Assembly: GCF_029338515.1 (NCBI RefSeq) | Contig: NZ_CP119988.1 | Span: 310,001 to 374,000 of the forward strand | DNA from: Haloglomus litoreum | Lineage (GTDB): Archaea; Halobacteriota; Halobacteria; Halobacteriales; Haloarculaceae | Direction: 5' to 3' | Length of the DNA stretch: 64,000 nt | Part shown: positions 1 through 64,000 of the stretch, piece by piece | How the letters are laid out: each line of letters begins with the position of its first letter | Position numbering within the stretch: the stretch's first letter is position 1 | Notes under the pieces: generated by a model | Databases searched by the model: none | Told to the model about the DNA's origin: nothing | The model's input: the letters and a program-made list of their open reading frames with translations, nothing else | Made by a program: the position numbers and the translations under genes

Positions 1-1328
1 TCCCCGACCCACACCTGCTCGATGGCGTCGGCGGGCTCGGGGCTGACGAACGAGAGGTCGTCGGTGTCGCTGGCGGCGGCGACCCCCCCGCCGCTGCCGG
101 ACGAGGAACTCCGGGTGAACCCGCCCGCGCTCGGCCCCCGCGTGAACCCGTCGGCTGCCCGGACCGAGCCGTCGTCCGAGAGGAACGACGCGACCGCCTC
201 GGCCTGTGCCGACTCCGCGTCACTGCCGGTCTCGCCGGCTGCGCGGTTCGGGGTCCGGACCAGCGCGAGGTCGTCCACGAGGAACGGGAGGGTCTCGATG
301 GCGGTCCCGGCGGGGCGGGCGGTCGCGGCCACCTTCCACTGCGGGAGGTGCGGCTCGATGGTCCGGTACGGGACCGTCAGGTAGCGCCGCACCCGCTCGG
401 CGTGGTCGGCGTGGTAGAGGTAGTCGAAGTCGAGGCCCAGCTCCCCCGTCAGGGTCTCGCGCTCGTGGAGCCGGCGTCCGTGGCCGTACGCCCCGTCGTA
501 GCGGGTGAGACAGTCCATGAAGAAGAGCGTCTTCAGCGCCTCCTCGACCGTCCGCTCGAAGCCCGCGCCGGTCGCGTCCGAGAGCGGGTGGACGGCGCCG
601 TCGGCGACGATGCGTGCCTCATCGGCGGGACGCACCTCGGCGCCGAGGTAGTAGGCCAGCGGTGCGGCCGTCAGGGCCGCCTCGGTCGTCTCCGGGAGTT
701 CGAGCCGGACGTCGCTCGACAGCGGCTCGAGCCCGCACGTGTCGAGTTCGTCCCCGAGTTCGACCGCCGGCGGATGCCCGCGGAGGCTCGGGTAGGACCG
801 CTCGGGCATGGTCGTACCCAGCGCGGAACCGAACGTGGAGACGGTCGCCAGCAGGTCGGCCGGGTCCGTGGTCGTCGTCACCGTGGCTGCCGGCTGGGTC
901 CGTCGCGAGCGCGCACCGACGACGATGTCCGTCTCGTCGCCGAAGTCGATCCGTGTCTCGGTGAAGTCGGCCTGGAGGTCGACCGTCGAGTCGAGACGGA
1001 TGTAGCACTTCACCGGTGTCAGCAGCTCCAGCGTGTACGGCCCGGGATCGAGCGTGGCCTCCTCCAGGTGCTCGACGCTCGCCACCAGCGCCCCGTCCGG
1101 GTCGCGGACGTAGACGTTGGTCGCCGTCGGGAGTCGGATGGCGGTGGTCCGCACCGCCACCGCCGCGTCCACCGGGTAGGCGAACCGGTCGACCGACGCC
1201 GGTGCCGGGTCGACCGGCGCCGGCGTGTCCAGCTGGTACTGGTGGTTGTCGACGGGGTCGAGCACCCGGAGCCCCGGCTCCTCGGTCGCGGCCTCGAACG
1301 AGACGCCGGGTGAGCCGTTACGTGTCAT
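1..1328 (-). CDS. Uncharacterised haloarchaeal protein, 3' end beyond window
   Basis: An open frame starts at the ATG ending at 1328 and stays open to the window edge, so at least 442 residues are present and the C-terminus is missing. It has no transmembrane segment or signal peptide that I can see. The N-terminal half looks like beta-rich domains (about residues 20-150). The middle (about 190-360) has regularly spaced Tyr, Trp and Cys residues, and the visible C-terminal part is a low-complexity Gly/Ser stretch. The start lies 18 nt after the stop of the DUF7504-type gene upstream, so the two are probably cotranscribed. I do not recognise the family and assign no function. Confidence 0.7.
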   Translation of the reverse strand, partial: MTRNGSPGVSFEAATEEPGLRVLDPVDNHQYQLDTPAPVDPAPASVDRFAYPVDAAVAVRTTAIRLPTATNVYVRDPDGALVASVEHLEEATLDPGPYTLELLTPVKCYIRLDSTVDLQADFTETRIDFGDETDIVVGARSRRTQPAATVTTTTDPADLLATVSTFGSALGTTMPERSYPSLRGHPPAVELGDELDTCGLEPLSSDVRLELPETTEAALTAAPLAYYLGAEVRPADEARIVADGAVHPLSDATGAGFERTVEEALKTLFFMDCLTRYDGAYGHGRRLHERETLTGELGLDFDYLYHADHAERVRRYLTVPYRTIEPHLPQWKVAATARPAGTAIETLPFLVDDLALVRTPNRAAGETGSDAESAQAEAVASFLSDDGSVRAADGFTRGPSAGGFTRSSSSGSGGGVAAASDTDDLSFVSPEPADAIEQVWVG

Positions 1329-1346
1329 GGATGTGGGTTCCGGGTG

Positions 1347-2015
1347 TCACTCGCCGGGGAGCGAGAGCCAGTCCGAGCGGACGTCCGCACCGTGGATGTG
1401 CCAGCGCTGCTCCGGCCGGTCGTCGGTCAGGCGGAGTTCGACGGTCGCGTCGACCAGCGCCGCGAAGGTCCGCGCCGTCTCGCTGTCCGCCCCCAGCGGC
1501 AGGTGGAGGTGGCAGGTCCCCCCGAGTTGGCGGACCCGGCTGGTGAGGAGATGGAGGAACCGGAATGCCTGCTCCTCGCCGGCCGTCTCGACGAGCGGCA
1601 GAACCGAGTCCACACAGACGCGTGGGCCCTGGCCGGCGGCGGTGTCGAGCGCCGCGAGCTCCGCCTCGAAGGCGTCGCCAGCCGCCGCCAGCGTGGGGCC
1701 GACCCCGACAACCCCGTCACGCGACTCGCTCGCGACGTCGCCCGGGCCGCTGGCCGACGCCCCGGCCGTGGCGGCCCCCCGCGATGCCGCATCCAGCTCC
1801 AGTACCCGGTCGGTGATCCCGGGCTCGATGGCCGACCCCGGACCCGTGCTGGCCCGGACGAACAACCGCTCGTCGGTGCCGGTACCGAGCAGTTCGTCGC
1901 ACGTCCGCCCGTGGAGTCGATCCGGGACCGCGCCGGCGACCAGCAGCGCACTGCCGGACCGCCGCAACTCCGCGAGTGCCTCGCCGAACTCGTCCCCCCG
2001 TCCCTCTGGACCCAT
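1347..2015 (-). CDS. DUF7504-type (degenerate RecA/KaiC-like) protein
   Basis: The product is 222 residues and acidic. It begins with an N-terminal GSALLVAG-like strand where a P-loop would sit, but no Walker A lysine is visible. The C-terminal half has FRFLHLLTSRVRQLGGTCHLHL, given here only as a landmark around residues 160-180. The gene at 27323-27922 has a matching FRFLH.L..RV...GST.HYHL segment, so the two are paralogues. Such proteins are common in haloarchaea next to signalling genes, but their role is not known. A TATA-like box on the minus strand (2041-2047) lies about 28 nt upstream of the chosen ATG, which fits a leaderless transcript. The downstream partner gene follows after 18 nt. 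Confidence 0.75.
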   Translation of the reverse strand: MGPEGRGDEFGEALAELRRSGSALLVAGAVPDRLHGRTCDELLGTGTDERLFVRASTGPGSAIEPGITDRVLELDAASRGAATAGASASGPGDVASESRDGVVGVGPTLAAAGDAFEAELAALDTAAGQGPRVCVDSVLPLVETAGEEQAFRFLHLLTSRVRQLGGTCHLHLPLGADSETARTFAALVDATVELRLTDDRPEQRWHIHGADVRSDWLSLPGE

Positions 2016-2439
2016 GGTTACCCGTCGTTCTCGATACGAGAAAATAAGCGTTGGTACGATTCTCCGAGCCTGCAAACGCCCTGCCCGTGGATGGAGGCAG
2101 GGTTCGGATGGGCGCCACGTGGATCCGCCGGACGCTGAACGGGGCCGGGACCACCCCACCGTTCGCTGTCCGTCCAGCAGCACTCGCGCGCGCTCACCGA
2201 TGGTCTCTCACGGTTCCTCATCCCGAAACGTGCGTCCATCTCTGCTCGGAATAGCGAACGAACACACGATTTCGACGGCGAATACACGCTCCGGTTCCGA
2301 CGTGTGTCCGCATTCCGGGCCGTCGCGAGCGTGGGATAGTGCAATAGTTGCCGGAACTAGCAGGAAAGAACATGAAGGTTTATGTCCCATGGACATCCAT
2401 GATGGATTGAGGACAGCACGCCTGTCCATGCAAACGACC
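2016..2439. other. Long intergenic region with nested inverted repeats
   Basis: I see no convincing gene in these 424 bases. The left part carries the minus-strand promoter of the DUF7504 gene. The right part is richer in A+T and holds TTTAT (2379-2383) followed by two perfect inverted repeats that share two bases: ATGTCC-CAT-GGACAT (2382-2396) and ATCCAT-G-ATGGAT (2395-2407). They sit between the putative box and the start of a small open frame at 2428/2440. Confidence 0.5.
2041..2047 (-). promoter_or_regulatory. TATA-like box of the DUF7504 gene
   Basis: TTATTTT on the minus strand stands about 26-32 nt upstream of the ATG at 2015. That is the usual spacing for a haloarchaeal leaderless promoter. 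Confidence 0.5.
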
Positions 2440-2595
2440 ATGACGGACCGACCAACCCAGGAGATCGAACCGATGGTTCCGGAGATGCCCCGCCAGTCCA
2501 CCGAGGACGAGACGCCGACGATCGCACAGGACGGGGGCCGTGTACTCTCCCGCGACGAGGAGGCCGGCGCCCCCCTCGTCCCGAAGCTCTCCTGA
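2440..2595 (+). CDS. Possible small acidic protein
   Basis: A 51-residue frame begins MTDRPTQEIEP and ends LVPKLS. An in-frame ATG at 2428 would add four residues. The composition is acidic and Pro-rich, with no Cys, no membrane segment and no recognisable domain. Support is indirect: TTTAT at 2379-2383 lies 45-60 nt upstream, and two overlapping inverted repeats lie in between. It may be a real, regulated small protein or a chance frame. I do not recognise it. Confidence 0.35.
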   Translation: MTDRPTQEIEPMVPEMPRQSTEDETPTIAQDGGRVLSRDEEAGAPLVPKLS

Positions 2596-2713
2596 GCGGT
2601 CCGTCCGCTCCGCTGCACCGTTCTCCGACCGCCAGACCCGGTAGCCGCGCGACCGCCCGCTGCCGACGCGTCGCCCGCGTCGCTTTTCCCGGCCCGCAAC
2701 CTCACCACGAGCC

Positions 2714-3508
2714 ATGCGACGGTTCGGCGCCGACTACCTGACCGAGACCCGCCGGGGCATGTGGGAGGACTCGCGCGACGCGCTCGCGGACCTCCGTCTG
2801 AGCGATGCCACCGCCGTCCTCGATGTCGGCTGCGGGACCGGCGAACTCACGGCGGTCCTTCGGGAGGAGTCCTCCGGCCGGGTCGTCGGGCTGGACCGGG
2901 ACTCCGAACTGCTGGCCCACGCCCGGAACGGGGGACCCGTCGTCCGTGGCGACGCCCGCTCCCTGCCGTTCCCCGACGACGCGTTCGACGTGGTCGTCTG
3001 CCAGGCCCTGCTGGTGAACCTCCCCGACCCCGCGGCCGTCGTGCGCGAGTTCGCCCGCGTCGCCCGCGAGCGCGTGGCGGCCATCGAACCGGACAACGCC
3101 GCCGTCACGGTCGACTCCACCGTCGACGCCGAGGCCGCCCTCGCCCGCCGGGCCCGCGAACGCTACCTTCGGGGCGCCGAGACGGACGTGGCGCTGGGTG
3201 CGAACGCGCGCGCGGCGTTCGAGGATGCCGGACTGGTCGACGTCCGGAGCCGGCGCTACGACCACGAACGGGTGGTGGAACCACCCTACGCCGACCACGA
3301 GGTCGCGGCCGCGACCCGGAAGGCCAGCGGTGCCGACCTCCGCGAGCGCCGGGGGACGATGGCCGGCAGCGAGGAGGAACTCGACGCCCTCCGGGAGTCC
3401 TGGCGCGACATGGGCCGCGAGGTCGTCCGGCAGGTCCGCGACGAGGCGTACGAGCGCCGCGAGGTGGTCCCCTTCCACGTCGTCGTGGGCCACGTCGGCG
3501 GGGGCTGA
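2714..3508 (+). CDS. Class I SAM-dependent methyltransferase
   Basis: This 264-residue protein is predicted to transfer a methyl group from S-adenosylmethionine to an unknown substrate. Motif I is VLDVGCGTGELT (about residues 35-46). The acidic residue after the second strand is in VVGLDRDSE, and the post-motif segment RSLPFPDDAFDVVVCQ is the usual motif II region of UbiE/Methyltransf_11 enzymes. The C-terminal 100 residues are variable and presumably bind substrate. A CTTTTCC element about 28 nt upstream fits a leaderless start at this ATG. The neighbours do not point to a pathway. Confidence 0.85.
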   Translation: MRRFGADYLTETRRGMWEDSRDALADLRLSDATAVLDVGCGTGELTAVLREESSGRVVGLDRDSELLAHARNGGPVVRGDARSLPFPDDAFDVVVCQALLVNLPDPAAVVREFARVARERVAAIEPDNAAVTVDSTVDAEAALARRARERYLRGAETDVALGANARAAFEDAGLVDVRSRRYDHERVVEPPYADHEVAAATRKASGADLRERRGTMAGSEEELDALRESWRDMGREVVRQVRDEAYERREVVPFHVVVGHVGGG

Positions 3509-3592
3509 CGGCCCCGCGACCCTCCTGACAGCCGCGCTACAGGAATGGATTCCAGCGAGTACCTTTGGTGACCGGGCCGCTAGCCCGACCCG

Positions 3593-4174
3593 ATGAGCCC
3601 CACGACCGAACCACACGTCGTCGCCCTGTGTGGCAGCCTCCGTGACGCGAGCCGGACCCGGGTCGTGCTGACCGAGGCGCTCGACGCTGCGCGCGCCGCC
3701 GGCGGGGCGACCGAACTCGTCGACCTCCGCGAGCGGGACCTGCCGCGGCTGGACCCCGACGCGCCGACACCGCCGGACGCTGCCGCCCTCTCCGAGACCG
3801 TCGCGACGGCGGACGCGGTGTTGCTCGGCACCCCCAACTACCACGGCTCCTACACGGGCGCCCTGAAGGACGCGCTGGACCACCTCGGCCGCGACGAGTT
3901 CGGCGGCGCCACGGTCGGCCTCGTGGAGGTGGCCGCCGGTTCGCATCCCGGGCCGGCGCTGGCACATCTCCGGGCGGTCTGCCGGACGCTGAACGCCTGG
4001 ACCGTGCCCCGAGAGGTCGCGGTCCCGGACTCGCACTCCCTGGTCCGCGAGGACGGCATCGCGGACGCCGACCTGGCCGAGCGGGTCCGCCGCCTCGGCG
4101 AGGAACTCGTCCGGTACGCCGGCGTCGAGCAGTACCCCGAGGTGGCCGGCGCGCCGGGCGCGGCCGGGGACTGA
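3593..4174 (+). CDS. NAD(P)H-dependent FMN reductase family protein
   Basis: At 193 residues this has the length of SsuE/azobenzene-reductase type flavodoxin-fold enzymes. The FMN phosphate loop is CGSLRDASRT at the N-terminus (about residues 11-20). The second FMN-contacting segment is PNYHGSYTGALKDALDHL (about residues 83-100), and both match the family pattern. It probably reduces FMN or a quinone/azo-type substrate with NAD(P)H in the cytosol. A CCTTTGG box lies about 28 nt upstream of the ATG. It follows the methyltransferase after 84 nt and appears to have its own promoter. Confidence 0.85.
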   Translation: MSPTTEPHVVALCGSLRDASRTRVVLTEALDAARAAGGATELVDLRERDLPRLDPDAPTPPDAAALSETVATADAVLLGTPNYHGSYTGALKDALDHLGRDEFGGATVGLVEVAAGSHPGPALAHLRAVCRTLNAWTVPREVAVPDSHSLVREDGIADADLAERVRRLGEELVRYAGVEQYPEVAGAPGAAGD

Positions 4175-4268
4175 TCCGCCGGCTCCCGGGGTCTCCACCC
4201 CTGGTCCCCCTCGCCCGACCGGAAACCTGTAGGCGTCCCCCTGTGAGCCCCCGACGAGGGTCCCCTCG

Positions 4269-4541
4269 ATGGAGAAGGCGCTCTGGTACCTGATCGCCGG
4301 CACGCGGGGTGGCCAGAACCGGGCCCGCATCGTCCGCCTGCTGGACGAGCGGCCCCGGAACGCCAACCAGCTGGCCGACGAACTCGAGGTGGACTACAAC
4401 ACCGTCCGGCACCACCTGGACAAGCTCGCCGAGCACGACGTCGTCGAGACCGGCGGCGGGGAGTACGGGAAACTCTACTTCCTCACCGACCGGTTCGAAC
4501 GCAACCGCGAGACCTTCGAGGAGATCACCAAGCACCTGTGA
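4269..4541 (+). CDS. Winged-helix transcriptional regulator, ArsR-like
   Basis: The 90-residue protein is almost entirely a winged helix. The segment ARIVRLLDERPRNANQLADE precedes the recognition region with NTVRHHLDKLAEHDVVE, and a GGGEYGKLYFLT wing follows. No metal-binding cysteines are present, so it is not a classical arsenic sensor. Its stop overlaps the start of the next, membrane-protein gene (GTGA). Pairs of a short HTH protein with a small membrane protein are common in haloarchaea, and the membrane partner may be the sensor. That link is inference. Confidence 0.8.
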   Translation: MEKALWYLIAGTRGGQNRARIVRLLDERPRNANQLADELEVDYNTVRHHLDKLAEHDVVETGGGEYGKLYFLTDRFERNRETFEEITKHL

Positions 4542-4840
4542 CCATGGCCATGAACACCACCCTCGCGCTGGCGACCGCCCTCTCGGTCCTGAACAGCCTC
4601 GCGCTCGCCGGCCTGCTCGTCGTCTGGCTCCGCAACTACCGCACCTTCCGGACCCCGATGACGCTCGGCCTCGTGGCGTTCGCGGCCGTCCTGCTCGTCG
4701 AGAACCTCGTCGCCGTCTACTTCTTCTTCTCCATGCAGTCGCTGTTCGCCATGTCGACGACCGCCGAGACGGCCGTGCTGGCGATGCGCGCGCTGCAGTC
4801 GGTGGCGCTCGCCTTCCTGACCTACGTGACGATGCAGTGA
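4538..4840 (+). CDS. Small three-helix membrane protein coupled to HTH gene
   Basis: The product is 98-100 residues with about three transmembrane helices: residues 10-30, 42-64 and 75-98. The GTG at 4538 overlaps the stop of the HTH gene and suggests translational coupling. ATGs at 4544 and 4550 are also possible starts. There is no catalytic motif. It resembles the small membrane proteins (DUF7521-like) that follow winged-helix genes in haloarchaea. It might be a sensor or anchor for the regulator, but the sequence does not prove that. Confidence 0.7.
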   Translation: MTMAMNTTLALATALSVLNSLALAGLLVVWLRNYRTFRTPMTLGLVAFAAVLLVENLVAVYFFFSMQSLFAMSTTAETAVLAMRALQSVALAFLTYVTMQ

Positions 4841-5130
4841 CCGGACACGTTGATAATCTGTGGACTTGTGGCCATCTCCGGCGTTCTTGGGCAGTACGTC
4901 CGTGGTAGTTCGGGGAGCTTCGACTTCCGATCCCGGAGCGCGCTCCGAGTGGACGTGCGTCGCCGCTCCGTCGGTGGCCGGCCCGGACCGTCACCTGGTG
5001 GCCGTACCGGTTGCCGGTCGGCTTGCGTGGCGCGAGCGTCTCCAGCCGTCGTGGCGCCGCCATGCCCGTCTGTGCATCGCTCATGCGGCAACGGCAACCC
5101 TTTTGCCGGGCGCAAGGGAACCGGCAGCGT

Positions 5131-6291
5131 ATGAGCGAGAGCGAGGAACTGCACAAGGGACTAGAGGGAGTGCTGGTCGCCGAGTCGGCGCTCAGCTACA
5201 TCGACGGGAGCGTCGGCAAGCTCGTCTATCGGGGGTACGCTATCGAGGACCTGGCCCAGGACGCCAGCTACGAGGAGGTCCTCCACCTGCTCTGGCACGG
5301 CCACCTGCCGGACAGCGAGGAACTGGACGCGTTCACCGACGCCATCACCGAGGAGGCCGCCGTCGACGACACCGTACTGGACGCGCTCGCGGGGCTGGCC
5401 GAGGCCGACGAGCAGCCGATGGCCGCGCTGCGCTCGGGCGTCTCGATGCTGTCGGCGGCCGACCCGGACGACGCCGACCCGCGTGACCTCGAGGCGTCCC
5501 TCGAGAAGGGCCGGCGCATCGTCGCGAAGATCCCGACGCTGCTGGCCGCTTACGACCGACTCCGCCGCGGTGAGGACCCCATCGAGCCTCGCTCGGACCT
5601 CTCGCTGGCCGCGAACTTCCTCTACATGCTGACCGGCGAGGTGCCCGACGACGCGTCGGCCGAGGCGATGGACCAGGCGCTGGTGCTCCACGCCGACCAC
5701 GGGCTGAACGCCTCGACGTTCACCTCGATGGTCGTCGCCAGCACGTTCGCCGATATGTACTCCTCTGTCACGGCGGGCGTCGGCGCGCTGTCGGGGCCGC
5801 TCCACGGCGGCGCCAACCAGGACGTGATGGAGCTGTTCTTCGAGATCGAGGAGCAGGGCGCCGACCCCGTCGACTACGTCACGACCAAGCAGGAGCAGGA
5901 GGACGGCTGGCGGGTCCCCGGCTACGGCCACCGCGTCTACAAGGTCAAGGACCCCCGCGCGAAGATTCTCGAGAAGCGTGCGAAGGAGCTGAGCGAGGCC
6001 TCCGGCGACACCACCTACTACGACTACGCGAAGGCCATCGAGACGTTCTTCACCGAGGAGAAGGGCCTCGACGAGCGCGGTATCGCGCCCAACGTCGACT
6101 TCTTCTCCGGCACCGTCTACCACCAGCTCGGCATCCCGGTCGATATGTTCACGCCCATCTTCGCGCTGTCGCGCGCCGGCGGCTGGATCGGCCACGTCCT
6201 CGAGTACCAGGAGGACAACCGCCTCATCCGCCCGCGCGGTCGCTACGTCGGCCCCGAGAACAGCGACTTCACGCCGCTCGACGAGCGATAG
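5131..6291 (+). CDS. gltA: Citrate synthase
   Basis: This 386-residue protein condenses oxaloacetate and acetyl-CoA to citrate, the entry step of the TCA cycle. All signature segments are present: the N-terminal YRGYAIEDLA, the catalytic His in GPLHGGANQ (about residue 228), the second catalytic His in GYGHRVYK and the catalytic Asp in APNVDFFSG. Its length fits the short archaeal/bacterial type. The ATG at 5131 is preferred over upstream in-frame starts because family homology begins within a few residues of it and a CCCTTTTGCC element lies about 25 nt upstream. About 290 bases before it show no gene. Confidence 0.95.
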   Translation: MSESEELHKGLEGVLVAESALSYIDGSVGKLVYRGYAIEDLAQDASYEEVLHLLWHGHLPDSEELDAFTDAITEEAAVDDTVLDALAGLAEADEQPMAALRSGVSMLSAADPDDADPRDLEASLEKGRRIVAKIPTLLAAYDRLRRGEDPIEPRSDLSLAANFLYMLTGEVPDDASAEAMDQALVLHADHGLNASTFTSMVVASTFADMYSSVTAGVGALSGPLHGGANQDVMELFFEIEEQGADPVDYVTTKQEQEDGWRVPGYGHRVYKVKDPRAKILEKRAKELSEASGDTTYYDYAKAIETFFTEEKGLDERGIAPNVDFFSGTVYHQLGIPVDMFTPIFALSRAGGWIGHVLEYQEDNRLIRPRGRYVGPENSDFTPLDER

Positions 6292-6408
6292 CGTCCGGGC
6301 GGTCCCGCGCGGTTCCTCGAGTCCTCCGTCCACCTTCCACGAGCCCCGGCCGCGTCACGGCGCTCGGCCAGAACCTTTAGCAATACGACGACCGAGTCCA
6401 GTCCTACC

Positions 6409-7101
6409 GTGCCACTGGTCCCGGCTCCGACGCCCTCCACGGGTCTTCTCCAGTCGCTTCGCCCCTCGCTGCTCGTCCCGCTCCTCTCCGCCCCGCTCCC
6501 ACCCGTCGGGTCGCTCCCGGGTGCCGGCCCGGGTGGGTCCGTCGCCCGGCTGCTCGGTGACGTGACGGCGACCGTCTCCACGCTCGAATCCGCCGCGGAG
6601 CGGCTCCTCCGGGGCACGACCGGCCCCGAGGGGCTCCTCCTGATCTTCGTCTACTCGTTCCTCTGTGCGGTGGTCCTCCCCCTGCCGGGGGAGCTGGTGC
6701 TCGCCGTGCCGCTGGAACTGGGCTGGTCGCCGGCGGGGGAGCTCGCGGCGGTCGTCGCCGTCGCGAGCACCGCGAAGGCGCTCGGCGCGGTCGCAACGCT
6801 CGCGGTCGCCCGTGGAGCCACGGCCTCCGGCCCCGTCGCGCGCCTCCGCGAGTTGAAGCCCACCCGGGGTGGCGTCGGGGGAGCCGTCGCCGGACGGCTC
6901 GCGGGGGTCGCCGACCGCTACGGCTACGTCGGTCTCGCGGGCGCGCTCTCGGTCCCGTTCGCGCCGGACACCGCCATCCTCTACGCCTTCAGTGTCGTCG
7001 ACGTCCGGGAGTCGTCGTTCGCGGCCGCCGCCTTCGTCGGAACCACGCTCCGCCTGGCCATCGTCGCCGGCGTCGCGAGTGCGCTGCTCGCGCTGGTCTG
7101 A
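6409..7101 (+). CDS. VTT/DedA-family (SNARE-associated) membrane protein
   Basis: A 230-residue membrane protein with an unusually Pro-rich N-terminal 60 residues, followed by the VTT domain. Landmarks are LLLIFVYSFLCAVVLPLPGE around residues 77-96, where the PLPGE acidic/Pro pattern is typical of DedA proteins, and a second RYGYVGLAGALSVPFAPD segment around 168-185. DedA-type proteins are linked to lipid flipping or proton-coupled membrane homeostasis. The GTG start is chosen because CCTTTAG lies about 30 nt upstream. Confidence 0.7.
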   Translation: MPLVPAPTPSTGLLQSLRPSLLVPLLSAPLPPVGSLPGAGPGGSVARLLGDVTATVSTLESAAERLLRGTTGPEGLLLIFVYSFLCAVVLPLPGELVLAVPLELGWSPAGELAAVVAVASTAKALGAVATLAVARGATASGPVARLRELKPTRGGVGGAVAGRLAGVADRYGYVGLAGALSVPFAPDTAILYAFSVVDVRESSFAAAAFVGTTLRLAIVAGVASALLALV

Positions 7102-7155
7102 CGTCCCCGACGTCCCACCGACAGCCACAGGCGCCTCCGAGCCCTCGGGCCACCC

Positions 7156-7563
7156 GTGCTCGTGTTCGTCTACGGGACGCTGACCGACCCCGCTCGCGCT
7201 CGCGAGGTGCTCGACGGGCCCCCGGCGTACGCCGCCGCCGCGGCCCTCGAGGGGTGGCACCGCGTCGACGGCGACTACCCGACGCTCGTCCCGGGCGGCA
7301 CGTGCGAGGGGCGGCTCCTCGAGGTCCAGCGCCCCGCACTCCACCGGCTCGACGCCTACGAGGGCGTCGACCGCGGGCTCTACGTCCGGGTCTCGGTACC
7401 GTTCGAGGGACCGGGCGACGTGCCCGCGGGGACCGTCGAGACGTACGTCGGCGACCCCGAGCGCCTCGACGCCCCCGGTTCGTGGCCGGGCGAGGGCACG
7501 CTGGCGGCCCGCGTGCGTGCGTCCATCGAGCGTGCGGCGGTGGTCGTCCGCCAGGTCGACTGA
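7156..7563 (+). CDS. Gamma-glutamylcyclotransferase-like (AIG2-type) protein
   Basis: The 135-residue protein has the GGCT fold signature. The substrate-loop motif VYGTLTDP is at the very N-terminus, YEGVDRGLYVR carries the expected acidic residue region, and YVGDPERL lies near the end of the core. Family members cleave gamma-glutamyl amides or release 5-oxoproline, but many AIG2-type proteins have unknown substrates. The start is a GTG directly before the first core strand. It lies 54 nt after the VTT gene and converges with the DUF502 gene. Confidence 0.8.
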   Translation: MLVFVYGTLTDPARAREVLDGPPAYAAAAALEGWHRVDGDYPTLVPGGTCEGRLLEVQRPALHRLDAYEGVDRGLYVRVSVPFEGPGDVPAGTVETYVGDPERLDAPGSWPGEGTLAARVRASIERAAVVVRQVD

Positions 7564-7576
7564 GCCGCGCCCGCGC

Positions 7577-8275
7577 TCAGTTCGTGTCCCTCGGCCCGCC
7601 GCCGTCGGCCTGTGTGGTGTCGCCGTCGGCCATCGTCCCGTCCTCGCTGGCTCGCACCCCGTCGCCGTCGGCACTCCCGCTCACGTCGACGGGGAGTGGC
7701 TGGTCGCGGGTCTCGCCGAAGCCGGCGCTGAGGATGCGCGTCAGCGCGTCCTCGACCCGCTCGTTCGTCTCCGTGTAGTCCTCGGGGTCGACCTCGATGA
7801 CGAAACCCGTGGTGATGTTCGGTGCGGTCGGCAGGAAGAGCACGTCGCGGCCGTCCTCGGTCGTCTTGCCGGTCTTGAACGCGGTCATGCGGAGCCCGTT
7901 CCAGGTCTCCAGTTTCACCGGCGCCTGCAGTTCCTCCGTCCCCGACACCGCCGTCTCGACCGCCATCTTCGACGCGTTGTACACCACCCGCAACCCCGGC
8001 AACTGGTTCGCCACGTCGTCGATCGCCTCCTCCACGAGGTCCCCCAGCGCGGTCCGCATCAGGTAGCCCGCCGACAGCACCAGCAGGGCGAACACGATGA
8101 TGAGGACGAGTACACCCAGTAGCTCCGCGAGGAACTCGCTGCCGTACACCTGCTGGGGCAGCGGGGAGGGCACCTTCGCGAGCTGGCTGTACAGCCACGC
8201 GATGATGTACGCGGTGACCAGGATGGGGAGGATGACGATGAGCCCCCGGGCCGTGTCTCGTTTCCAGGACGACAT
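7577..8275 (-). CDS. DUF502 family membrane protein
   Basis: This 232-residue protein has two N-terminal transmembrane helices (about residues 8-30 and 50-72). A conserved soluble domain follows with QLPGLRVVYNASK, FLPTAPNITTGFVIEV and the ERVEDALTRILSAG helix, the DUF502 pattern. The last 40 residues are an acidic, Asp/Gly-rich tail typical of halophiles. The function of the family is unknown. It lies 99 nt after phaB on the same strand but shows no functional link to PHA synthesis. Confidence 0.85.
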   Translation of the reverse strand: MSSWKRDTARGLIVILPILVTAYIIAWLYSQLAKVPSPLPQQVYGSEFLAELLGVLVLIIVFALLVLSAGYLMRTALGDLVEEAIDDVANQLPGLRVVYNASKMAVETAVSGTEELQAPVKLETWNGLRMTAFKTGKTTEDGRDVLFLPTAPNITTGFVIEVDPEDYTETNERVEDALTRILSAGFGETRDQPLPVDVSGSADGDGVRASEDGTMADGDTTQADGGGPRDTN

Positions 8276-8374
8276 TCCCTACTCCTCGGGAGTGTGTCGC
8301 CCGTAATCAGCGTGTCCCTTGTGGGAAGCGCCGCTCCCGACCGGCCCGGCCGGGCGCGTGGCGCTCGGTCGGGC

Positions 8375-9118
8375 CTACCACTCCATGCCGCCGTTGACGG
8401 CGAGGATCTGCCCGGTCATGTAGCCGGCGTCCTCGCTGGCGACGAAGCGGACGATGCCCGCCACGTCGTCGACGGTGGCGAAGCGGTTCAGCGGGATGCG
8501 GTCGAGGATCTTCTCCTGGACGCGCTCGGGGACCGTCTCCAGCATGTCCGTCGCGACGAAGCCCGGCGCGACGCAGTTGGCGGTCGACCCGCTGCTGGCC
8601 ATCTCCAGGGCGATGGTCCGGGTGAAGCCGAACAGCCCGGACTTCGTCGTCGCGTAGTTGGCCTGGCCGTAGTTGCCCTGCTGGCCGACCACGCTGGAGA
8701 TGTTGATGAGGCGGCCGTCGTCGGCCTCACAGAGGTCCTCGAAGCAGGCCTTCGTGCAGTTGAACACGCCGCCCAGGTTCACCGACATGACCCGGTCCCA
8801 GTCCTCGCGGGTCATGTTCTCGAACTTCTTGTCGACGGTGATGCCGGCGTTGTTGACCAGGACGTCGATGCCGCCGAACTCCTCCCGGACCCCCTCGACC
8901 ATCGACTGCACCTCGTCGAAGTCGGCGACGTCGGCCTGGGCGGGTGTCGCCCGGCCGTCGCAGTCGTCCTCGATGTGGTCGCACACCTCGTGGGCCCGGT
9001 CCTCCGAGGTCCGGTAGTTCACTACCACGTCAGCACCGTACGCGCCGAGTTCCTCCGCGACCCCGCGACCGATGCCTCGCGAGGCGCCGGTCACCAGACA
9101 GGTCTGCCCTTCTAGCAT
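8375..9118 (-). CDS. phaB: Acetoacetyl-CoA reductase (SDR family)
   Basis: The 247-residue short-chain dehydrogenase carries the cofactor loop TGASRGIG, the structural NNAG, the catalytic Ser in NISSVVGQQGNYGQ and the catalytic YATTK. PhaB/FabG enzymes reduce 3-ketoacyl-CoA to (R)-3-hydroxyacyl-CoA, the monomer for polyhydroxyalkanoate (PHA). The position directly after phaE-phaC favours the PHA role over fatty-acid synthesis, which archaea largely lack. The ATG at 9118 is chosen because the fold starts within five residues. A TATA-like element within an inverted repeat (9139-9156) lies about 28 nt upstream. Confidence 0.9.
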   Translation of the reverse strand: MLEGQTCLVTGASRGIGRGVAEELGAYGADVVVNYRTSEDRAHEVCDHIEDDCDGRATPAQADVADFDEVQSMVEGVREEFGGIDVLVNNAGITVDKKFENMTREDWDRVMSVNLGGVFNCTKACFEDLCEADDGRLINISSVVGQQGNYGQANYATTKSGLFGFTRTIALEMASSGSTANCVAPGFVATDMLETVPERVQEKILDRIPLNRFATVDDVAGIVRFVASEDAGYMTGQILAVNGGMEW

Positions 9119-9138
9119 ACTGCTGGATGCGACGCCGC

Positions 9139-9156
9139 ACGACAAATACGTGTCGT
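9139..9156 (-). promoter_or_regulatory. phaB promoter with inverted repeat
   Basis: ACGACA-AATACG-TGTCGT forms six-base arms around the AT-rich core that serves as the phaB TATA-like box on the minus strand (GTATTTG). A repressor bound here would cover the TATA box. That it is an operator is inference. Confidence 0.35.
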
Positions 9157-9220
9157 CGGTCCCAGCGAACGAGAACCCGTTCCCCGGTCCCGCTCGTGAC
9201 GCGGGTCCGGCCGCCGAGTC

Positions 9221-10708
9221 TCAGTTCCCCGCCTGTTCGATCCAGTCCGCGGCCCGGCTCTCCCCGACGCCCGCCAGCTCGGCGACCGTCCCCGCGTCGG
9301 CGTCGGCCAGCTCCGCGATGGTGACGATGCCGCCCTCGCGGAGCCGCTCGGCGTAGGTCGGCCCGATGCCGCTCACCTCCTCGATGTCGCTCCCCTCCGT
9401 GCCGGCCGGGTCGACGTCCTCGGCGTGGACCTCGGCGGCGGCCTCGGACTCGACGGCGTCCTCGATGGCCTCGGCCTCCTCGGCGACGGCAGCCTCGGTC
9501 GTGGCGCCCTCCTCGAGCGCGGCCTCGTGGTCCACGTCGATGTCGATGTCGCCCGCCGCCTCGACCGCGTCCTCGACCGCCGCGAGGTGCTCGGGGTCGG
9601 TCGCGGACTTCTCGAGGTACCACTCCGCGACGCGGGGCCACACGTCCCGGTGCGAGGAGCCCGAGACCGCGAGTCCGATGTGGCCGGTCGGGTACTCGAT
9701 GACCTCCGTGTCCGTGCTCCCGATGACCTCGTTGAACGGCTTCGACGCCTCGGAGGGGATGAGGTGGTCGTACTCGCCGGTGATCTGGAGGACGGGCATG
9801 TCGACGTTCCGCAGGTCGACGTGCTTGCCGTCGAGGTACAGCTCGTTGTGGTACAGCTTGTTGCCCTGGTAGATATCCTCCAGGAACTGGACGTAGGTGT
9901 CGCCGGCCACGTCGATGCCCTCGTCGAGCCAGCGCTCCATCCGCGCGAAGTTCTCCACGAAGTCGTCGTTCTCGACGTTGTCGTAGAACCGGACGTACTT
10001 CGAGACGTAGTTGGCGACGGGGTCCATCAGCGCGAAGCCCACGTCCAGCATCTCCGCCGGCATGTTGCCGAACACCTCGGGGACGTCCCGGGGGTCGTAG
10101 TACTGGTCGTCGCCCCACAGCTCGAGGACGCCGCCCGTGTCGTCGAAGCACAGGCCCGCGGCCATCAGCCCGAGGGTGCGGACCTTCTCCGGGTGGAGCG
10201 CGGCGTACATCGCGGTGAAGGTGCCGCCCATGCAGTAGCCGAGGACGTTGATGCTGTCCTGGCCGGAGCGCTCGCGGACCACGTCGACGCAGTTGTCGAT
10301 GTAGCGCTCGACGTAGTCGTGGATGGTGAGGTGGCGGTCGAGCCGGGAGGGCTCGTTCCAGTCGATGAGGTAGACGTCGTGGCCCGCCTCCAGCAGCCGC
10401 CGGACGACCGACCGGTCGGGCTGCAGGTCGAGGATGAACGGCTTGTTGATGAGCGCGTAGACGATGATGATGGGGACGCCGTGCTGCTCGTCGGTCTGGG
10501 ACTCGTAGTGGAGCAGCTCCAGCTTGTTCTCCGTGTAGACGACCTCGCTGGGCGTGGCGCCGACCTCCACGTTGCCGACCCGGTCGAGCTGGTCCGGGAG
10601 CGCCCGGTTCGAGTCGAAGGCGTCCTGCATCGTCTCCAGCGCCTCGCGCTGCGTGTTCAGCGCGAGCTCGAACGGGTTGGCGGGGCCGGACCGGTCCTCG
10701 CTGGCCAT
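9221..10708 (-). CDS. phaC: Class III PHA synthase catalytic subunit with C-terminal HhH domain
   Basis: The 495-residue protein polymerises (R)-3-hydroxyacyl-CoA into PHA on the granule surface, together with PhaE. The lipase-like box GYCMGG places the nucleophile at Cys159, and the other catalytic residues are Asp314 (GEYDHLIP) and His343 (TGHIGL). The core ends near residue 370. An acidic Ala/Glu-rich linker (about 375-440) follows, then a helix-hairpin-helix module (about 442-492) with [15 protein letters not shown] and [13 protein letters not shown]. Bacterial class III PhaC is about 355 residues, so the tail is an addition. The start follows the phaE stop by one base, so the two are one operon. 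Confidence 0.93.
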
Positions 10709-10709
10709 C

Positions 10710-11261
10710 TCACTCCCCTCCCTCGAGCGCGTCGAGCACGCGGTCGAGCTTCTTCTCGACGGCGTGCTGGCGGCGCTCCAGCTCGACCAGTCGCTCCCCG
10801 ACCTCGTCCATCTGGGACATGGTCGGCATCCCGAGCTGCGTGAGGGTGTCCTCGCTGACCTCGTTGGCCTCCTCCTGCATCTCCATCATCGACTCGACGA
10901 GCTGCCCGTTGGCGGCGGCGAACGCGCTGGTGCCCATGACCTCCTTGAACGCCTCGTTGGCGCTCTGGAGCCAGATATCACGCAGCTCCGAGAACGACAC
11001 CTCCTCGCCCTCGGCGGCGTCCTCGGTCCGCTCGAGCAGCTGCTCGGCGGCGTCCATCCACACCTCGTACGCGCGCGAGTACCCCTCGAATCCCTCGGCG
11101 AGGTCCGCCTCGTCGAGCATCGAGGCCTCCATCGCCTCCGACCACGACTCCACGAAGGCCGACTGGGCCTCCATGCTCTGCTCCATCGACTCGTTCATCG
11201 CCTCGCTCATCTGCTCGGCCATCTCCGACCACTGCTGTCCGAAGTCGTACGAATCGCTCAT
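10710..11261 (-). CDS. phaE: PHA synthase subunit PhaE, haloarchaeal type
   Basis: The protein has 183 residues and is highly acidic and helical, with a Met/Glu-rich N-terminus. Around residues 75-115 lies [20 protein letters not shown], and the C-terminal helix has [20 protein letters not shown], a likely coiled coil. These match the short haloarchaeal PhaE that activates the class III synthase. It lies one base upstream of phaC. A CTTATTG element about 35 nt upstream of the ATG suggests a promoter separate from the AbrB gene before it. Confidence 0.88.
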
Positions 11262-11414
11262 GGTAATCCTGACCGGTTATTGAAGGTCAAGCGCAATAAG
11301 TGTGGGTGTGGTGTGTGCCGTCGTGTGGCGTTCGCTGGCACCTGATGCCACGCCCTCCCGACGAGCGGCGCTATCCGGGGGGCGGCGCTGGAGAAGGTCG
11401 GGGCGGCAGCGGCG

Positions 11415-11753
11415 TCAGTCGTCCTCGTCGCGCTTGCGCTTGACCGGGATGACGACCGTCTGGACGATGTCGCCCTCCTCGATGTCGAGCGCCTCGCGCT
11501 CCGCGTCCGGGATGGAGATGCGGCCGCCGGACTGGACGCGGGTCTTGAACGTCGCCATCTGCGTCATCGAGCTGAGCTGGGGGGCGAGCCCGCCGGCGCC
11601 GCCATCGCCGGCGCTCGCGGCACCCGCCATCCCGCCGCCGGTCAGCACCTGCTGGAGCATGCGCTGCTGCTGCCGGGTGGCCCCTTCCGCGGCCTCCTGG
11701 AGGTTCTTCAGCACGGTCGGCGTGAACAGCCCGTCGTTCTCGTCGTCTGCCAT
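11415..11753 (-). CDS. phaR: AbrB/SpoVT-domain protein of the PHA cluster (PhaR-like)
   Basis: The 112-residue protein ends in a SpoVT/AbrB swapped-hairpin domain (about residues 68-105: ATFKTRVQSGGRISIPDAER, then EGDIVQTVVIPVKRK). It is preceded by a helix with GATRQQQRMLQQVLTGGGM and a Gly/Ala linker. An AbrB-like PhaR that controls PHA genes and granule formation is known from the Haloferax mediterranei pha cluster, and position and domain support the same role here. A separate phasin gene (phaP) is not visible nearby, so the N-terminal helix may also bind granules (inference). The minus-strand box at 11778-11787 supports this start. Confidence 0.7.
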   Translation of the reverse strand: MADDENDGLFTPTVLKNLQEAAEGATRQQQRMLQQVLTGGGMAGAASAGDGGAGGLAPQLSSMTQMATFKTRVQSGGRISIPDAEREALDIEEGDIVQTVVIPVKRKRDEDD

Positions 11754-11777
11754 GGTTGACTGCGCTAGCGACGGTGG

Positions 11778-11787
11778 ATAGTTAAAC
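11778..11787 (-). promoter_or_regulatory. TATA-like box of the AbrB (phaR-like) gene
   Basis: GTTTAACTAT on the minus strand lies 25-34 nt upstream of the ATG at 11753. Confidence 0.5.
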
Positions 11788-11798
11788 GTTGTGCGATT

Positions 11799-11813
11799 TG
11801 CCACTCAATGGCA
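11799..11813. promoter_or_regulatory. Inverted repeat between divergent AbrB and MaoC genes
   Basis: TGCCA-CTCAA-TGGCA is a short inverted repeat in the 136-base region between the two divergent starts, just upstream of the AbrB-gene TATA box. It is a possible operator for the AbrB protein itself. With five-base arms it could also be chance. Confidence 0.25.
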
Positions 11814-11856
11814 GCTGTTACCCTCGATTACCGAACTCGTGCAGGAATCAGTAGCG

Positions 11857-11862
11857 TTTTAT
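11857..11862 (+). promoter_or_regulatory. TATA-like box of the MaoC hydratase gene
   Basis: TTTTAT lies 28-33 nt before the ATG at 11890. This supports a leaderless start there rather than at the in-frame GTG at 11791. Confidence 0.5.
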
Positions 11863-11889
11863 GAATTCGGGCGCCTAGACGTTCAACGA

Positions 11890-12528
11890 ATGAGTTCTGG
11901 CTCCGGGTACCCGTCGGTCTTCGACTACTGGTCGCGAACCTCCGCGGCGATGGTCGAGGGAATGATCGAAGCGAACCGCGCGGCGGCCACGGCGTTCACC
12001 GTCTCGGCCGATTCCAGTTCCGACTCCGACCGGGAGGCCGACCGCGGGCTCCGGGCGGAGGAGCGCATCAGCGCCGCCCACGACCTCCCCGAGTGGGAGA
12101 CGGAGATCGAGACGGCGGGCACCAGCCGCACCCTGGCGGTCGGCGACCGGGTGCGCTTCACGAAGCGCCTCTCCGAGGCCGATGTCGAGCGGTTCGCCGC
12201 CGCCTCCGGCGACACCAACCCGCTCCACCTCGACGAGGAGTGGGCCGAGGAGACGCGGTTCGATGGCCGCATCGCCCACGGGACGCTGGTCGCGGGCACC
12301 ATCAGCGCCGCCCTGGCGCGGCTGCCGGGCGGGGTCATCTACCTCTCGCAGGACCTGGAGTTCCGTGCCCCCGTCCGCATCGGCGACGAGGTCACCGCCG
12401 ACGTCGAGGTCGTCGAGGACCTGGGCAAGGACCGCTTCCGCCTCCGCACCACCGTCGAGTCCGAGGGGCGGACCGTCATCGACGGCGAGGCCGTCGTCCT
12501 CATCGAGGACGTCCCGGACCACGACTGA
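11890..12528 (+). CDS. phaJ: MaoC-like (R)-specific enoyl-CoA hydratase
   Basis: The 212-residue protein has an N-terminal extension of about 80 residues and then a single hot-dog fold domain. The hydratase-2 motif is visible at about 125-150: FAAASGDTNPLH with the catalytic Asp, and then FDGRIAHGTLVAG with the catalytic His. Such enzymes turn enoyl-CoA from beta-oxidation into (R)-3-hydroxyacyl-CoA for PHA synthesis. It is transcribed divergently from the AbrB-phaE-phaC-phaB group. The first 35 residues (about 14-45) resemble the helical phasin-like segment seen ahead of MaoC in some haloarchaeal genes; this is only a loose resemblance. Confidence 0.82.
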   Translation: MSSGSGYPSVFDYWSRTSAAMVEGMIEANRAAATAFTVSADSSSDSDREADRGLRAEERISAAHDLPEWETEIETAGTSRTLAVGDRVRFTKRLSEADVERFAAASGDTNPLHLDEEWAEETRFDGRIAHGTLVAGTISAALARLPGGVIYLSQDLEFRAPVRIGDEVTADVEVVEDLGKDRFRLRTTVESEGRTVIDGEAVVLIEDVPDHD

Positions 12529-12559
12529 CCCGGCGCCCGGAGCCACGCGCCGTCGCTTC

Positions 12560-13447
12560 TCACGTCCCGGCCAGGAACCGCCGGACGCTCCCGACGAACC
12601 GTTCGGGCGCCTCCCGCGGCGTCCAGTGGCCGCAGTCGCCGAACACCTCCAGCGACGCGCCCGTCCGCTCGGCTGCCTCGACCGACCACGACGAGGGCAG
12701 CAGCGGGTCCCGTTTCCCGTGGACGAACAGCGTCTCGGCGTCGAGCTGCCCCAGCCGGTCCGAGTAGTCCGTCCGGAGCCCGTCGCCCCGGAACTCGTCG
12801 CGCTGCCACGACGCCACCGTTCGCCCGACGGCCGCCGACCCGACCGTCTCGTACACGTCGGCCACGAGGTCCTCCGGCGGCGCACCGCCGGTCATCGTCC
12901 GCAGGTGCTCGCGGACGGCCGTCCGGCTGCTCCCGACGGTCGCCCACCAGCCGCGGTGGGCGAACGGCGTCCGGAGCATCGTCGCGGCCACCGGTCGCCA
13001 CGGCGCGTCGGCGCCCAGCCCGTAGCTGTTGACGAGGACGAGCCGCCCGACGTCGTGGGCGAGCGCGTGTCCCAGCGCGACCGCGCCGCCCATCGAGACC
13101 CCCACGAGCGCCGGGTCGTCGAGGCCACGGTCCGCGAGGAACGCCCGCAGCGCACGCCGGAAGAACGCCGTCGTGTACGAGACCCGCGGCTTCTCGCTCC
13201 CGCCGTGGCCCGGGAGGTCCGGCGCGTAGACGCGGTGCTCGTCGGCGAGTGCCGGCAGGAGGTACCGGAAGGAGACGTCGGCCGCGTCCAGCCCGATGCC
13301 GTGCAGCAGGACGACCGGCGGGGCATCCTCGGCGCCGGCGACCCGGTAACGGACCCCGGTCTCGCGTGGGTTGTTGCGGCCGTCGCCCGTCTCGAGCGTC
13401 GTGTGGCGGACCTCGCCTGCCGGTGTCTCGCTCGTCGGCTCGCTCAC
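12560..13447 (-). CDS. Alpha/beta hydrolase
   Basis: The 295-residue protein has the full fold signature: the oxyanion loop VVLLHGIGLDA (about residues 45-55), the nucleophile elbow GVSMGG with Ser118, an Asp in HGKRDPLLP and the catalytic His in GDCGHWTPRE near the C-terminus. A cap region lies at about 150-215. The substrate cannot be told from sequence. Closest by pattern are carboxylesterases and meta-cleavage-product hydrolases. It converges with phaJ and might act as a thioesterase or depolymerase there, but no specific motif supports that. Confidence 0.85.
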   Translation of the reverse strand: MSEPTSETPAGEVRHTTLETGDGRNNPRETGVRYRVAGAEDAPPVVLLHGIGLDAADVSFRYLLPALADEHRVYAPDLPGHGGSEKPRVSYTTAFFRRALRAFLADRGLDDPALVGVSMGGAVALGHALAHDVGRLVLVNSYGLGADAPWRPVAATMLRTPFAHRGWWATVGSSRTAVREHLRTMTGGAPPEDLVADVYETVGSAAVGRTVASWQRDEFRGDGLRTDYSDRLGQLDAETLFVHGKRDPLLPSSWSVEAAERTGASLEVFGDCGHWTPREAPERFVGSVRRFLAGT

Positions 13448-13560
13448 TGCACCCGCCTCGGGGCCGGAGCGATAACCCGGTTTCGGATGGGCCCGACTGG
13501 TTCGCGCCCCGTGCCGATGCGCCCCAAACTTCTCCTCGGCACGACCGCACGCGGTCGTAT

Positions 13561-14808
13561 ATGCAGCTTCTCGGATGGCTCCGGCACCTCCGGGAAGACG
13601 ACCCCTGGACGTTCCGGCTCGCGGTCACGTCGCTCGCGCTGCTCGCGGTGTGGCCGCTCTGGTTCGGCGTCGGCGGGGCGCTCGGCGTCTTCGGCTTCGG
13701 GGGCGTCGACTTCAAGGCCTACTACCTCGCGGGCCTGCGCGTGCGTGACGGACTCCCGCTGTACGGCACCGGCCCGGTCGACGCGGTCCCGGAGCCCCGT
13801 GCCGTCCGGTTCCTCTACCCCCCGGTCGTCGCTGCCCCGTTCGTGCTGCTGACCCTCCTGTCACCGCTCCCGGCCCGGGTCGCGTTCCTCGCCCTCCAGT
13901 TCGGCTTCCTCTGGTGCTCGGTGCTCGTGCTCCTGCGCGCCTGGGGGGTCCGCCCCACCCGTGGGGAGGCGCTCGCCGCCGGCTGGCTGCTGGCCGGCGT
14001 CCAGCCGGTCGTCTTCACGCTGCGGACCGGCAACATCACGGGATTCGTCGCGGGACTGCTGTGTCTGAGTGCGGCCGTCACGCTCGGTCCCGACGCCGAC
14101 GACCGGCCGTTCCTCGGTGGCGCCCTCGCGGCGGTCGCAGCCGTCCCGAAATCCTACGTCGCGCCCGCCGGGGCGCACCTGCTCGGCGACCGGCGACGGC
14201 TCGCGGGTGCGGCCCTCGCCGGCCTCGCGCTCGCTGTTGCGGGCCTCGCGCTGTTCGGACCGGCGACCACCCGGGAGTACGTGGACGTCCTGACGGCCGG
14301 GAACGCGTGGGGGGCGCCCCGGCCGCCGGCGGCGCTCCCCCGGCACTACCGCCCGTTCGCGTGGTTCGAGCGGTTCCCGCCCTGGCGCACTCTGCTCCGG
14401 GTCGGGATTCTCCTGACCGCCCTCTCGACCGCGCTCGCCGCGACGGCGGACGAACGGGCGACGGCGTTCGCGATGGGCTGTGTGACGGTCCCGCTGGCGG
14501 CCCCGAGTGCGGATACGCTCACGCTGCTGGTCGCCGTGCCGGGACTGCTGGTCGCGGGTCTCACCGAGTCCCGGCGGCACGGGTATCCGGCCGTGGTCCT
14601 CGTCGGCGCGCTCGGTGTCCAGACGAGCGTGTACGCCGTCCGGGTGCTCCGCCACTACGGTCCGACGTACATCCCGGGCATGCCGTGGGCCCTCGTTCGG
14701 CCCTTCGTGGTCCTCCAGCCCGGGACCGCCGGACTGCTCGCAGTGTTCGGACTGTGCGTCGTCCGCGTGTGGCGTGGTCGGCTGCAGGTGCCGGACTCCG
14801 GTGCGTGA
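13561..14808 (+). CDS. GT87-like (DUF2029) polytopic membrane glycosyltransferase
   Basis: The 415-residue protein has about ten hydrophobic segments. The first extracytosolic loop holds GVDFKAYYLAGLRVRDG (about residues 47-63), the Asp-containing motif typical of the GT87/DUF2029 family, and then FLYPPVVAAPF. Members use polyprenyl-phosphate sugars to transfer mannose or arabinose outside the cell. The acceptor here is unknown. A CGTCGTAT stretch sits directly before the ATG. The start is the first Met before the first hydrophobic helix. It stands alone, and about 220 bases without a gene follow. Confidence 0.7.
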   Translation: MQLLGWLRHLREDDPWTFRLAVTSLALLAVWPLWFGVGGALGVFGFGGVDFKAYYLAGLRVRDGLPLYGTGPVDAVPEPRAVRFLYPPVVAAPFVLLTLLSPLPARVAFLALQFGFLWCSVLVLLRAWGVRPTRGEALAAGWLLAGVQPVVFTLRTGNITGFVAGLLCLSAAVTLGPDADDRPFLGGALAAVAAVPKSYVAPAGAHLLGDRRRLAGAALAGLALAVAGLALFGPATTREYVDVLTAGNAWGAPRPPAALPRHYRPFAWFERFPPWRTLLRVGILLTALSTALAATADERATAFAMGCVTVPLAAPSADTLTLLVAVPGLLVAGLTESRRHGYPAVVLVGALGVQTSVYAVRVLRHYGPTYIPGMPWALVRPFVVLQPGTAGLLAVFGLCVVRVWRGRLQVPDSGA

Positions 14809-15031
14809 GACGGGACCCGGCAGTTCGTGGAACGTGTGCTCTGCATCCGGCGCGTTCGACATGGGCTGTCGACTGGCTGTCGGAGATCGGCTGCTGAATC
14901 TCGAGGATGAATCCCTCAGAACACCGGTGCATCTGTTGTAACTCTCGATGTCGGTGGCGCCCGCTTCTCCGTCCTGAAGAACCCACATCCTCGGACACAG
15001 ACGAAGGGAGACAGCCCCGTCAGCACACCAC

Positions 15032-17296
15032 TCAGTCGCCGAGCAGGCGTTCGATCAATCCCCTGCTCCGCGCCTGCTCTGCGAGGAGGACCGAACATCC
15101 AACATCGTCTACCACGTCCATCACCAGTGCCCCCCGGAGCAGCCGGCTGAGGAGCCCTTCCTCTGTGGCACCGATGATGACCATCGAGTGCTGCATCGCG
15201 GCCCGCTCGATTGCTGCTTCGACATCGCCCGTCTCCACCTGGAGGTGCGCATCGGAGAGGTCGCGAGACGCCGCCCATTCCTCCAGGAACTGTTCTCCCT
15301 CCGCTGGAGAGTCAGTCACGTGGAGCAGCGTGATTTCGGACCCGTATTCGGCCTGTAATAGCTTCGCGACCTCGGCAGAGAGATCCGAATCGGGCCCGCC
15401 AGCCGTCGGCACCAGCACCCGATTCGGGTCGAACCCCCGATCCTTGAGAACGAGGAAATCACACGGCAGGTCTTTGGCGAGGTCGTCGAAGGCACTCTCG
15501 ACGCGGCCCGGTGAACTTCGCAGGCCGTCGGTCCACCCCATAACAACGAGGTCGGCCCGGTGGTCACGGGCTGCATCGAACAGTTCCTCGAACTGTCGGT
15601 GCGAGACGATCGTGTGAGTCTCGACCGGGACGCCGAACGTCTCGGCATCGCGCTCGGCCTGGTCAAGAATCTCGTGGTAGTCGGCTTCCAGTTGGTCGAG
15701 GTTGGCGGCGGCCTGGGAGATGGATGTCTGATTCGGCGCCGTGACGATATGGACCGCATCGACCGTGCCGCCGCGCTGCTTCGCGATGGCACTGGCCAGC
15801 GTAATGAGGTCCGTCTCGTGTTCCGGGTTCGCCAGCGGGACCATCACCCGGTACTCACCGCCGTCTGGCTGGACAGCCGTCGCGGCATCGACCGCCGGGT
15901 CGGGCAGCTCGTCTGCCTGGTCGAGGATGTACTGACTCAGGACACCCTTCTTCTCGGCCTGCCCGCGTGCGTACGCCAGATACCAGGCGACGCCCCCGAC
16001 GACGAACACCAGCGACAGCGCAATCTCGACCGGTTCCATGAACGCGATGAGCCCGAACGACGTGACTGCCCCGAGAATCGGGACGACGGGGTAGAGCGGC
16101 ACCTCGAACGCAGGCTGGTACTCCGGTCGGTCGGCCTCCCGCATCACGATGAGTGCGACGTTGAGCAGGCCGTAGACGATTAGGTGGAGGACGCTCCCGG
16201 CTTTCGCGAGCGTCTTGACATCGCCGATGACGATGAACAGCAAGATGAGCCCACCCGTGACCGCGATGCTGCGGTAGGGTGTCGCGAAGTTCGGGTGAAT
16301 CGCATTCAGCTTGTCACTGATGAGACGGTCCCGGCCCATTGCGAAGTTGATTCGAGAGGACGCGAGGATGGACGCGTTCGCGCTGGAGGCCGTCGCGAGC
16401 AACCCGGCGAACGTCAACAGCCCGACGCCGACGGCAGCCACCCCGACCGTGCCGAATGCGATTTCGGCGACGTCGAGGACGGGTGTGCTGGTGAAGTCGG
16501 GGCCGAGCTGGCGCCAGTTGATGACGCCCATCAGCACCACCATGATGATGGCGTACATCACGGTCACGATGACGACGCTCCCGACCACAGCGAGCGGCAG
16601 GTTCCGTCCGGGGTTCTTCAGTTCCTCCGCGACGGTCGTGATCTTCGCGAACCCGAGGAAGGAGACGAACACGAGCCCGGTCGCGGGGAGGATGGCTGCC
16701 GCACCTCCCGTCTCACTCGGGAAGAACGGACGGAGCGTCGAGAGGTCGGCCTGCATGATGCCGAGAACCGAGAAGACGGTGAGGATACCGACCAGCAGCG
16801 TGACGATGACGATCTGAACGTTGCCGGTTTCCTTCGCGCCGACGTAATTGACGGCGATGAACGCCGCGCCAGCCAGCAACGCGCCCGTCTGGAACGTGCT
16901 GAGCCCGATTCCGATGCCGGGAATCGTGAGCGCAGGCAACGGAAGGAAGGTTGCGAGGTACTCGCCGAAGCCGAGCGTGTAGAAGGCTGATGCGAACGCG
17001 AGCCCCATCCAGTTGCCCCACCCGGCAACCGACCCGAACAACGGGCCGAGTGCGTGGTTGACGTAATAGTAGCTCCCACCGGCCTTCGGCATCGCAGTCC
17101 CGAGCTCCGAGGCCGACAGCGCGGTGAACAGCGAGATGACGCCCCCGACCACGAACGAGAGCGCGACTGCGGGCCCAGCTGCTGCTGCGGCCTGGCCGGG
17201 CAGGACGAAGATGCCGGCGCCGATCATCGTCCCGACGCCGATGGTGAGTGCCGACAGAAGACCGAGGTCCTTCGCGAGTTCCTCGTCGTCGGTCAT
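15032..17296 (-). CDS. APC-family amino acid permease fused to USP domains
   Basis: The 754-residue protein imports amino acids or polyamines. Residues 1-440 are an APC permease with about 12 membrane helices. The unwound first helix has [16 protein letters not shown], the substrate-binding GxG motif, and [13 protein letters not shown] marks helix 8. Residues 475-750 are two universal stress protein modules (starts at [13 protein letters not shown] and [12 protein letters not shown]). The second contains [16 protein letters not shown], a nucleotide-loop-like stretch without the full G-S/T ending. Permease-USP fusions are typical of haloarchaea. The ATG overlaps the stop of the free-standing USP gene. 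It is the last gene of an Lrp-RCK_C/zinc-ribbon/USP operon. Confidence 0.9.
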
Positions 17297-17715
17297 CCGG
17301 GCGATTCCTCCGGATCAGGGAGTGCGATAACCGGACGTCTGGCCTCCGTAATCAGTTTGAGGGATCGGTCGCCGGCGAGGAACTGTACGATTCGTGACCC
17401 ACCACGCGGACGGAACACAATCGCACTCGCCTGAATTTTCTGGGCAACCTCGATAACCCCCTCAACGACATCTCGGTCGTAGGCCGTGGCGGTCTCGGCG
17501 TCGGGGAAGACCTCCCGAAATGCGGCGAACGCCTCTGCGGCGACTTGTTCAGATTGCTCTACTGGTGTCTTGTCAGGGACGCCCTCTCCCTTCTCGACGA
17601 CGTGCATGACCGTCACTCGGTCGACCGAGTACGGTTCGAGGGCCGCAGCCGATGCGCGGGCATCTTCGACATTCGCGACGGGAACGAGGACGTGGCCGGT
17701 GATGGGTCGTGTCAT
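17293..17715 (-). CDS. Universal stress protein (single domain)
   Basis: The 140-residue protein has the UspA fold: a first strand HVLVPVAN, the [12 protein letters not shown] strand, and a long helix with [15 protein letters not shown]. Its last part, [21 protein letters not shown], takes the place of the usual G-2x-G-9x-G-S/T ATP loop and is only partly conserved. ATP binding is therefore uncertain. It ends in a four-base overlap with the permease gene and starts two bases after the zinc-ribbon gene, so it is tightly coupled to both. Confidence 0.85.
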
Positions 17716-17717
17716 GG

Positions 17718-17870
17718 TCAGTCTGAGAGTTCGTACATCGCGACTTCGTCCGACTCGCAATCGGGGCAGGTCGTCGCCTCGGTGTCAAGCGTGGTTCCGC
17801 AGTTGCGACACTCGTAGACGATCGTTCGTGACGGGCGGATGACCTCGCTCAGGTATTTGAGTGAAAGCAT
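17718..17870 (-). CDS. 50-residue zinc-ribbon protein
   Basis: A short frame from the ATG at 17870 to the TGA at 17718 encodes 50 residues. They contain two cysteine pairs, [10 protein letters not shown] (residues 19-28) and [10 protein letters not shown] (32-41), a compact rubredoxin-like zinc ribbon. The N-terminus has Lys/Arg residues ([12 protein letters not shown]). It fits exactly between the regulator gene (8 nt) and the USP gene (2 nt), in the same direction, which strongly supports it being a gene. Small CPxCG-type zinc proteins are numerous in haloarchaea and are mostly of unknown function. It may bind a partner protein or RNA in this operon. Confidence 0.85.
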
Positions 17871-17878
17871 GGAGATGA

Positions 17879-18658
17879 TTACCGGCGGCTCGCTCCTGGG
17901 GCCGATTCTCGGAACACTTCGAGAGCAGCCGTATCATCCCCGGCCCGTGACAGGACGGTCACGATGTCGTCGGGTTTGACGACGGTGTCCCCGTGCGGGG
18001 TGAGTTCACGGTCATCCCGTTCGATAGCGATGACGAGCGTTTGGTCGTCCAGAAGCCGCTCCTGGACGGCGGTTTCGAGAGTCAGTCCCGCGATCGGGGC
18101 ACCGGCTTCGACGGACACCTCGATGACACTGGCGTTGCCGGTGAGGCTGATGAAGTCGTTGGGTTCAGCTGCTGGACCGGCGCTCTCGGGATTGAACGGC
18201 CCATAGGGTGCGAAGACTTCCTCCTCAACCAGGTCTTCGTCTTCGATGTGGATGCCGAGGTCGCTGAGGCGGCGAGCGATGCGGCGTAGGTCGCTCGTAT
18301 CCTCTCCGACGGCCAGAACGTGGAGGTTCCGACGGCCAGTCATGAGCGTCCGGACGTTGATGACACCCGGAATAGCGCGGGCCTCGTGGGCGAGGGCCTG
18401 GCGCTTCGTGACCGGAACATCGCAGAGGTACAGATTGGTGAGGTGACCGTCAGCGACCTCGAAATCGACCTGTGCGGTGTAGCCTCGGATGATGCCCGCG
18501 TCTTCCAGTTTGTGGATGCGGTTCCGTATCGTGGCTCCAGAGACGCTCGTCTGTTCTGCCAGTCGGCTGGCAGAGGCATTCCTCGCATCGTTCATCAACG
18601 CGTAGAGTATCCGCCGATCTACGTCGTCGATTCGGTGGTCGGTGTAATCGTAAGGCAT
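17879..18658 (-). CDS. Lrp/AsnC-type regulator with C-terminal RCK_C (TrkA-C) domain
   Basis: The 259-residue protein begins with an AsnC-type winged HTH (about residues 10-60: DVDRRILYALMNDARNASAS, then SVSGATIRNRIHKLEDAGII). A RAM-like ligand domain follows (about 65-140: VPVTKRQALAHEARAIPGVI). The C-terminal 75 residues are a TrkA-C/RCK_C domain with IEVSVEAGAPIAGLTLETAV and PHGDTVVKPDDIVTVLSRAG. RCK_C domains bind ions or nucleotides in K+ transport regulators. It leads the zinc-ribbon/USP/permease operon and probably controls it. The ATG at 18658 is chosen because the 19 residues in front of it (to 18715) carry no family features. Confidence 0.88.
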   Translation of the reverse strand: MPYDYTDHRIDDVDRRILYALMNDARNASASRLAEQTSVSGATIRNRIHKLEDAGIIRGYTAQVDFEVADGHLTNLYLCDVPVTKRQALAHEARAIPGVINVRTLMTGRRNLHVLAVGEDTSDLRRIARRLSDLGIHIEDEDLVEEEVFAPYGPFNPESAGPAAEPNDFISLTGNASVIEVSVEAGAPIAGLTLETAVQERLLDDQTLVIAIERDDRELTPHGDTVVKPDDIVTVLSRAGDDTAALEVFRESAPGASRR

Positions 18659-18792
18659 CGTACTTCGATTTTGAAAAATTCCAACACCCCAACCGCACAT
18701 AACTCTTACCCACACCTATCTAATTTTGCAGATTGGAAATGGTGTGGCCACGCACCGGTGGATCGGTTCGGTACGACGGGACGGCCGACCGT

Positions 18793-19077
18793 TCACTCGA
18801 TTTCCAACTGGCCGCCGCCGCTCTCTCCACCACCGTCCTCGTCCCATTCGAGTTCGAACTCGATACTCAATTCTCCGGGGCCGTCCGTCGGCCCCTCGCG
18901 TTCGGCTTTGACCTCGAACGTCGGGCGGGCCGGTGGCTGCATCGTCACGGACTCTGTCCCGGACGTCAGCGAAATCGGTTCTCCCTGTTCCAACTTCGCA
19001 GCGACACTGCGGAGGTACGATGCGATCTCCTCACGGCTCTGGTTGCTCTCTGATTTGAACAGGACTTCCTCGGGCAT
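18793..19077 (-). CDS. Amphi-Trp domain protein
   Basis: The 94-residue protein matches the small amphi-Trp family: MPEEVLFKSESNQSREEIAS, a second helix with YLRSVAAKLEQG, and a beta section ending in ELSIEFELEWDE, with a Gly/Glu tail. The family is small and soluble and its function is unknown. A minus-strand GCTTATCGG element about 28 nt upstream of the ATG suggests a promoter of its own. It lies 134 nt from the start of the Lrp-type gene. Confidence 0.8.
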   Translation of the reverse strand: MPEEVLFKSESNQSREEIASYLRSVAAKLEQGEPISLTSGTESVTMQPPARPTFEVKAEREGPTDGPGELSIEFELEWDEDGGGESGGGQLEIE

Positions 19078-19158
19078 GCGGTGACCAAACGCTGGCTTTA
19101 CCGATAAGCATATGTTCTGTCTCTTCCCCTCGGCGGAACCGATTCACTCGTGACCGAC

Positions 19159-19180
19159 TCGTGCTCTGTATCCAGCACGA
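19159..19180. repeat. Inverted repeat with seven-base arms
   Basis: TCGTGCT (19159-19165) and AGCACGA (19174-19180) are separated by eight bases, in the 240-base region between the amphi-Trp and ferredoxin genes. Further right (19232-19278) the sequence is very A+T-rich, which could end transcription from the ferredoxin gene. No gene is seen in this region. Confidence 0.3.
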
Positions 19181-19318
19181 CTTCTCGAACAGTAGGTATA
19201 TCTGCGAGCATTCGTGCGGATACATCGAACATTTCTGATTAAATATGCTTATAAATAATTAAATCAATAACTTGTACGTCTGTGTGGGGATTTCGACGAA
19301 TAGGTGGCAGTCCAAGAT

Positions 19319-19678
19319 TCATCTCCACGGGTTCTCGGTCAGCTCCCCGGCCACGTCGCTCCCGACGCGGAGCCGGCAGTCGGCCGTCGGCACCGCGATG
19401 CAGGTGAGGACGTAGCCGGCCTCGCGGTGGCGCGGCTTCAGCGCCCGCGGTTCGCGCCGGTGCTCGACCGTCCCCGAGAGCAGTTCCGCGGTGCAGGTGG
19501 CACAGGCGCCCGTCCGGCAGCCGAAGGGGATGTGCGTGTCGGCGCGCTCGGCGGCCTCCAGCACCGTCTCCGCCGCCCGGGCGGTCACCGTGGTCGTGCC
19601 GGAGCCGTCGGCACGTTCGAGTTCGAGCCGGTGGGGCGGGCCGTCGCCGTCGTCCCCGGGGCCGCCGTCCGGTCCCAC
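19319..19678 (-). CDS. 2Fe-2S ferredoxin paired with SBP56 gene
   Basis: The 119-residue protein has a plant-type ferredoxin fold. The cluster ligands are in FGCRTGACATCTAE (C-x4-C-x2-C, about residues 53-60) and the fourth Cys is in YVLTCIAV. It lacks the N-terminal extension of the abundant halobacterial ferredoxin. The start is a GTG two bases after the stop of the SBP56 gene, so the two are cotranscribed. An electron carrier next to an SBP56/methanethiol-oxidase-like protein suggests it could be the redox partner; this is inference. The A+T-rich region downstream may hold the terminator. Confidence 0.85.
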   Translation of the reverse strand: MGPDGGPGDDGDGPPHRLELERADGSGTTTVTARAAETVLEAAERADTHIPFGCRTGACATCTAELLSGTVEHRREPRALKPRHREAGYVLTCIAVPTADCRLRVGSDVAGELTENPWR

Positions 19679-19680
19679 CG

Positions 19681-21105
19681 CTACTGCCAGACGTCGCTGG
19701 TGCAGTCGCCGTCCGGCCAGCGGATCTCGTGGGCCCGCGCGGGGCCGGCGGGCATCTCGCCGAAGTCGACGAGGAACTCCTCGTCCAGCGTCATCGAGCC
19801 GCGGCGCGGGTCCACGTCGGCCTTCAGCATCACCGACCCCAGCTCGCCCTCCTCCGGGTAGAACTGCTCGTCCCACGAGGAGAACAGCGAGGTGGTCCAG
19901 TAGAGCCGCTCGCCGTCGAGCGAGAGCTGGAGCATCTGCGGCCCGCCGACGACCTTGCGCTCGCCCTCGATGGGGTGGTCGGGGCCGAAGTGGCCGCCGG
20001 CCCAGATGCGGTCGACGAAGCGCGGGTTCATCGGGTCCGAGACGTCGTACATCCGCACGTCGCCGTGGAGCCAGTTCGAGAAGAACAGGTAGCGGTCGTC
20101 CATCGAGACGAGCAGGTCCGTCACCAGACCCGGAACGGGCATGTCCCAGTCCTCGTGCTCGCGGGCCTCGATGTCGATGACCTTCTCGGCCGCGTAGCGC
20201 CCCGGTCCATCGCCGGGCGTGGTCTCGACCTGATGGAAGTTGAACACGTTCGAGGAGAGCGCCGCCCCGACGAACCCGTGGGTCGAGACCGGCGAGTGGA
20301 GGAAGCGCACCTCCAGCGGAATCATCCCCTCCTCCCCGAGGTCGATGGTCTGCTCGACCGTCTTCTCCTCCCAGTTCCAGATGTGGAGTTGTCGGCCGTA
20401 CTTGCCGGCCTCCACGTCGTCGAGGTCGAAGCCCGGGTAGTAGGTCTCCGGGGCGGCCCACTCGGTCGACACCATCACGTTCCGCCGGGGCTGGTACCAG
20501 AAGTCGTAGTTCATCTCGATCTCGCCCGGCGGGTCCCAGCGCCCGTCGATGGAGAAGTCCGACTCGTCCAGTTCGAGGAAGCCGCCCGGGAGCTCGCCAT
20601 CGGGGTCACCGAGCATCGAGAGGACGATCTGCCCGCCGGGGATGCAGTGGACGGTGTGGGGAGCGCTCAGGTCCTCCTCGAACACCTCCTCGGGCTCGAT
20701 GATCTGCTCCAGTTCGGGGTCGCGGCGGTCCTTCGTGTCGACGACGTGGATGCGCGAGGAGCGCTGGCCCGGGATGACCAGGTGGCGTCGCTCCAGGCCG
20801 CCGACGTGGCACGAGGAGGAGCAGGCGTTCCACCCGAAGTGGTGGAGTTCGTCGCCCCGGTTGGGCATCTCCACCCGGTCGACGACCTCCGCGTACGTCG
20901 CCGAGTCCGGGTCGAGGTCGACGACCGCCAGGAAGTCCGGCGCGTCGATGTCGGTCCCGACGTACAGGCCCATCACGTACGCCAGCTCCTCGGGTTCGGA
21001 CTCCTCGATGGCCGCCTGCGGCGTCGTGTAGCCGGGGCCCTCGTGGTCGTGGTCGTGGTCGTGGTGTGCGTGCTCGGTGCCGCTATCGTGTCCCGTGCTG
21101 TTCAT
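19681..21105 (-). CDS. Selenium-binding protein 56 family (methanethiol oxidase-like)
   Basis: The 474-residue protein is a seven-bladed propeller of the SBP56 family. Landmarks are HHFGWNACSSSCH (about residues 88-100), whose Cys residues match the selenium/sulfur site, SAPHTVHCIPGG, VSTEWAAPETYYPGF, VSTHGFVGAALSSN and the late WAGGHFGPDHP. Bacterial and human members oxidise methanethiol to formaldehyde, H2S and H2O2 and need copper. The N-terminus carries alternating His/Asp residues (HAHHDHDHDHE), a likely metal-binding tail. The ATG at 21105 is preferred to a GTG two codons earlier. A 2Fe-2S ferredoxin gene follows directly. Confidence 0.9.
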   Translation of the reverse strand: MNSTGHDSGTEHAHHDHDHDHEGPGYTTPQAAIEESEPEELAYVMGLYVGTDIDAPDFLAVVDLDPDSATYAEVVDRVEMPNRGDELHHFGWNACSSSCHVGGLERRHLVIPGQRSSRIHVVDTKDRRDPELEQIIEPEEVFEEDLSAPHTVHCIPGGQIVLSMLGDPDGELPGGFLELDESDFSIDGRWDPPGEIEMNYDFWYQPRRNVMVSTEWAAPETYYPGFDLDDVEAGKYGRQLHIWNWEEKTVEQTIDLGEEGMIPLEVRFLHSPVSTHGFVGAALSSNVFNFHQVETTPGDGPGRYAAEKVIDIEAREHEDWDMPVPGLVTDLLVSMDDRYLFFSNWLHGDVRMYDVSDPMNPRFVDRIWAGGHFGPDHPIEGERKVVGGPQMLQLSLDGERLYWTTSLFSSWDEQFYPEEGELGSVMLKADVDPRRGSMTLDEEFLVDFGEMPAGPARAHEIRWPDGDCTSDVWQ

Positions 21106-21239
21106 ACTCACGATTCCACCAGCCCGGGTTCTGACTCCGGGGGTTCAGGAAACGGTTTCCTACGGATGGAACCCATCTCGATACCGGGTCCTGTCCACCT
21201 CTCCCGGTCCGGGCGGGACGGTGGGGCGGGGGCCCGCTC

Positions 21240-21797
21240 TCACCGGTTCACGACCAGCAGCGCCACGCGCTCGTGGACCAGTGCGGGCAGGTCGGCGTCG
21301 GTCGCCGCCAGCTCGGCGTCCTCGATGTCGAAGAACGCCCGGACCCGGGCCGGGTCGTAGTCGCCCAGCGTCTCCGCCGGTTCGAGCAGCGCCCGGACGG
21401 CGTCGGCGGCGGCCGCCTCGTCGCCGTCCTCGCCCTCCGCGTCGAGCAGGACGACGGCGGGCGTCGCGCCGGGGCCGACGCCCAGCTCCAGGGCCCGGTC
21501 GATCTGCCGGCGACCGGCTGCGTACAGCAGCACCTCGACCGCGCGGTCCCGCGCGATGCCCTCGCCGCGCGCGCGCTCGCGGTCGGCGAGTTCGAGCGCC
21601 CGTTCGAGGTGCTCGCGGCCCGTGACGAGGCCCGCGTCGAACGCCTGCACGGTCACGCCGTGCTCGCTCGCGACCTCGTCCAGCCGGGCGACCAGCGCGT
21701 CCACGTCGTCGAAGACGGGGGCCGTTTCGGGTGCGCTCGCCTCCGCCGCCCGGTCGTTCCCGCCCGCGACGTGGACGATGCCCTCGACGAGCCGCAT
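21240..21797 (-). CDS. cgi121: KEOPS complex subunit Cgi121
   Basis: The 185-residue protein matches archaeal Cgi121, the KEOPS subunit that binds the tRNA 3' CCA end during t6A synthesis with Kae1, Bud32 and Pcc1. Supporting segments are VTVQAFDAGLVTGREHLERA (about residues 47-66), EVLLYAAGRRQIDRAL and the late HERVALLVVNR. Its start overlaps the last base of the hel308 stop, so the two genes are one transcript, an arrangement that is common in haloarchaea. An acidic insertion (about 115-135) is probably a halophilic adaptation. Confidence 0.9.
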   Translation of the reverse strand: MRLVEGIVHVAGGNDRAAEASAPETAPVFDDVDALVARLDEVASEHGVTVQAFDAGLVTGREHLERALELADRERARGEGIARDRAVEVLLYAAGRRQIDRALELGVGPGATPAVVLLDAEGEDGDEAAAADAVRALLEPAETLGDYDPARVRAFFDIEDAELAATDADLPALVHERVALLVVNR

Positions 21798-24076
21798 CAG
21801 AACTCACCCAGGCTGGTCTGGTCCTCGTCGTCGGCGTCGTCCACCACGGGCGCGGCGTCGGGGTCCGGCTCCACGTCCGCCATGTCGGGGTCGGTGTGCC
21901 CGGCGTTCTCGAGGACGCTCTCGGCGGTCTTCTCGCGGCCCCGGAGCGCCCCGAGGACGACCGGCTTGTTGGCGTTCCGCAGCGCCTCGCGGTCCTCGAT
22001 GCCGGCCTCGAACAGCCGGCGGGCGCGCTTGCGCCCGACGCCGCGCACGCCCGCGAGGTCGACGAGCTCCTCGCGGACGCCGTGCTGGACGCGGACCCGT
22101 GCCTCCCGGACCGCGGGCGCGATGCCGAGGTCGAGTTCGGCCGCCAGCTGCTCGGCGGCGCCCAGCAACCACTCGGCGGTGTCGACCTTCCCGCGGATGT
22201 CGCCCGGGCCGACGCCGTAGCGCTCGGTGATGCGGTCCTCCTCGACCTCGTCGGCCCAGTCCTCGAGCAGTCTGGCGGTCTTGAGCGCCGAGAGCCAGTC
22301 GTCGAACGCCTCGTCGAACTCGCTGGGCATCCGGCCGCAGAACTCCGACTCGCGCTCGTAGGCGAGTTCCGTGAACTCCTCCTCCTCGCCCGAGCGGAGG
22401 TAGAGCTGGTACATGTCCGGCGTGCGCGCGACGAGGTGGTAGAGTCCGAGCGCCGTGGGGCGGTCCTCGACGGCGCGGAGCCCGTCGATGATCTCGGCGG
22501 CGCTCATCGGGTCGAGATAGAGGCGGGAGACGGTGTGGCCCATCCCCGTCGCCTGCAACTGGCCGCCCTCGTCCTCGATGAACCCGTTCCGCTCCAGGTA
22601 CGCCAGCATGTCGTCCATCACCTGTTCGAGGAAGGCGTCCTCGTCGGCCTGACTCGCATAGAGGGTCTCCTCGAGGAACTCCAGCAGCCCCTCGCGCGAG
22701 TCGGCGAACCCGGACGCGATGGTCGCGAGCAGGTGGGTCCGCATCGCCGGCTCCGCCGCGAGTTTCGACTGCACCGGCTCCGGGTCGGCCCAGACGTACC
22801 GCTCGAACAGCTCGTCCAGTTCGTCGTGGCTCTTCGCCAGCAGCAGCGCCTCCCCGTACGGGTCCATCCCGGGTCGCCCCGCGCGGCCCATCATCTGGTG
22901 CACTTCGAGCACCGACAGGGGCTGCATCCCGCCGGCCTCGCCGGAGTAGCGCCGCCAGTCCCGGACGACGACGCGGCGCGAGGGTGTGTTGACGCCCGCC
23001 GCGAGCGTGGGCGTCGCGGCGATACATTTGACGAGGCGGTCGCGGAAGGCGTCCTCGACGAGCGAGCGCATGGTGCTCGAGAGCCCTGCGTGGTGGAAGG
23101 CGGCGCCCTTCTCGACGGCGTCGGCCAGGTCCTCGCTGGTCTCGGTGTCGTTGTCGTCGCGGATCTCGGCGGCGATCTCGCGGAGCCGCGCCACCTCGTC
23201 GCCGTCGAGGTGGTCGTTCGTCACGTTCGCCAGGCGCTTGGCCGCACCCTCCGCGTTGCGGCGGCTGTTGACGAAGACGAGCGAGGAGCCGCGGCCGTCG
23301 CCGTGGCCGTCCTCGCCGTCCGCCCCGTCCCCGTCCTCGTCGGGCGTCAGCGTGTCCCGGACGATGCTCTCGGTGGCCTTCTCGGAGCCCTGGCTGGGGA
23401 GGTGCTCCTGGCTGCCGTCGTCGAAGTGGAGCGCCTCGCCGAAGTGGACGCCCTTGCGCAGTTCGATGGGCCGCCAGTCCGAGTCGACGAGGGCGGCGTC
23501 GAGCCACTCGGCCAGCGCGTCGGCGTTGCCGATGGTCGCCGACAGCGCCACCACCTGCAGCCCGGGGTTGATGCGCCGGAGTTTGGCCAGCGTCACCTCC
23601 AGCGTGGGGCCGCGCTGGGCGTCGTCTACGAGGTGGACCTCGTCGGCGACCACGCAGTCCAGCCGCGAGAGCCACGAGGCGTCGTTGCGGACCAGCGAGT
23701 CCACCTTCTCGGAGGTGGCGACGATGATGTCCTTCTCGCGGAGCCAGCGCTCCTCGGACTCGTAGTTCCCCGTCGAGACGCCGACGTCGACGCCGTAGCG
23801 CGAGAACTCCTCGAACTCCTCGCGCTTCTCGGAGGCCAGCGCCCGCAGCGGGACGATGTAGAGGGCCTTGCCGCCGCGCTGGACCGCCGACAGCATCGCC
23901 AGCTCCGCCACGAGGGTCTTCCCGGACGCCGTGGGGACCGAGGCGACCAGCGAGTCGCCCTGCGTCACCCCCGCCTCGACGGCCTCGGCCTGGGGCGGGT
24001 ACAGCTCCTCGATACCGTCCGCACGGAGGTGCTCGGGGAGCCACTCCGGCACGCCCGCGACCTCGGAGACGTTCAT
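21797..24076 (-). CDS. hel308: ATP-dependent DNA helicase Hel308
   Basis: The 759-residue protein is a Ski2-like superfamily 2 helicase that unwinds lagging-strand templates at stalled forks. Motifs seen: Q-type start [12 protein letters not shown], motif [15 protein letters not shown], motif [11 protein letters not shown], motif [12 protein letters not shown] and motif [13 protein letters not shown] winged helix and ratchet follow, and near the end is a helix-hairpin-helix, [19 protein letters not shown]. An acidic stretch around residues 250-265 is a halophilic insertion. The ATG at 24076 fits the minus-strand box GTTTAAAC (24101-24108). It is divergent from the MFS gene. Confidence 0.95.
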
Positions 24077-24100
24077 TACCTGCGGGTGGGTCGTCGTCCC

Positions 24101-24108
24101 GTTTAAAC
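24101..24108 (-). promoter_or_regulatory. TATA-like box of hel308
   Basis: GTTTAAAC is an eight-base palindrome 25-32 nt upstream of the hel308 ATG. It is the only strongly A+T-rich element in the 148-base divergent region apart from CTTATGG (about 24194-24200), which serves the MFS gene. Confidence 0.5.
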
Positions 24109-24224
24109 TGTCGTGTGCGTGGGCGTGGGGGCCCGGGCGGCCCGCCCGCGGAGGACCTCTCGGCTCGGATACAGAAATCCGCTTCCGCGGTCGCTTATGG
24201 GGCTGGCTGTCCACCCAACGCTCG

Positions 24225-25667
24225 ATGCGTCCCCGCGAACTCGTCGGCCTGCTGCGCAACCGCGACTTCGCCCTCCTCGTCGGCGGCCGGCTGGTCACCA
24301 ACGCCGGTGACAGCCTCTACTACATCGCCGCGATGTGGCTGGTCTACGACCTGACCGGCTCGGAGCTGTTCACGGGCCTCGCGGGCTTCCTGACGATGGC
24401 GCCCGCGGCCCTGCAGTTCCTGTTCGGCCCGCTCGTCGACCGGACGCCGCTGGAGCGGCTGCTCGTCGGTACGCAGGTCGTCCAGGGACTGCTCGTCCTC
24501 GTGGTGCCGGCCGCGCACTACCTGGGTGTCCTCTCGGTCTGGGTCGTCCTGACGGTGATGCCGCTGCTGTCGCTGCTGAACCAGCCGGTCTACCCCGCGC
24601 AGAGCGCGGCGCTCCCGCGCATCGTCGACCGGGACGAACTGGTCGGTGCGAACTCCGTCCTGACGCTGGCGTACCAGGGTGTCAACGCCGGGTTCAACGC
24701 CCTCGGCGGCGTCGTCGTGGCCGCCTTCGGCGCCGTCACGCTGTTCCTCGTCGATTCGGTCACGTTCGCCGTCGCGACGATGCTCTTCCTCGGGCTGAAC
24801 ATCCCCGAGGCCGGCGCCGGCGATATCGACGACGAGGGGTCGGCCGCGGAGGACGCCGACGAGGCGGCCGCCGACGGGGAGGCCGGCGACCCGGCCCCGG
24901 TCGCGGACGGCGGCCGGGACGAGCCGGGCGACCGGACGGCCGACCCGGCGGACGATGCCGACGCCGACGCACCCGCCGCCGACGACCCGGCGCCCGACGC
25001 CGCGCCAGCGACCGAGGCCCCGGAGACGGATGACGACGACGGGAACAGCTACCTCGAGGACCTGCGCGAGGGCATCGGCTTCCTCCGCGGGACCGTCGTC
25101 GCCAAACTCACGCTTGGGGTCATCATCGTCAACTTCGCGTTCGGCGGCGTGATGGCCATCCTCCCGTCGTACGGCGACAGCTTCGGTGGCGCCGGCGCGT
25201 ACGGGCTGCTGGCGGCCGCCGTCGGGGTCGGGATGCTGGCGGGGTCACTCGTCGGCAACCTCGTCGAGGAGTGGCCGTTCGGCTACGTCGTCAGCGGCGG
25301 GATGGCCGTGAGTGCCGTGCTGTGGACCGCCGCCATCGCCGTCGATTCGATGCCCGCGACGCCGGTGCTGCTGGCGCTCGCCCTGGTGCCCGCGGGGACG
25401 ATGAACGTCCTCGTCTTCTCGCTGGTCCAGGCGGTCGTCCCGGACCGGCTGCTCGGGCGGGCGATGTCGGTCATCCGGAGCGGTGCCGGGGTCATGACGC
25501 CCGTCGGCGCGCTGGTCGGCGGCGCGGTCGCCGACGCCACCTCCCCCGGACTGGTGCTGTACGGGAACGCGGTCGCGACGGCGGTGTTCGCGCTGTACGT
25601 CTTCGCGCTGCCGAGCCTCCGGCGCATCCCCCGCGTGGGGTCTGTCTCGACGCTCGTGGCGGAGTAG
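24225..25667 (+). CDS. MFS transporter with long acidic central loop
   Basis: The 480-residue protein is a major facilitator of the MFS_3/enterobactin-exporter-like type, with about 12 helices. The first helix region has [20 protein letters not shown] and the loop after helix 2 has [16 protein letters not shown], the family A-motif region. Between the two halves (about residues 200-290) lies a very acidic Asp/Ala-rich loop on the cytosolic side. The substrate is unknown, probably drug or siderophore efflux. CTTATGG about 28 nt before the ATG fits a leaderless start. Confidence 0.85.
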
Positions 25668-25691
25668 GTCGCCGGAGAGCCGACCGACCCC

Positions 25692-27155
25692 TCAGAAGAC
25701 CTCCTCGACGTCGATGAACCCCCCGTCGCGCGTGCCGCGGACGGTCACGTTCTGCCCCAGCGTCACGTCGGCGTCCCCGCGCAGCTTCACCGTCTCCGCC
25801 CCGTCGTCGATCTTGACTGGGTCGCCGGTCTGGACGACCGTGCCCGTGAACTCGACCGTGCCCTCGTCGGCGGTGGCTCCACCACCGGCCCCGCCGGCTT
25901 CGCCGCCACCACTCTCGCCGGCCCCGCCGTCGCCCGCGTCGCTCCCGCCGTCGTCGGCGAAGGCGTCCAGCCCCGTTCCCTGGTCGCCGCTTCCGCCGGT
26001 CGCGTCGTCCCCCTCGGCGTCGGTGTCCACGTCGCTCGGAGCCGCCGCGAGGCCGCCCTCCAGGTGCGTGACGGTCGACTGCCAGCCGGCTGAGGCCTCG
26101 AGGTCGTCCTGCCAGCCGTCCTGGATCTCCACGTCCGCCGCGAGGACCTCGTCGCCCGGCCCGATGTCGAGGTCGGCCTTCTCGCCCCACAGCGCGACCC
26201 GGATGTCGCCGCTCGCGTCCTGCAGGCGGATGTTGCGGACCTGCCCCTCGCTGCCGTCGTCGCGGTCGAACGTCCGCTTCGGGTCGGCCGAGCGGACCAC
26301 CCCGGCGATGTCGACCGTCTCGCCGATCTCCACGTCCCCGATGTCCGTCGTCTCCGGGACGAACTCGACCTCGGCGTCGACGGCCTCGACCGCGCTCCGG
26401 TCGTTGACGTGGAGTTCGAGGCTGCCGTCGCGCTCGCGGACGTAGCCGTCGACGACCTCGACGGTGTCGCCCGGCTCGAACCGCTCGACGGCCTCGGTCT
26501 GCTCGTCCCAGAGCGTGACGCGCAGTCGGCCCGTCTCGTCGCCGATGACGAGGTTGCCGACGCGGCCCTCGCTGCCGTCGTCGCGGTCGAACGTCCGGAC
26601 GGCCTCCGTGTCGAGGACGACGCCGTCGACGGTCACGTCGGACTGGCCCATCGCCAGCGAGTCGATGCTCACCCCGCCCTCGAGGTCCACGTCGAGTTCG
26701 GCCTCCTCGTCGACCTCGACGCGGTCGGCGCTGACCTCCAGCCCGCTGTAGCCGTCCTTCGGGCGGCCCTTGATGCGCAGGACCTGTCCCGGCTCCAGCT
26801 CCTCGACCGCGGCGGCGGCGTCCTCGTCCCACATCGCGAGGCGGACGCGGCCGGTCTCGTCGGCGACCTCGACGTTGACGACCCGGCCCTCGGCGTCCTC
26901 CTCGTCGCGCTCGAACGTCCGCAGGTCGCCGACGGAGACGACCTTCCCGAGGAACTGCACCTCCTCCATCCCGGCCTCGATGTCGGCGATGCCCTCGATC
27001 TCGCTCTCGCCCAGGTCCTCGGCGATGAGCATGGCGGCGACCTCCTCGTCGACGAGCCCGTCCATCTCCTCGACCTTCGCCTCGACGGCCTCCCTGAATG
27101 CCTCCTCCTCGACGTCCGCGTCCAGGTCCGCGTAGATGTCCTCGATGGCGCCCAT
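25692..27155 (-). CDS. RPA-like single-stranded DNA-binding protein with tandem OB folds
   Basis: The 487-residue protein starts with a helical region (residues 1-60) and then three OB folds, each with a near-repeat of RTF.RD...EG.V.N....D.TG..R..LWDE (about residues 80-115, 190-220 and 290-325). An acidic Gly/Ser linker (about 385-435) follows, then a fourth, smaller OB-type unit at the C-terminus (TVEFTGTVVQTGDPVKIDDG). No zinc finger is visible. It coats single-stranded DNA in replication and repair. The ATG at 27155 is preferred over one at 27266: family similarity begins there and CTTAAC lies about 30 nt upstream. Confidence 0.88.
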   Translation of the reverse strand: MGAIEDIYADLDADVEEEAFREAVEAKVEEMDGLVDEEVAAMLIAEDLGESEIEGIADIEAGMEEVQFLGKVVSVGDLRTFERDEEDAEGRVVNVEVADETGRVRLAMWDEDAAAAVEELEPGQVLRIKGRPKDGYSGLEVSADRVEVDEEAELDVDLEGGVSIDSLAMGQSDVTVDGVVLDTEAVRTFDRDDGSEGRVGNLVIGDETGRLRVTLWDEQTEAVERFEPGDTVEVVDGYVRERDGSLELHVNDRSAVEAVDAEVEFVPETTDIGDVEIGETVDIAGVVRSADPKRTFDRDDGSEGQVRNIRLQDASGDIRVALWGEKADLDIGPGDEVLAADVEIQDGWQDDLEASAGWQSTVTHLEGGLAAAPSDVDTDAEGDDATGGSGDQGTGLDAFADDGGSDAGDGGAGESGGGEAGGAGGGATADEGTVEFTGTVVQTGDPVKIDDGAETVKLRGDADVTLGQNVTVRGTRDGGFIDVEEVF

Positions 27156-27322
27156 TGCTGTTGTGCTATTGGGGGTGGCGGCTCCGTTAAGCGTTGCCGT
27201 CGCGTCCTCGTCGGGGGTCGCGCCGCCCTCGGCGTCGGGGGGCTCCTCGCTCGTGTTCGGCTCCATACGGCGGATGCTGCGGCTTCCGGTTTGAAGCTAC
27301 GGAGCGGCGACGACGGGCCGGC

Positions 27323-27922
27323 TCAGGGCCAGGTCGACTCCTGCCAGTGCCCGTCCTCGTAGGTGACGACGGCGTCGAACAGCGAGGTGAGGGTGGCGAT
27401 GGTCCGGTCGTCGTGCTCGCCCGGGTCGAGGTGGTAGTGGGCGGTCGAGCCGGTCGCCTTCACCCGGTTGACGAGCACGTGCAGGAAGCGGAACGCCCGC
27501 TTCAGCTCGACGTGCTCCAGCAGGACCGTCAGGGACTCGAAGATGAGCAGCGAGTCGCTCCCCCAGTCCGTGAGCCGCTCGCTGACGGTGATCCCCAGGC
27601 CGGTCAGGTCCGCCGGCTCCTCGAGCACGCGCTCGACGCCGGGCCGGTCGTCCCCGTCGTCGCGCTCGACCCCCTCGACGAGGACCGCCGTCTCCGGGGG
27701 GTCCGTGACGCTGTGCCAGTTCTCCAGCCACCGTGCGGGGTCGTCCGCGAAGGAGACGACGAGCAGGTTCGACAGGTCGACGGACACGAGTTCCTCGACG
27801 TAGGTGGCACGGGCATCGCTGTCCAGCCGCCCGGAGAGGACCAGCACGTTCGCTGCGTGGGCGAGGTCGGAGTCGTCACCCCCCGTCGATCTCCCGGCCT
27901 CGGCCGATTCCCCCGCCGACAT
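27323..27922 (-). CDS. DUF7504-type protein (second copy)
   Basis: The 199-residue protein has a strand-rich RecA-like outline without a Walker A lysine. It has NVLVLSGRLD near residue 25, SNLLVVSFADDPARWLENW around 50 and LLIFESLTVLLEHVE around 125, followed by the FRFLHVLVNRVKATGST signature that it shares with the gene at 1347-2015. No sensor or catalytic residues are recognisable. A TTTATA box on the minus strand (27949-27954) supports the ATG at 27922. Unlike the first copy, it has no obvious partner gene downstream. Confidence 0.75.
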   Translation of the reverse strand: MSAGESAEAGRSTGGDDSDLAHAANVLVLSGRLDSDARATYVEELVSVDLSNLLVVSFADDPARWLENWHSVTDPPETAVLVEGVERDDGDDRPGVERVLEEPADLTGLGITVSERLTDWGSDSLLIFESLTVLLEHVELKRAFRFLHVLVNRVKATGSTAHYHLDPGEHDDRTIATLTSLFDAVVTYEDGHWQESTWP

Positions 27923-27948
27923 CACGTGTTCGATACCGCGGCCGCCGG

Positions 27949-27954
27949 TATAAA
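27949..27954 (-). promoter_or_regulatory. TATA-like box of the second DUF7504 gene
   Basis: TTTATA on the minus strand lies 27-32 nt upstream of the ATG at 27922. Confidence 0.5.
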
Positions 27955-28105
27955 CACGGTGCTTATCGAACCTGCATAAGGGCCCGGCTCCGGCCGGTTC
28001 TCCACGGCGGACTGTCCCGTGCCCCCGGACGGACCGGACCGCTGAACGGCGCGGGGGCTCCCGTTTCGAAACCCCTATACGAACGTCCGCGCTACCGATT
28101 GATGA

Positions 28106-28178
28106 GTCCGGTTAGGGTAGTGGACTATCCTCTTGGCTTGCGGAGCCAGGGACCAGCGTTCAAATCGCTGACCGGACG
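28106..28178 (+). tRNA. tRNA-Arg (anticodon GCG)
   Basis: The acceptor arms GTCCGGT and ACCGGAC pair perfectly. The D-arm is GGGTAGTGGACTATCC and the anticodon stem is TTGGC/GCCAG around the loop TTGCGGA, so the anticodon is GCG and reads CGC/CGU. The T-arm is CAGCG-TTCAAAT-CGCTG. The discriminator base is G, CCA is not encoded and no intron is present. CTATACG about 30 nt upstream is a likely TATA box. Confidence 0.93.
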
Positions 28179-28308
28179 TTTCCTCTCACGACGACCGCGC
28201 GACGAGCACCGGCTGCCGGTGCGCCGTCCGGGTCGTCCACGGGTATTTATGTCCGGTCGGCGGTCGCGCCCCGCGACCGTTTTCCCGCTCGGCGCCGAAC
28301 CGTCGACC

Positions 28309-28974
28309 GTGACGGCCGACCGCCGCGACGACGACGCGCCCGACGTCGAGGCCCACCTCCACGCCGGCGTCGCGGTGTTCAACGCCGGTGCCTACCTCGC
28401 CGCCCACGACCCGTGGGAGGCCGCGTGGCTCCACCTCGACGACGGACCGGACGAGCGGCTGCTACACGGGCTCATCCAGGTCGCCGCCGGGACCCATCAC
28501 GCCCGCACGGGCAACGCCGAGGGCGCGACGACGCTCGCGGCCAGCGCCCGCGACTACCTTTCGGGCCTCGACGGGCACCGTGGCGTCGCGCTCGGCCCCG
28601 TGCACGAGTGGCTCGACGCGATGGCGGCGGACCCGCTCGCGGCCGGTGAGCGCGACCCGCCGCGCATCGAGGTGGACGGCGTCGCGCTGGGCCCGGGTGA
28701 CCTCGAGTTCCCCGCCGCCGCCGTCGCCGGGCCCGAACTCGCCGAGGCGCGTGGCGACGAGGCCGCCGCCGACCTGCTCCGCCGCGCGGCCGCGTTCGGC
28801 CACGCGGACCTCGCCGACGGCAAGACCACCAGCCCGTTCGTGACGCTCACGCTGGAGGTGCTGGACCCCGGCCGGCCGGACGGCCCGCCGCTGGGCCGCC
28901 TGCGCGACCACGTCCAGCGCCGCGAACAGCGCGAGAACGACGTGGCCGGGCTGTTCGACCCCGACGGGGACTAA
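28309..28974 (+). CDS. DUF309 domain protein
   Basis: The 221-residue protein contains the DUF309 pattern at about residues 17-65: FNAGAYLAAHDPWEAAW, then LLHGLIQVAAGTHHARTGN, which lays out conserved His and Glu residues on helices. Later segments are typical halophilic acidic sequence. The family's function is unknown and the His/Glu array might bind metal. The GTG at 28309 is preferred to an in-frame ATG at 28249 because the extra 20 residues are not acidic or conserved-looking and CGTTTTCC stands about 28 nt upstream. The ATG would overlap the likely box TATTTAT. Confidence 0.75.
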   Translation: MTADRRDDDAPDVEAHLHAGVAVFNAGAYLAAHDPWEAAWLHLDDGPDERLLHGLIQVAAGTHHARTGNAEGATTLAASARDYLSGLDGHRGVALGPVHEWLDAMAADPLAAGERDPPRIEVDGVALGPGDLEFPAAAVAGPELAEARGDEAAADLLRRAAAFGHADLADGKTTSPFVTLTLEVLDPGRPDGPPLGRLRDHVQRREQRENDVAGLFDPDGD

Positions 28975-29049
28975 GGGGAGTTATCGGTTTGTGGATTGGT
29001 TTCGTCGACAATCTGCCATTTCCATGGATAATAGATCGGTTCGAACGAC

Positions 29050-29559
29050 TCAGGTCGATTTCTGCATCTTCTCGATATCGAGCGTCTCGCCGTCGACGGT
29101 CGCGACCAGCATCGCCGCGATGGTGGCGGGGTCGGCCGCGGTGCAGGTCCCAGGGTTGTAGCAGGTGTAGCCCTCGTGCTCCCACTCGGCCTGCTGGTGG
29201 GTGTGGCCCGACACGCCGACCGTCTGGCGGTCGTCGTCGGCGTGCTCGGCGACGATGCTGCCGACGCGCTCCTCGTAGCCCGCGATGTCGCCGGTCCCGT
29301 GCGTGACGACGAACCGCACCCCCTCCACGTCGAGCGCCGCGACCTCCGGCACGTCCAGGTCCGGCGGGTCGATATTGCCGAGGACGGCGGTGAGTTCGGG
29401 CGTCACGTCCTGCACCAGGTCGTACGAGTCGTACGTGTCGAAGTCGCCGGCGTGGATGGCGAGGTCGGCGGCGTCCAGTTCGTCGAGGACCCAGTCGGGG
29501 ATCTCGCTCGCGCGGGACGGGATGTGGGTGTCGCTGATGATGGCCACGCGGGTGGACAT
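29050..29559 (-). CDS. Metallophosphoesterase, YfcE/MJ0936 type
   Basis: The 169-residue calcineurin-like phosphodiesterase carries the full metal-site set: AIISDTHIPSR (Asp, His), IHAGDFD (Asp), VLGNIDPPD (Asn), FVVTHGTG (His) and GVSGHTHQQ (two His). Family members hydrolyse phosphodiesters with two metal ions. The cellular substrate is unknown. A minus-strand ACTTTTGCC element about 28 nt upstream fits this ATG. It lies just downstream of a CaCA exchanger gene, but the 50-base gap carries its own box. Confidence 0.88.
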   Translation of the reverse strand: MSTRVAIISDTHIPSRASEIPDWVLDELDAADLAIHAGDFDTYDSYDLVQDVTPELTAVLGNIDPPDLDVPEVAALDVEGVRFVVTHGTGDIAGYEERVGSIVAEHADDDRQTVGVSGHTHQQAEWEHEGYTCYNPGTCTAADPATIAAMLVATVDGETLDIEKMQKST

Positions 29560-29610
29560 GGTCGAGTGTGTGGCGGCGGTGGGGCAAAAGTGTGCGTCCG
29601 GGGCCGGGCG

Positions 29611-30642
29611 TCAGCCGAGCAGACCGAAGATGCCCAGGATCCAGCGACCGACCTCCGACGCCGTGAACAGCGCCCCCTCGAGCCGTGACAGCACGCGCTC
29701 CGTCCAGAGGGCGGCCACCATGACGAGGCTGATGACGGCCAGCCACGCCAGCGTCTCCAGGGCCGTCCCGCTGATCACGAGCGGCCGGAGGAGCGCCGCG
29801 ACGCCCAGGATGCCGGTGATGTTGTAGATGTTGCTCCCGATGACGTTGCCGACCGAGACGCCGAGGCTCCCGCGCCTGAGCGCCACCAGCGAGACGGCGA
29901 ACTCCGGCGTCGAGGTCCCGGCGGCGACGATGGTGCCGCCGATGACCCACTCCGAGATGCCGGCACTCCGCGCCAGCGACGACGCCGCCACCACCATGAA
30001 GTCCCCGCTCACGAGCACCAGCGCCAGCCCGCCGACCAGGAAGGCGGCGTCGCGCCCCCGGAACTGCACCCGCTCGGTGACGGCCCGCGTCACCGCCGGG
30101 GCGACATCGTCGGCCGGCTCCGCCCCGCTCGGCGGCGACGGGGCGGCGCTGCCCTCCTCGCCCGTGTTCGGGCCCTCGTCGTCACCCTGCGTCCGGAGCA
30201 GGTACACCGTGTAGACGACGAACGAGCCCGCCAGGAGGGCGCCCTCCAGCCGGGAGACGGAGAGGTCGAGGACGGCGACGCCACCGACCAGCGTGCTCGC
30301 CAGCAGCGCGACCCCGTCACGGCGGACGAGCGGTTCGGCGACGGGGATGACCCGCAGCAGCGAGATGACGCCCAGGATGAACGCCAGGTTGTAGACGTTC
30401 GACCCGAGGACGTTGGCGACGGCGAGGTCGCCCAGCCCCTTGAGCGCCGCGTCGACCGACACCGCCAGCTCCGGGGTCGAGGTCCCCATCGCCACGATGG
30501 TGAGGCCGATGGTGAGCTCCGAGAGGCCGAACCGGCGTGCCAGCCGGACCACCGCGTCGACGAGGACCCGTGCGCCGACCCAGAGTCCGAGTACGGTCAC
30601 GACGATGACGCCGACCTGAACGGCGGGGCCGCCCTGGACCAT
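29611..30642 (-). CDS. Sodium/calcium exchanger, CaCA family
   Basis: The 343-residue membrane protein has two alpha repeats in opposite halves: GTSTPELAVSVDAALKG with NVLGSNVYNLAFILG (about residues 53-90), and AGTSTPEFAVSLVALRRG with NVIGSNIYNITGILG (about 240-280). Each contains the essential Glu and the GSN motif. The halves are joined by an acidic cytosolic loop (about 150-180). It likely exports Ca2+ using the Na+ gradient. A paralogue lies at 40971-41951. CTTGATT about 32 nt upstream on the minus strand is a possible box. Confidence 0.9.
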   Translation of the reverse strand: MVQGGPAVQVGVIVVTVLGLWVGARVLVDAVVRLARRFGLSELTIGLTIVAMGTSTPELAVSVDAALKGLGDLAVANVLGSNVYNLAFILGVISLLRVIPVAEPLVRRDGVALLASTLVGGVAVLDLSVSRLEGALLAGSFVVYTVYLLRTQGDDEGPNTGEEGSAAPSPPSGAEPADDVAPAVTRAVTERVQFRGRDAAFLVGGLALVLVSGDFMVVAASSLARSAGISEWVIGGTIVAAGTSTPEFAVSLVALRRGSLGVSVGNVIGSNIYNITGILGVAALLRPLVISGTALETLAWLAVISLVMVAALWTERVLSRLEGALFTASEVGRWILGIFGLLG

Positions 30643-30719
30643 GGCTCGCTTCCGTCGACCGCTGGCCGCTCAATCAAGCTTCGGGTCGCGGCGGCCCTCC
30701 CCCCGGTTCCGGTCGAACC

Positions 30720-30726
30720 GTTATGC
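30720..30726 (+). promoter_or_regulatory. TATA-like box of the Nudix-eIF2B gene
   Basis: GTTATGC lies 24-30 nt before the ATG at 30750. It overlaps the in-frame ATG at 30723, which argues against that start. Confidence 0.45.
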
Positions 30727-30749
30727 CCGGGGGCGTCGACAGACCGACC

Positions 30750-32126
30750 ATGAGCGACGAGGGCGAGGAGGCCGACGGCGCCAGCGCCGACGCGGACGAA
30801 ACCGGGGTCGTCACGGTCTTCCTGCGGAACGACTCCGACGTCCTCCTCTGCCGCCGGAGCGACGCGGTCGGCTCGTACTCGGGGCAGTGGGGCGCGGTCG
30901 CGGGCCACGCCGAGGGCGACCCCGGGCGGCTGGCGCGCGAGGAGATCAGCGAGGAGACCGGCATCGACCCCGACGACTGCGCGTTCGTCCGGCGCGGCCC
31001 CTCGTTTCCCGTCGAGGACCCCGACCACGGAACCTGGCGCGTCACGCCGTTCCTGTTCGACTGTCCCACCCGCGAGGTGACGACCAACCGCGAGACGACC
31101 GAGCACGAGTGGGTCCAGCCGCCGGCCATCCTCGACCGCGAGACCGTCCCGCGGCTGTGGGAGTCCTACCGCCGGGTCGCGCCCACGGTGGCGGACGTGC
31201 GCGAGGACCGCGAGCACGGCTCGGAGTACGTCTCCCGGCGTGCGGTGGAGGTGTTGCGCGACGCCGCGGCGGCGCTCGACGCGGGCGTCGACGCGCCGGT
31301 GGACCTGCCGGACTGGGCGGACTGGTCCCGGCTCGCCACACTCGCCGACGCGTTGCTCGTGGCCCGCGAGAGCATGGCCGTCGTCGGGAACCGGGTGGAC
31401 CGGGCGATGTGGCTCGCTGCCGGCGAGCACGAGCACGGCTGGGACGGGTCGTACGGCACGCCGGTCCGGTCGGCCGGGGCCGTCCGGCAGACGGCCGAGC
31501 ACGTCCTCGCGAACCTGGAACCCGCCCAGCGTCGGCTCGTGGGTGACGCCCGCCGGGCGGACTGGGGCGACGGCGTCGTGGCGACACTGTCGCGCTCCGG
31601 GACCGTCCGCTCGGTGCTGGAGGCGGTGGCTGCCAGGGTCGTCGTCGCGGAGTCGCGCCCCGGCGGCGAGGGCCGGGCGGTCGCGCGTGCCCTCGCGGAC
31701 GCGCTCATCGCGCCGGTCACGCTGTGTGCGGACGCGGGCGTGGCCCACGCGCTGGACGCGTGCGACGCCGACGCCGTCCTCGTCGGCGCGGACACGGTGC
31801 TGGTGGACGGCTCGGTCGTCAACAAGGTCGGGACGCGGACGCTGGCGAGTGCCGCGGCCGCGGGCGACGTGCCCGTCTACGTCGCGACACACACGGACAA
31901 GGTGGCGCCGGCCGGGCACGAGACCGACCTCGAACCCCGCGACGCCGGCGAACTGCTGGGCGACGACGAGGCGCCCGCCGGCCTCCGCGTCGAGAACCCC
32001 ACGTTCGACGTGACGCCGCCCGCGCTGGTCGACGGCTACTGTACCGAGGCGGGGTTCCTCGACGCGGGTGCGATACGGAGGGTGGCCGAACGGGCCGCCG
32101 AGCACGCCGACTGGCCCCGGCCGTAA
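30750..32126 (+). CDS. Nudix hydrolase fused to eIF2B-like domain
   Basis: The 458-residue protein joins two enzymes. Residues about 20-145 form a Nudix fold, with a box reading GHAEGDPGRLAREEISEETG; the EE..EE.G core is present but the spacing to the first Gly is two residues shorter than the classical box. Residues about 190-450 resemble the eIF2B/ribose-1,5-bisphosphate isomerase family, with VLVGADTVLVDGSVVNKVGT and ATHTDKVAPAGHE near the substrate site. eIF2B-like proteins in archaea serve in nucleoside/pentose-bisphosphate breakdown, so the fused Nudix half may supply the sugar phosphate (inference). Confidence 0.85.
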   Translation: MSDEGEEADGASADADETGVVTVFLRNDSDVLLCRRSDAVGSYSGQWGAVAGHAEGDPGRLAREEISEETGIDPDDCAFVRRGPSFPVEDPDHGTWRVTPFLFDCPTREVTTNRETTEHEWVQPPAILDRETVPRLWESYRRVAPTVADVREDREHGSEYVSRRAVEVLRDAAAALDAGVDAPVDLPDWADWSRLATLADALLVARESMAVVGNRVDRAMWLAAGEHEHGWDGSYGTPVRSAGAVRQTAEHVLANLEPAQRRLVGDARRADWGDGVVATLSRSGTVRSVLEAVAARVVVAESRPGGEGRAVARALADALIAPVTLCADAGVAHALDACDADAVLVGADTVLVDGSVVNKVGTRTLASAAAAGDVPVYVATHTDKVAPAGHETDLEPRDAGELLGDDEAPAGLRVENPTFDVTPPALVDGYCTEAGFLDAGAIRRVAERAAEHADWPRP

Positions 32127-32155
32127 CCGACTCCCGGCGGACGATTCGGGGAACA

Positions 32156-32162
32156 CATAAAC
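32156..32162 (+). promoter_or_regulatory. TATA-like box of the Mrp operon
   Basis: CATAAAC lies 24-30 nt before the ATG of mrpE. No second clear box is seen between here and 40046, so the nine Mrp genes are probably one transcript. Confidence 0.5.
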
Positions 32163-32185
32163 GGGAGGCGGGGGACGGGGCGTCC

Positions 32186-33055
32186 ATGTCCGCTGTTCCC
32201 GAGCGCCCGGTCGTGCTGGTCGGCGAGGAGGACGCCGCCGCGGCCACGACGGCCGCCCTCCGCGACCTCCGGGGTGGGGGCGCGACGGCGGCGGTGCTCG
32301 TCGCCCCGACACCCGACGCCGCCGACGCTGCTGCCGACGCCGCGAGGGACTCGCCGCTGTCGGTCGACCTGGTGGTCGCCACCCCCGACGCACTGCCGAC
32401 GGGCGACGGCCGGGTCCTGGCCGCCCCCGACGTCGAGGGCGCGCCCGCCGCCGCCGAGCGGGTCCCGGTCCCGCGTGCCGTCCGGCACCGGCCTCTCGTT
32501 CACGACGGCGGCGCCGCCCGGTTCGTCGGCGTGTTCGCGCTGTCGTTCGGTTTCTACCTCCTGCTGGGCGACCCGACGGACCCGTTCGACCTCGTCACCG
32601 GCGCGGTGACGGCGACGCTGGCGGGCGTCCTGCTGTCGCCCATCGTCTTCGAGACGCCGCCCGCTGCCGGCCGGACGCTCCCCCGCGCCGCCCGCGCGAC
32701 CGTGTTCCTCCCGTACCTCCTGTTCGAGGTGTTGCGCGCGAACCTGTCCGTCGCGCGGGTCATCCTCGACCCGTCGCTCCCCATCGAGCCCTCGATGGTC
32801 GAGGTGCCCCACGACGCCCGCTCCGGCCTGGAGCGGGCGGTGCTGGCCAACGCGGTCACGCTCACGCCCGGCACGCTGACCGTCGATGTCGACGAGCGCC
32901 GGCTCCGGGTCCACGCGCTCACGTCGGCCTCCCGGACGGACCTGCAGGCGGGCGCGCTCGCCCGTGCGGTGGCGTTCGTCTTCCACGGCCGTGGGGGCCC
33001 CGACGGCGCGTCGGCCGGCGGGGACGAGCGCCGTGACGAGGGGGTGGTCCGGTGA
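32186..33055 (+). CDS. mrpE: Mrp-type Na+/H+ antiporter subunit E with N-terminal extension
   Basis: The 289-residue protein is longer than a usual MrpE (about 160). The MrpE part (about residues 110-270) has membrane helices, then FLPYLLFEVLRANLSVARVI and LANAVTLTPGTLTVDVDE, the family signature. The first 105 residues are soluble, Ala/Asp-rich, begin VVLVGEEDAAAA and resemble a degenerate stress-protein-like strand-helix unit. It is the first gene of the antiporter operon and its end overlaps mrpF by four bases. Confidence 0.88.
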   Translation: MSAVPERPVVLVGEEDAAAATTAALRDLRGGGATAAVLVAPTPDAADAAADAARDSPLSVDLVVATPDALPTGDGRVLAAPDVEGAPAAAERVPVPRAVRHRPLVHDGGAARFVGVFALSFGFYLLLGDPTDPFDLVTGAVTATLAGVLLSPIVFETPPAAGRTLPRAARATVFLPYLLFEVLRANLSVARVILDPSLPIEPSMVEVPHDARSGLERAVLANAVTLTPGTLTVDVDERRLRVHALTSASRTDLQAGALARAVAFVFHGRGGPDGASAGGDERRDEGVVR

Positions 33056-33330
33056 CGCTGCTCGCCGACGGGCTGCTGGTCGCCGCGGCCGCGCTCGTCG
33101 TCCTCGGCCTGGGTGCCGGGCACCGCCTGTTCCGGGGCCCGACCGTGCAGGACCGCGTCATCGCGGCCAACGCGATGGGCACGACGACGGTGGTCGTCAT
33201 CGCGCTGCTGGGGGCCGCGCTGGGCGAGCCGGGCTACCTGGACGTGGCGCTCGTCTACGCGCTGCTCAACTTCCTGCTCTCGGTCGGGCTGGCGAAGTAC
33301 GTCGTCGAGCGTGGGGGGGTGCTCCAGTGA
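33052..33330 (+). CDS. mrpF: Mrp antiporter subunit F
   Basis: The 92-residue protein has three membrane helices and the family segment RLFRGPTVQDRVIAANAMGT after the first helix. MrpF is a small integral subunit of the multi-protein Na+/H+ antiporter. The start is a GTG that overlaps the mrpE stop (GTGA), and its end overlaps mrpG in the same way. Confidence 0.9.
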   Translation: MTLLADGLLVAAAALVVLGLGAGHRLFRGPTVQDRVIAANAMGTTTVVVIALLGAALGEPGYLDVALVYALLNFLLSVGLAKYVVERGGVLQ

Positions 33331-33755
33331 CGACCCCCGGGACGGTGGCCGCGCTGGCGCTGGCGGCGGGCGCCGTCGGCTTCACGGCCATCGCGGTGGT
33401 CGGGCTCTTCCGGCTCCCGGACTGCTACAGCCGCGCCCACGCCACCTCGAAGAGCGACACGCTGGGCGCGCTGCTGGCCGTCCTCGCCGCGGCCGTCGCC
33501 TTCGCCGAGCCGACCACGACGCTCAAACTCGGCGCGCTGTTCCTCTTCCTCCTCCTCACGGGCCCGACCGCGGCCCACGCCATCGTCCGGTCGGCCGACG
33601 ACCAGGGTGTCGAGCCGTGGGCGCGCGCGGTCGCCGACGGCCCCGGTGGCGACCCCGACGACGGGGCAGCGCCGACCCCGACCGATGGTGGCGAGGAGCC
33701 CCGGTCGGAGCCACGTCGGGGAGGGGAGCGAGCCGACGGTGGTGAGCGGCCGTGA
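33327..33755 (+). CDS. mrpG: Mrp antiporter subunit G
   Basis: The 142-residue protein has three membrane helices with FRLPDCYSRAHATSKSDTLG after the first, the clear MrpG signature. The C-terminal 45 residues are a hydrophilic, Pro/Gly/Asp-rich tail that bacterial MrpG lacks. The GTG start overlaps the mrpF stop, and the end overlaps the next gene. Confidence 0.9.
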   Translation: MTTPGTVAALALAAGAVGFTAIAVVGLFRLPDCYSRAHATSKSDTLGALLAVLAAAVAFAEPTTTLKLGALFLFLLLTGPTAAHAIVRSADDQGVEPWARAVADGPGGDPDDGAAPTPTDGGEEPRSEPRRGGERADGGERP

Positions 33756-34288
33756 CGGTGGGTCTCGTCGAGGCGGCGCTGCTGGGGTTCGTCCTCGTGG
33801 TGGCCGTCGCCACGGCGCTCGCCCGCGACACGCTGGTCGCCGTGGTCGTGTTCGCGCCGTACAGCCTCGGCATGGCGGGCCTGTGGCTGGTCTATCACGC
33901 GCCCGACGTGGCGCTGACGGAGGCCGCCGTCGGCGCCGCAGTCACCACCTCCCTGTTCGTCGTCACGCTCCAGCGGACCACCCGCCCGGACGGCGTCGGC
34001 GACACGTTCGCGTTCGACCCCGACCCCCGGTCGCTGGTGGTCGTCGGGGCGTTCGTCGGGGCGCTGCTCGCGACGGTGCCGGCGCTCCCGCCGGTCGGCA
34101 CGGCGCCGGGACTCCGCGACGGTGGCGCGGGCGCGTACTACCTCGCCAACGCCGCCGACTTCGCGGTGAAGAACGTCGTCACCTCGGTGCTGGTCGCGTT
34201 CCGCGGGTTCGACACGTTCGGCGAGGTGGCGGTCGTGTTCGCCGCCGGCCTCGCGGTGCTCGTCGTGCTCGGGAGGGAGACGCCGTGA
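33752..34288 (+). CDS. Mrp subunit equivalent to the MrpA C-terminal part (DUF4040/MbhE)
   Basis: The 178-residue membrane protein has a DUF4040/MbhD-like part (residues about 5-75, with YHAPDVALTEAAVGAA) and an MbhE-like part with FAVKNVVTSVLVAFRGFDTFGE (about 135-155). In bacterial Mrp these lie at the C-terminus of the large MrpA. Here they form a separate gene, as in Mbh-type and other archaeal complexes. The NuoL-like half of MrpA must come from one of the D-type genes downstream. Confidence 0.85.
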   Translation: MTVGLVEAALLGFVLVVAVATALARDTLVAVVVFAPYSLGMAGLWLVYHAPDVALTEAAVGAAVTTSLFVVTLQRTTRPDGVGDTFAFDPDPRSLVVVGAFVGALLATVPALPPVGTAPGLRDGGAGAYYLANAADFAVKNVVTSVLVAFRGFDTFGEVAVVFAAGLAVLVVLGRETP

Positions 34289-34698
34289 GACCGTACCGTG
34301 ACAGCGTCGTCGTCGCCAAGACCGTCCGGGCGGTGGCGCCGTTCGTGTTCACCTTCGGCCTGTTCACCATGTTCCACGGCACGAAGTCGGTCGGCGGTGG
34401 GTTCCAGGGTGGCGTGGTAGTCGCGGCGCTCGTGGTGACGCTCGCGTTCGCGTTCGGCGTCGAGCAGACCTGGGCCGGCCTCGACGCTCGCGCGCTGGTC
34501 GTCGTCGCCGCGGCCGGCGTCCTCGTGTTCGGGTTCGTCGCGCTGGGGTCGCTGGCGCTCGCCGGGTCGTTCCTCGACGTGACCGCGTTCCCCGGCTCGC
34601 CCGCCTACCCCATCGAGGCAGTCGAACTCGGCATCGGCGTCGCCGTCGCGACCGTCATCAGCGTCGTCTTCTTCGAACTCGCGGGGGTGGGCTCGTGA
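34285..34698 (+). CDS. mrpB: Mrp antiporter subunit B
   Basis: The 137-residue protein has four membrane helices with the family stretch APFVFTFGLFTMFHGTKSVG (about residues 18-37) and GGFQGGVVVAA. MrpB works in the channel part of the antiporter. The GTG start overlaps the preceding stop, and the end overlaps mrpC. Confidence 0.9.
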   Translation: MRPYRDSVVVAKTVRAVAPFVFTFGLFTMFHGTKSVGGGFQGGVVVAALVVTLAFAFGVEQTWAGLDARALVVVAAAGVLVFGFVALGSLALAGSFLDVTAFPGSPAYPIEAVELGIGVAVATVISVVFFELAGVGS

Positions 34699-35048
34699 GC
34701 GTCGCCGCCTACGTCGTGGCGGTCCTCCTCGCGGGCATCGGCCTGTTCGTCCTCGTCGACGACCGGAGCCTCGTGAAGAAGGTGCTCGGGCTGAACGTGT
34801 TCCAGACCGGCATCTTCCTCTTCTTCATCGCGGGGGGTGACCGGACCGGCGGTGCCGCGCCGCTGCTGACGAACGACCCGCCGTACGTCGACCCCGTCCC
34901 GGCGGTGCTCATCCTCACCGCCGTCGTCGTCGGCGTGAGCGTCACGGGCGTCGCGCTGGCGCTGCTCGTCCGCATCTACGACGAGTACGGCACGCTCGAC
35001 GCCGCGGTGCTGGGCACCCGGCGCGACGACGAGGTGGGTGACCGATGA
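34695..35048 (+). CDS. mrpC: Mrp antiporter subunit C (NuoK-like)
   Basis: The 117-residue protein has three helices. KKVLGLNVFQTGIFLFF (about residues 28-44) and PVPAVLILTAVVVGVSVTGV (about 69-88) match MrpC/NuoK. The start is GTG in a four-base overlap, and its stop overlaps the ATG of the first D-type subunit. Confidence 0.9.
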   Translation: MSVAAYVVAVLLAGIGLFVLVDDRSLVKKVLGLNVFQTGIFLFFIAGGDRTGGAAPLLTNDPPYVDPVPAVLILTAVVVGVSVTGVALALLVRIYDEYGTLDAAVLGTRRDDEVGDR

Positions 35049-36613
35049 GCGCCGTCGACCCGACGCTGCTGGTCGCGCTGCCACTGCTGGCGAGCGTGGT
35101 GCCGCCGATGCTCGCGTTCGTCCGCGACCGCGCGGGCTGGCCGGTGGCGCTCGTGACGCTGCTCGCACAGACGGCGCTCGCCGCGACGCTGGCCGTCGAG
35201 GTCGTCACCCGTGGCCCCGTGGTCGTCGAGGTCGGGAACATCCCGGCCCCGTTCGGCATCCGGCTCGTCGTCGACGCGCTGTCGGCCCCGTTCGTCCTGC
35301 TGGTGGCGGTCGTCGCGCTCGCCGTGCTCGGGTACACCCGCGTCGCCGGCCCCCGCTCGGCGCCGTTCTACGGGCTCTACCTCCTGCTCGTCGCCGGCCT
35401 CACCGGGGTCTGTCTCACGGCCGACCTGTTCAACCTCTACGTCTTCCTCGAGATCAGCGGCCTCGCCTCGTACGCGCTGGTCGCGCGGAGTCCCGGCGGC
35501 GACGCCGCCGTCGCCGCGCTGCGCTACCTCCTGCTCGGCACGGTCGGTGCGTCGCTGTACCTGTTCGGCGTGGGGTACGCCTACCTCGCGACGGGGACCC
35601 TGTCGATGGCGGCGTTCGGGGCCAGGGTCGCCGGCTCGCCGGGGACGCTGGTGCTCGCGGCGTTCGCCCTCGTGGCGGCCGGGCTGGGCGTGAAGATGGC
35701 GCTCTACCCGCTGCACACCTGGAAACCGCCGGCGTACGCCGCCGCGCCGACCGGCGTGAGTGCGCTGCTGGCGGCACTGGCCTCGACCGTGGCCGCCTAC
35801 GCGCTCGCCCGCCTCCTCCTGTCGGCGTTCGGCGCGACCCTCCTCGAGCGGGTGCCGGCCGTCCGGACGCTGCTGCTGACGGCGGCCGTCGTCAGCATCG
35901 TCGCTGGCGCGTTGCTGGCCGCCCGCGAACCCGTCGTCCGCCGGCGGCTGGCCTACTCCTCGGTCTCGCAGTTCGGCATCGTTCTCGTGGGCGTCGCCCT
36001 GGCATCGTCGCCCGGCGTGACCGGGGCCGTCGTCCACCTCGTCGGCCACGCCGTCATGAAGGGCGGCGCCTTCCTCGCGGCCGGGCTCGTCGCGACGCAG
36101 TACGGTGCGGTCCGGGTCGACGACTACGCCGGGCTGGCACGGCGCGCGCCCGCAGTGAGCGCGGCGCTCGCCGTGCTGCTGCTGGGGCTCGTCGGCATCC
36201 CGCCGACGGTGGGGTTCGCCGGCAAGTTCTACGTCGCGCTGGCGGCCGCCGAGGCCGGCGCCTGGATCCCGCTGGCGGCGGTCGTCGCGAGCACGCTGTT
36301 CTCGCTGGCCTACCTGGCGCCGCTGCTCCAGCGGATGTACGTCGAGCCGCCCGCTCATCGACCCGACGCCGACGGCACCGCGGACGGTCACGGCGGCGAC
36401 GACCACGACGGCGGTGATACCGACGGCGCCCCGGCCGCGCCCGGCGACGGCGCGAGCGGGCCGGTGACCGCCGTGTCCACGGGCGAGCCGGGTACCGTCT
36501 CGGTCGGCATGGTCGCCGTCGTCGTCGCGGCGGGGGTCGCGACGGTGGTACTGGGCGCGGTCGCCCCGACCGTCGAGGCGCTGCTGGCGCCGTTCCTGGA
36601 GGTGGTGCTGTGA
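35045..36613 (+). CDS. mrpD: Mrp antiporter subunit D, first copy
   Basis: The 522-residue protein is a proton-translocating NuoL/M/N-type subunit with about 14 helices. LFNLYVFLEISGLASYALVA (about residues 129-148) holds the conserved Glu in the channel helix, VKMALYPLHTWKPPAYAAAP holds the Lys/His loop, and RRRLAYSSVSQFGIVLVGV contains a further conserved motif. It is the smallest of three D-type genes in a row and has a His/Asp-rich loop near the C-terminus (about 435-465). Confidence 0.9.
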   Translation: MSAVDPTLLVALPLLASVVPPMLAFVRDRAGWPVALVTLLAQTALAATLAVEVVTRGPVVVEVGNIPAPFGIRLVVDALSAPFVLLVAVVALAVLGYTRVAGPRSAPFYGLYLLLVAGLTGVCLTADLFNLYVFLEISGLASYALVARSPGGDAAVAALRYLLLGTVGASLYLFGVGYAYLATGTLSMAAFGARVAGSPGTLVLAAFALVAAGLGVKMALYPLHTWKPPAYAAAPTGVSALLAALASTVAAYALARLLLSAFGATLLERVPAVRTLLLTAAVVSIVAGALLAAREPVVRRRLAYSSVSQFGIVLVGVALASSPGVTGAVVHLVGHAVMKGGAFLAAGLVATQYGAVRVDDYAGLARRAPAVSAALAVLLLGLVGIPPTVGFAGKFYVALAAAEAGAWIPLAAVVASTLFSLAYLAPLLQRMYVEPPAHRPDADGTADGHGGDDHDGGDTDGAPAAPGDGASGPVTAVSTGEPGTVSVGMVAVVVAAGVATVVLGAVAPTVEALLAPFLEVVL

Positions 36614-38307
36614 CCGCCACGGCGAGCCTCCTGCCGCTGGCGGCGGTGCTGCTGCCGGCGCTCGCCGTCGGCCCCATCCTCGCCACGCGCCACCGGCCGA
36701 ACGTGCGCGAGGCGTGGACCTTCCTCGCCGGTGGCGGGACGCTCGTCCTCGCCGGACTGCTCGCACGGGCCGTGCTGGCGGGCGCCCGCCCGACGACCGA
36801 CCTCGGGACGTACGTCGGGGGGGTCGGGTTCGTCCTCCGGGTGGACCCGTTCGGCACGCTGTTCGGCCTGCTGGCGGCGACGCTGTGGCTCGTCACCAGC
36901 GTCTACAGCGTCGGCTACATGCGGGGGCTCGACGAGCACGGGCAGGGGCGCTACTTCGCCGCCTTCGCCGCCAGCATCGCCGCCACGCTCGGCGTCGCGT
37001 TCGCGGGCAACCTCCTGACCCTGTTCGTCGCCTACGAACTGCTGACGGTCGCCACGTACCCGCTCGTCGTCCACGCCGGCACCGACGACGCGCGCGCCGC
37101 CGGCCGCCAGTACCTCGCCTACACCCTGGCGGGTGGTGCTGCCGTCTTCGCGGGGCTCGTCCTGGTCTACCTGCTCGCGGGGTCGGTTGCGTTCGTCCCC
37201 GGCGGCCTGGCCGGCGTCGCGTCCGACCCGGCGCTGGCGCGGGTCGCGTTCGGCCTCCTCGTCCTCGGCTTCGGCGTCAAGACCGCCGTCGTCCCGCTGC
37301 ACACGTGGCTCCCGAACGCGATGGTGGCGCCGACGCCCGTCTCCGGGCTGCTCCACGCCGTCGCCGTCGTCAAGAGCGGCGCCTTCGGCCTCGGCCGGGT
37401 CGTCGCCTACGTGTTCGGTCCCGACGCGGTGACCGGCCTCGGGGTCGGCCTGCCGCTCGCCGTGCTCGCCGCGACGACGATGCTGTACGCCGGCGTGCTG
37501 GCGCTCCGGCGCGAGAAACTGAAGCAGGCGCTCGCCTACTCGACTGTGTCCCAGCTCTCGTACATCGCGCTGGGGTTCGCCCTCGCCGGGCGGCTGTCGA
37601 CGTTCGGCGCGATCCTGCACATCCCCGCCCACGCGTTCATGAAGATCACCCTCTTCTTCGTCGCCGGCCTCGTCTACGTCGAGACCGGCGCGACCTACCG
37701 CGACGAACTCGCCGGCATCGCCCGTCGGCTCCCGGTGACGATGACCGCGTTCGCCGTCGCCGCCGCCGGACTGGCCGGGTTCCCGCTGGTGGCGGGCTTC
37801 GTCAGCAAGTGGTACATGGTGCTGGGCGCGCTGGCGACCGACCCCGGCTTCGGCGCCGTCTACCTGCTGGCGGGGGGGCTGAAGCTGCTGCTGTTCTGGC
37901 CCATCGTCGCGTCGGCCTTCTTCACCGACCCCGAGGAGGCCGAGGACCCCGCCCACGACGCCGCCGCGGCGCCGCACGGTGGCGCCCCGGTCGCGTCGGA
38001 CGGCGGGTCGGCCACCCCGGGCGACGGCACAGACGGGCCGGCCGAGGCCCCCGGCGACGGCACGAGCGGACCGAGCGGCGACCTGGGTGGTGACGACCCC
38101 GCTGGCGACGACTACCACGCGGGCCACGGGTCGCTGCCGCCGGCCGGCGGCTGGACCCGGCCGGCGTCGTTCCGCGAGGCGCCGCCCGCCCTGCTCGGCC
38201 CGGTGGTGGCCGTCGCCGTCGGCGCGGTCGTCCTCGGCGTTGTGCCCGACTGGCTCCCGCTGTGGGACCTCGCGGAGGCGACAGTGGCGGAGGTGTTCGG
38301 GCCGTGA
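36610..38307 (+). CDS. Mrp antiporter subunit D, second copy (NuoL-like)
   Basis: The 565-residue protein has VYSVGYMRGLDEHGQGRYFA (about residues 98-117), then LLTLFVAYELLTVATYPLVV with the key Glu and VKTAVVPLHTWLPNAMVAPT. YSVGYM is typical of NuoL/MrpA-like subunits, so this gene may replace the N-terminal part of MrpA. A very hydrophilic Asp/Gly/His-rich loop lies at about 435-520. It overlaps both neighbours by a few bases. Confidence 0.88.
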   Translation: MTATASLLPLAAVLLPALAVGPILATRHRPNVREAWTFLAGGGTLVLAGLLARAVLAGARPTTDLGTYVGGVGFVLRVDPFGTLFGLLAATLWLVTSVYSVGYMRGLDEHGQGRYFAAFAASIAATLGVAFAGNLLTLFVAYELLTVATYPLVVHAGTDDARAAGRQYLAYTLAGGAAVFAGLVLVYLLAGSVAFVPGGLAGVASDPALARVAFGLLVLGFGVKTAVVPLHTWLPNAMVAPTPVSGLLHAVAVVKSGAFGLGRVVAYVFGPDAVTGLGVGLPLAVLAATTMLYAGVLALRREKLKQALAYSTVSQLSYIALGFALAGRLSTFGAILHIPAHAFMKITLFFVAGLVYVETGATYRDELAGIARRLPVTMTAFAVAAAGLAGFPLVAGFVSKWYMVLGALATDPGFGAVYLLAGGLKLLLFWPIVASAFFTDPEEAEDPAHDAAAAPHGGAPVASDGGSATPGDGTDGPAEAPGDGTSGPSGDLGGDDPAGDDYHAGHGSLPPAGGWTRPASFREAPPALLGPVVAVAVGAVVLGVVPDWLPLWDLAEATVAEVFGP

Positions 38308-40046
38308 TGGGGGCCCCGCTCGGCACGACGGCCCCGGCCGCGCCGCTCACCGCGCTCCCGCCGGCACTCCTCGTCCTGGCGGCGGCGGTCGTCGTCGCCG
38401 TGGTCCCGCGCCGGGCCGGCACCGCCGTCGGCGCGCTCGCGGCCGCCGCGGTCGTCCCGTGGGTGCTGACCGTCCCGGCCGGCGACCACCTCCGGACGAC
38501 GCTGTTCGGCTTCGATGCCGTCCTGTTCGCGGTGGACGGGACCGCGCGCGTCGTCGCGCTCGCGCTGGGCCTCGTGACGACGGCGGGGGTGCTGTACGCC
38601 CACGACTCCGGCACGACGCGTCGCGAGCTGGCGACCCTGCTCGGCTACGTCGGCGCGGGCCTCGGCGCGGTGTTCGCGGGCGACTGGCTCTCGCTGGTCG
38701 TCTGGTGGGAGCTGCTGGCGGTCGGCGGGACGCTGCTGCTGTGGCGCTCGCCGTCCGCCGATGGCCGGGCGGCGGGCTACCGCTACGCCGTCTACCACCA
38801 GGTCGGGGGCGCGCTGCTCGTGGCGGGGGTGTTGCTCCACTACACCGCCGCCGGGTCGTTCCTGTACGAGGGTGGCATCACGGCCGGCCTGCCGCGGCTG
38901 CTCGCGGTGCTGGGCGTGGGACTCAACGTCGGGTTCATCGGCCTCCACGTCTGGCTCCCGGACAGCTACCCGCGGGCGGGTGTCGCCGTCTCGGTCGTCC
39001 TCTGTGGCGTCACGACGAAGGTCGCCGTCTACGCGCTGCTCCGTGTCGTCCCCGGCCGGAGCCTCGCGCTGGCGTGGGCCGGCGCCGCCATGCTCGCCGT
39101 CGGGGTGACGCTGGCGGTCCTCCAGACGGAGACCCGGCGACTGCTCACCTACCACATCGTCTCGCAGGTGGGGTACATGGTGGCCGGCGTCGGCCTCGCC
39201 TCGCCGCTCGGGACCGGGGGCGCGCTCGCCCACCTGCTCAACAACGTCCTCTACAAGTCGCTGCTGTTCATGGTGGCCGGCGTCGTCCTGCTCCGGACCG
39301 GCGAGGAGCGGTTGAAGAAGCTCGGCGGACTCGGCCGGGCGATGCCCGCCACCGCGGCCGCGTTCACCGTCGCCGCGCTCGCCATCACCGGCATCCCCGG
39401 GTTCTCCGGGTTCGTCAGCAAGGGGATGGTCATCGGCGCCGCCGACGCGCCGGGGACCCGACTGCTCTGGTGGGTGCTGCTGGTCGGCGGCGTCGGGACG
39501 GTCGTCTCGTTCACGAAGTTCGGCTACTACGCGTTCGTCCGGAGCGCCGACCACGCCGCCGTCGAGCCCGACGGGACCGCCGCCCCGGGCCACCTCGCCG
39601 CGTTCGCCATCGTCGGCGTGCCGTGCGTCGTCTTCGGGGTCGCCCCGGAGCTGTTGCTGGGGCTGCTCCCGACCGGCGCGTCGTCGGCGAAGGTGTTCGC
39701 GGTATCGCAGTTCGAGAAGGCGGGTGCCACGCTCCTCGCCGGGCTGGTCGTGTTCGCGCTGGTGAAGCGGCCGCTCGGACGGCTCCCGGCCGCGCCCGAC
39801 CTCGACTCGCTCTACCACCCCGCCGGCGCGCGGCTCCGCGACGGCGTCGCCCGCCGCACGGACGAGGCGGCCGGGTGGCTGCTGACCCGGGGCGAGCGGG
39901 TGGTCGCGGCGCTCGCTCGCGTCGCCGACGGGGGCCGTGGGCCGTCGAGTGCCGCCCGGCTCGGGCTCCCCACGGACCCGTTCGGCCGGGGGGTCCTCCT
40001 GCTCGCGGCGGTCGCGGCGGTCGCCGTGGCGGTGGCGGTGCTGTGA
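38307..40046 (+). CDS. Mrp antiporter subunit D, third copy
   Basis: The 579-residue protein has the D-type elements in order: WLSLVVWWELLAVGGTLLLW with the Glu (about residues 129-148), FIGLHVWLPDSYPRAG, and RLLTYHIVSQVGYMVAGVG. The usual Lys of the first loop (VKT..PLH) is not kept: here it reads NVGFIGLHVWLPD. It is therefore the most divergent of the three and may have a changed ion path. The start overlaps the previous stop (TGATG). It ends the Mrp operon. Confidence 0.87.
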   Translation: MGAPLGTTAPAAPLTALPPALLVLAAAVVVAVVPRRAGTAVGALAAAAVVPWVLTVPAGDHLRTTLFGFDAVLFAVDGTARVVALALGLVTTAGVLYAHDSGTTRRELATLLGYVGAGLGAVFAGDWLSLVVWWELLAVGGTLLLWRSPSADGRAAGYRYAVYHQVGGALLVAGVLLHYTAAGSFLYEGGITAGLPRLLAVLGVGLNVGFIGLHVWLPDSYPRAGVAVSVVLCGVTTKVAVYALLRVVPGRSLALAWAGAAMLAVGVTLAVLQTETRRLLTYHIVSQVGYMVAGVGLASPLGTGGALAHLLNNVLYKSLLFMVAGVVLLRTGEERLKKLGGLGRAMPATAAAFTVAALAITGIPGFSGFVSKGMVIGAADAPGTRLLWWVLLVGGVGTVVSFTKFGYYAFVRSADHAAVEPDGTAAPGHLAAFAIVGVPCVVFGVAPELLLGLLPTGASSAKVFAVSQFEKAGATLLAGLVVFALVKRPLGRLPAAPDLDSLYHPAGARLRDGVARRTDEAAGWLLTRGERVVAALARVADGGRGPSSAARLGLPTDPFGRGVLLLAAVAAVAVAVAVL

Positions 40047-40092
40047 GTCGTCTCCCCCACGTGTTTTTGTCGACCCGCGGTGACACGTCGGT

Positions 40093-40488
40093 ATGCCTCG
40101 CCGACCCGACTACGACGGGTTCGTCGACTGGCTCCGGGAGTCGTTCGACGACGACCTCCGCTGGACCGCCAGCTTCGACCACGAGACGTTCGACTACGAC
40201 GTCCACCACGTCCGTCAGGACCTGAAGACGGAGTTGACCGGCCATCAGCTCGACACCATCATCCACCGCTCCATCGCGCTGTTCAACCGCGACCGCGTCG
40301 ACGACGTGTACTTCCACCTCGGCGACGCGGAGGCGCTGGTCGCCCAGCACGAACGCGCGGTCGCCGTCCACCTCTACCTCGACGCCGAGCGGGCCGTGGT
40401 CGTGATGCTCGAGAAGGGCGCCGAGGTCACCCTGCCGACGTTCCCGGCGGAGTGCCTGGAGCGACTGGGCGTCGAGGCGGACGGATGA
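40093..40488 (+). CDS. Uncharacterised haloarchaeal protein upstream of KhtT-like gene
   Basis: The 131-residue soluble, acidic protein starts RPDYDGFVDWLRESFDDDLR and has DYDVHHVRQDLKTELTG, then HLGDAEALVAQHERAVAVHLYLD. It has no known domain that I can name and no membrane segment. It ends in an ATGA overlap with the KhtT-like gene and so probably works with it. A run of five T at 40064-40068, about 27 nt upstream, could be its promoter box or a terminator of the Mrp operon. Confidence 0.75.
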   Translation: MPRRPDYDGFVDWLRESFDDDLRWTASFDHETFDYDVHHVRQDLKTELTGHQLDTIIHRSIALFNRDRVDDVYFHLGDAEALVAQHERAVAVHLYLDAERAVVVMLEKGAEVTLPTFPAECLERLGVEADG

Positions 40489-40967
40489 GGGTCTTCGACA
40501 CGCAGCTCCCCGGCGTCGGCGAGCGGTTCACGGTGCGCTTCGGCCACGGTGGCGAGCTCGTCGTCCTCGTCCGGAACCAGGGCGGGCGGGAGGTGTTCTG
40601 GCGCGGGGACGCCGACGGCGACAGCGAGGAGCTGTTCGAACTCACGGAGCGTCAGGCCCGGAAACTGGCGGAGATCTTCGACGGCACCTACTTCCAGCCG
40701 GTCGACGAGGACGTCGAGTCCGTGCTGGAGGACGCCGTCGTCGAGTGGGTCGAGGTCGACGCCGACGCGCCGCTGGCCGGCCGCACGCTGGGCGAGGCCG
40801 ACGTCCGCCGCCGGACGGGCGTGACGGTGCTGGCGGTCCAGCGCGGCCAGCGGACCCACGCAAACCCGGACGCCTCCTTCGGCGTCCGGGCCGGCGACGT
40901 GCTGGTCGCGGTCGGCGAGCCGGACGCGCACGACGACCTGGAGGCGTACCTGGCGGGCGGCGACTGA
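40485..40967 (+). CDS. KhtT-like K+/H+ antiporter regulatory subunit (RCK_C)
   Basis: The 160-residue protein matches KhtT in two parts. The N-terminal domain has TQLPGVGERFTVRF and FELTERQARKLAEIFDGTY (about residues 5-75). The C-terminal TrkA-C/RCK_C domain (about 85-158) has VEVDADAPLAGRTLGEADV and FGVRAGDVLVAVGEPDAH. KhtT regulates the KhtU K+/H+ antiporter and in bacteria its RCK_C domain can bind c-di-AMP. KhtU is not present here. Instead a CaCA exchanger starts three bases after its stop. Confidence 0.85.
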   Translation: MRVFDTQLPGVGERFTVRFGHGGELVVLVRNQGGREVFWRGDADGDSEELFELTERQARKLAEIFDGTYFQPVDEDVESVLEDAVVEWVEVDADAPLAGRTLGEADVRRRTGVTVLAVQRGQRTHANPDASFGVRAGDVLVAVGEPDAHDDLEAYLAGGD

Positions 40968-40970
40968 CCC

Positions 40971-41951
40971 GTGGCGGCCGACGCTGCCCTCGTTGCCGAC
41001 GTCCTCGGGGTCGGCGCGGCGGTGGTCGCGCTGTGGGTCGGGGCGCTCCTGTTCGTCCGTGGCGCGGCCGGACTCGCGGCGGCCGTCGGTGTCCCGCCGC
41101 TCGTCGTCGGGCTGACGGTCGTCGGCTTCGGTACCTCGGCGCCCGAACTCGTCACCTCCGTCGACGCCGCGCTCGTCGGCCGGCCGGACGTGGCCGTCGG
41201 CAACGTCGTCGGCTCGAACCTGTTCAACTTCGGCATCGTCCTCGGCGGAGTCCTCCTACTCGGTGCGGTGCCGGTCGCCGAGAGCCTCCGCCGCCGCGAC
41301 GGCCCGGCGGTCGTCATCGCGACGGTCGCACTGGCACTCGTTCTGGCGGACCTGCGGCTGACCCGGCCCGAGGGGCTGGCGCTACTCGCCCTGTTCGTGG
41401 GTTACCTCGCCGTCCTGCTCCGGGGGACGCTCCGCGAGGCCGGTGCCACCGCCGAGGCGCGGGCGCTCGACTCGGCGATGCCCGATGCCTCCGGGCGCGT
41501 CGGGCTGCTGGTGCGTGTCGTCGTCGGCCTCGGACTGATCCTGTTCGGCGCGGATCTGCTGGTCCGGTCGGCGGTCGACCTGGCGCGACTGGCGGGGCTC
41601 TCGGAGTGGGTCATCGGTGAGACGGTCGTGGCGGCGGGCACCTCCGCGCCCGAGATTGCGGCCTCGCTCGTCGCCGCGCGCCGGGGGCTCGGCGACGTGG
41701 CCGTCGGCAACCTCGTCGGCAGCAACGTCTTCAACGGGCTGGTCGTGCTCGGCGCGGCCGGCCTCGTCGCGCCGGCGACCGTCACCCCGGCGGCGATTCC
41801 GACGGTCGTCTGGCTGGTCGGCCTCACACTGGTGGTGGCGGGCTTCCTCTGGACCGGCAGCCGCTTCGCCCGCGCGGAGGGTGTCGTCTGTCTGCTCGCC
41901 AACGGCGGCCGCTGGGTGCTGGATCTGCTCGGTCGCGGCGTGGCGGGCTGA
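40971..41951 (+). CDS. Sodium/calcium exchanger, CaCA family (second copy)
   Basis: The 326-residue membrane protein has both alpha repeats: FGTSAPELVTSVDAALVG with NVVGSNLFNFGIVLG (about residues 56-97), and AGTSAPEIAASLVAARRG with NLVGSNVFNGLVVLG (about 222-262). It lacks the long acidic loop of the copy at 29611-30642 and has a short linker instead. The GTG start is three bases after the stop of the KhtT-like gene, so the two are coupled. It presumably exchanges Na+ for Ca2+ and may be controlled by the KhtT-like protein (inference). Confidence 0.88.
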   Translation: MAADAALVADVLGVGAAVVALWVGALLFVRGAAGLAAAVGVPPLVVGLTVVGFGTSAPELVTSVDAALVGRPDVAVGNVVGSNLFNFGIVLGGVLLLGAVPVAESLRRRDGPAVVIATVALALVLADLRLTRPEGLALLALFVGYLAVLLRGTLREAGATAEARALDSAMPDASGRVGLLVRVVVGLGLILFGADLLVRSAVDLARLAGLSEWVIGETVVAAGTSAPEIAASLVAARRGLGDVAVGNLVGSNVFNGLVVLGAAGLVAPATVTPAAIPTVVWLVGLTLVVAGFLWTGSRFARAEGVVCLLANGGRWVLDLLGRGVAG

Positions 41952-41952
41952 C

Positions 41953-42492
41953 TCAGTCGGCCCTCGGTGGCTCCTCGTAGTCGTCCGTGTACGGCTCCTC
42001 GATGTCGGTGTCGCCGCCGAGCGCGGTGCCGAGCGAGCGCGTCAGCAGGTCGAACGGGACGACCAGCGGGAGCAGCGCCCGCTCGACCAGCCGGATGGGT
42101 CGGGCGACGATGGGTGCGTACCGCTCGGCGTTGCCAAGGCCGAACGACTTCGGGACGATCTCGCCGAAGACGAGGACGACCGACCCCGCGAGCAGGGTCG
42201 TCGCGGCCACCGCGACGCCGCCGGAAACGTACTGGGCCAGCAGGACGGTCACGATGCTCGACAGCGCCACGTTGACGAGGTTGTTCCCGACGAGCAGCGT
42301 CACGAGCAGCCGGTGTGGGTTCTCGCGCAGTCGGGCCAGCGCGCGGGCGTCGCCGTCGCCCGTGGCGGCGCGCTCGTCGATCCACTCGGGCGACAGCGAG
42401 AAGACGGCGATCTCGCTGCTGGAGAAGAAGGCACTCAACGCGAGGAGCACGACGATACTCGCGACACCGACGACGACGAAGGACCCGACCAT
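41953..42492 (-). CDS. DUF21/CNNM-type transmembrane protein without CBS domains
   Basis: The 179-residue protein contains the DUF21 membrane domain with FFSSSEIAVFSLSPEWIDE at the N-terminus, HRLLVTLLVGNNLVNVALSS in the second helix region and VLVFGEIVPKSFGLGNAERY before the last helix. CNNM/CorC proteins normally continue with two CBS domains and a CorC_HlyC domain. This gene stops after the membrane part, just short of where CBS would begin, with an acidic tail. It could be a short family member or one half of a split pair. Confidence 0.82.
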   Translation of the reverse strand: MVGSFVVVGVASIVVLLALSAFFSSSEIAVFSLSPEWIDERAATGDGDARALARLRENPHRLLVTLLVGNNLVNVALSSIVTVLLAQYVSGGVAVAATTLLAGSVVLVFGEIVPKSFGLGNAERYAPIVARPIRLVERALLPLVVPFDLLTRSLGTALGGDTDIEEPYTDDYEEPPRAD

Positions 42493-42585
42493 ACGCGGCG
42501 GTCACCCGCCGGGCACAAGAACCGCCCGGCGTCGGGCCGCCCGCCGCGGGTCAATCCCTAAGTCACCGCCGGCCGGAGGGCCGGT

Positions 42586-42771
42586 ATGGATATCGACCTG
42601 GACGATATCGCGGGCGACGGCGGCAACAAGCTCAAGACCAGCCTCCCGGGCGTCGAGGTGACGACGCAACTGGGTGACGCCGACGCGGAGGAGCTCGAGG
42701 CGCTCCACCGCCGACAGCTGGAGCTGGCGCTGGAGCACGCCGAGGAGGCGAAGGAAGCGACCCGGATGTAG
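42586..42771 (+). CDS. Small acidic hypothetical protein
   Basis: The 61-residue protein has LKTSLPGVEVTTQLGDADAEE and then a C-terminal charged helix LHRRQLELALEHAEEAKEAT. It has no known domain. CCCTAAG about 28 nt upstream is consistent with a leaderless start. It looks like a genuine small protein because the halophilic acidic bias is strong and the frame fills the gap between two genes. Confidence 0.55.
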   Translation: MDIDLDDIAGDGGNKLKTSLPGVEVTTQLGDADAEELEALHRRQLELALEHAEEAKEATRM

Positions 42772-42846
42772 CACCGGCCGTGGCCACACGTCTCCTTCTG
42801 TCCGGTGCGGGGAGCGGTTAAGTCGCTCCGCCCGGGAGGTCCGGGT

Positions 42847-43704
42847 ATGTACGAGCACATCCTCGTCGCGACCGACGGGAGCGACCGGACCCGGGGCGCC
42901 GTCGCGCACGCCCTCGGGGTGGCCGAGCGGTACGGTGCGACCGTCCACGCGCTGTACGTGGTCGACAGCCGGGCACTCACTATCGACGAGGACGGGTTCG
43001 GGGACTACGACCAGCTCGTGACCGCGCTCGAGGAGCGCGGCGAGCGTGCGACCGAGAGCATCGCCCAGCAGGCCGAGGCGCGCGGGCTCGCGACCAGAAC
43101 CGCCGTCGCGCACGGGACGCCCGCCCGGGGCATCCGCCAGTACGCCGACGACCACGAGATCGACCTCATCGCGATGGGAACGCAGGGCCGGACCGGGCTG
43201 GCGCGGTACGTCCTCGGTAGCGTCTCCGAGTCCGTCCTCCGGAAGGCGGACCAGCCCGTCCTCACGGTGAACCGCGCGGCGACCACGGTCGACCCCTCGT
43301 ACGACCGGATCCTCCTCCCGACCGACGGGAGCGGCCACGCCGGACGGGTCGCGGACCACGCCTTCGACATCGCGGCCCGGTACGACGCGACCGTCCACGC
43401 GCTGTCGGTCATCGACGAGAACCTGATCCGGTCGCCCGACCTCCTGGCCACCCTGGAACGCGAGTCCGACGCGGCGCTGACGGCCGCCCGGGAGCGCGGC
43501 GAGGCGGCCGGCGTGGACGTCGTGGCCAGGGTCTGGCGCGGCGCGCCATACGATTGCATCACGACGTACGCCAGCGAGCGGGACATCGACCTCGTGACGA
43601 TGGGTGCACACGGGAAGCGCGGCCTCCACCGCTTCCTCACGCAGAACACGGCCGAGCGTGTCGTCAGGCGCGCCCCCTGTCCGGTCTGGACGCTCCGGCG
43701 CTGA
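42847..43704 (+). CDS. Universal stress protein, tandem domains
   Basis: The 285-residue protein holds two UspA domains. The first (1-146) starts YEHILVATDGSDRTRGA and ends in the ATP loop MGTQGRTGLARYVLGSVSES, a full G-2x-G-9x-G-S match. The second (147-285) starts YDRILLPTDGSGHAGRV and ends MGAHGKRGLHRFLTQNTAE, which lacks the final Gly-Ser. The first domain probably binds ATP and the second does not. CGGTTAAG at about 42813-42820 supports the ATG at 42847. Confidence 0.92.
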   Translation: MYEHILVATDGSDRTRGAVAHALGVAERYGATVHALYVVDSRALTIDEDGFGDYDQLVTALEERGERATESIAQQAEARGLATRTAVAHGTPARGIRQYADDHEIDLIAMGTQGRTGLARYVLGSVSESVLRKADQPVLTVNRAATTVDPSYDRILLPTDGSGHAGRVADHAFDIAARYDATVHALSVIDENLIRSPDLLATLERESDAALTAARERGEAAGVDVVARVWRGAPYDCITTYASERDIDLVTMGAHGKRGLHRFLTQNTAERVVRRAPCPVWTLRR

Positions 43705-43913
43705 CGGGGAAGCGGCGGCTTTTCCCGTCGGCGCTCCAAGCGGCCGGTGGCGGCGATGATGACGGTTACCCCCACCGAGCCCCGTGTGACGATGACTCTC
43801 AACTGAGCCGCCATCTTCACGAGACGACGGCCCCGCATCACCGGCAGAAATCCTATACTACGACCACCGACACACCTCGTCATGCCGAGCACCGCCACCA
43901 CCGGGACGGAGCC

Positions 43914-44573
43914 ATGAGGAGCGCGACGTTCACCGTGACCTGGCCGAAGGAGTTCAGCCACCCCATCGACCACTACTTCCACGAGGCCGACGACGCCAGT
44001 CTCCAGTGTATCCGGTACGCGACGCCGAGTCCCGACGGGCAGTTCATCCAGTTCGTCGAGGTGAGCGGCGACCCGGGCCGGGCCCGCGAACTGCTCGAGG
44101 CGTGCCCCGAGGTCGTCGAGTACGCCGTGGTCGAGACGGCCGGCAACGCCATCGCGTACATGCAGTCCGAGGCGGGAACGCTGGCCGAGGCGTTGCTCCT
44201 GTCCGGAACCGAGCGGGAACTCATCGTCGACTGGCCGGTTCACTACCTCGACGACCGGTGGGGGCTTCGGGTGCGGCTGGCCGGCGACCTTGCGGCGATG
44301 CAGGCGAGTGCCGCGGACCTGCCCGACGAGGTCTCCTTCCAGCTCGAGCGCATCGGCCAGTTCCGGCCCGAGGGCGACGACTTCGGTAGCCCGCTCACCG
44401 ACCGGCAGCGCCAACTGCTCGCCGTCGCCGAGCGCGAGGGCTACTACAGCGTCCCTCGTGAGACGACACAGGCCGAGCTGGCCGAACTGCTCGACCTCGC
44501 GCCCGCCACGCTCAGCGAGCGGCTCCAGCGCATCGAGGCAAACCTCGCCCGTGGGTACCTGGAGTCGGGCTGA
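43914..44573 (+). CDS. Bacterio-opsin-activator-type HTH_10 regulator
   Basis: The 219-residue protein has a beta-rich N-terminal domain (about residues 1-150) and a C-terminal HTH_10 domain (about 162-212: LTDRQRQLLAVAEREGYYSV and then TTQAELAELLDLAPATLSER). HTH_10 regulators control catabolic and bop-type genes in haloarchaea. It lies 78 bases upstream of the GH3 glycosidase, in the same direction, and is its likely regulator. CTATACTA at 43853-43860 would give a short leader; the GGAG just before the ATG could act as a ribosome site. Confidence 0.85.
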   Translation: MRSATFTVTWPKEFSHPIDHYFHEADDASLQCIRYATPSPDGQFIQFVEVSGDPGRARELLEACPEVVEYAVVETAGNAIAYMQSEAGTLAEALLLSGTERELIVDWPVHYLDDRWGLRVRLAGDLAAMQASAADLPDEVSFQLERIGQFRPEGDDFGSPLTDRQRQLLAVAEREGYYSVPRETTQAELAELLDLAPATLSERLQRIEANLARGYLESG

Positions 44574-44651
44574 GGCGACTCCGGGACTAAAGTACCCCGA
44601 TGCACATCGGGGCCACGCTGAGGCGCCCGGAGTCGTACGTGTCCACCATCG

Positions 44652-47345
44652 ATGACGCACGACGAACCGGGGACGGTGGACGACGAACGGCGGGCGCCCG
44701 TGGAGGCGGGGCCGGCCGACGGAGGGAGCGAACAGGTGGGCGATGACGGGACGGGGATGGCACGGCGTGGCTTCCTGAGCGCCGCGGGCGGGAGCATCGC
44801 CGCGGCGGTCCTGGGCGCCGGCACCGCGGGGGCCGACCACGGGACCGACAGCGACGCCAGCACCGACCGCTCGCCCGAGGAACTGGTCGCGGCGATGACG
44901 CTCGACGAGAAGCTCAACCTCGTCAACCTCCCGTTCAACAACGACAGCATCGACCCCACGCCGCGGCTCGGCATCCCCGAGCTCGGTGCCACCGACGGAC
45001 CGCTGGGGGTCCGCCACGAGAACCAGAACCGGCCCGACGAGGAGGGCTGTATCGGGTTCGACGCCCAGCAGCCGGCGACGGCGTTCCCGGCACCCATCGC
45101 GCAGGCGTCGACGTTCGACCCCGGGCTGGTCCGGCAGTTCGGCCGCGCTGTCGCCCGCGAGGGGAAGGCGCTCAACCAGGAGATCTGGTTCGGACCGGGG
45201 ATGAACATCGTCCGGGTGCCGGAACTCGGGCGGGCGTTCGAGTACTACGGCGAGGACCCCTATCTCTCCTCGCGGATGGCGGTCGCCGCGGTCGAGGCCG
45301 CACAGGCGAACGGCCTCATCGCGACGGCGAAGCACTTCGTCGCCAACAACCAGGAGGGGAGCCCGCCCATCGACTCGCAGTGCGACACGCTGTTCGGGCC
45401 CACGTTCGTCGCACGGCGCAACGCCCGCCACTACGTGAACGCCGTCGTCGGCGAGCGGGCGCTCCGGGAGATCTACATGCCGGCGTTCCGCGCGGCCGTC
45501 GAGGAGGCCGACATCGGCGGCGTCATGTCGGCGTACAACCGCGTCAACGGCACCTACTGCGGCGAGCACCGCGACCTCCTGCTCGACACGCTGAAAGAGG
45601 AGTGGGGCTTCGAGGGGTTCGTCGTCTCCGACGCCGGCGGCTCGCGCCCACGGTCGGCGCAGAACGGCCTCGACGTGGAACTGCAGTTCGGCCCCGTCTT
45701 CGATTTCTTCGACGAGGCACTCAAGCGACAGGTCCAGACCGGCGTCGTCGAGGAGGCCACGCTCGACGACAAGGTCCTGCGGCTGCTCCGCCAGGTCGAC
45801 CGGATGGGCATCCTCGACGGCGACCGGCCGGGCGCGCCCCCGGCGGTGAACACGGACGAGCACCAGCGCCTCGCCCGCCGCATCGCCGCGGAGGGGACCG
45901 TCCTCCTGCAGAACGAGCCCGTGGCCGGCGACGACAACGGCGACGCGGCTGCCGACCCCGCCCTCCCGCTCGACCTCGACGCCATCGACCACGTCGCGGT
46001 CATCGGCCACCGGGCAGACGAGGCGAAGCTCGGTGGCGGCGGCTCCTCGAACGTGACGCCGCCGTACTCGGTCAGCCCACTCGAGGCCGTCCGGGAGTAC
46101 GTCGACGACCGCGCCGAGGTGTCGTTCGAGCGCGGGCAGGACTCGACCGCCGCGGCCGCCGACCTCGCCGTCGAGGCCGACGTGGCACTCGTCTTCGGGA
46201 ACGGGAGTTCGACGGAGGGGACCGACCGCAACGATATCCAGCTCAACGGCAACCAGAACGCGCTCGTCGCCGACGTCGCCGCGGCGAACGACCACACGGT
46301 CGTCGTGCTGAACACCGGCGGTCCCGTGACGATGCCGTGGATCGACGACGTGCCTGCCGTCCTGCAGATGTGGTACCCCGGGATGGAGGACGGCCACGCG
46401 GCGACGGACGTGCTGTTCGACGAGGTGGCGCCCGGCGGAAAGCTCCCGGTCACCTTCGGGAAGGAGCGGGGTGACTACCCTGCGAGCGAGCAGCAGCAGT
46501 ATCCCGGTATCGCTGGCCGCGCCGAGTACACCGAGGGGGTCTTCGTCGGCTACCGCTACTTCGACGACCGGGCCAACGAACCGCTGTTCCCGTTCGGACA
46601 CGGGCTCTCGTACACCGAGTTCGCGTACTCGGACCTCCGGGTCGAGGCAGAGGGACCGACCGAGGCGACCGTCGAGGTGACCGTCGAGAACGTCGGCGAC
46701 CACGCCGGGACGGAGGTCCCGCAGGTGTACGTCCACGACCAGGGGGCGAGCGTCCCGCGGCCGCCGAAGGAGCTGAAGGCGTTCGAGAAGGTCGAACTCG
46801 CTCCTGGCGAGTCGACCACCGTGGCCTTCGCCCTCGACGCGGACGCCTTCTCCTACTACGACGACCGCGACGCCGACGACTGGGTCGTCGAGCCGGGCTT
46901 CTTCAGCATCCTCGTCGGCTCCTCCTCGCGGGACATCCGGGCGGTCGAGCCCATCCACCTGTCGGGCGACGGCCTCACGACGCTCTCGCCGACGGTCACG
47001 CGCACCGACGACGGCTCGGTGTTCACGGGTGGCGCGACCAATCAGGTCGAACTCGACGTCGAGGCCGACCGGTCGCTGCTGGTCCGGGACCGCATCCCCG
47101 TCGACTGGACGGTCGTCGGTGGCGATGTCTCCGTCGAGCAACTCGGCGACCGGAAACTGGTGCAGTTCGACGGGCGCCACGCGGACGGGACGCTGTCGTA
47201 CTTCGTGGAGGCACCGAGCGGCGAGAACGAGTCCGAATCCGCGGCGTTCGGCCCCGTGGAGGTCTCGCTCGATGGCGAGTCGTGGACACCGGTCGCGGGG
47301 TCCGGTGACGAGACCCTCGTCGTCGGGGCGGACGGGCCGTTCTGA
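44652..47345 (+). CDS. Exported glycoside hydrolase family 3 (beta-glucosidase-like)
   Basis: The 897-residue protein has a Tat signal: MARRGFLSAAGGSIAAAVLG at residues 36-55, so the true start may be the in-frame ATG at 44757. The catalytic (alpha/beta)8 domain runs from about 75 to 400, with GPGMNIVRVPELGRAFEYYG, KHFV at 228-231 and the nucleophile Asp327 in VVSDAGG (the usual Trp is replaced). The second domain has GGGGSSNVTP and FGNGSS, and a fibronectin III-like domain follows from about 665. The last 100 residues form an additional beta domain. It is predicted to release glucose from oligosaccharides outside the cell. Confidence 0.92.
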   Translation: MTHDEPGTVDDERRAPVEAGPADGGSEQVGDDGTGMARRGFLSAAGGSIAAAVLGAGTAGADHGTDSDASTDRSPEELVAAMTLDEKLNLVNLPFNNDSIDPTPRLGIPELGATDGPLGVRHENQNRPDEEGCIGFDAQQPATAFPAPIAQASTFDPGLVRQFGRAVAREGKALNQEIWFGPGMNIVRVPELGRAFEYYGEDPYLSSRMAVAAVEAAQANGLIATAKHFVANNQEGSPPIDSQCDTLFGPTFVARRNARHYVNAVVGERALREIYMPAFRAAVEEADIGGVMSAYNRVNGTYCGEHRDLLLDTLKEEWGFEGFVVSDAGGSRPRSAQNGLDVELQFGPVFDFFDEALKRQVQTGVVEEATLDDKVLRLLRQVDRMGILDGDRPGAPPAVNTDEHQRLARRIAAEGTVLLQNEPVAGDDNGDAAADPALPLDLDAIDHVAVIGHRADEAKLGGGGSSNVTPPYSVSPLEAVREYVDDRAEVSFERGQDSTAAAADLAVEADVALVFGNGSSTEGTDRNDIQLNGNQNALVADVAAANDHTVVVLNTGGPVTMPWIDDVPAVLQMWYPGMEDGHAATDVLFDEVAPGGKLPVTFGKERGDYPASEQQQYPGIAGRAEYTEGVFVGYRYFDDRANEPLFPFGHGLSYTEFAYSDLRVEAEGPTEATVEVTVENVGDHAGTEVPQVYVHDQGASVPRPPKELKAFEKVELAPGESTTVAFALDADAFSYYDDRDADDWVVEPGFFSILVGSSSRDIRAVEPIHLSGDGLTTLSPTVTRTDDGSVFTGGATNQVELDVEADRSLLVRDRIPVDWTVVGGDVSVEQLGDRKLVQFDGRHADGTLSYFVEAPSGENESESAAFGPVEVSLDGESWTPVAGSGDETLVVGADGPF

Positions 47346-47445
47346 GCGGTGGGGCGGATGGACCCCGGGTCGCCGTGGCGGTTCCCGCCGTCGCAACGGT
47401 CGCCGGACACGTCACCTTCTTGCCCCGACTCCGTGACCCGCCGGC

Positions 47446-47826
47446 ATGAGCAGCGACGACTCGAGTCCATCGCTCGGCGCGACCGTGGGCAAACTCCTCA
47501 CGGGTGGCATCTTCGGTGGTGACCTCCCGGGGAACATGGACCGCGGGCTCTACACGACGACCCGACTGGCCGTCGAGGACGGCGTCGGTGAACTGCTGGG
47601 CCCCATCGCCGTCTGGATCATCGTCGGCGTCACCTTCGTCATCGGCATCGAGTTCGTCGCCGTCGGGGCCATCATCATGGGTGTTCCCAACGTCGGCTTC
47701 CTCATCTTCGGGGCCGGCGTGACCGCCATCCTCGGGGCCGCGCTCGCGGCCGGCTACCTCGTGCTGTACGCCCAGCAGGACGGGTCGGAGGTCGGGGAGG
47801 AGGGAGCGTCCCGGTCGGAGGAGTGA
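47446..47826 (+). CDS. Small membrane protein, function unknown
   Basis: The 126-residue protein has a hydrophilic N-terminal 55 residues with LYTTTRLAVEDGVGELLGP, then two helices (about 58-80 and 82-108). A short acidic tail follows. I do not recognise a family. It sits between the GH3 gene and the convergent PhoD gene, and nothing in it suggests a role in sugar use. Confidence 0.65.
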   Translation: MSSDDSSPSLGATVGKLLTGGIFGGDLPGNMDRGLYTTTRLAVEDGVGELLGPIAVWIIVGVTFVIGIEFVAVGAIIMGVPNVGFLIFGAGVTAILGAALAAGYLVLYAQQDGSEVGEEGASRSEE

Positions 47827-47892
47827 TCACGAGAAACTGCGCAATCCAGCGTATTATTGCCGAAAAGTCCAGTCCTACGCACAATCTAGAAA

Positions 47893-49707
47893 TCATTCGT
47901 CGTACTCGTCGCTCACGTCGATAAGTTCGACCTCGCCGTCGGGGACGCGGTAGGCCGCGATGACCTCGCGTTCGGCGGCCATCGAGTTCTCGTGCTTGTC
48001 GACGCTGTAGGCGACGTACGTACACGCGTCGCGGGTGAACTCGACGACGGAGTAGCCCCAGTGGTGCGAGTCGAAGAACTCCAGGTGCGGGTTCTGGGCC
48101 GTGACGAACCGCCGGAGGAGCGGTTCCGTGATGCGGCCGACGAGTCCGTCGGTCATCCCCAGCGCTTCGGCGACGTTGAGGCTCGTGACGGCCGGCGTCA
48201 TGAACTCGACGCCGACGCGCTCGCCGGGGTCGAACAGCCGCTCGGTGATGGGGCCGCCGTACTCGGTCTTCTTGTAGCCCGCGATGTAGCAGTGCATGTC
48301 GCCCGTGAGGGTGACGAAGTTGCGCGGCGAGAACTCCTGCAGCTTGTCCTTGATGTAGCGGCGCTCGCGGGTGTAGCCGTCCCAGCCGCCCTGCACGGGG
48401 AAGACCGACGCACGACCCACACCCAGCCGGAACGGGATGGTGAGTACCTCGTCGGACCAGACGGTCCACCGCGCGTTCGAGTCCCGAATCTGCGCGGTGA
48501 ACCACGCGAGCTGGTCCTCGCCGAGCATCGTCCGGCCGGGGGGTTCGTTCTCCGGTCGGCAGTTCGTCGCCGTCGGCAACGCGTCGCGCGGCGGGTCCCG
48601 GTAGAGGCGCTCGTCGGTCATCACGAGCTTCAGGAGGTCGCCGAACTCGAACGAGCGCCAGAGCTGGAAGCGGTCCTGCAGCGACTCGGCCTCGGGGTCG
48701 TACCCCAGTCGTGCGGGGACGAACTCCCACCAGGCGTGGATGGCGTCCGCCGTCAGGCTCGTCATGAACTCGGGGTCCTCGCCGCGCGGGTGGTCGGCCT
48801 TGGGAGCGTCGGTTTCCGGGTCCCAGTAGATGTCGTTGGCGATCTCGTGGTCGTCCCAGGCGGCGATGAGGGTGTGTTCCTCCAGCGCGCGCTGGAGGAA
48901 CCGGTCCGAGCGGTAGGTGCGGTAGATGTAGCGGTAGTCCGCCAGGTCCTGCACCCGGTCCTCGCCGCTGGGGAGGTCGATGTCCCGGTCGTCGTACGAG
49001 CGGCTGTCGAGGCCCTTGAACTCGCCCGCGCCGGACTCGTAGATGAAGTCGCCGACGTGGATGAGGAAGTCCAGGTCCTCCTCGGCGACGTAGCCGAGTG
49101 CGGGGTAGTAGCCGTTGAGGTAGTTCTGGCAGGCGAGGACGCCGAACCGGAGCGAGTCGGGGGAGGCGTCCGGTTCCGGGAGCGTGTGGCAGGTCCCGAC
49201 GCGCGAGGCGACGCCGTCGTAGACGAAGCGGTAGCGGTACTCGGTGTTCGGGTCGAGCGCGCCGTCGACGTCCACCTTGACGACGTGGTCGTGGGCACGG
49301 ATGCGGTCGGTGTCGTCGACGACGCCACGGTAGACCGACTCGGAGAAGTCGTCGTGGGCGACCTCGACGCCGAGCGGCTCGTCCGGGTCGAACGCGTCCG
49401 GCGCGAGCCGGGTCCAGAGGATGACGCCCTCGGCCGTCGGGCCGCCGGAGGCGACCGACTGGGGGAAGACGGCGTCCGGGTCCCGGTCGTCGTCGTCGTC
49501 GACGAAGACCGCCTCGCGCTCGGGCGAGTGGGGCTGTTGACTCAGGAGGAGGTCCTCGTTCGAGAGGAGCGACGCGAGTTCGGCGTGTCCGTCCGGGCGC
49601 TCGGCGTCGTCGTGTGGTGCGGCGTCCGGGTCCGGTGTGGGCGTGTCCGTCTCGATGGTTCCGGTTCCGGCATCACCGTCGGTCTCGGCGTCGGCCCCCT
49701 GTTCCAT
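47893..49707 (-). CDS. phoD: PhoD-type alkaline phosphatase/phosphodiesterase
   Basis: The 604-residue protein has the PhoD N-terminal domain (PQSVASGGPTAEGVILWTRL at about residues 82-101), and the metal site in CQNYLNGYYPALGYVAEEDL, HVGDFIYESG and AAWDDHEIANDIY. GDMHCYIAGYKKTEYGGPIT follows with the late His. It hydrolyses phosphomono- or diesters, usually with Ca2+/Fe. The N-terminus is 60 acidic residues with no Tat signal visible, unlike many PhoD proteins that are exported. It might lack export or begin further upstream. Confidence 0.88.
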   Translation of the reverse strand: MEQGADAETDGDAGTGTIETDTPTPDPDAAPHDDAERPDGHAELASLLSNEDLLLSQQPHSPEREAVFVDDDDDRDPDAVFPQSVASGGPTAEGVILWTRLAPDAFDPDEPLGVEVAHDDFSESVYRGVVDDTDRIRAHDHVVKVDVDGALDPNTEYRYRFVYDGVASRVGTCHTLPEPDASPDSLRFGVLACQNYLNGYYPALGYVAEEDLDFLIHVGDFIYESGAGEFKGLDSRSYDDRDIDLPSGEDRVQDLADYRYIYRTYRSDRFLQRALEEHTLIAAWDDHEIANDIYWDPETDAPKADHPRGEDPEFMTSLTADAIHAWWEFVPARLGYDPEAESLQDRFQLWRSFEFGDLLKLVMTDERLYRDPPRDALPTATNCRPENEPPGRTMLGEDQLAWFTAQIRDSNARWTVWSDEVLTIPFRLGVGRASVFPVQGGWDGYTRERRYIKDKLQEFSPRNFVTLTGDMHCYIAGYKKTEYGGPITERLFDPGERVGVEFMTPAVTSLNVAEALGMTDGLVGRITEPLLRRFVTAQNPHLEFFDSHHWGYSVVEFTRDACTYVAYSVDKHENSMAAEREVIAAYRVPDGEVELIDVSDEYDE

Positions 49708-49931
49708 CGACCATCGTTACGCGGGGACGTGGTTTGGCGCTTGTGGCACCCGTAGCGACGCTCGGCCGCTGCGCTCCCCGGGATTGAAATCGGATGCCGG
49801 GACCACTTCCCGCGTGCCCTGACGAGCCACCCCCGGACCGCCGACCCGACGCGGGACATACCGTCCCGCCCGGTTCGACCAGCGCGGCGCACGGTCCGGG
49901 GTCGCGGTCGCGCCGCCTGTTCGCCACCGGC

Positions 49932-52475
49932 TCACTCGGCCACGTCCGGCGTCGCCGGTTCCAGCCGTGAGAGCCGCATCGCGTTGCCCGTCACGCCGAG
50001 CGTCATCCCGGCGTCGCCCACCAGCACCGCGGCCGCGACGCCAACGACGCCCAGCGGGACCCCGACCGCCAGCAGCGCCTTCACCCCGAGGCTGGCGTAG
50101 ATGTTGCTCCGGATGACGCCCTCGGCGTCACGCGACAGCTCGTAGAGGTACGGCAGCCGCGTCAGGTCGTCACCCAGCAGGGCGATGTCGGCGGCCTCGA
50201 TGGCGGCGTCGGTCCCCGCGGCGCCCATCGCCACGCCGACCGTCGCGGCCGCCAGCGCCGGCGCGTCGTTGACGCCGTCACCGACCATCGCCACGCCACC
50301 CTCGTACTCGTCCTCGAGGGCGGCGACGGCCTCGGCCTTCTCCTCCGGCAGGAGGCCGGCGCGGTAGTCGTCGACGCCGACCTGTTCGGCGACGGCGCGG
50401 GCGGTCCCCTCGTTGTCGCCGGTCAGCATCACGACCGAGAGCCCCATCGATTGCAGCCGGTCGACCGTCCACGCGGCCGTCGGCCGGACGGTGTCCGCGA
50501 CGGCGATGACCCCCTCGAGTTCCTCCTCCCGGCCGACGAGCACGACCGTCTTCCCCTCCGCCTGGAGCCGCGGGATCGTCTCGTCGGCGAGGTCGAGACA
50601 GCCCTGTCGATCACAGAGCGAGCGCACGTCATCCGGCACGGCCTCGCGCGCGTCACCGACGACGTGGGCGTGCCCGAGGTCGAACCCCAGCTCCTCGAAC
50701 AGGTCCGGCGTGCCGGCGTAGTGGGGGGTCCCGTCGAGCGATGCACGGACGCCCTTGCCCGTCAGGCTCTCGAAGCCCGACACCTCGCGATCCGTCGCCG
50801 TCGTCGCCCCCCGGCCCTCGGCGTGGGCGACGATGGCCTCGCCGACGGGGTGCTCGCTGCGGGCTTCGAGGCCGCGGGCACAGCGGAGCACGTCCGTCTC
50901 GGTGTGGTCGCCCAGCGGGACCACGTCCGTGACGGCCAGTTCGCCCGTCGTCAGCGTCCCGGTCTTGTCGACCGCGACGGCACCCACCCCGCCCATCGCC
51001 TCGAGGTGGTCGCCACCCTTCACGAGGACGCCGTTGCGCGCGGCAGCCGTGATGCCCGAGACCACCGAGACGGGCGTCGAGATGACGAACGCGCACGGGC
51101 ACGCGAGCACGAGCAGCGTGATGCCGTTGACGAACCACTCGACCGGCGGCGCGCCGAAGACGAGCGGCGGCACCGCCGCCACGAGGACGGCGATGGCCAC
51201 CATCACCGGCGTGTAGTAGCCCGCGAACCGTTCGACGAACTGCTCGCGCTCCGTGCGATTGGCGTCGGCGTCCGCGACGAGGTCGGCGACCTTCGCGAGC
51301 GTGCTCTCGCCACTCGGGGCGGTCACCTCCACCTCCAGGTAGCCGGACTCGTTGAGCGTCCCGGCGTACACCTCGTCACCCGCGGTCTTGTCGACGGGGA
51401 CGGACTCGCCAGTGATGGGGGCCTCGTTGACGGCGCTGTCGCCCTCGCGGACGACGCCGTCGGCCGGGAGCTTCTCGCCCGGCCGGACGACCACCGTCTC
51501 GCCGACCGCCAGTTCGTCGACTGGGACGGTCCGCTCCTCGCCGTCCCGGAGGACCGTCGCCTCCTCGGGCGAGAGGTCCAGCAGCTCCTGCACGGAGCCC
51601 CGCGTGCGGTCCATCGCGTACCGCTCCAGCAGCTCCGCGACGCTGAACAGCGTCGCCAGCGTCGCCGCCTCGACGTACAGGTGCGCCCCGGAGACGAGGC
51701 TCGCGAGGATGGCGCTCACGATGGCCGTCGACATCAGGAAGTCGATGTCGAGGTTCAGGTTCCGCGCCGAGTAGTAGCCGTTCCGGAGGATGGCCTGCCC
51801 GCCCGTGGCGACGGCGCCGAGGAACAGGAGGTCCGCGACGGCGAACGGCACCGGCCCCGAGACGACGGTCGCGTTCAGCCCGGGGACGAGGAACTGCGCG
51901 GCCAGTCCCGCCGCGAGCAGTACGGCCGCGACGCCGGTCAGCTTCGCCCGCCGGCTCCGCCAGACCGGCTCGCGCGCTGCCGGCCCGGTGTCGCCCTCCC
52001 TATCGACCTCCTCGCCCGTGACGGGGTAGCCGGCACCCTCGATGGCCGCTCGGAGTTCGTCGGGCGTCGTCTCGTCCCCGAAGGTCACCCGAACACGGCC
52101 GGCGGTCGGCCGCGTGTCGATGTCCCGGACACCGTCGACGTCCGACAGGGCGTTCTCCACCTTCCCGGCGCAGGAGGCACAGTCCATCTCCGGGACCTGG
52201 AACTCCGCGGTCCGCTCGTCGCCGTCCGCGACCGCGTAGCCGGCGGCCTCGACGCGCTCGCTCACGTCCTGGCGTGACACGTCGCCGCCCACGACCAGTC
52301 GGCCGGTCGTCGGCCGGGTCTCGATGCGGTCCGCGCCCTCCAGCCCTTCGACGCTCCGCTCGACCTTGGTCGCACACGACGCACAGTCCATGTCCGGCAC
52401 GTCGAGTTCGACCTCGGCGTCGGCATCGCCGTCCGACCCACGTGAGTCGGCTCGGGCGTCGCTCGGGTCGCTCAT
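49932..52475 (-). CDS. zntA: Zn/Cd-type heavy-metal P1B-ATPase with two HMA domains
   Basis: The 847-residue protein has two heavy-metal-binding domains with MDCASCATK (Cys31, Cys34) and MDCASCAGK (Cys99, Cys102), then the membrane part. The CPC motif (459-461) is followed by AFVISTPVSV, the P1B-2 (Zn2+/Cd2+/Pb2+) pattern rather than the Cu pattern. The phosphorylated Asp is at 503 in DKTGT, and GDGVNDAPALA is near the C-terminus. It exports toxic divalent metals. A CTAATAA box (52500-52506) on the minus strand supports the ATG at 52475, and a palindrome at 52545-52559 lies upstream of it. Confidence 0.9.
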   Translation of the reverse strand: MSDPSDARADSRGSDGDADAEVELDVPDMDCASCATKVERSVEGLEGADRIETRPTTGRLVVGGDVSRQDVSERVEAAGYAVADGDERTAEFQVPEMDCASCAGKVENALSDVDGVRDIDTRPTAGRVRVTFGDETTPDELRAAIEGAGYPVTGEEVDREGDTGPAAREPVWRSRRAKLTGVAAVLLAAGLAAQFLVPGLNATVVSGPVPFAVADLLFLGAVATGGQAILRNGYYSARNLNLDIDFLMSTAIVSAILASLVSGAHLYVEAATLATLFSVAELLERYAMDRTRGSVQELLDLSPEEATVLRDGEERTVPVDELAVGETVVVRPGEKLPADGVVREGDSAVNEAPITGESVPVDKTAGDEVYAGTLNESGYLEVEVTAPSGESTLAKVADLVADADANRTEREQFVERFAGYYTPVMVAIAVLVAAVPPLVFGAPPVEWFVNGITLLVLACPCAFVISTPVSVVSGITAAARNGVLVKGGDHLEAMGGVGAVAVDKTGTLTTGELAVTDVVPLGDHTETDVLRCARGLEARSEHPVGEAIVAHAEGRGATTATDREVSGFESLTGKGVRASLDGTPHYAGTPDLFEELGFDLGHAHVVGDAREAVPDDVRSLCDRQGCLDLADETIPRLQAEGKTVVLVGREEELEGVIAVADTVRPTAAWTVDRLQSMGLSVVMLTGDNEGTARAVAEQVGVDDYRAGLLPEEKAEAVAALEDEYEGGVAMVGDGVNDAPALAAATVGVAMGAAGTDAAIEAADIALLGDDLTRLPYLYELSRDAEGVIRSNIYASLGVKALLAVGVPLGVVGVAAAVLVGDAGMTLGVTGNAMRLSRLEPATPDVAE

Positions 52476-52499
52476 TACCGGGAGATGGTCGCTCCAGAG

Positions 52500-52506
52500 T
52501 TATTAG
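52500..52506 (-). promoter_or_regulatory. TATA-like box of the metal ATPase gene
   Basis: CTAATAA on the minus strand is 25-31 nt upstream of the ATG at 52475. Confidence 0.45.
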
Positions 52507-52544
52507 CTCTGCTGATAATGGGTGGGGTGAAATGACCACACCTT

Positions 52545-52559
52545 GGCAATGATATTGCC
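52545..52559. promoter_or_regulatory. Palindrome upstream of the metal ATPase gene
   Basis: GGCAAT-GAT-ATTGCC is a perfect inverted repeat of six-base arms with a three-base centre. It lies about 40-55 bases upstream of the TATA-like box of the ATPase gene and 25 bases after the crotonase stop. Position and shape fit a binding site for a metal-responsive regulator. No such gene is in view. Confidence 0.45.
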
Positions 52560-52583
52560 CTGGGTTGTTAAATCGGCGTGCCC

Positions 52584-53372
52584 TCACTCCCTGTCGGGGT
52601 CCTCGATACCGGCGCCGCTGCGCCCCTCACCGCCCGCGAACCGCTCCGCGCCGGCCTCGGCGGTCCGGAGGACGCGCGACCCGTGCCACCCCTCTAGCCC
52701 GAGGCCCTGCTGGAGCGGCGTCCCGATGCCGTCGTACACCGCATCGCGGTCCGAGAGCATCGTGTCCTGCGGGAAGCTTGCCAGTTGCTTGCCCAGTTCC
52801 ACTGCCCGCTCCAGCGCCGCGCCCTCGTCGGCGAGTCGCGTCGCGAGGCCCCACCGCTCGGCCGTCTCGGCGTCGACCGCACGGCCCGTGAGGATCATGT
52901 CCAGCGCGCGGCCGAGGCCGACGATGCGGGGCAGCCGTTGCGTGCCACCGTCGACGAGCGGCACGCCGAAGCGCCGCTCGAAACAGCCGAACGTCGCCCC
53001 CTTCGCCGCGACCCGGATGTCACACCAGCACGCCATCTCGATGCCGCCCGCGACGCAGTGGCCCTCGACGGCGGCGATGACGGGCACCTCACAGCGCGTC
53101 CGGGTGAACCCGAGCCACCCCTCCGGCGAGTCCTCCAGGTCCATCGCTTTCAGGTCCGCGCCGGCCGAGAAGGTCCCCTCGCTGCCGGTGAGGACCGCCA
53201 CCTTGGCGTCGGTCTCCTCGACGCGGGTGAACGCGTCCAGCAGCAACTGGCTGGTCTCGTAGTCGATGGCGTTGCGCCGCTCCGGCCGGTCGATCGTGAT
53301 GACGGCGACCGGTCCGTCCCGCTCGTAGTGGACCGGCCCGTCCGTGCCCGTCAGGTCGTGGTCGTCGCTCAC
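52584..53372 (-). CDS. Enoyl-CoA hydratase/isomerase family protein
   Basis: The 262-residue crotonase-fold protein has the CoA-binding FSAGADLKAMD (about residues 67-77) and the oxyanion segment VEGHCVAGGIEMACWCDIRV, followed by CFERRFGVPLVDGGTQRLPR. The Glu of the second segment (in GGIEMA) and the position-164-type acidic site (here in PLVDGG, not Glu) differ from true enoyl-CoA hydratase. It may be an isomerase, hydrolase or a hydratase with modified chemistry. GTTAAC about 25-30 nt upstream on the minus strand is a possible box. Confidence 0.88.
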   Translation of the reverse strand: MSDDHDLTGTDGPVHYERDGPVAVITIDRPERRNAIDYETSQLLLDAFTRVEETDAKVAVLTGSEGTFSAGADLKAMDLEDSPEGWLGFTRTRCEVPVIAAVEGHCVAGGIEMACWCDIRVAAKGATFGCFERRFGVPLVDGGTQRLPRIVGLGRALDMILTGRAVDAETAERWGLATRLADEGAALERAVELGKQLASFPQDTMLSDRDAVYDGIGTPLQQGLGLEGWHGSRVLRTAEAGAERFAGGEGRSGAGIEDPDRE

Positions 53373-53579
53373 GCGCCGGGGGACGGTGCCGGGGGTGTTA
53401 ACTCCGGCGTGGGGCGCGGCCGTTGCACGGCCCGTGGTACGTTGGTCTCAGACTGGGCAAATTAATCAAATAACTTGGTTATACACTTGCTATCCTTCGA
53501 TAAGGTCTGGGGAATCGGGAGTGTTCGACTTACTGGGCTCCGATCGGTGGCCGTTCTCTGCAACCGTGCTGGCTACGTG

Positions 53580-54596
53580 TTACGAACTGAGCACGGCGGT
53601 CGCCGTGCCTCCGATGAGGATGGGCAGGAGGTGTGTCGCCACACGGTGAACCAGCGCGGCGGCCAGCGCACTGGCGGGGTCGATCCCCGAGAACGACACG
53701 GTGAGGAACACCAGCATCGCCTCGACACCACCCAGTCCACCGGGCGAGGGCAACACCACCGCGAGCATCGAGGTGGGGACGACGAGCAGGACGACCGCGA
53801 ACGAGACCGGACTCCCGACGGCCAGGAGCGAGAGCCAGAACGAGCCGACGAAGAACACCCAGCCGAAGAGAGAGCACCCGAACGCGAGGGCCAGCGGTCC
53901 GGGGTTCCGAGCCAGCCGTCCCACGGCCGTTCGAACCCGTTCGACTCGCTGTCGAACGGTGGCCGGTGAGGGTCGCAGTCGGCCGGGGACGACACTGCCG
54001 GCGGTTCGACCGAGGACGACGAGCCCACGGCCGCCGTAGCGACCGACCGACCGTCGGCCTCGCCAGAGTGCGTACCCGAGGAGCGGGAGCGCCACGGAGA
54101 GCCCGAGGACGGCTCCGACCACGAGCGCGACATCACCGCCGATTGGCCCACGCCCGGCGAGCGTGGCGACGCCGACCAGGACGAACAGCCCCGCCGGGAG
54201 GACGTTGAGCACGTCCACGGTGGCGGTGGCGATGAGCGACGTCTCGTAGTCGCTCCGGGTCGCCCGCGAGAGGAACAGCGCGGCGAGTGGCTGGCCGCCG
54301 AGCTGGGCGAACGGCATCACGCTGTTGGCGAACACGACGCTGGTGAACGCGAGGAGCGCCCGGCCGAGCGACGTCGGAACCGCGAGGATGCGGAGCCCGA
54401 TGTACAGCGACAGCCCCCAAGCGCCGAGCCAGCACAGCGCCACCAGCACGACACCGCCGAGGATTGTCGGTTCGGCGGCCGCCAGCGAGTCGAGCACCTC
54501 GGCTGCGCCCACGAACCGGAAGAGGACGGCGACGAGTCCGACCGCGACGGTCACCCCGACGACGAGCTGGAGAACTGTCCGGCGAGAGAGCGCCAT
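53580..54596 (-). CDS. UPF0104/lysylphosphatidylglycerol synthase TM-like membrane protein
   Basis: The 338-residue protein has about eight helices and the family signature NSVMPFAQLGGQPLAALFLS (about residues 91-110) in the third helix loop, and the later LPSPGGLGGVEAMLVFL around 288. It has no soluble aminoacyl-transferase domain, so it is not an MprF synthase. Such proteins may flip lipids or act with glycosyltransferases. The ATG at 54596 is preferred over longer forms because GTACTATACC lies about 27 nt upstream on the minus strand. Confidence 0.82.
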   Translation of the reverse strand: MALSRRTVLQLVVGVTVAVGLVAVLFRFVGAAEVLDSLAAAEPTILGGVVLVALCWLGAWGLSLYIGLRILAVPTSLGRALLAFTSVVFANSVMPFAQLGGQPLAALFLSRATRSDYETSLIATATVDVLNVLPAGLFVLVGVATLAGRGPIGGDVALVVGAVLGLSVALPLLGYALWRGRRSVGRYGGRGLVVLGRTAGSVVPGRLRPSPATVRQRVERVRTAVGRLARNPGPLALAFGCSLFGWVFFVGSFWLSLLAVGSPVSFAVVLLVVPTSMLAVVLPSPGGLGGVEAMLVFLTVSFSGIDPASALAAALVHRVATHLLPILIGGTATAVLSS

Positions 54597-54734
54597 CAGG
54601 CGACCGGTTCGGGCGACCGCGGTATAGTACGCCGGTACTCGTGGTGGGAGTACCAACGGCATGACGGGATGCTCTGGCACTGCACCGGTGAGACGTTCCG
54701 CCGGCCGGGTCGGGTCCGCAGGTCCGCTGTTTCC

Positions 54735-56255
54735 TCAGTCGTCTTCGGTGATGATGTCGGCCGAGAGCCCCTGCGCCATCCGGATCTCCTTCGAGTTGTT
54801 CAGCGTCCACGCGGTGCGGTCGGTGACGGCCTCGATGATCTCACGGGCACTCGGATAGCCGTTGCCCGACTTCTTCACGCCGCCGAACGGGAGCTGGACC
54901 TCGGCGCCGATGCACGGCAGGTTGCCGTACGCCAGCCCCAGTTCGGCGTGGTCGCGGTAGTAGTTGATCTGGCGGTAGTCCTCGGAGACGATTGCCCCCG
55001 CGAGGCCGTAGTCCGTGTCGTTCTGGATCTCGACGGCGCGCTCGATGTCGCCGTCGTACTCCAGCAGCGCGACGTGGGGGCCGAACACCTCCTCCTGCGT
55101 GCAGCGGAGGTCGGCGTCGGGGTCGGCCTCGTAGACGAACGGGCCGACCCAGTGGCCGTCCTCGTGGCCGTCCGGGATCTCGTCGGCGTCGAGCTCGGTC
55201 CGGTCGACCAGCACGTTCACGCCCTCCTCGCGGGCGAGTTCGTTGTACCGGGTGACCTTCTCGTGGTGCTCGGCCTCGATGAGCGGGCCCATGAACGTGT
55301 CCTCCTCCAGCGGGTCGCCGACGGCCACGTCGCTCGCGATGTCGACGAAGCGCTCCTTGAACTCGTCGTACACGTCGGTGTGGACGATGAGGCGCTCACT
55401 GGACACGCAACGCTGGCCGGTCGTCTTGAACGAACTCATCACGGCGGAGTGGACGGCGATATCCAGGTCCGCCTCCTCGGTGATGACGACGGCGTTCTTC
55501 CCGCCCATCTCGCAGGCGGCGCGCTTGCCCGAGTCCGAGCCGACGGCGTCGGCGATACGGTGGCCGACCTCCGCGCTCCCGGTGAACAGGACCGTGGCCA
55601 CGTCGTCGGACTGGACGATGGCGTTGCCGGCGTCGCCGAAGCCCTGGACCATGTTGAACACGCCGTCCGGAATGCCGGCGTCCTCGAACATCTCCGCGAC
55701 GATCTGGGCACACCACGGCGTCTGCTCGGCGGGCTTCCAGACGACGGTGTTGCCCTCGACGAGCGCGACGGCCATGTGCCAGTACGGGATGGCGATGGGG
55801 AAGTTCCAGGGCGTGATGCAGCCGGTGACGCCGCGGGACTTGCGCCGCATGTAGGCGTCCTTCTCGGCGATCTCGGAGGGGATGATGTCGCCGCTGGGGT
55901 GGCGCGCGTCGCCCGCGGCCCACTCGACCATGTGCGCGGCCTCGACCACGTCGGCGCGGCCCTCGGAGATCTCCTTGCCACACTCCTTCGTGACGATCTC
56001 GCCGAGTTCGTCCGTGCGGTCACGCAGTTCGTGGTAGACGTCCCAGAGGTACTCCGCGCGGTCGATGCGCGAGAGCTCGCGCCACTCCTCGTAGGCCTCG
56101 TCGGCGGCCGCGACGGCCGTCTCGATGTCGGCGGGTGTGCCGCGGTGGAAGGTCCCCAGCGTCTCGCCCGTCGCGGGGTTCTCGCTCTCGAAGGTCTCGG
56201 TGTCCGCGCCGGCGGTCCACTCGCCGTCGATGTAGTGTCGGTACGGTTCTGCCAT
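54735..56255 (-). CDS. 1-pyrroline-5-carboxylate dehydrogenase (ALDH family)
   Basis: The 506-residue aldehyde dehydrogenase has Cys283 in TGQRCVSS, Glu249 in CEMGGKN, TPWNFPIAIP at about 148-157 and the NAD loop VLFTGSAEVG at about 222-231. ALDH family members act on many aldehydes. The proline dehydrogenase gene 1.0 kb away and the shared palindrome in the promoters favour oxidation of glutamate semialdehyde (from proline) to glutamate. A GCTTTGG element on the minus strand (56280-56286) lies about 28 nt upstream of the ATG, with the shared operator-like sequence directly behind it. Confidence 0.88.
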   Translation of the reverse strand: MAEPYRHYIDGEWTAGADTETFESENPATGETLGTFHRGTPADIETAVAAADEAYEEWRELSRIDRAEYLWDVYHELRDRTDELGEIVTKECGKEISEGRADVVEAAHMVEWAAGDARHPSGDIIPSEIAEKDAYMRRKSRGVTGCITPWNFPIAIPYWHMAVALVEGNTVVWKPAEQTPWCAQIVAEMFEDAGIPDGVFNMVQGFGDAGNAIVQSDDVATVLFTGSAEVGHRIADAVGSDSGKRAACEMGGKNAVVITEEADLDIAVHSAVMSSFKTTGQRCVSSERLIVHTDVYDEFKERFVDIASDVAVGDPLEEDTFMGPLIEAEHHEKVTRYNELAREEGVNVLVDRTELDADEIPDGHEDGHWVGPFVYEADPDADLRCTQEEVFGPHVALLEYDGDIERAVEIQNDTDYGLAGAIVSEDYRQINYYRDHAELGLAYGNLPCIGAEVQLPFGGVKKSGNGYPSAREIIEAVTDRTAWTLNNSKEIRMAQGLSADIITEDD

Positions 56256-56291
56256 TGCTCGTCGTACCGCCCCACCGGTCCAAAGCACCCA

Positions 56292-56307
56292 TCCGACCAT
56301 GGGCGGG
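56292..56307. promoter_or_regulatory. Put-box copy at the P5CDH promoter
   Basis: TCCGACCATGGGCGGG matches the palindrome CCCGACCATGGTCGGG in 14 of 16 positions. It begins five bases beyond the minus-strand TATA-like GCTTTGG of the P5C dehydrogenase gene, the place where haloarchaeal activators usually bind. Confidence 0.6.
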
Positions 56308-56357
56308 CCGGCCATACCCGGCGAACGCCGCCGGTTCGTCGTCGGATGGAGTCACGA

Positions 56358-56373
56358 CCCGACCATGGTCGGG
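56358..56373. promoter_or_regulatory. Perfect put-box palindrome at the HTH_10 gene
   Basis: CCCGACCATGGTCGGG is a perfect 16-base palindrome 53-68 nt upstream of the HTH_10 start at 56426. It stands in the divergent region between that gene and the P5C dehydrogenase gene and fits autoregulation. Confidence 0.65.
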
Positions 56374-56425
56374 CGACGGTTCGTGAACCCGACACACAGA
56401 TGCTCGCCCGGAGCGATACACACTC

Positions 56426-57145
56426 ATGGCTGCTGTCGAACGGACCACGACGCGGTTGACCCTCGACCTCTGGCACCCGAACTGCTGGGCCATCGAGGCG
56501 ACCGGGGAGACCAGCGGTGGGGTACTGGCACACGCGATCTACAACTCACCCCGGACCGACGGCGACAGTCCGTCGTCGGTCCGGGGGTTGTTCACCGCCT
56601 TCGGGGAGACCGAGGCGGAGGTCGAACGGTTGCTGGACGCTATCAGCGAGTCGGAGTACGCCGGCGACCTCTCCGAGCTGCAGGAGCGGTTCGGGCGCGA
56701 GCGGAGCGCCCCCGGCAACGTCGTCCGGGAGTTCTTCCTCGAGTACGACCCCGCGGACATGGTCTGCCCGACGCTGCTGGAGTACGGGTTCGTCCACAGC
56801 GCGCCGGTCCGCATCGAGGACGGGCGCGAGCAGTGGCAGGTCTGCTTCGTCGACGAGCGCTCGCAGATCGAGGACGCCCTGGACCGGGTCCGCGAGCAGG
56901 CGGGTGCCGAGGTCGAGGTCGACTCCATCACGACCGGCGAGACCGGCGGCCTCACCCCCCGCGACCAGCGCCTCGACACGCTCACCGTCCAGCAGCGCGA
57001 GGTGTTCGAGCACGCCCGCCGCGAGGGCTACTACGAGTGGCCCCGGGCGACCTCGACCCGCGAGCTGGCCGCCGACTTCGACGTCTCGAAGACGACGCTG
57101 CTCGAACACCTGCGGAAGGCCGAGGCCAAACTGCTGGACCCGTAG
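56426..57145 (+). CDS. HTH_10 (bacterio-opsin activator-type) regulator of the proline locus
   Basis: The 239-residue protein has a beta-rich N-terminal sensor (about residues 1-170, TTRLTLDLWHPNCWAIE at the start) and a C-terminal HTH_10 domain (about 185-236: LTVQQREVFEHARREGYYEW, STRELAADFDVSKTTLLEHL). It lies between the two proline-degradation genes, divergent from P5C dehydrogenase and convergent with proline dehydrogenase. A 16-base palindrome sits in front of it and in front of its neighbours. It most likely binds that palindrome. The N-terminal ligand is unknown and could be proline or P5C (inference). Confidence 0.88.
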   Translation: MAAVERTTTRLTLDLWHPNCWAIEATGETSGGVLAHAIYNSPRTDGDSPSSVRGLFTAFGETEAEVERLLDAISESEYAGDLSELQERFGRERSAPGNVVREFFLEYDPADMVCPTLLEYGFVHSAPVRIEDGREQWQVCFVDERSQIEDALDRVREQAGAEVEVDSITTGETGGLTPRDQRLDTLTVQQREVFEHARREGYYEWPRATSTRELAADFDVSKTTLLEHLRKAEAKLLDP

Positions 57146-57181
57146 CCGCTCTCCACTCGCAACGCTCCGCCGTATCCGTTC

Positions 57182-58009
57182 TCAGCGCCCGATGACCGCC
57201 CGGAGTGCGAACAGGGCGTTCCCCTTGCGCTCGCGGATGCGCCGGTAGAAGTAGGAGAACCACTTGCTCCCGTACGGCACGTACTGGTAGACGGGGTACT
57301 CCGCGGCGAGTTCGAACTGGGCCTCCTCGCGGACCCCGGTCAGCATCTGGATCTCGAACGGCGTCCCGTGCTCGGCGTGGAGCTCCTCGGCCAGCTCGAT
57401 CATCGCCGGGTCGTGGCTCCCGACGGCGACGCCGTCGTCGAACGCCTCGAACATGTAGGTGAGGTACTCCCGGTACACCTCGTCGACGCGGGCCTTCTTC
57501 CGGTAGGAGATGTCCCTGGGCTCCTCGTAGGCGCCCTTGACGAGGCGGACCTTCCCCGGCAGGTCCGCGAGGCGTTCGAGGTCCTCACGCGTGCGCCTGA
57601 GGTTCGCCTGCACGCAGACGCCGACGTTCCCGTCGGTCTCGCGGGCGTGGCGCTCGAAGGCGTCCAGCGTCACGTCCGTCGTCGTGTGGTCCTCCATGTC
57701 GATCCAGACGAAACAGTCGGCGGCGTCGACGATGCGCGCGAGGTTCTCCTCGAACGCGTGGTCGCCGACCTCCAGCCCGATCTGGCTCGGCTTCACCGAG
57801 ATACAGGCGTCCAGGTCCCGCTCGGCCAGCGACTCGACGAGGTCGATGTAGGCGTCGGCGTCGGCGTCGGCGTCGGCCCGGTCCTCGTAGTGCTCGCCGA
57901 GCAGGTTGAGGATGGCGCCGACGTTCCGCCGGTTCAGGTCGGCGGCGTGGTCCATCGCGTCGGCCGCCGTCTCGCCCGCCACGAAGTTGCTGGCGATGGG
58001 GGGAATCAT
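57182..58009 (-). CDS. Proline dehydrogenase (PutA-type monofunctional)
   Basis: The 275-residue TIM-barrel flavoprotein oxidises proline to 1-pyrroline-5-carboxylate and passes electrons to the quinone pool. Family segments are ISVKPSQIGLEV, DMEDHTTTDVTLD, VQANLRRTREDL, VRLVKGAYEEPRD, VGSHDPAMIEL and the late YVPYGSKWFSYFYRRIRERK, which carries the Arg pair that binds the proline carboxylate. The ATG at 58009 is supported by the minus-strand box ACTTATAC (58035-58042). It is divergent from the ABC operon. The intergenic region carries the shared palindrome. Confidence 0.9.
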   Translation of the reverse strand: MIPPIASNFVAGETAADAMDHAADLNRRNVGAILNLLGEHYEDRADADADADAYIDLVESLAERDLDACISVKPSQIGLEVGDHAFEENLARIVDAADCFVWIDMEDHTTTDVTLDAFERHARETDGNVGVCVQANLRRTREDLERLADLPGKVRLVKGAYEEPRDISYRKKARVDEVYREYLTYMFEAFDDGVAVGSHDPAMIELAEELHAEHGTPFEIQMLTGVREEAQFELAAEYPVYQYVPYGSKWFSYFYRRIRERKGNALFALRAVIGR

Positions 58010-58034
58010 ACACACACCCGCGTACCGGACCGAC

Positions 58035-58053
58035 GTATAAGTACGCCCGACCA
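58035..58053 (-). promoter_or_regulatory. Proline dehydrogenase promoter with half put-box
   Basis: ACTTATAC (58035-58042) lies 26-33 nt upstream of the start on the minus strand. A half-site CCCGACCA (plus strand, 58046-58053) lies directly upstream of it, with no second half. Confidence 0.5.
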
Positions 58054-58123
58054 AATATTCCTGACACGTTCATGGCGCACGGAAGAACCCGGAGCCGTGA
58101 CTGGCCGGGTGAACGTCGTCGTC

Positions 58124-58139
58124 CCCGACCATGGTAGGG
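58124..58139. promoter_or_regulatory. Put-box palindrome upstream of the ABC transporter operon
   Basis: CCCGACCATGGTAGGG differs from the perfect palindrome by one base (A for C at position 13). It lies 44-59 nt upstream of the start of the substrate-binding protein. The TATA box there is either GTTACC (58155-58160) or CTATAG (58165-58170). Confidence 0.6.
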
Positions 58140-58182
58140 CGCTAGTTGAGGCCCGTTACCTGCGCTATAGTCAGTAGACAGT

Positions 58183-59526
58183 ATGTCACGAGATACCATT
58201 CGGGAACTCGATAGGCGGACGCTGCTGACCCTCGCCGGAACGGCCGGCATCGCCGGCATCGCCGGCTGCTCGACCACGGACAGTGACGGCGGCGACGGTG
58301 GCGACGGTGGCGACGGGGGAAGCGGCGGTGACGGCGGTGATGGCGGGAGCGGCGGTGACGGTGGTGACGGCGGCAGCGGTGGCGACGGTGGCGACGGCGG
58401 CAGCGGCACCACGTACACCATCGGGATGATCGATTCGCTGACCGGCTCGCTGTCGGCGTTCGGCGAGCGCAACCAGCGCGGGAAGGACCTCGCGCTGGCG
58501 GCGGTCAACGAGGTCGGCATCAACGGCGGCGGTCAGCTCGAGATCATCGTCGAGGACTCCGAGTCCGAGAACCAGGGCGGCGTCTCCGCGGCCCAGAAGC
58601 TCGTCAACCAGGACCAGGTCCCGTTCGTCATCGGGGCGGTCGGCTCCGGCGTGTCGCTGGCCATCTACGAGAGCGTCATCCAGGGGACCGACGTGGTCCA
58701 GTTGAGCCAGAACTCGACGGGGCTGGGCCTGACCGACTTCCCGGGCCTCCTCCGCATGTCCCCGACCGGTCGCACGCAGGCGACCGCGCTCGCGGACATC
58801 ATCGCCGACGACGGCTACGACCAGGTGGCGATGACCTACGTCAACAACAACTACGGGTCGAGCCTCGCCGAGGCCTTCGTCAACGCGTGGGACGGCGAGA
58901 TGGCGTACAACAACCCCCACGACCAGGACCAGCAGTCCTACTCCGGTGTCGTCTCCGAGATGAACGGCTCGGGCGCCGACGCGTGGCTGTTCATCACCTA
59001 CCAGGCGGAGTTCGCGACGATGGTCAACGAGATGTTCTCGAACGGCTACGAGCCCCAGCTGTACGGCGCCGACTCCGTCTCCGGCGACAACGTGCTGGAG
59101 AACACGCCCGAGGGGAGCATGGACGGGATGAAGATCGTCGTCCCCTCCGCGCCCGTCGAGGAGCAGAACTACCAGGACTTCGCCTCGGAGTTCGAGAGCG
59201 AGTACGGCGAGGCCCCGACCGCGTGGTCGGCGTACGCCTACGACTGCGTCGTCACGGCGGCGCTCTCGATCATGGCGGCCGACGAGTTCACCGGCGCGGC
59301 GCTGGGCGAGGTCGTCCGCGACGTGACCCGGCCGGAGGGCGAGCAGGTCACCTCCTTCGCGGCGGGCGCCGAGATCCTCGCGAACGGCGGCACCGCGAGC
59401 GACGTCGACTACCAGGGCGTCAGCGGTCCCATCGACCTCGACGAGAACGGTGACCCGGTCGGCTTCCTGCAAATCACGGAGGTCCAGAACCACGACTACG
59501 AGGGCATCGGCTTCATCGAAGGCTGA
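58183..59526 (+). CDS. ABC transporter substrate-binding lipoprotein, branched-chain amino acid type
   Basis: The 447-residue protein has a Tat lipoprotein signal: RR at residues 11-12, followed by LLTLAG and the lipobox ending at Cys29. Residues 36-75 are a Gly/Asp/Ser linker made of four near-identical nine-residue units, which anchors the domain off the membrane. The rest (about 76-447) is a periplasmic-binding fold of the Leu/Ile/Val type: TIGMIDSLTGSLSAFG, VIGAVGSGVSLA, FGERNQRGKDLALAAVNEV. It is the first gene of the operon. The substrate is not known; the put-box and neighbours suggest proline or a related amino acid (inference). Confidence 0.9.
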   Translation: MSRDTIRELDRRTLLTLAGTAGIAGIAGCSTTDSDGGDGGDGGDGGSGGDGGDGGSGGDGGDGGSGGDGGDGGSGTTYTIGMIDSLTGSLSAFGERNQRGKDLALAAVNEVGINGGGQLEIIVEDSESENQGGVSAAQKLVNQDQVPFVIGAVGSGVSLAIYESVIQGTDVVQLSQNSTGLGLTDFPGLLRMSPTGRTQATALADIIADDGYDQVAMTYVNNNYGSSLAEAFVNAWDGEMAYNNPHDQDQQSYSGVVSEMNGSGADAWLFITYQAEFATMVNEMFSNGYEPQLYGADSVSGDNVLENTPEGSMDGMKIVVPSAPVEEQNYQDFASEFESEYGEAPTAWSAYAYDCVVTAALSIMAADEFTGAALGEVVRDVTRPEGEQVTSFAAGAEILANGGTASDVDYQGVSGPIDLDENGDPVGFLQITEVQNHDYEGIGFIEG

Positions 59527-59531
59527 GACGG

Positions 59532-60482
59532 ATGGTGCTCGACCTCCTCGCGAACGGGCTGGTGTACAGTAGCATCCTCGTACTCGGGAGTATCGGGCTC
59601 TCGCTGGTGTACAGCATCGCGGACTTCGCCAACTTCGCCCACGGCGACACGATGACCGTCGGCGCCTACTCGGCGCTGGTCACGTTCGGTGCCGTCGGCG
59701 GGCTCGGCGGCGCGATACTCGGGCTCCCGCTCGGGTTCTTCATCGCGCTGGCGGTCGGCATCGCGATGGCGGCGCTCGTTGCCGTCGTCACGGAGAAGGT
59801 CGTCTACGAGGGGCTGGACGAGGTCGGTTCCATCGGTCTGCTCATCACCTCGATCGGCATCGCGTTCGTGTACAGAGCGGTCATCCAGATGGGGTTCGGC
59901 GCGGACTTCACGCGCTTCGACATCCAGGCGCTCCGCCCCATCGAGGCCCTGGTGCCGTACGGCATCCGCGTCACCGAGCACGACGTGGCCATCGTCGTCT
60001 CGGCCGCCGTCCTGGTGACGGGGCTGCACGTCCTGCTCCAGTACACGGACCTCGGGCGGAAGATGCGCGCGATGGCGGACAACCCCGACCTCGCGCGGGT
60101 CAGCGGCATCCGGACCGACCGGGTGAAGCTGTGGACCTGGGTCATCGGCGCCGGCCTCGCGGGCAGTGGCGGCGTCTTCCTCGGCCTGTTCAACCAGCTC
60201 CGCCCTCGGATGGGCTTCGACCTGCTGTTGCTCATCTTCGCCGCGGTCATCCTCGGCGGCATCGGCTCGGTGTACGGCGCGATGCTGGGCGGGTTCCTCA
60301 TCGGGATGATCAACGAGCTGACGCCCGCGCTCTCGGACCTGGGCTCGCTGCTCCCGCTCGTCCCCGACGCGTGGGGCATCCCCATCGGCATCGAGTACGC
60401 CGACGCCATCGCGTTCGTCATCATGGTCCTTGTCCTGCTGTTCCGGCCCAACGGCATCGCCGGAGACGAGGAGGGGACCTGA
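59532..60482 (+). CDS. ABC transporter permease, LivH type
   Basis: The 316-residue permease has about eight helices, the LivH N-terminus LANGLVYSSILVLGSIGLSLVY (landmark only) with YSIADFANFAHGD (about residues 30-42), and RMGFDLLLLIFAAVILGG followed by GSVYGAMLGGFLIGMI in the last third. It forms the membrane channel together with the LivM-type protein. It begins five bases after the substrate-binding gene and ends just ahead of the second permease. Confidence 0.92.
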   Translation: MVLDLLANGLVYSSILVLGSIGLSLVYSIADFANFAHGDTMTVGAYSALVTFGAVGGLGGAILGLPLGFFIALAVGIAMAALVAVVTEKVVYEGLDEVGSIGLLITSIGIAFVYRAVIQMGFGADFTRFDIQALRPIEALVPYGIRVTEHDVAIVVSAAVLVTGLHVLLQYTDLGRKMRAMADNPDLARVSGIRTDRVKLWTWVIGAGLAGSGGVFLGLFNQLRPRMGFDLLLLIFAAVILGGIGSVYGAMLGGFLIGMINELTPALSDLGSLLPLVPDAWGIPIGIEYADAIAFVIMVLVLLFRPNGIAGDEEGT

Positions 60483-60483
60483 G

Positions 60484-61662
60484 ATGTCCGTCCTCTCCGA
60501 CCCGCAGGGGTACTGGGCGGACCTCACGCGGGCCGAACAGGGCGTCACGGCGTTCGTCCTGCTGTTCGCCACGCTCCTGCTGCTCGGCCTGCTCACCGGC
60601 GGCCTCGGGCCGTCGTACTTCCTGTTCCTCGTCGGCCTCGCCGGGATGTACTCGCTGCTCTCGTTCGGGCTGAACGTCCAGTGGGGCTACTCCGGGCTCA
60701 TCAACTTCAGCGTCGCCGCCTTCTTCGGTATCGGCGCGTACGGTACCGCACTCGCCAGCGCGAGCAGTTCGCCGCTTGCCGGCGGTATCCCGCCCATCGT
60801 CGGGCTGTTCGTCGCGCTCGTGCTCGCGGCGGTGCTGGCGCTGCTCATCGGCATCCCCACACTGCGCCTGCGGGCGGACTACCTCGCCATCGCCTCCATC
60901 GGCCTGGCCGAGGTCGTCCGCATCATCATCCTCAACGAGGAGGGCCTGACCAACGGGAGCGCCGGCGTCCGCGGCATCCCGAGCTTCTTCGAGGGCTGGC
61001 CCGTGCTGGAGACGTTCCCCGAGGCGATGCCGGGCGTCATCATCAGCTTCCTGCCCGGCCCGGACATCGTCCTCCAGACACCGTTCTGGCGGGCGCTGCT
61101 GAACGTCGCGCTCGTCCTGACGCTGGTCGGCATCTGCTATCTCGTCCTCCGGCGGGTCCACCGCTCGCCGTGGGGCCGGGTCCTGCGGACCATCCGCTCG
61201 GACGAGGACCTCGCCCGCGCGCTGGGGAAGAACACCTACTCGTACAAGATGCAGGCGTTCGTCCTCGGGAGCGTCATCATGGCGCTGGCGGGCGTGTTCT
61301 ACGCCCACCTGAACCTGTACGTCGGCCCCGGCGACCTCAACCCCATCACGACGTTCTACGTCTGGGTGGCGGTCATCCTCGGCGGGAGCGGCTCCAACCG
61401 GGGTGCGCTGTTCGGCGGCTTCGTCATCGTCGCCATCCAGCAGGGGACGCGCTTCCTCAACGAGCTCGCGTTCATCCCGGTCGACGTGGCACCGCTGCGA
61501 CTGCTGCTCATCGGTGTCATCATCGTCCTGCTGATGCGGTTCCGGCCGCAGGGCGTGCTCCCGCCACAGCGAGAACTCATCTGGTCCGGCGTCGTCGACG
61601 ACGCGCCGGAACGCCCCGAGAGCGGCGTCCGCGGTGCCAAGGCGGGTGAGAGCGATGACTGA
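60484..61662 (+). CDS. ABC transporter permease, LivM type
   Basis: The 392-residue permease has about nine helices. The family segments are SFGLNVQWGYSGLINFSVA (about residues 59-77), RADYLAIASIGLAEVVRIII and GVFYAHLNLYVGPGDLNPITTF. It ends in a hydrophilic tail that overlaps the next gene by eight bases. The ATG at 60484 lies after the stop of the first permease, and a longer in-frame start at 60430 has no family features. Confidence 0.92.
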   Translation: MSVLSDPQGYWADLTRAEQGVTAFVLLFATLLLLGLLTGGLGPSYFLFLVGLAGMYSLLSFGLNVQWGYSGLINFSVAAFFGIGAYGTALASASSSPLAGGIPPIVGLFVALVLAAVLALLIGIPTLRLRADYLAIASIGLAEVVRIIILNEEGLTNGSAGVRGIPSFFEGWPVLETFPEAMPGVIISFLPGPDIVLQTPFWRALLNVALVLTLVGICYLVLRRVHRSPWGRVLRTIRSDEDLARALGKNTYSYKMQAFVLGSVIMALAGVFYAHLNLYVGPGDLNPITTFYVWVAVILGGSGSNRGALFGGFVIVAIQQGTRFLNELAFIPVDVAPLRLLLIGVIIVLLMRFRPQGVLPPQRELIWSGVVDDAPERPESGVRGAKAGESDD

Positions 61663-62533
61663 AGCCGACGCGGAAGTCGATGACGACGCGGAGACGCAGT
61701 CGGCCGCCGCCTCGCAGACCGCGACCGGGAGCGACGCGGCCGGGCACGCCCGCTCGGGCGCGAACCTCTCGAAGGAGGACGTGGTCCTCGAGGCCCACGA
61801 CCTCGTCAAGGCGTTCGGCGCGCTCGTCGCGACCGACCACGCGAGCTTCCAGGTCGAGCGCGGGAGCATCACCGGCCTCATCGGACCGAACGGCGCCGGC
61901 AAGTCGACGCTGTTCAACCTCGTCTCGGGCTTCTACGAGCCCGATTCCGGTCACGTCGAGGTCAACGGCACGGACGTGACCGACCTCGAACCGTACGAGA
62001 TCGCCGACTACGGCCTCATCCGGACGTTCCAGACGCCCCGCAAGCTGGAGGGGATGACCGTCCGCGAGGCGATGATGGTCGGCCCGCAGCACCAGCCCGG
62101 GGAGTCGTTCGTGAAGCTGTTCACGTCGCCCGACGAGGTGCGCGAGCACGAGGAGCAGAACCTCTCGGACGTCGAGCGCATCCTCGGCGAGTTCGAGATC
62201 GACCACCTCGCCACCCAGCCCGCGACGAAGATCTCGGGCGGGCAGATGAAACTCGTGGAACTCGCCCGTGCGATGCTCGCCGAGCCGGACATCCTCCTGC
62301 TCGACGAGCCGGCCGCCGGCGTGAATCCGACGCTGCGGAACAAACTCGCCGAGCAGATACGGCGGCTCCACGACCAGGGGACGACGTTCCTCCTCATCGA
62401 GCACGACATGGAGTTCGTGATGAGCCTCGCCGACCCCGTCATCGTGCTCGACCGCGGGAGCGTCCTGATGGAGGGCACCCCCGAGGAGGTCCAGACCGAC
62501 GAACGAGTCATCGACGCGTACCTCGGAGGCTGA
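61655..62533 (+). CDS. ABC transporter ATP-binding protein, LivG type
   Basis: The 292-residue ATPase has an acidic 50-residue N-terminal tail, the Walker A GPNGAGKST, the LivG-type segment LIRTFQTPRKLEGMTV, the ABC signature KISGGQMKLVELARAM, the Walker B ILLLDEPAAG and the switch His in LIEHDMEF. It powers import together with the LivF-type protein. Its start overlaps the LivM-type stop, which points to translational coupling. Confidence 0.93.
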   Translation: MTEADAEVDDDAETQSAAASQTATGSDAAGHARSGANLSKEDVVLEAHDLVKAFGALVATDHASFQVERGSITGLIGPNGAGKSTLFNLVSGFYEPDSGHVEVNGTDVTDLEPYEIADYGLIRTFQTPRKLEGMTVREAMMVGPQHQPGESFVKLFTSPDEVREHEEQNLSDVERILGEFEIDHLATQPATKISGGQMKLVELARAMLAEPDILLLDEPAAGVNPTLRNKLAEQIRRLHDQGTTFLLIEHDMEFVMSLADPVIVLDRGSVLMEGTPEEVQTDERVIDAYLGG

Positions 62534-62535
62534 CA

Positions 62536-63366
62536 ATGAGCGAGAACCCATCCCCAGACACGGACGAGACCACAGCGGGCAGTGCCCGCGAGGACGACAC
62601 CGCTGCGGAAACCGACGCCGATGCCGGCGAGTTCGAGTTCCCGGGCGACGGGAGCACGGAGCCGGTCATCGAACTGGACGGCGTCGACAGCGGCTACGGC
62701 GAGGTCCAGGTGCTCGACGACTGCTCGCTCCACCTGAACCCCGAGGAGATCGTCTGTCTCATCGGGCCGAACGGGGCCGGCAAGTCCACGGTGCTCAAGA
62801 CCATCTTCGGCATGCTGACGCCGTGGACCGGGACCGTCACCTACCACGGCGACGACATCGGCGGGATGGCCCCCGAGGACATCGTTCGCGAGGGTATCGG
62901 CTACGTCCCGCAGACCGACAACGTGTTCGGCTCGCTCACCATCGACGAGAACCTCCGGATGGGCGGCGTCGCCCGGAAGGGCGGCCTCGAGGAGGTCATC
63001 GACCAGCTGTACGACCGGTTCCCGCTCCTCGACGACAAGCGCGACTCGAAGGCCCGGACCCTCTCGGGCGGCCAGCGCCAGGTGCTCGCGTTCGCCCGGG
63101 CGCTCGTGATGGAGCCCGACGTGCTCCTCATCGACGAGCCCTCGGCGGGGCTGGCGCCCAACACCGCACAGGAGGTGTTCGGCCACGTCGAGGCCGTCAA
63201 CGAGCTGGACACGGCCATCCTGATGGTCGAGCAGAACGCGAAGGAGGGGCTGGCCATCTCCGACCGTGGCTACGTCCTCGACCAGGGGACGGTCCGGTTC
63301 GAGGACCGCGCCGACCAGCTGCTCGACAACGACGAGGTCGGGCGGCTCTACCTCGGCGGGGCGTGA
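62536..63366 (+). CDS. ABC transporter ATP-binding protein, LivF type
   Basis: The 276-residue ATPase has an acidic N-terminal tail (about 45 residues), Walker A GPNGAGKST, the LivF segment GIGYVPQTDNVFGSLTIDENL, the signature LSGGQRQVLAFARAL, Walker B VLLIDEPSAGLAP and a Glu-Gln pair (VEQNA) at the switch, where LivG has His. It forms the nucleotide-binding dimer with the preceding protein. It lies three bases downstream of that gene. Confidence 0.93.
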   Translation: MSENPSPDTDETTAGSAREDDTAAETDADAGEFEFPGDGSTEPVIELDGVDSGYGEVQVLDDCSLHLNPEEIVCLIGPNGAGKSTVLKTIFGMLTPWTGTVTYHGDDIGGMAPEDIVREGIGYVPQTDNVFGSLTIDENLRMGGVARKGGLEEVIDQLYDRFPLLDDKRDSKARTLSGGQRQVLAFARALVMEPDVLLIDEPSAGLAPNTAQEVFGHVEAVNELDTAILMVEQNAKEGLAISDRGYVLDQGTVRFEDRADQLLDNDEVGRLYLGGA

Positions 63367-64000
63367 CGGGCCTCCGCCGCTACGTTTTCGCGCTCGCTCC
63401 GCTCGCGGCCGCCGCGCTCTGGGGCGGGCTGTACGTCGTCAGCAAGTGGAGCTTCGCGTTCGTCCCGCCGGTCACGCTCGGCTTCCTCCGCGTCGCGCTC
63501 GGCGGTCTCGCGCTGTGGCTCGGGCTCAGCGTCGTCCGTGGCGCCACGGCGTCCCGACCCGTCGCGCGCGAGGACTGGCCGGCGTTCGTCGAACTCGGCG
63601 GCTGGGTCGCGCTCTCCATCGTCACCCAGTTCCTCGGCACCGACCTGACGAACGCGAGCCAGGGGTCGCTCCTGACGGTCCTGACGCCGGTGTTCGTGGT
63701 CGTCCTCGGCGCCGCCCTGCTCGGCGAGCGCGTCACCCGGGCGCGGGCGGCGGGCGTCGCTCTGGCTGGCGCGGGAACCGTCGTCGTCCTCGCCGGCCAG
63801 TACGACCTCACAGCCATCGCGGCGGGCAACGCCGCCGGTATCGCCCTGCTCGTGGCCGCCAGCCTCACGTGGGCCGGCTACACCGTCCGCGGGGTGGCCG
63901 TCGTCCGGCGGTACTCGGCGCTGACCGCCGTGACGTACTCCACCCTCGCCGCTATCCCGATGCTGGGACTGCTGGCCGTCGCCGAACTCTGGTCCCTCGG
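63363..64000 (+). CDS. DMT/EamA-family transporter, 3' end beyond window
   Basis: The open frame from the GTG at 63363 runs to the window edge (over 210 residues). It begins PLAAAALWGGLYVVSKWSFAF, followed by five or so helices with PPVTLGFLRVALGGLALWL and TNASQGSLLTVLTPVFVVVL, where GER follows. This is the EamA pattern of ten-helix drug/metabolite transporters. The GTG overlaps the LivF-type stop, so it may belong to the ABC operon and export an amino acid or a metabolite. Confidence 0.8.
   Translation, partial: MTGLRRYVFALAPLAAAALWGGLYVVSKWSFAFVPPVTLGFLRVALGGLALWLGLSVVRGATASRPVAREDWPAFVELGGWVALSIVTQFLGTDLTNASQGSLLTVLTPVFVVVLGAALLGERVTRARAAGVALAGAGTVVVLAGQYDLTAIAAGNAAGIALLVAASLTWAGYTVRGVAVVRRYSALTAVTYSTLAAIPMLGLLAVAELWSL

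Follow-up and report, generated by a model that had tools for sequence, protein, structure and literature searches.

The locus described here raises the question of whether a KhtT-like RCK_C subunit, whose usual partner is a CPA2 K+/H+ antiporter, has become coupled to an exchanger of the CaCA class. The locus lies in a stretch of 64,000 nucleotides (the whole stretch that was analysed, referred to as the window) on the 4.70 Mb chromosome of a haloarchaeon, a single contig in an assembly that is 97% complete. The gene pairing is unusual and real, with weak conservation, and the control of the CaCA exchanger by KhtT is what we infer from it. Tentatively, we prefer the reading that the KhtT subunit gates the exchanger, possibly through c-di-AMP, and we regard this as a fair candidate that falls short of being probable.

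Organization of the Locus

On the same strand, an Mrp operon is followed by a gene for a 131-aa protein (g131), a KhtT-like gene and a CaCA exchanger gene, with the following positions in the window:

32190–40046 (start approximate), plus strand: Mrp (Mnh) multisubunit antiporter operon, from Pfam and NCBIfam matches for its subunits
40064–40068, plus strand: T-tract TTTTT, putative TATA-like element, its first base 29 nt upstream of the g131 ATG
40093–40488, plus strand: g131, 131 aa, conserved haloarchaeal protein with relatives mostly after MrpD and a predicted Roadblock/LC7 fold
40485–40967, plus strand: KhtT-like subunit, KhtT N-domain and RCK_C, haloarchaeal clade B (7agv match, TrkA_C, tree)
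40971–41951, plus strand: CaCA exchanger, sodium/calcium-type, TIGR00367, two Na_Ca_ex repeats (Pfam, TIGR00367, NCX_Mj)

The initial annotation had placed the cluster after a large Na+/H+ antiporter operon, and the Pfam and NCBIfam matches agree with this, as they identify MnhE, MrpF, MnhG, MbhD/E, MnhB, a 4L/MrpC-type gene and three Proton_antipo_M genes. The coordinates likewise agree with its description of an uncharacterised gene overlapping the start of KhtT and of an exchanger beginning three bases past it: g131 and KhtT share 4 nt (ATGA), and the KhtT stop codon (40965–40967) is separated from the GTG of the CaCA gene by a 3-base gap. Because of this overlap and this spacing, g131, KhtT and CaCA would form one coupled unit.

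Convergent with the CaCA gene, 41953–42492 (minus strand) encodes a protein with the CNNM N-terminal membrane domain only, and 30723–32126 holds an ORF in which a NUDIX domain is fused with one of the IF-2B family. A second CaCA exchanger, belonging to a different CaCA clade, is found approx. 10 kb off (29611–30642, minus strand), and the third CaCA gene of the genome is at C1:3939060.

Identity of the Subunit and the Exchanger

The KhtT-like gene starts with an ATG at 40485 and encodes 160 aa. Residues 3–146 match the Bacillus subtilis KhtT (PDB 7agv) with E 5.2e-21 and approx. 30% identity, a match that spans both the KhtT N-terminal domain and RCK_C and so confirms the domain composition first assigned to the gene, and Pfam TrkA_C scores 57.1 bits on residues 86–156 (cut-off 27). 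By its domains (N-domain then RCK_C, circa 160 aa) the protein is a KhtT. The adjoining CPA2 KhtU gene is missing, as had been noticed from the start, and the neighbours are g131 and CaCA; with no CPA2 gene in the cluster and no orphan KhtU in the genome, the locus does not belong to the KhtTU K+/H+ systems. Fold matches of the KhtT model were set aside, since the model was poor (pLDDT 70.7), and the sequence match was used instead.

The exchanger has a GTG start and 326 aa, and it scores 199.1 bits against TIGR00367 (cut-off 179.65) and 184.9 bits against Na_Ca_ex over two stretches. It aligns with NCX_Mj across both alpha repeats (E 8.9e-30), and with GTSAPE in both repeats (the GTSxPE pattern) it is a member of TIGR00367. 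At the place that we take to be D240 of NCX_Mj the window protein seems to have N, in a part of the alignment that is gapped.

KhtTU of Bacillus subtilis (KhtT PDB 7agv) and CpeAB of Streptomyces are like the window in that a KhtT-type gene and a cation exchanger gene form one unit, but their exchanger is CPA2 (PF00999), whereas that of the window is CaCA (PF01699). The window exchanger in turn resembles the NCX_Mj (MJ0091)/YrbG-type CaCA proteins of TIGR00367 over both alpha repeats and, unlike them, is encoded in the same operon as an RCK_C subunit of KhtT type.

The KhtU of the Genome and the Origin of the Subunit

Since the initial annotation had proposed looking for an orphan KhtU, the genome was searched with the PF00999 profile for CPA genes. 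Four were found, only one of which is KhtU-like (C1:45064–46155, minus strand): it is 39–60% identical to nine KhtU proteins of other genomes, the other three giving weak or partial matches. Directly upstream of this KhtU, and abutting it, is its own KhtT of 180 aa, which is approx. 50% identical to the window KhtT. A KhtU is therefore present, but with a KhtT of its own, and neither the PF00999 search nor the nine foreign KhtU queries revealed an orphan KhtU in the assembly, so the window KhtT is left without an unpaired KhtU, which argues for CaCA as its partner.

Fifty haloarchaeal KhtT proteins were placed in a tree and labelled from their flanking genes, where the label "none" means no match to the genome's own KhtU as query, and where two rows (L072 and L121) were labelled KhtU by hand from tblastn. 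Two deep clades, A (27 rows) and B (23 rows), separate at 100/99. Every row of clade A is KhtU-adjacent, including the canonical KhtT of this genome, while the labels of clade B are KhtU-adjacent in 15 of the 23 rows, CaCA-adjacent in two (the window and Halobium salinum, G355), g131 only in one (G404) and none in five. Among these five, L116 has a CPA2-like ORF upstream of KhtT, and L049 and L051 are free-standing with no adjoining transporter, which counts against gating of CaCA by KhtT. The KhtT of the window forms a group with those of G355 and G400 (97/88), and with that of G355 alone at 93/33. As clade B is mostly CPA2-adjacent, the neighbour of the window KhtT has changed class; most simply, a regulator of the CPA2 type ended up next to a CaCA gene. 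The initial annotation went further and suggested a regulator moved to another transporter class; the change of neighbour class holds, while an action of KhtT on CaCA is conjecture.

The same tree bears on the alternative that KhtT acts in trans on the KhtU of the genome or on another transporter, or binds a ligand on its own, so that being in the operon would amount to co-expression only. The predominance of CPA2-adjacent genes in clade B, the free-standing copies and the existence of a KhtU in the genome would fit this, but that KhtU already has its abutting clade-A KhtT, and the two KhtT proteins differ in about half of their residues and belong to separate 100/99 clades. We consider action in trans rather unlikely.

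At five loci (L050, L052, L054, L055 and L056) the KhtU gene is flanked on both sides by KhtT genes, the two KhtT facing each other.

How Often KhtT and CaCA Adjoin

In the family sample of 146 genomes, KhtT matches (E 1e-15 or better) were present in 82 and CaCA matches (E 1e-40 or better) in 44, and a comparison of their coordinates by eye showed KhtT beside CaCA in the window genome (G000) only. One more pair, that of G355, came from the class sample of 391 genomes, in which part of the KhtT loci were opened and the searches had strict cut-offs, so that weaker pairs could be missed. Within the family of G355 (170 genomes) the pair occurs in G355 only, and none was seen in the family of G404 (125 genomes). 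Scans of named genomes gave no match for KhtT and nine loci for g131. Altogether, CaCA and KhtU queries were run against the flanks of 55 KhtT loci (50 + 3 + 2); CaCA adjoins KhtT at two of these, in one case as a broken gene, which counts against gating of the exchanger by KhtT.

KhtT and CaCA are both intact only in the window cluster, and the pairing is real but rare. It is not strictly unique, given the same order in Halobium salinum and a scar in Halorarius halobius (see below), which answers in part the question of co-occurrence raised at the outset; broad conservation was not borne out, with one of 146 family genomes and one genome elsewhere, and a general KhtT–CaCA pairing in haloarchaea was not found in the family and class samples. 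Among open-access papers, searched by title and start of abstract, no report of a KhtT–CaCA pair was found.

The g131 Family and the Mrp Operon

The gene upstream of KhtT had been called uncharacterised. This is right in that g131 has no Pfam or NCBIfam match at E 0.01, but it is no one-off and represents a conserved, usually Mrp-linked family. Strong relatives occur in six of the 146 family genomes, that of the window among them (E 3.1e-41 or better), and in 19 of the 391 class genomes (E 1e-12 or better), giving 20 genomes when the two sets are taken together. In 17 of these genomes MrpD is directly upstream of g131, but not in G355, G234 and a short contig of G358. KhtT comes next after g131 in three (G000, G355 and G404), to which the scar in Halorarius halobius (G065) can be added, and CaCA follows it in four (G000, G065, G353 and, broken, G355). 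The window is like the other haloarchaeal Mrp operons with a terminal g131 in having MrpD and then g131, and differs from them in the appended KhtT and CaCA genes, as the sole one of the 20 with all of them intact. At L126 and L021 an AsnC/Lrp-like gene (named by eye) comes after g131.

DUF7522 is weakly touched by five of 13 g131 members, and no Roadblock family appeared in their Pfam matches up to E 5. The AlphaFold model of g131 has a pLDDT of 89.9, and nearly all of its structure matches among the 50 rows shown are of Roadblock, MglB, Ragulator or Rag type, the best Roadblock match (VIA-align) having Z 11.6 and rmsd 2.8 over 112 residues. The predicted fold of g131 is Roadblock/LC7.

A different partner is conceivable: KhtT may act for Mrp or for g131, with CaCA as a passenger at the operon end. 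The position of g131 after MrpD in most genomes speaks for this, as does the adjoining of g131 and KhtT in G000, G355 and G404 (and in the G065 scar), G404 having Mrp–g131–KhtT without CaCA, an arrangement that also weighs against gating of CaCA. On the other hand, g131–KhtT of Halobium salinum has no Mrp upstream, KhtT is missing after g131 in 17 of the 20 genomes, and we know of no RCK-type regulator of Mrp. A service to Mrp or g131 is, in our estimate, doubtful.

At the cut-offs used, the other three genomes of the genus have neither g131 nor this MrpD, which counts against the gating of CaCA by KhtT. The block may accordingly be a recent assembly, and as a whole it was probably gained by this species.

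Relic Clusters in Halobium and Halorarius

In Halobium salinum (G355), g131 and KhtT are intact with the same ATGA overlap and are followed by a CaCA remnant, and this supports a former three-gene unit. The KhtT is 65% identical to that of the window. The remnant is out of frame near its start, in the first half, and has lost most of its second half; it is 80% identical to a second CaCA of the same genome (the best among 49 CaCA proteins) and 53% to the window CaCA. As the remnant is of another CaCA lineage, either KhtT and CaCA came together on two occasions, or one exchanger gave way to another at the same site.

Halorarius halobius (G065) has Mrp–g131–CaCA with no KhtT gene. An 11-codon frame starting MTVFET begins in the ATGA overlap and ends 3 nt before CaCA, which again favors an ancestral trio; an 18-nt pattern made from the KhtT starts of the window and G355 matches this frame with two mismatches, once in 19 kb, where 0.01 matches were expected. 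We read the frame as a scar left when the KhtT gene was deleted. The window CaCA falls in a 5-row clade with the CaCA proteins of Halorarius G065 and G066 (99/95). At least three genera thus seem to have had the three-gene unit. In both Halorarius genomes (L076 and L019) the same epimerase/dehydrogenase-like gene is downstream of CaCA, and in G066 no g131 or MrpD match is present in the 1.5 kb upstream of CaCA.

The relics also bear on whether a transferred KhtT gene was placed here by chance, with no functional link to its neighbours. The absence of g131 and MrpD from the other genus genomes, the rarity and the relics themselves could be taken that way; against it, three genera of two families share the order of the three genes, the type of overlap and the distance of the promoter, and the g131 and KhtT frames are intact in Halobium, so we find chance placement very improbable. 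What the relics do weaken is a strictly obligate pair or complex, because the two genes were lost separately: Halorarius lost KhtT and kept CaCA, while in Halobium CaCA is broken and KhtT kept. This counts against gating, and it is for this reason that every rival keeps some weight and that gating of CaCA by KhtT is preferred only tentatively.

A Putative Leaderless Promoter

The TTTTT at −29 of g131 is common to the window, G065 and G355, and G002 and G006 have it as well if their second in-frame ATG is the start. In the remaining 14 of the 19 examined g131 genes, L020 has a different AT-run nearby and the rest have no five-A/T run in the last 40 nt; the frequency of TTTTT in the examined loci is 7.9e-5 per base. 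Position −29 is the place of the TATA element for a leaderless haloarchaeal transcript. The shared T-tract, which argues in favor of a common unit, suggests that g131–KhtT–CaCA stands on its own behind Mrp and is probably transcribed from its own leaderless promoter.

Proposed Mechanism and c-di-AMP

To hypothesize, the three-gene unit of g131 (with its predicted Roadblock fold), KhtT and CaCA would be expressed from this promoter behind the Mrp operon, the KhtT-like subunit would bind the CaCA exchanger from the cytosol, and it would gate cation exchange as KhtT does on KhtU, in answer to a ligand (c-di-AMP is plausible) at the interface of its RCK_C dimer. We infer the use of the promoter, the physical interaction, the gating, the ligand and the ions moved. 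Genes can also come to lie next to each other behind a large antiporter operon without their products interacting, which counts against this mechanism. That an RCK_C subunit of the KhtT type has switched from gating CPA2 K+/H+ antiporters to CaCA, so that Na+/Ca2+-type exchange answers c-di-AMP, is the more demanding statement, and we hold it to be unlikely. If it were true, a CaCA exchanger would be gated by a nucleotide and haloarchaea would have an effector for c-di-AMP; if KhtT gates CaCA, the RCK_C subunit would be movable between unrelated exchanger folds, and haloarchaeal Ca2+ handling could come under nucleotide control.

For KhtTU, a paper that cites the original work on the system (Schrecker 2019; Cereija 2021) describes how c-di-AMP at the KhtT RCK_C dimer alters KhtT–KhtU binding and activity, and it gives a c-di-AMP signature with N where the window KhtT and 7agv have T (PMC10117811). 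D106, R108 and T114 of the window KhtT are identical to 7agv. The genome also encodes a diadenylate cyclase domain, which is in favor of a c-di-AMP response, and a passage of the H. volcanii DacZ paper leaves the c-di-AMP targets to future experiments (PMC6741144). The KhtT proteins that keep the D-x-R signature, that of the window included, are testable candidates for such targets. Both D and R of the c-di-AMP signature (D106 and R108 in the window protein) are kept in 10 of the 27 rows of clade A and in two of the 23 rows of clade B, the latter being just the two CaCA-adjacent proteins, which supports gating of the exchanger.

Follow-up and report, generated by a model that had tools for sequence, protein, structure and literature searches.

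We describe a 16-bp palindrome, CCCGACCATGGTCGGG, that recurs at the promoters of a proline utilisation (put) locus of Haloglomus litoreum and is probably the operator (UAS) of the neighbouring HTH_10 protein, which would activate the put genes, a transporter operon and its own gene. The sequence comparisons point to an activator that acts locally. It is neither Bat nor NarO, and very likely a proline switch not described before that belongs to a known type of archaeal activator. The window is the whole stretch of DNA analysed, 64,000 nucleotides long, corresponding to positions 310001-374000 of a single-contig genome of 4.70 Mb.

Palindrome copies and genes of the proline locus

The features of the locus are listed below in window coordinates.

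54735-56255, minus strand: P5C dehydrogenase (P5CDH) candidate, aldehyde dehydrogenase family (PF00171, E 3.4e-141), with site 1 in its promoter
56282-56285, minus strand: TATA-like element of P5CDH, CTTT; +8 to +11 are 58-100% A/T over 38 non-redundant promoters
56292-56307: site 1, TCCGACCATGGGCGGG, 14/16 positions (2 mismatches), 37 nt 5' of the P5CDH ATG
56358-56373: site 2, CCCGACCATGGTCGGG, perfect 16-bp palindrome (0 mismatches), 52 nt from the HTH_10 ATG
56380-56383: TATA-like element of the HTH_10 gene, TTCG, at +8 to +11 past the core of site 2
56426-57145, plus strand: HTH_10 regulator (PF04967, E 7.8e-19; 67.7 bits against a cut-off of 23.1)
57182-58009, minus strand: proline dehydrogenase (PRODH; PF01619, E 2.6e-29)
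58036-58039, minus strand: TATA box of PRODH, TATA; TATA-like in 41 non-redundant promoters, 1.3-2.4 bits per column
58046-58061, minus strand: PRODH element, with proximal half-site CCCGACCA at 58046-58053 (TGGTCGGG on the PRODH strand) and an A/T-rich distal half
58124-58139: site 3, CCCGACCATGGTAGGG, 15/16 positions (1 mismatch), its end 44 nt before the SBP ATG
58146-58149, plus strand: TATA-like element of the ABC operon, TTGA; TTnA in 21 non-redundant promoters, 0.5-2.6 bits per column
58183-59526, plus strand: substrate-binding lipoprotein (SBP) of a HAAT-type amino acid ABC transporter, Peripla_BP_6 (PF13458, E 5.5e-40)
59532-60482, plus strand: LivH-type permease (PF02653, E 6.1e-43)
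60484-61662, plus strand: LivM-type permease (PF02653, E 2.1e-45)
61655-62533, plus strand: LivG-type ATPase (PF00005 and PF12399 BCA_ABC_TP_C)
62536-63366, plus strand: LivF-type ATPase (PF00005, E 3e-33)

The two domains that define a put locus, PF01619 for PRODH and PF00171 for P5CDH, are both present, and the PRODH is the single match in the genome. The P5CDH candidate reached the cut-off of no NCBIfam equivalog; because NCBIfam leaves the substrate unsettled, its assignment rests on the PRODH neighbourhood and on the annotation of H. volcanii, where the counterparts are described as a PRODH/P5CDH pair (PMC6801745). The SBP carries a long Gly/Asp-rich repeat linker (GGDGGDGG...), encoded at 58290-58410, after its lipobox.

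When the sequence was read again, the three palindromes and the half-site at 58046-58053 were recovered with the coordinates and scores of the preliminary description. Its remark that none occurs elsewhere in the window is nearly correct but does not hold literally, an extra copy with 2 mismatches being present at 60789-60804 within the livM coding region, where it is unrelated to the promoter sites. Searching the whole 4.70 Mb for CCCGACCATGGTCGGG with at most one mismatch returned sites 2 and 3 only. With at most two mismatches, 15 places were found, against 16 for the reversed control pattern: the 3 promoter sites described here, the 1 in livM and 11 outside the window, 10 of which lie in coding-like ORFs while the last sits 5 nt before a start codon and cannot act as an upstream element. 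With at most three mismatches, the window contains 4 copies, a count reached by 13 of 100 shuffles. Counts at two to three mismatches that do not exceed the controls could also be expected of a palindrome devoid of regulatory meaning, arising from chance, restriction-site avoidance or an RNA hairpin. The loose-mismatch counts are at control level; the signal lies in the near-perfect copies and in their placement. Three copies fall in the two intergenic spaces, which total 343 bp (Poisson p of about 2e-10, a rough hand calculation using a rate of 15 per 4.7 Mb). Copies with 0 or 1 mismatch are confined to the put locus and the other placements are nearly all coding, so that the palindrome is not random across the genome.

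Conservation and promoter geometry in haloarchaea

Eighty loci with close relatives of the HTH_10 protein were taken from named genomes. The arrangement P5CDH (reverse), HTH_10 (forward), PRODH (reverse), ABC operon (forward) recurs widely among them, and the P5CDH orthologue adjoins the HTH_10 gene in most. The palindrome is likewise kept at the orthologous put promoters, as a functional site should be according to the preliminary description: it occupies the same two intergenic spaces, at fixed distances, in the great majority of the 80 loci. Most loci have a counterpart of site 1 at 37 nt (mostly 36-39) from the start codon of P5CDH, a counterpart of site 2 is present in 57/77 orthologous HTH_10 promoters, and counterparts of site 3, ending about 31-46 nt from the SBP start, were found in 33 of the 34 SBP promoters examined. 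When the loci are aligned on the site, the 14 core columns have a mean of 1.5-1.7 bits each in every promoter class; the 20 nt on the upstream side have 0.2-0.4 bits, and the 30 nt on the downstream side, where the TATA-like block lies, have 0.3-0.5. On the evidence of these alignments, cross-species conservation settles that the palindrome is real, independently of the counts. Conservation at fixed spacing over many genera, together with the co-occurrence with HTH_10 genes described below, refutes the idea of a palindrome without regulatory meaning, to which we give almost no credence. An RNA structure in particular is unlikely because short or absent leaders are expected, the site lying upstream of the transcribed region.

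A TATA-like or A/T block is found at +8 to +11 past the 14-bp core in the P5CDH, PRODH, SBP and HTH_10 promoter classes alike; the HTH_10 class has the weakest block, limited to +8/+9. An inverted repeat directly upstream of a TATA-like block, the arrangement of an HTH_10 upstream semi-palindrome, is thus found at four promoter classes. The identical geometry, with the block 8-11 nt past the core, supports the earlier suggestion that one factor serves all four promoters.

The PRODH promoter departs from the others in the site itself. Its proximal arm TGGT[CA]GG is strictly kept, and the second arm of the palindrome is replaced by a conserved GAAAnnTT. Since the TATA-like block lies at the same distance, the element occupies the same place as the full palindromes. 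The half-site noted previously at 58046 is therefore present as described, but it belongs to a distinct, strictly conserved asymmetric element and is no decayed palindrome. A tract rich in T, TTnTTTT (0.7-1.4 bits per column), is a further feature of the PRODH promoters of the 41 non-redundant loci and lies another 24-30 nt upstream. Both this tract and the A/T-rich distal half are weak in the window itself (58054-58084).

The same geometry bears on the direction of control. The HTH_10 protein might bind the palindrome and mainly repress, or switch between modes, with proline relieving the repression. An autoregulatory divergent layout with a perfect site before the regulator gene (56358) is common among repressors, and the direction of control cannot be read from sequence. 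Against this, the site lies 8 nt upstream of the TATA-like element in every class and overlaps neither the TATA nor the start, which is the usual place of an archaeal activator; the core promoters of the window are weak (CTTT, TTGA, TTCG); and the best known relatives, Bat, NarO and DmsR, are described as activators, though NarO also represses dms. We consider repression rather unlikely, and favour activation.

Co-occurrence of the site with the HTH_10 gene

We searched 194 haloarchaeal genomes for PRODH, the HTH_10 protein and the motif, and sampled regions with and without the regulator beside PRODH. Altogether 112 PRODH loci were scored, a full site being defined as the 14-mer with up to 2 mismatches within 2.2 kb. 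The PRODH half-site was present in 70/70 loci with an HTH_10 gene of this group, compared with 0/42 without, and the full site in 66/70 HTH_10-linked loci compared with 2/42 unlinked ones. The two unlinked full sites (L136 and L144; 2 mismatches, outside the PRODH promoter) look like chance. Second PRODH copies that lack the element exist in genomes whose first copy is HTH_10-linked. Relatedness of the loci confounds this co-occurrence. In the PRODH tree, the linkage label switches at least 5 times and the half-site switches along each time; the independence of the co-occurrence is nevertheless limited because only one linkage contrast lies on well-supported branches. Isolated full sites in genomes without this HTH_10 group (L182, L183) were rejected as chance, one being inside a coding ORF and the other having unrelated genes as neighbours.

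The site also follows the regulator where proline enzymes are missing. At six loci (L166, L167, L170, L171, L172 and L175), the regulator is accompanied by an ABC operon with no intact PRODH in the fetched stretch, and the site precedes the transporter. At L166, L167, L172 and L175, the HTH_10 gene stands before a HAAT transporter that is plainly a different one (permeases about 36% identical), with the site in between; at these four, no proline enzymes are within reach of the regulator orthologue. That the HTH_10 protein is the factor, as first proposed, gains support both from the co-occurrence and from the site accompanying the regulator where it stands with a different transporter operon. 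It could be argued that the palindrome is bound by a different conserved transcription factor with its gene elsewhere and that the HTH_10 gene is just one of its targets, Lrp/AsnC proteins being also known to regulate haloarchaeal amino acid genes (PMC6801745). We hold this to be improbable, as the site goes with this HTH_10 group rather than with PRODH, P5CDH or the transporter, and the core is one symmetric base pair from a denitrification motif itself associated with HTH_10 proteins (CGACCATGGTCG vs CGAACATGTTCG).

More distant homologues of the HTH_10 protein were compared in the same way. Relatives with 42-50% identity that share the helix SKTTLLEHLRKAE, with small variants, carry CCTCCCATGGTCGG (L186-L195, L199, L206-L209); it precedes P5CDH or the relative's own gene and adjoins a TATA-like box, and these relatives are either operonic with PRODH or standalone (L206-L209). 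In a second HTH_10 group, with 42-46% identity, the regulator gene shares an operon with PRODH and mostly faces P5CDH (L186-L195, L197, L198, L214, L215). The association of HTH_10 proteins with proline genes seems to have arisen on more than one occasion. The L197, L198 and L214 operons have the HTH_10 gene and the PRODH half-site and lack the full site. No site was found near a Haloarcula homologue located away from the put genes (L091-L095, L184; 57-59% identical); the Haloarcula put locus has a separate copy, 52% identical, with the site (L185). Several homologues of 35-47% identity with related helices had no site, and most homologues of other groups were likewise without one. In Natrialbaceae (L033, L049-L051, L058, L060, L065), the recognition helix is changed, reading AKSTLLEHLRRAE where checked, and so is the centre of the site, which reads CCATGA. 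These paired variants are suggestive of co-evolution between helix and site, and count as one event because they belong to a single clade.

The HTH_10 protein, its proposed action and known systems

According to the AlphaFold2 model (built from 45 sequences, mean pLDDT 83.5) and Pfam, the regulator consists of a tandem ferredoxin-like (ACT-like) domain at about residues 8-171, a flexible linker and the HTH_10 domain at 186-237. HTH_10 was the only Pfam domain above its cut-off, no PAS or GAF domain being detected even at E up to 10. Among solved structures, none is close to the regulator in sequence. Using VIA-align, the best structural match of the N-terminal part was Ta1207 of Thermoplasma acidophilum (5m86; Z 11.2 over 141 residues, rmsd 3.3), which resembles it in the fold of the sensor domain and differs in sequence (11% identity); we infer no function from the match. 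ACT domains (2qmw, 2nyi, SerB2), RAM and the Lrp-type Rv3291c matched at Z 6-7.2, a level also reached by unrelated ferredoxin-like domains, and the HTH matched sigma region 4 and NarL-type HTH domains at Z 6-6.7. An amino acid pocket in the N-terminal domain of the model is plausible. The only cysteines, at positions 20, 114 and 140, form no CXC, and C20 and C114 alone are invariant among close orthologues.

We propose the following mechanism. Two HTH_10 subunits would bind the inverted repeat CC-nn-CCATGG-nn-GG directly upstream of BRE/TATA, and the bound protein would help TFB and TBP to assemble at weak core promoters. The N-terminal tandem domain is the likely sensor, of proline or of a breakdown product, and PRODH, P5CDH, the HAAT-type transporter and the regulator itself would be switched on together when proline is present. 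The PRODH promoter would use the asymmetric version with one intact arm, and site 2 before the HTH_10 gene predicts autoregulation. Direct binding, binding as a dimer, an activating rather than a repressing effect, autoregulation and the proline signal are all steps that we infer. Independent support comes from H. volcanii, in which the transcripts of HVO_1191 (PRODH) and HVO_1189 (P5CDH) are jointly higher on alanine than on ammonium, no regulator having been assigned (PMC6801745); the authors call the signal for this co-induction unclear, and the condition was alanine/ammonium and not proline (PMC6801745). The literature searched contains no account of a haloarchaeal proline regulator or a CCCGACCATGGTCGGG-type site. 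HVO_1190, which we presume to be the gene between HVO_1189 and HVO_1191, is not named in that literature.

Bacterial put regulators (Lrp-family PutR, AraC-type PutR and the PutA repressor) likewise control PRODH, P5CDH and uptake locally, but belong to unrelated protein families with unrelated DNA sites and act on bacterial promoters. Closer systems exist among HTH_10 proteins, contrary to the preliminary description, which knew of no comparable site: the Bat UAS and the denitrification semi-palindrome CGAAYATDKTYG are both close in form. Bat acts through a UAS common to bop, brp, bat and crtB1 in Halobacterium (PMC1502140, PMC1447603). Bat shares with the put regulator the HTH_10 domain and a semi-palindromic upstream element at a handful of co-regulated promoters, that of the activator's own locus among them, but differs in the core sequence, in having PAS and GAF domains, and in pathway and signal. 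The work of Baliga and DasSarma of 1999 and 2000 is reported to place this UAS at -52 to -39, with the core ACCcnactagTTnG, and the TATA box at -30 to -25; with these coordinates, its position relative to the TATA box would be that of the put sites.

The semi-palindrome CGAAYATDKTYG of Haloferax and other haloarchaea has been linked to NarO/bacterioopsin-activator-like proteins (PMC10062603, PMC11218638; Hattori 2016), and in H. mediterranei the nos and nor promoters are less active when the motif is mutated (PMC10062603, PMC11218638). It is a 12-bp inverted repeat whose degenerate consensus fits the inner 12 bp of the put site, CGACCATGGTCG, at 11/12, and it is common to the promoters of one pathway, with short HTH_10 proteins lacking PAS/GAF as proposed regulators. 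In contrast to the put site, position 4/9 is A/T and not C/G (CGACCATGGTCG vs CGAACATGTTCG, one symmetric base pair apart), the response is to anoxia and nitrogen oxides, and the motif lies 66-79 nt upstream of the ATG. We rejected the idea that this motif reaches the outer C/G positions of the put site, the flanks of 20 sampled CGAACATGTTCG copies being unbiased. NarO is reportedly defined, in Hattori's work of 2016, by an N-terminal CXnCXCX7C cysteine motif, and this motif is absent from the put regulator. Because Bat uses a UAS and the denitrification motif matches at 11/12, the put site is of a known kind.

Haloarchaeal genomes encode dozens of HTH_10 regulators, very few of them with a known target; we detected 46 HTH_10 domains in this genome, nearly all without known targets. 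One of these regulators now gains a candidate operator, a regulon of four promoters and a predicted signal, and the counterpart locus of H. volcanii, an organism with genetic tools, makes the prediction testable. The proline and denitrification cores form a clean pair for learning how HTH_10 proteins discriminate between sites. Tentatively, HTH_10 regulators may share an operator grammar, an inverted repeat 8 nt upstream of TATA whose central base pairs distinguish paralogues through readout by the recognition helix. The corresponding assignment of central pairs, CCATGG for the proline group, ACATGT for the denitrification group and ACTAGT for Bat, is equally speculative. If this grammar were true, the asymmetric PRODH element would be a graded-response variant, and one could predict from sequence which genes are controlled by the dozens of HTH_10 paralogues that each haloarchaeal genome encodes.
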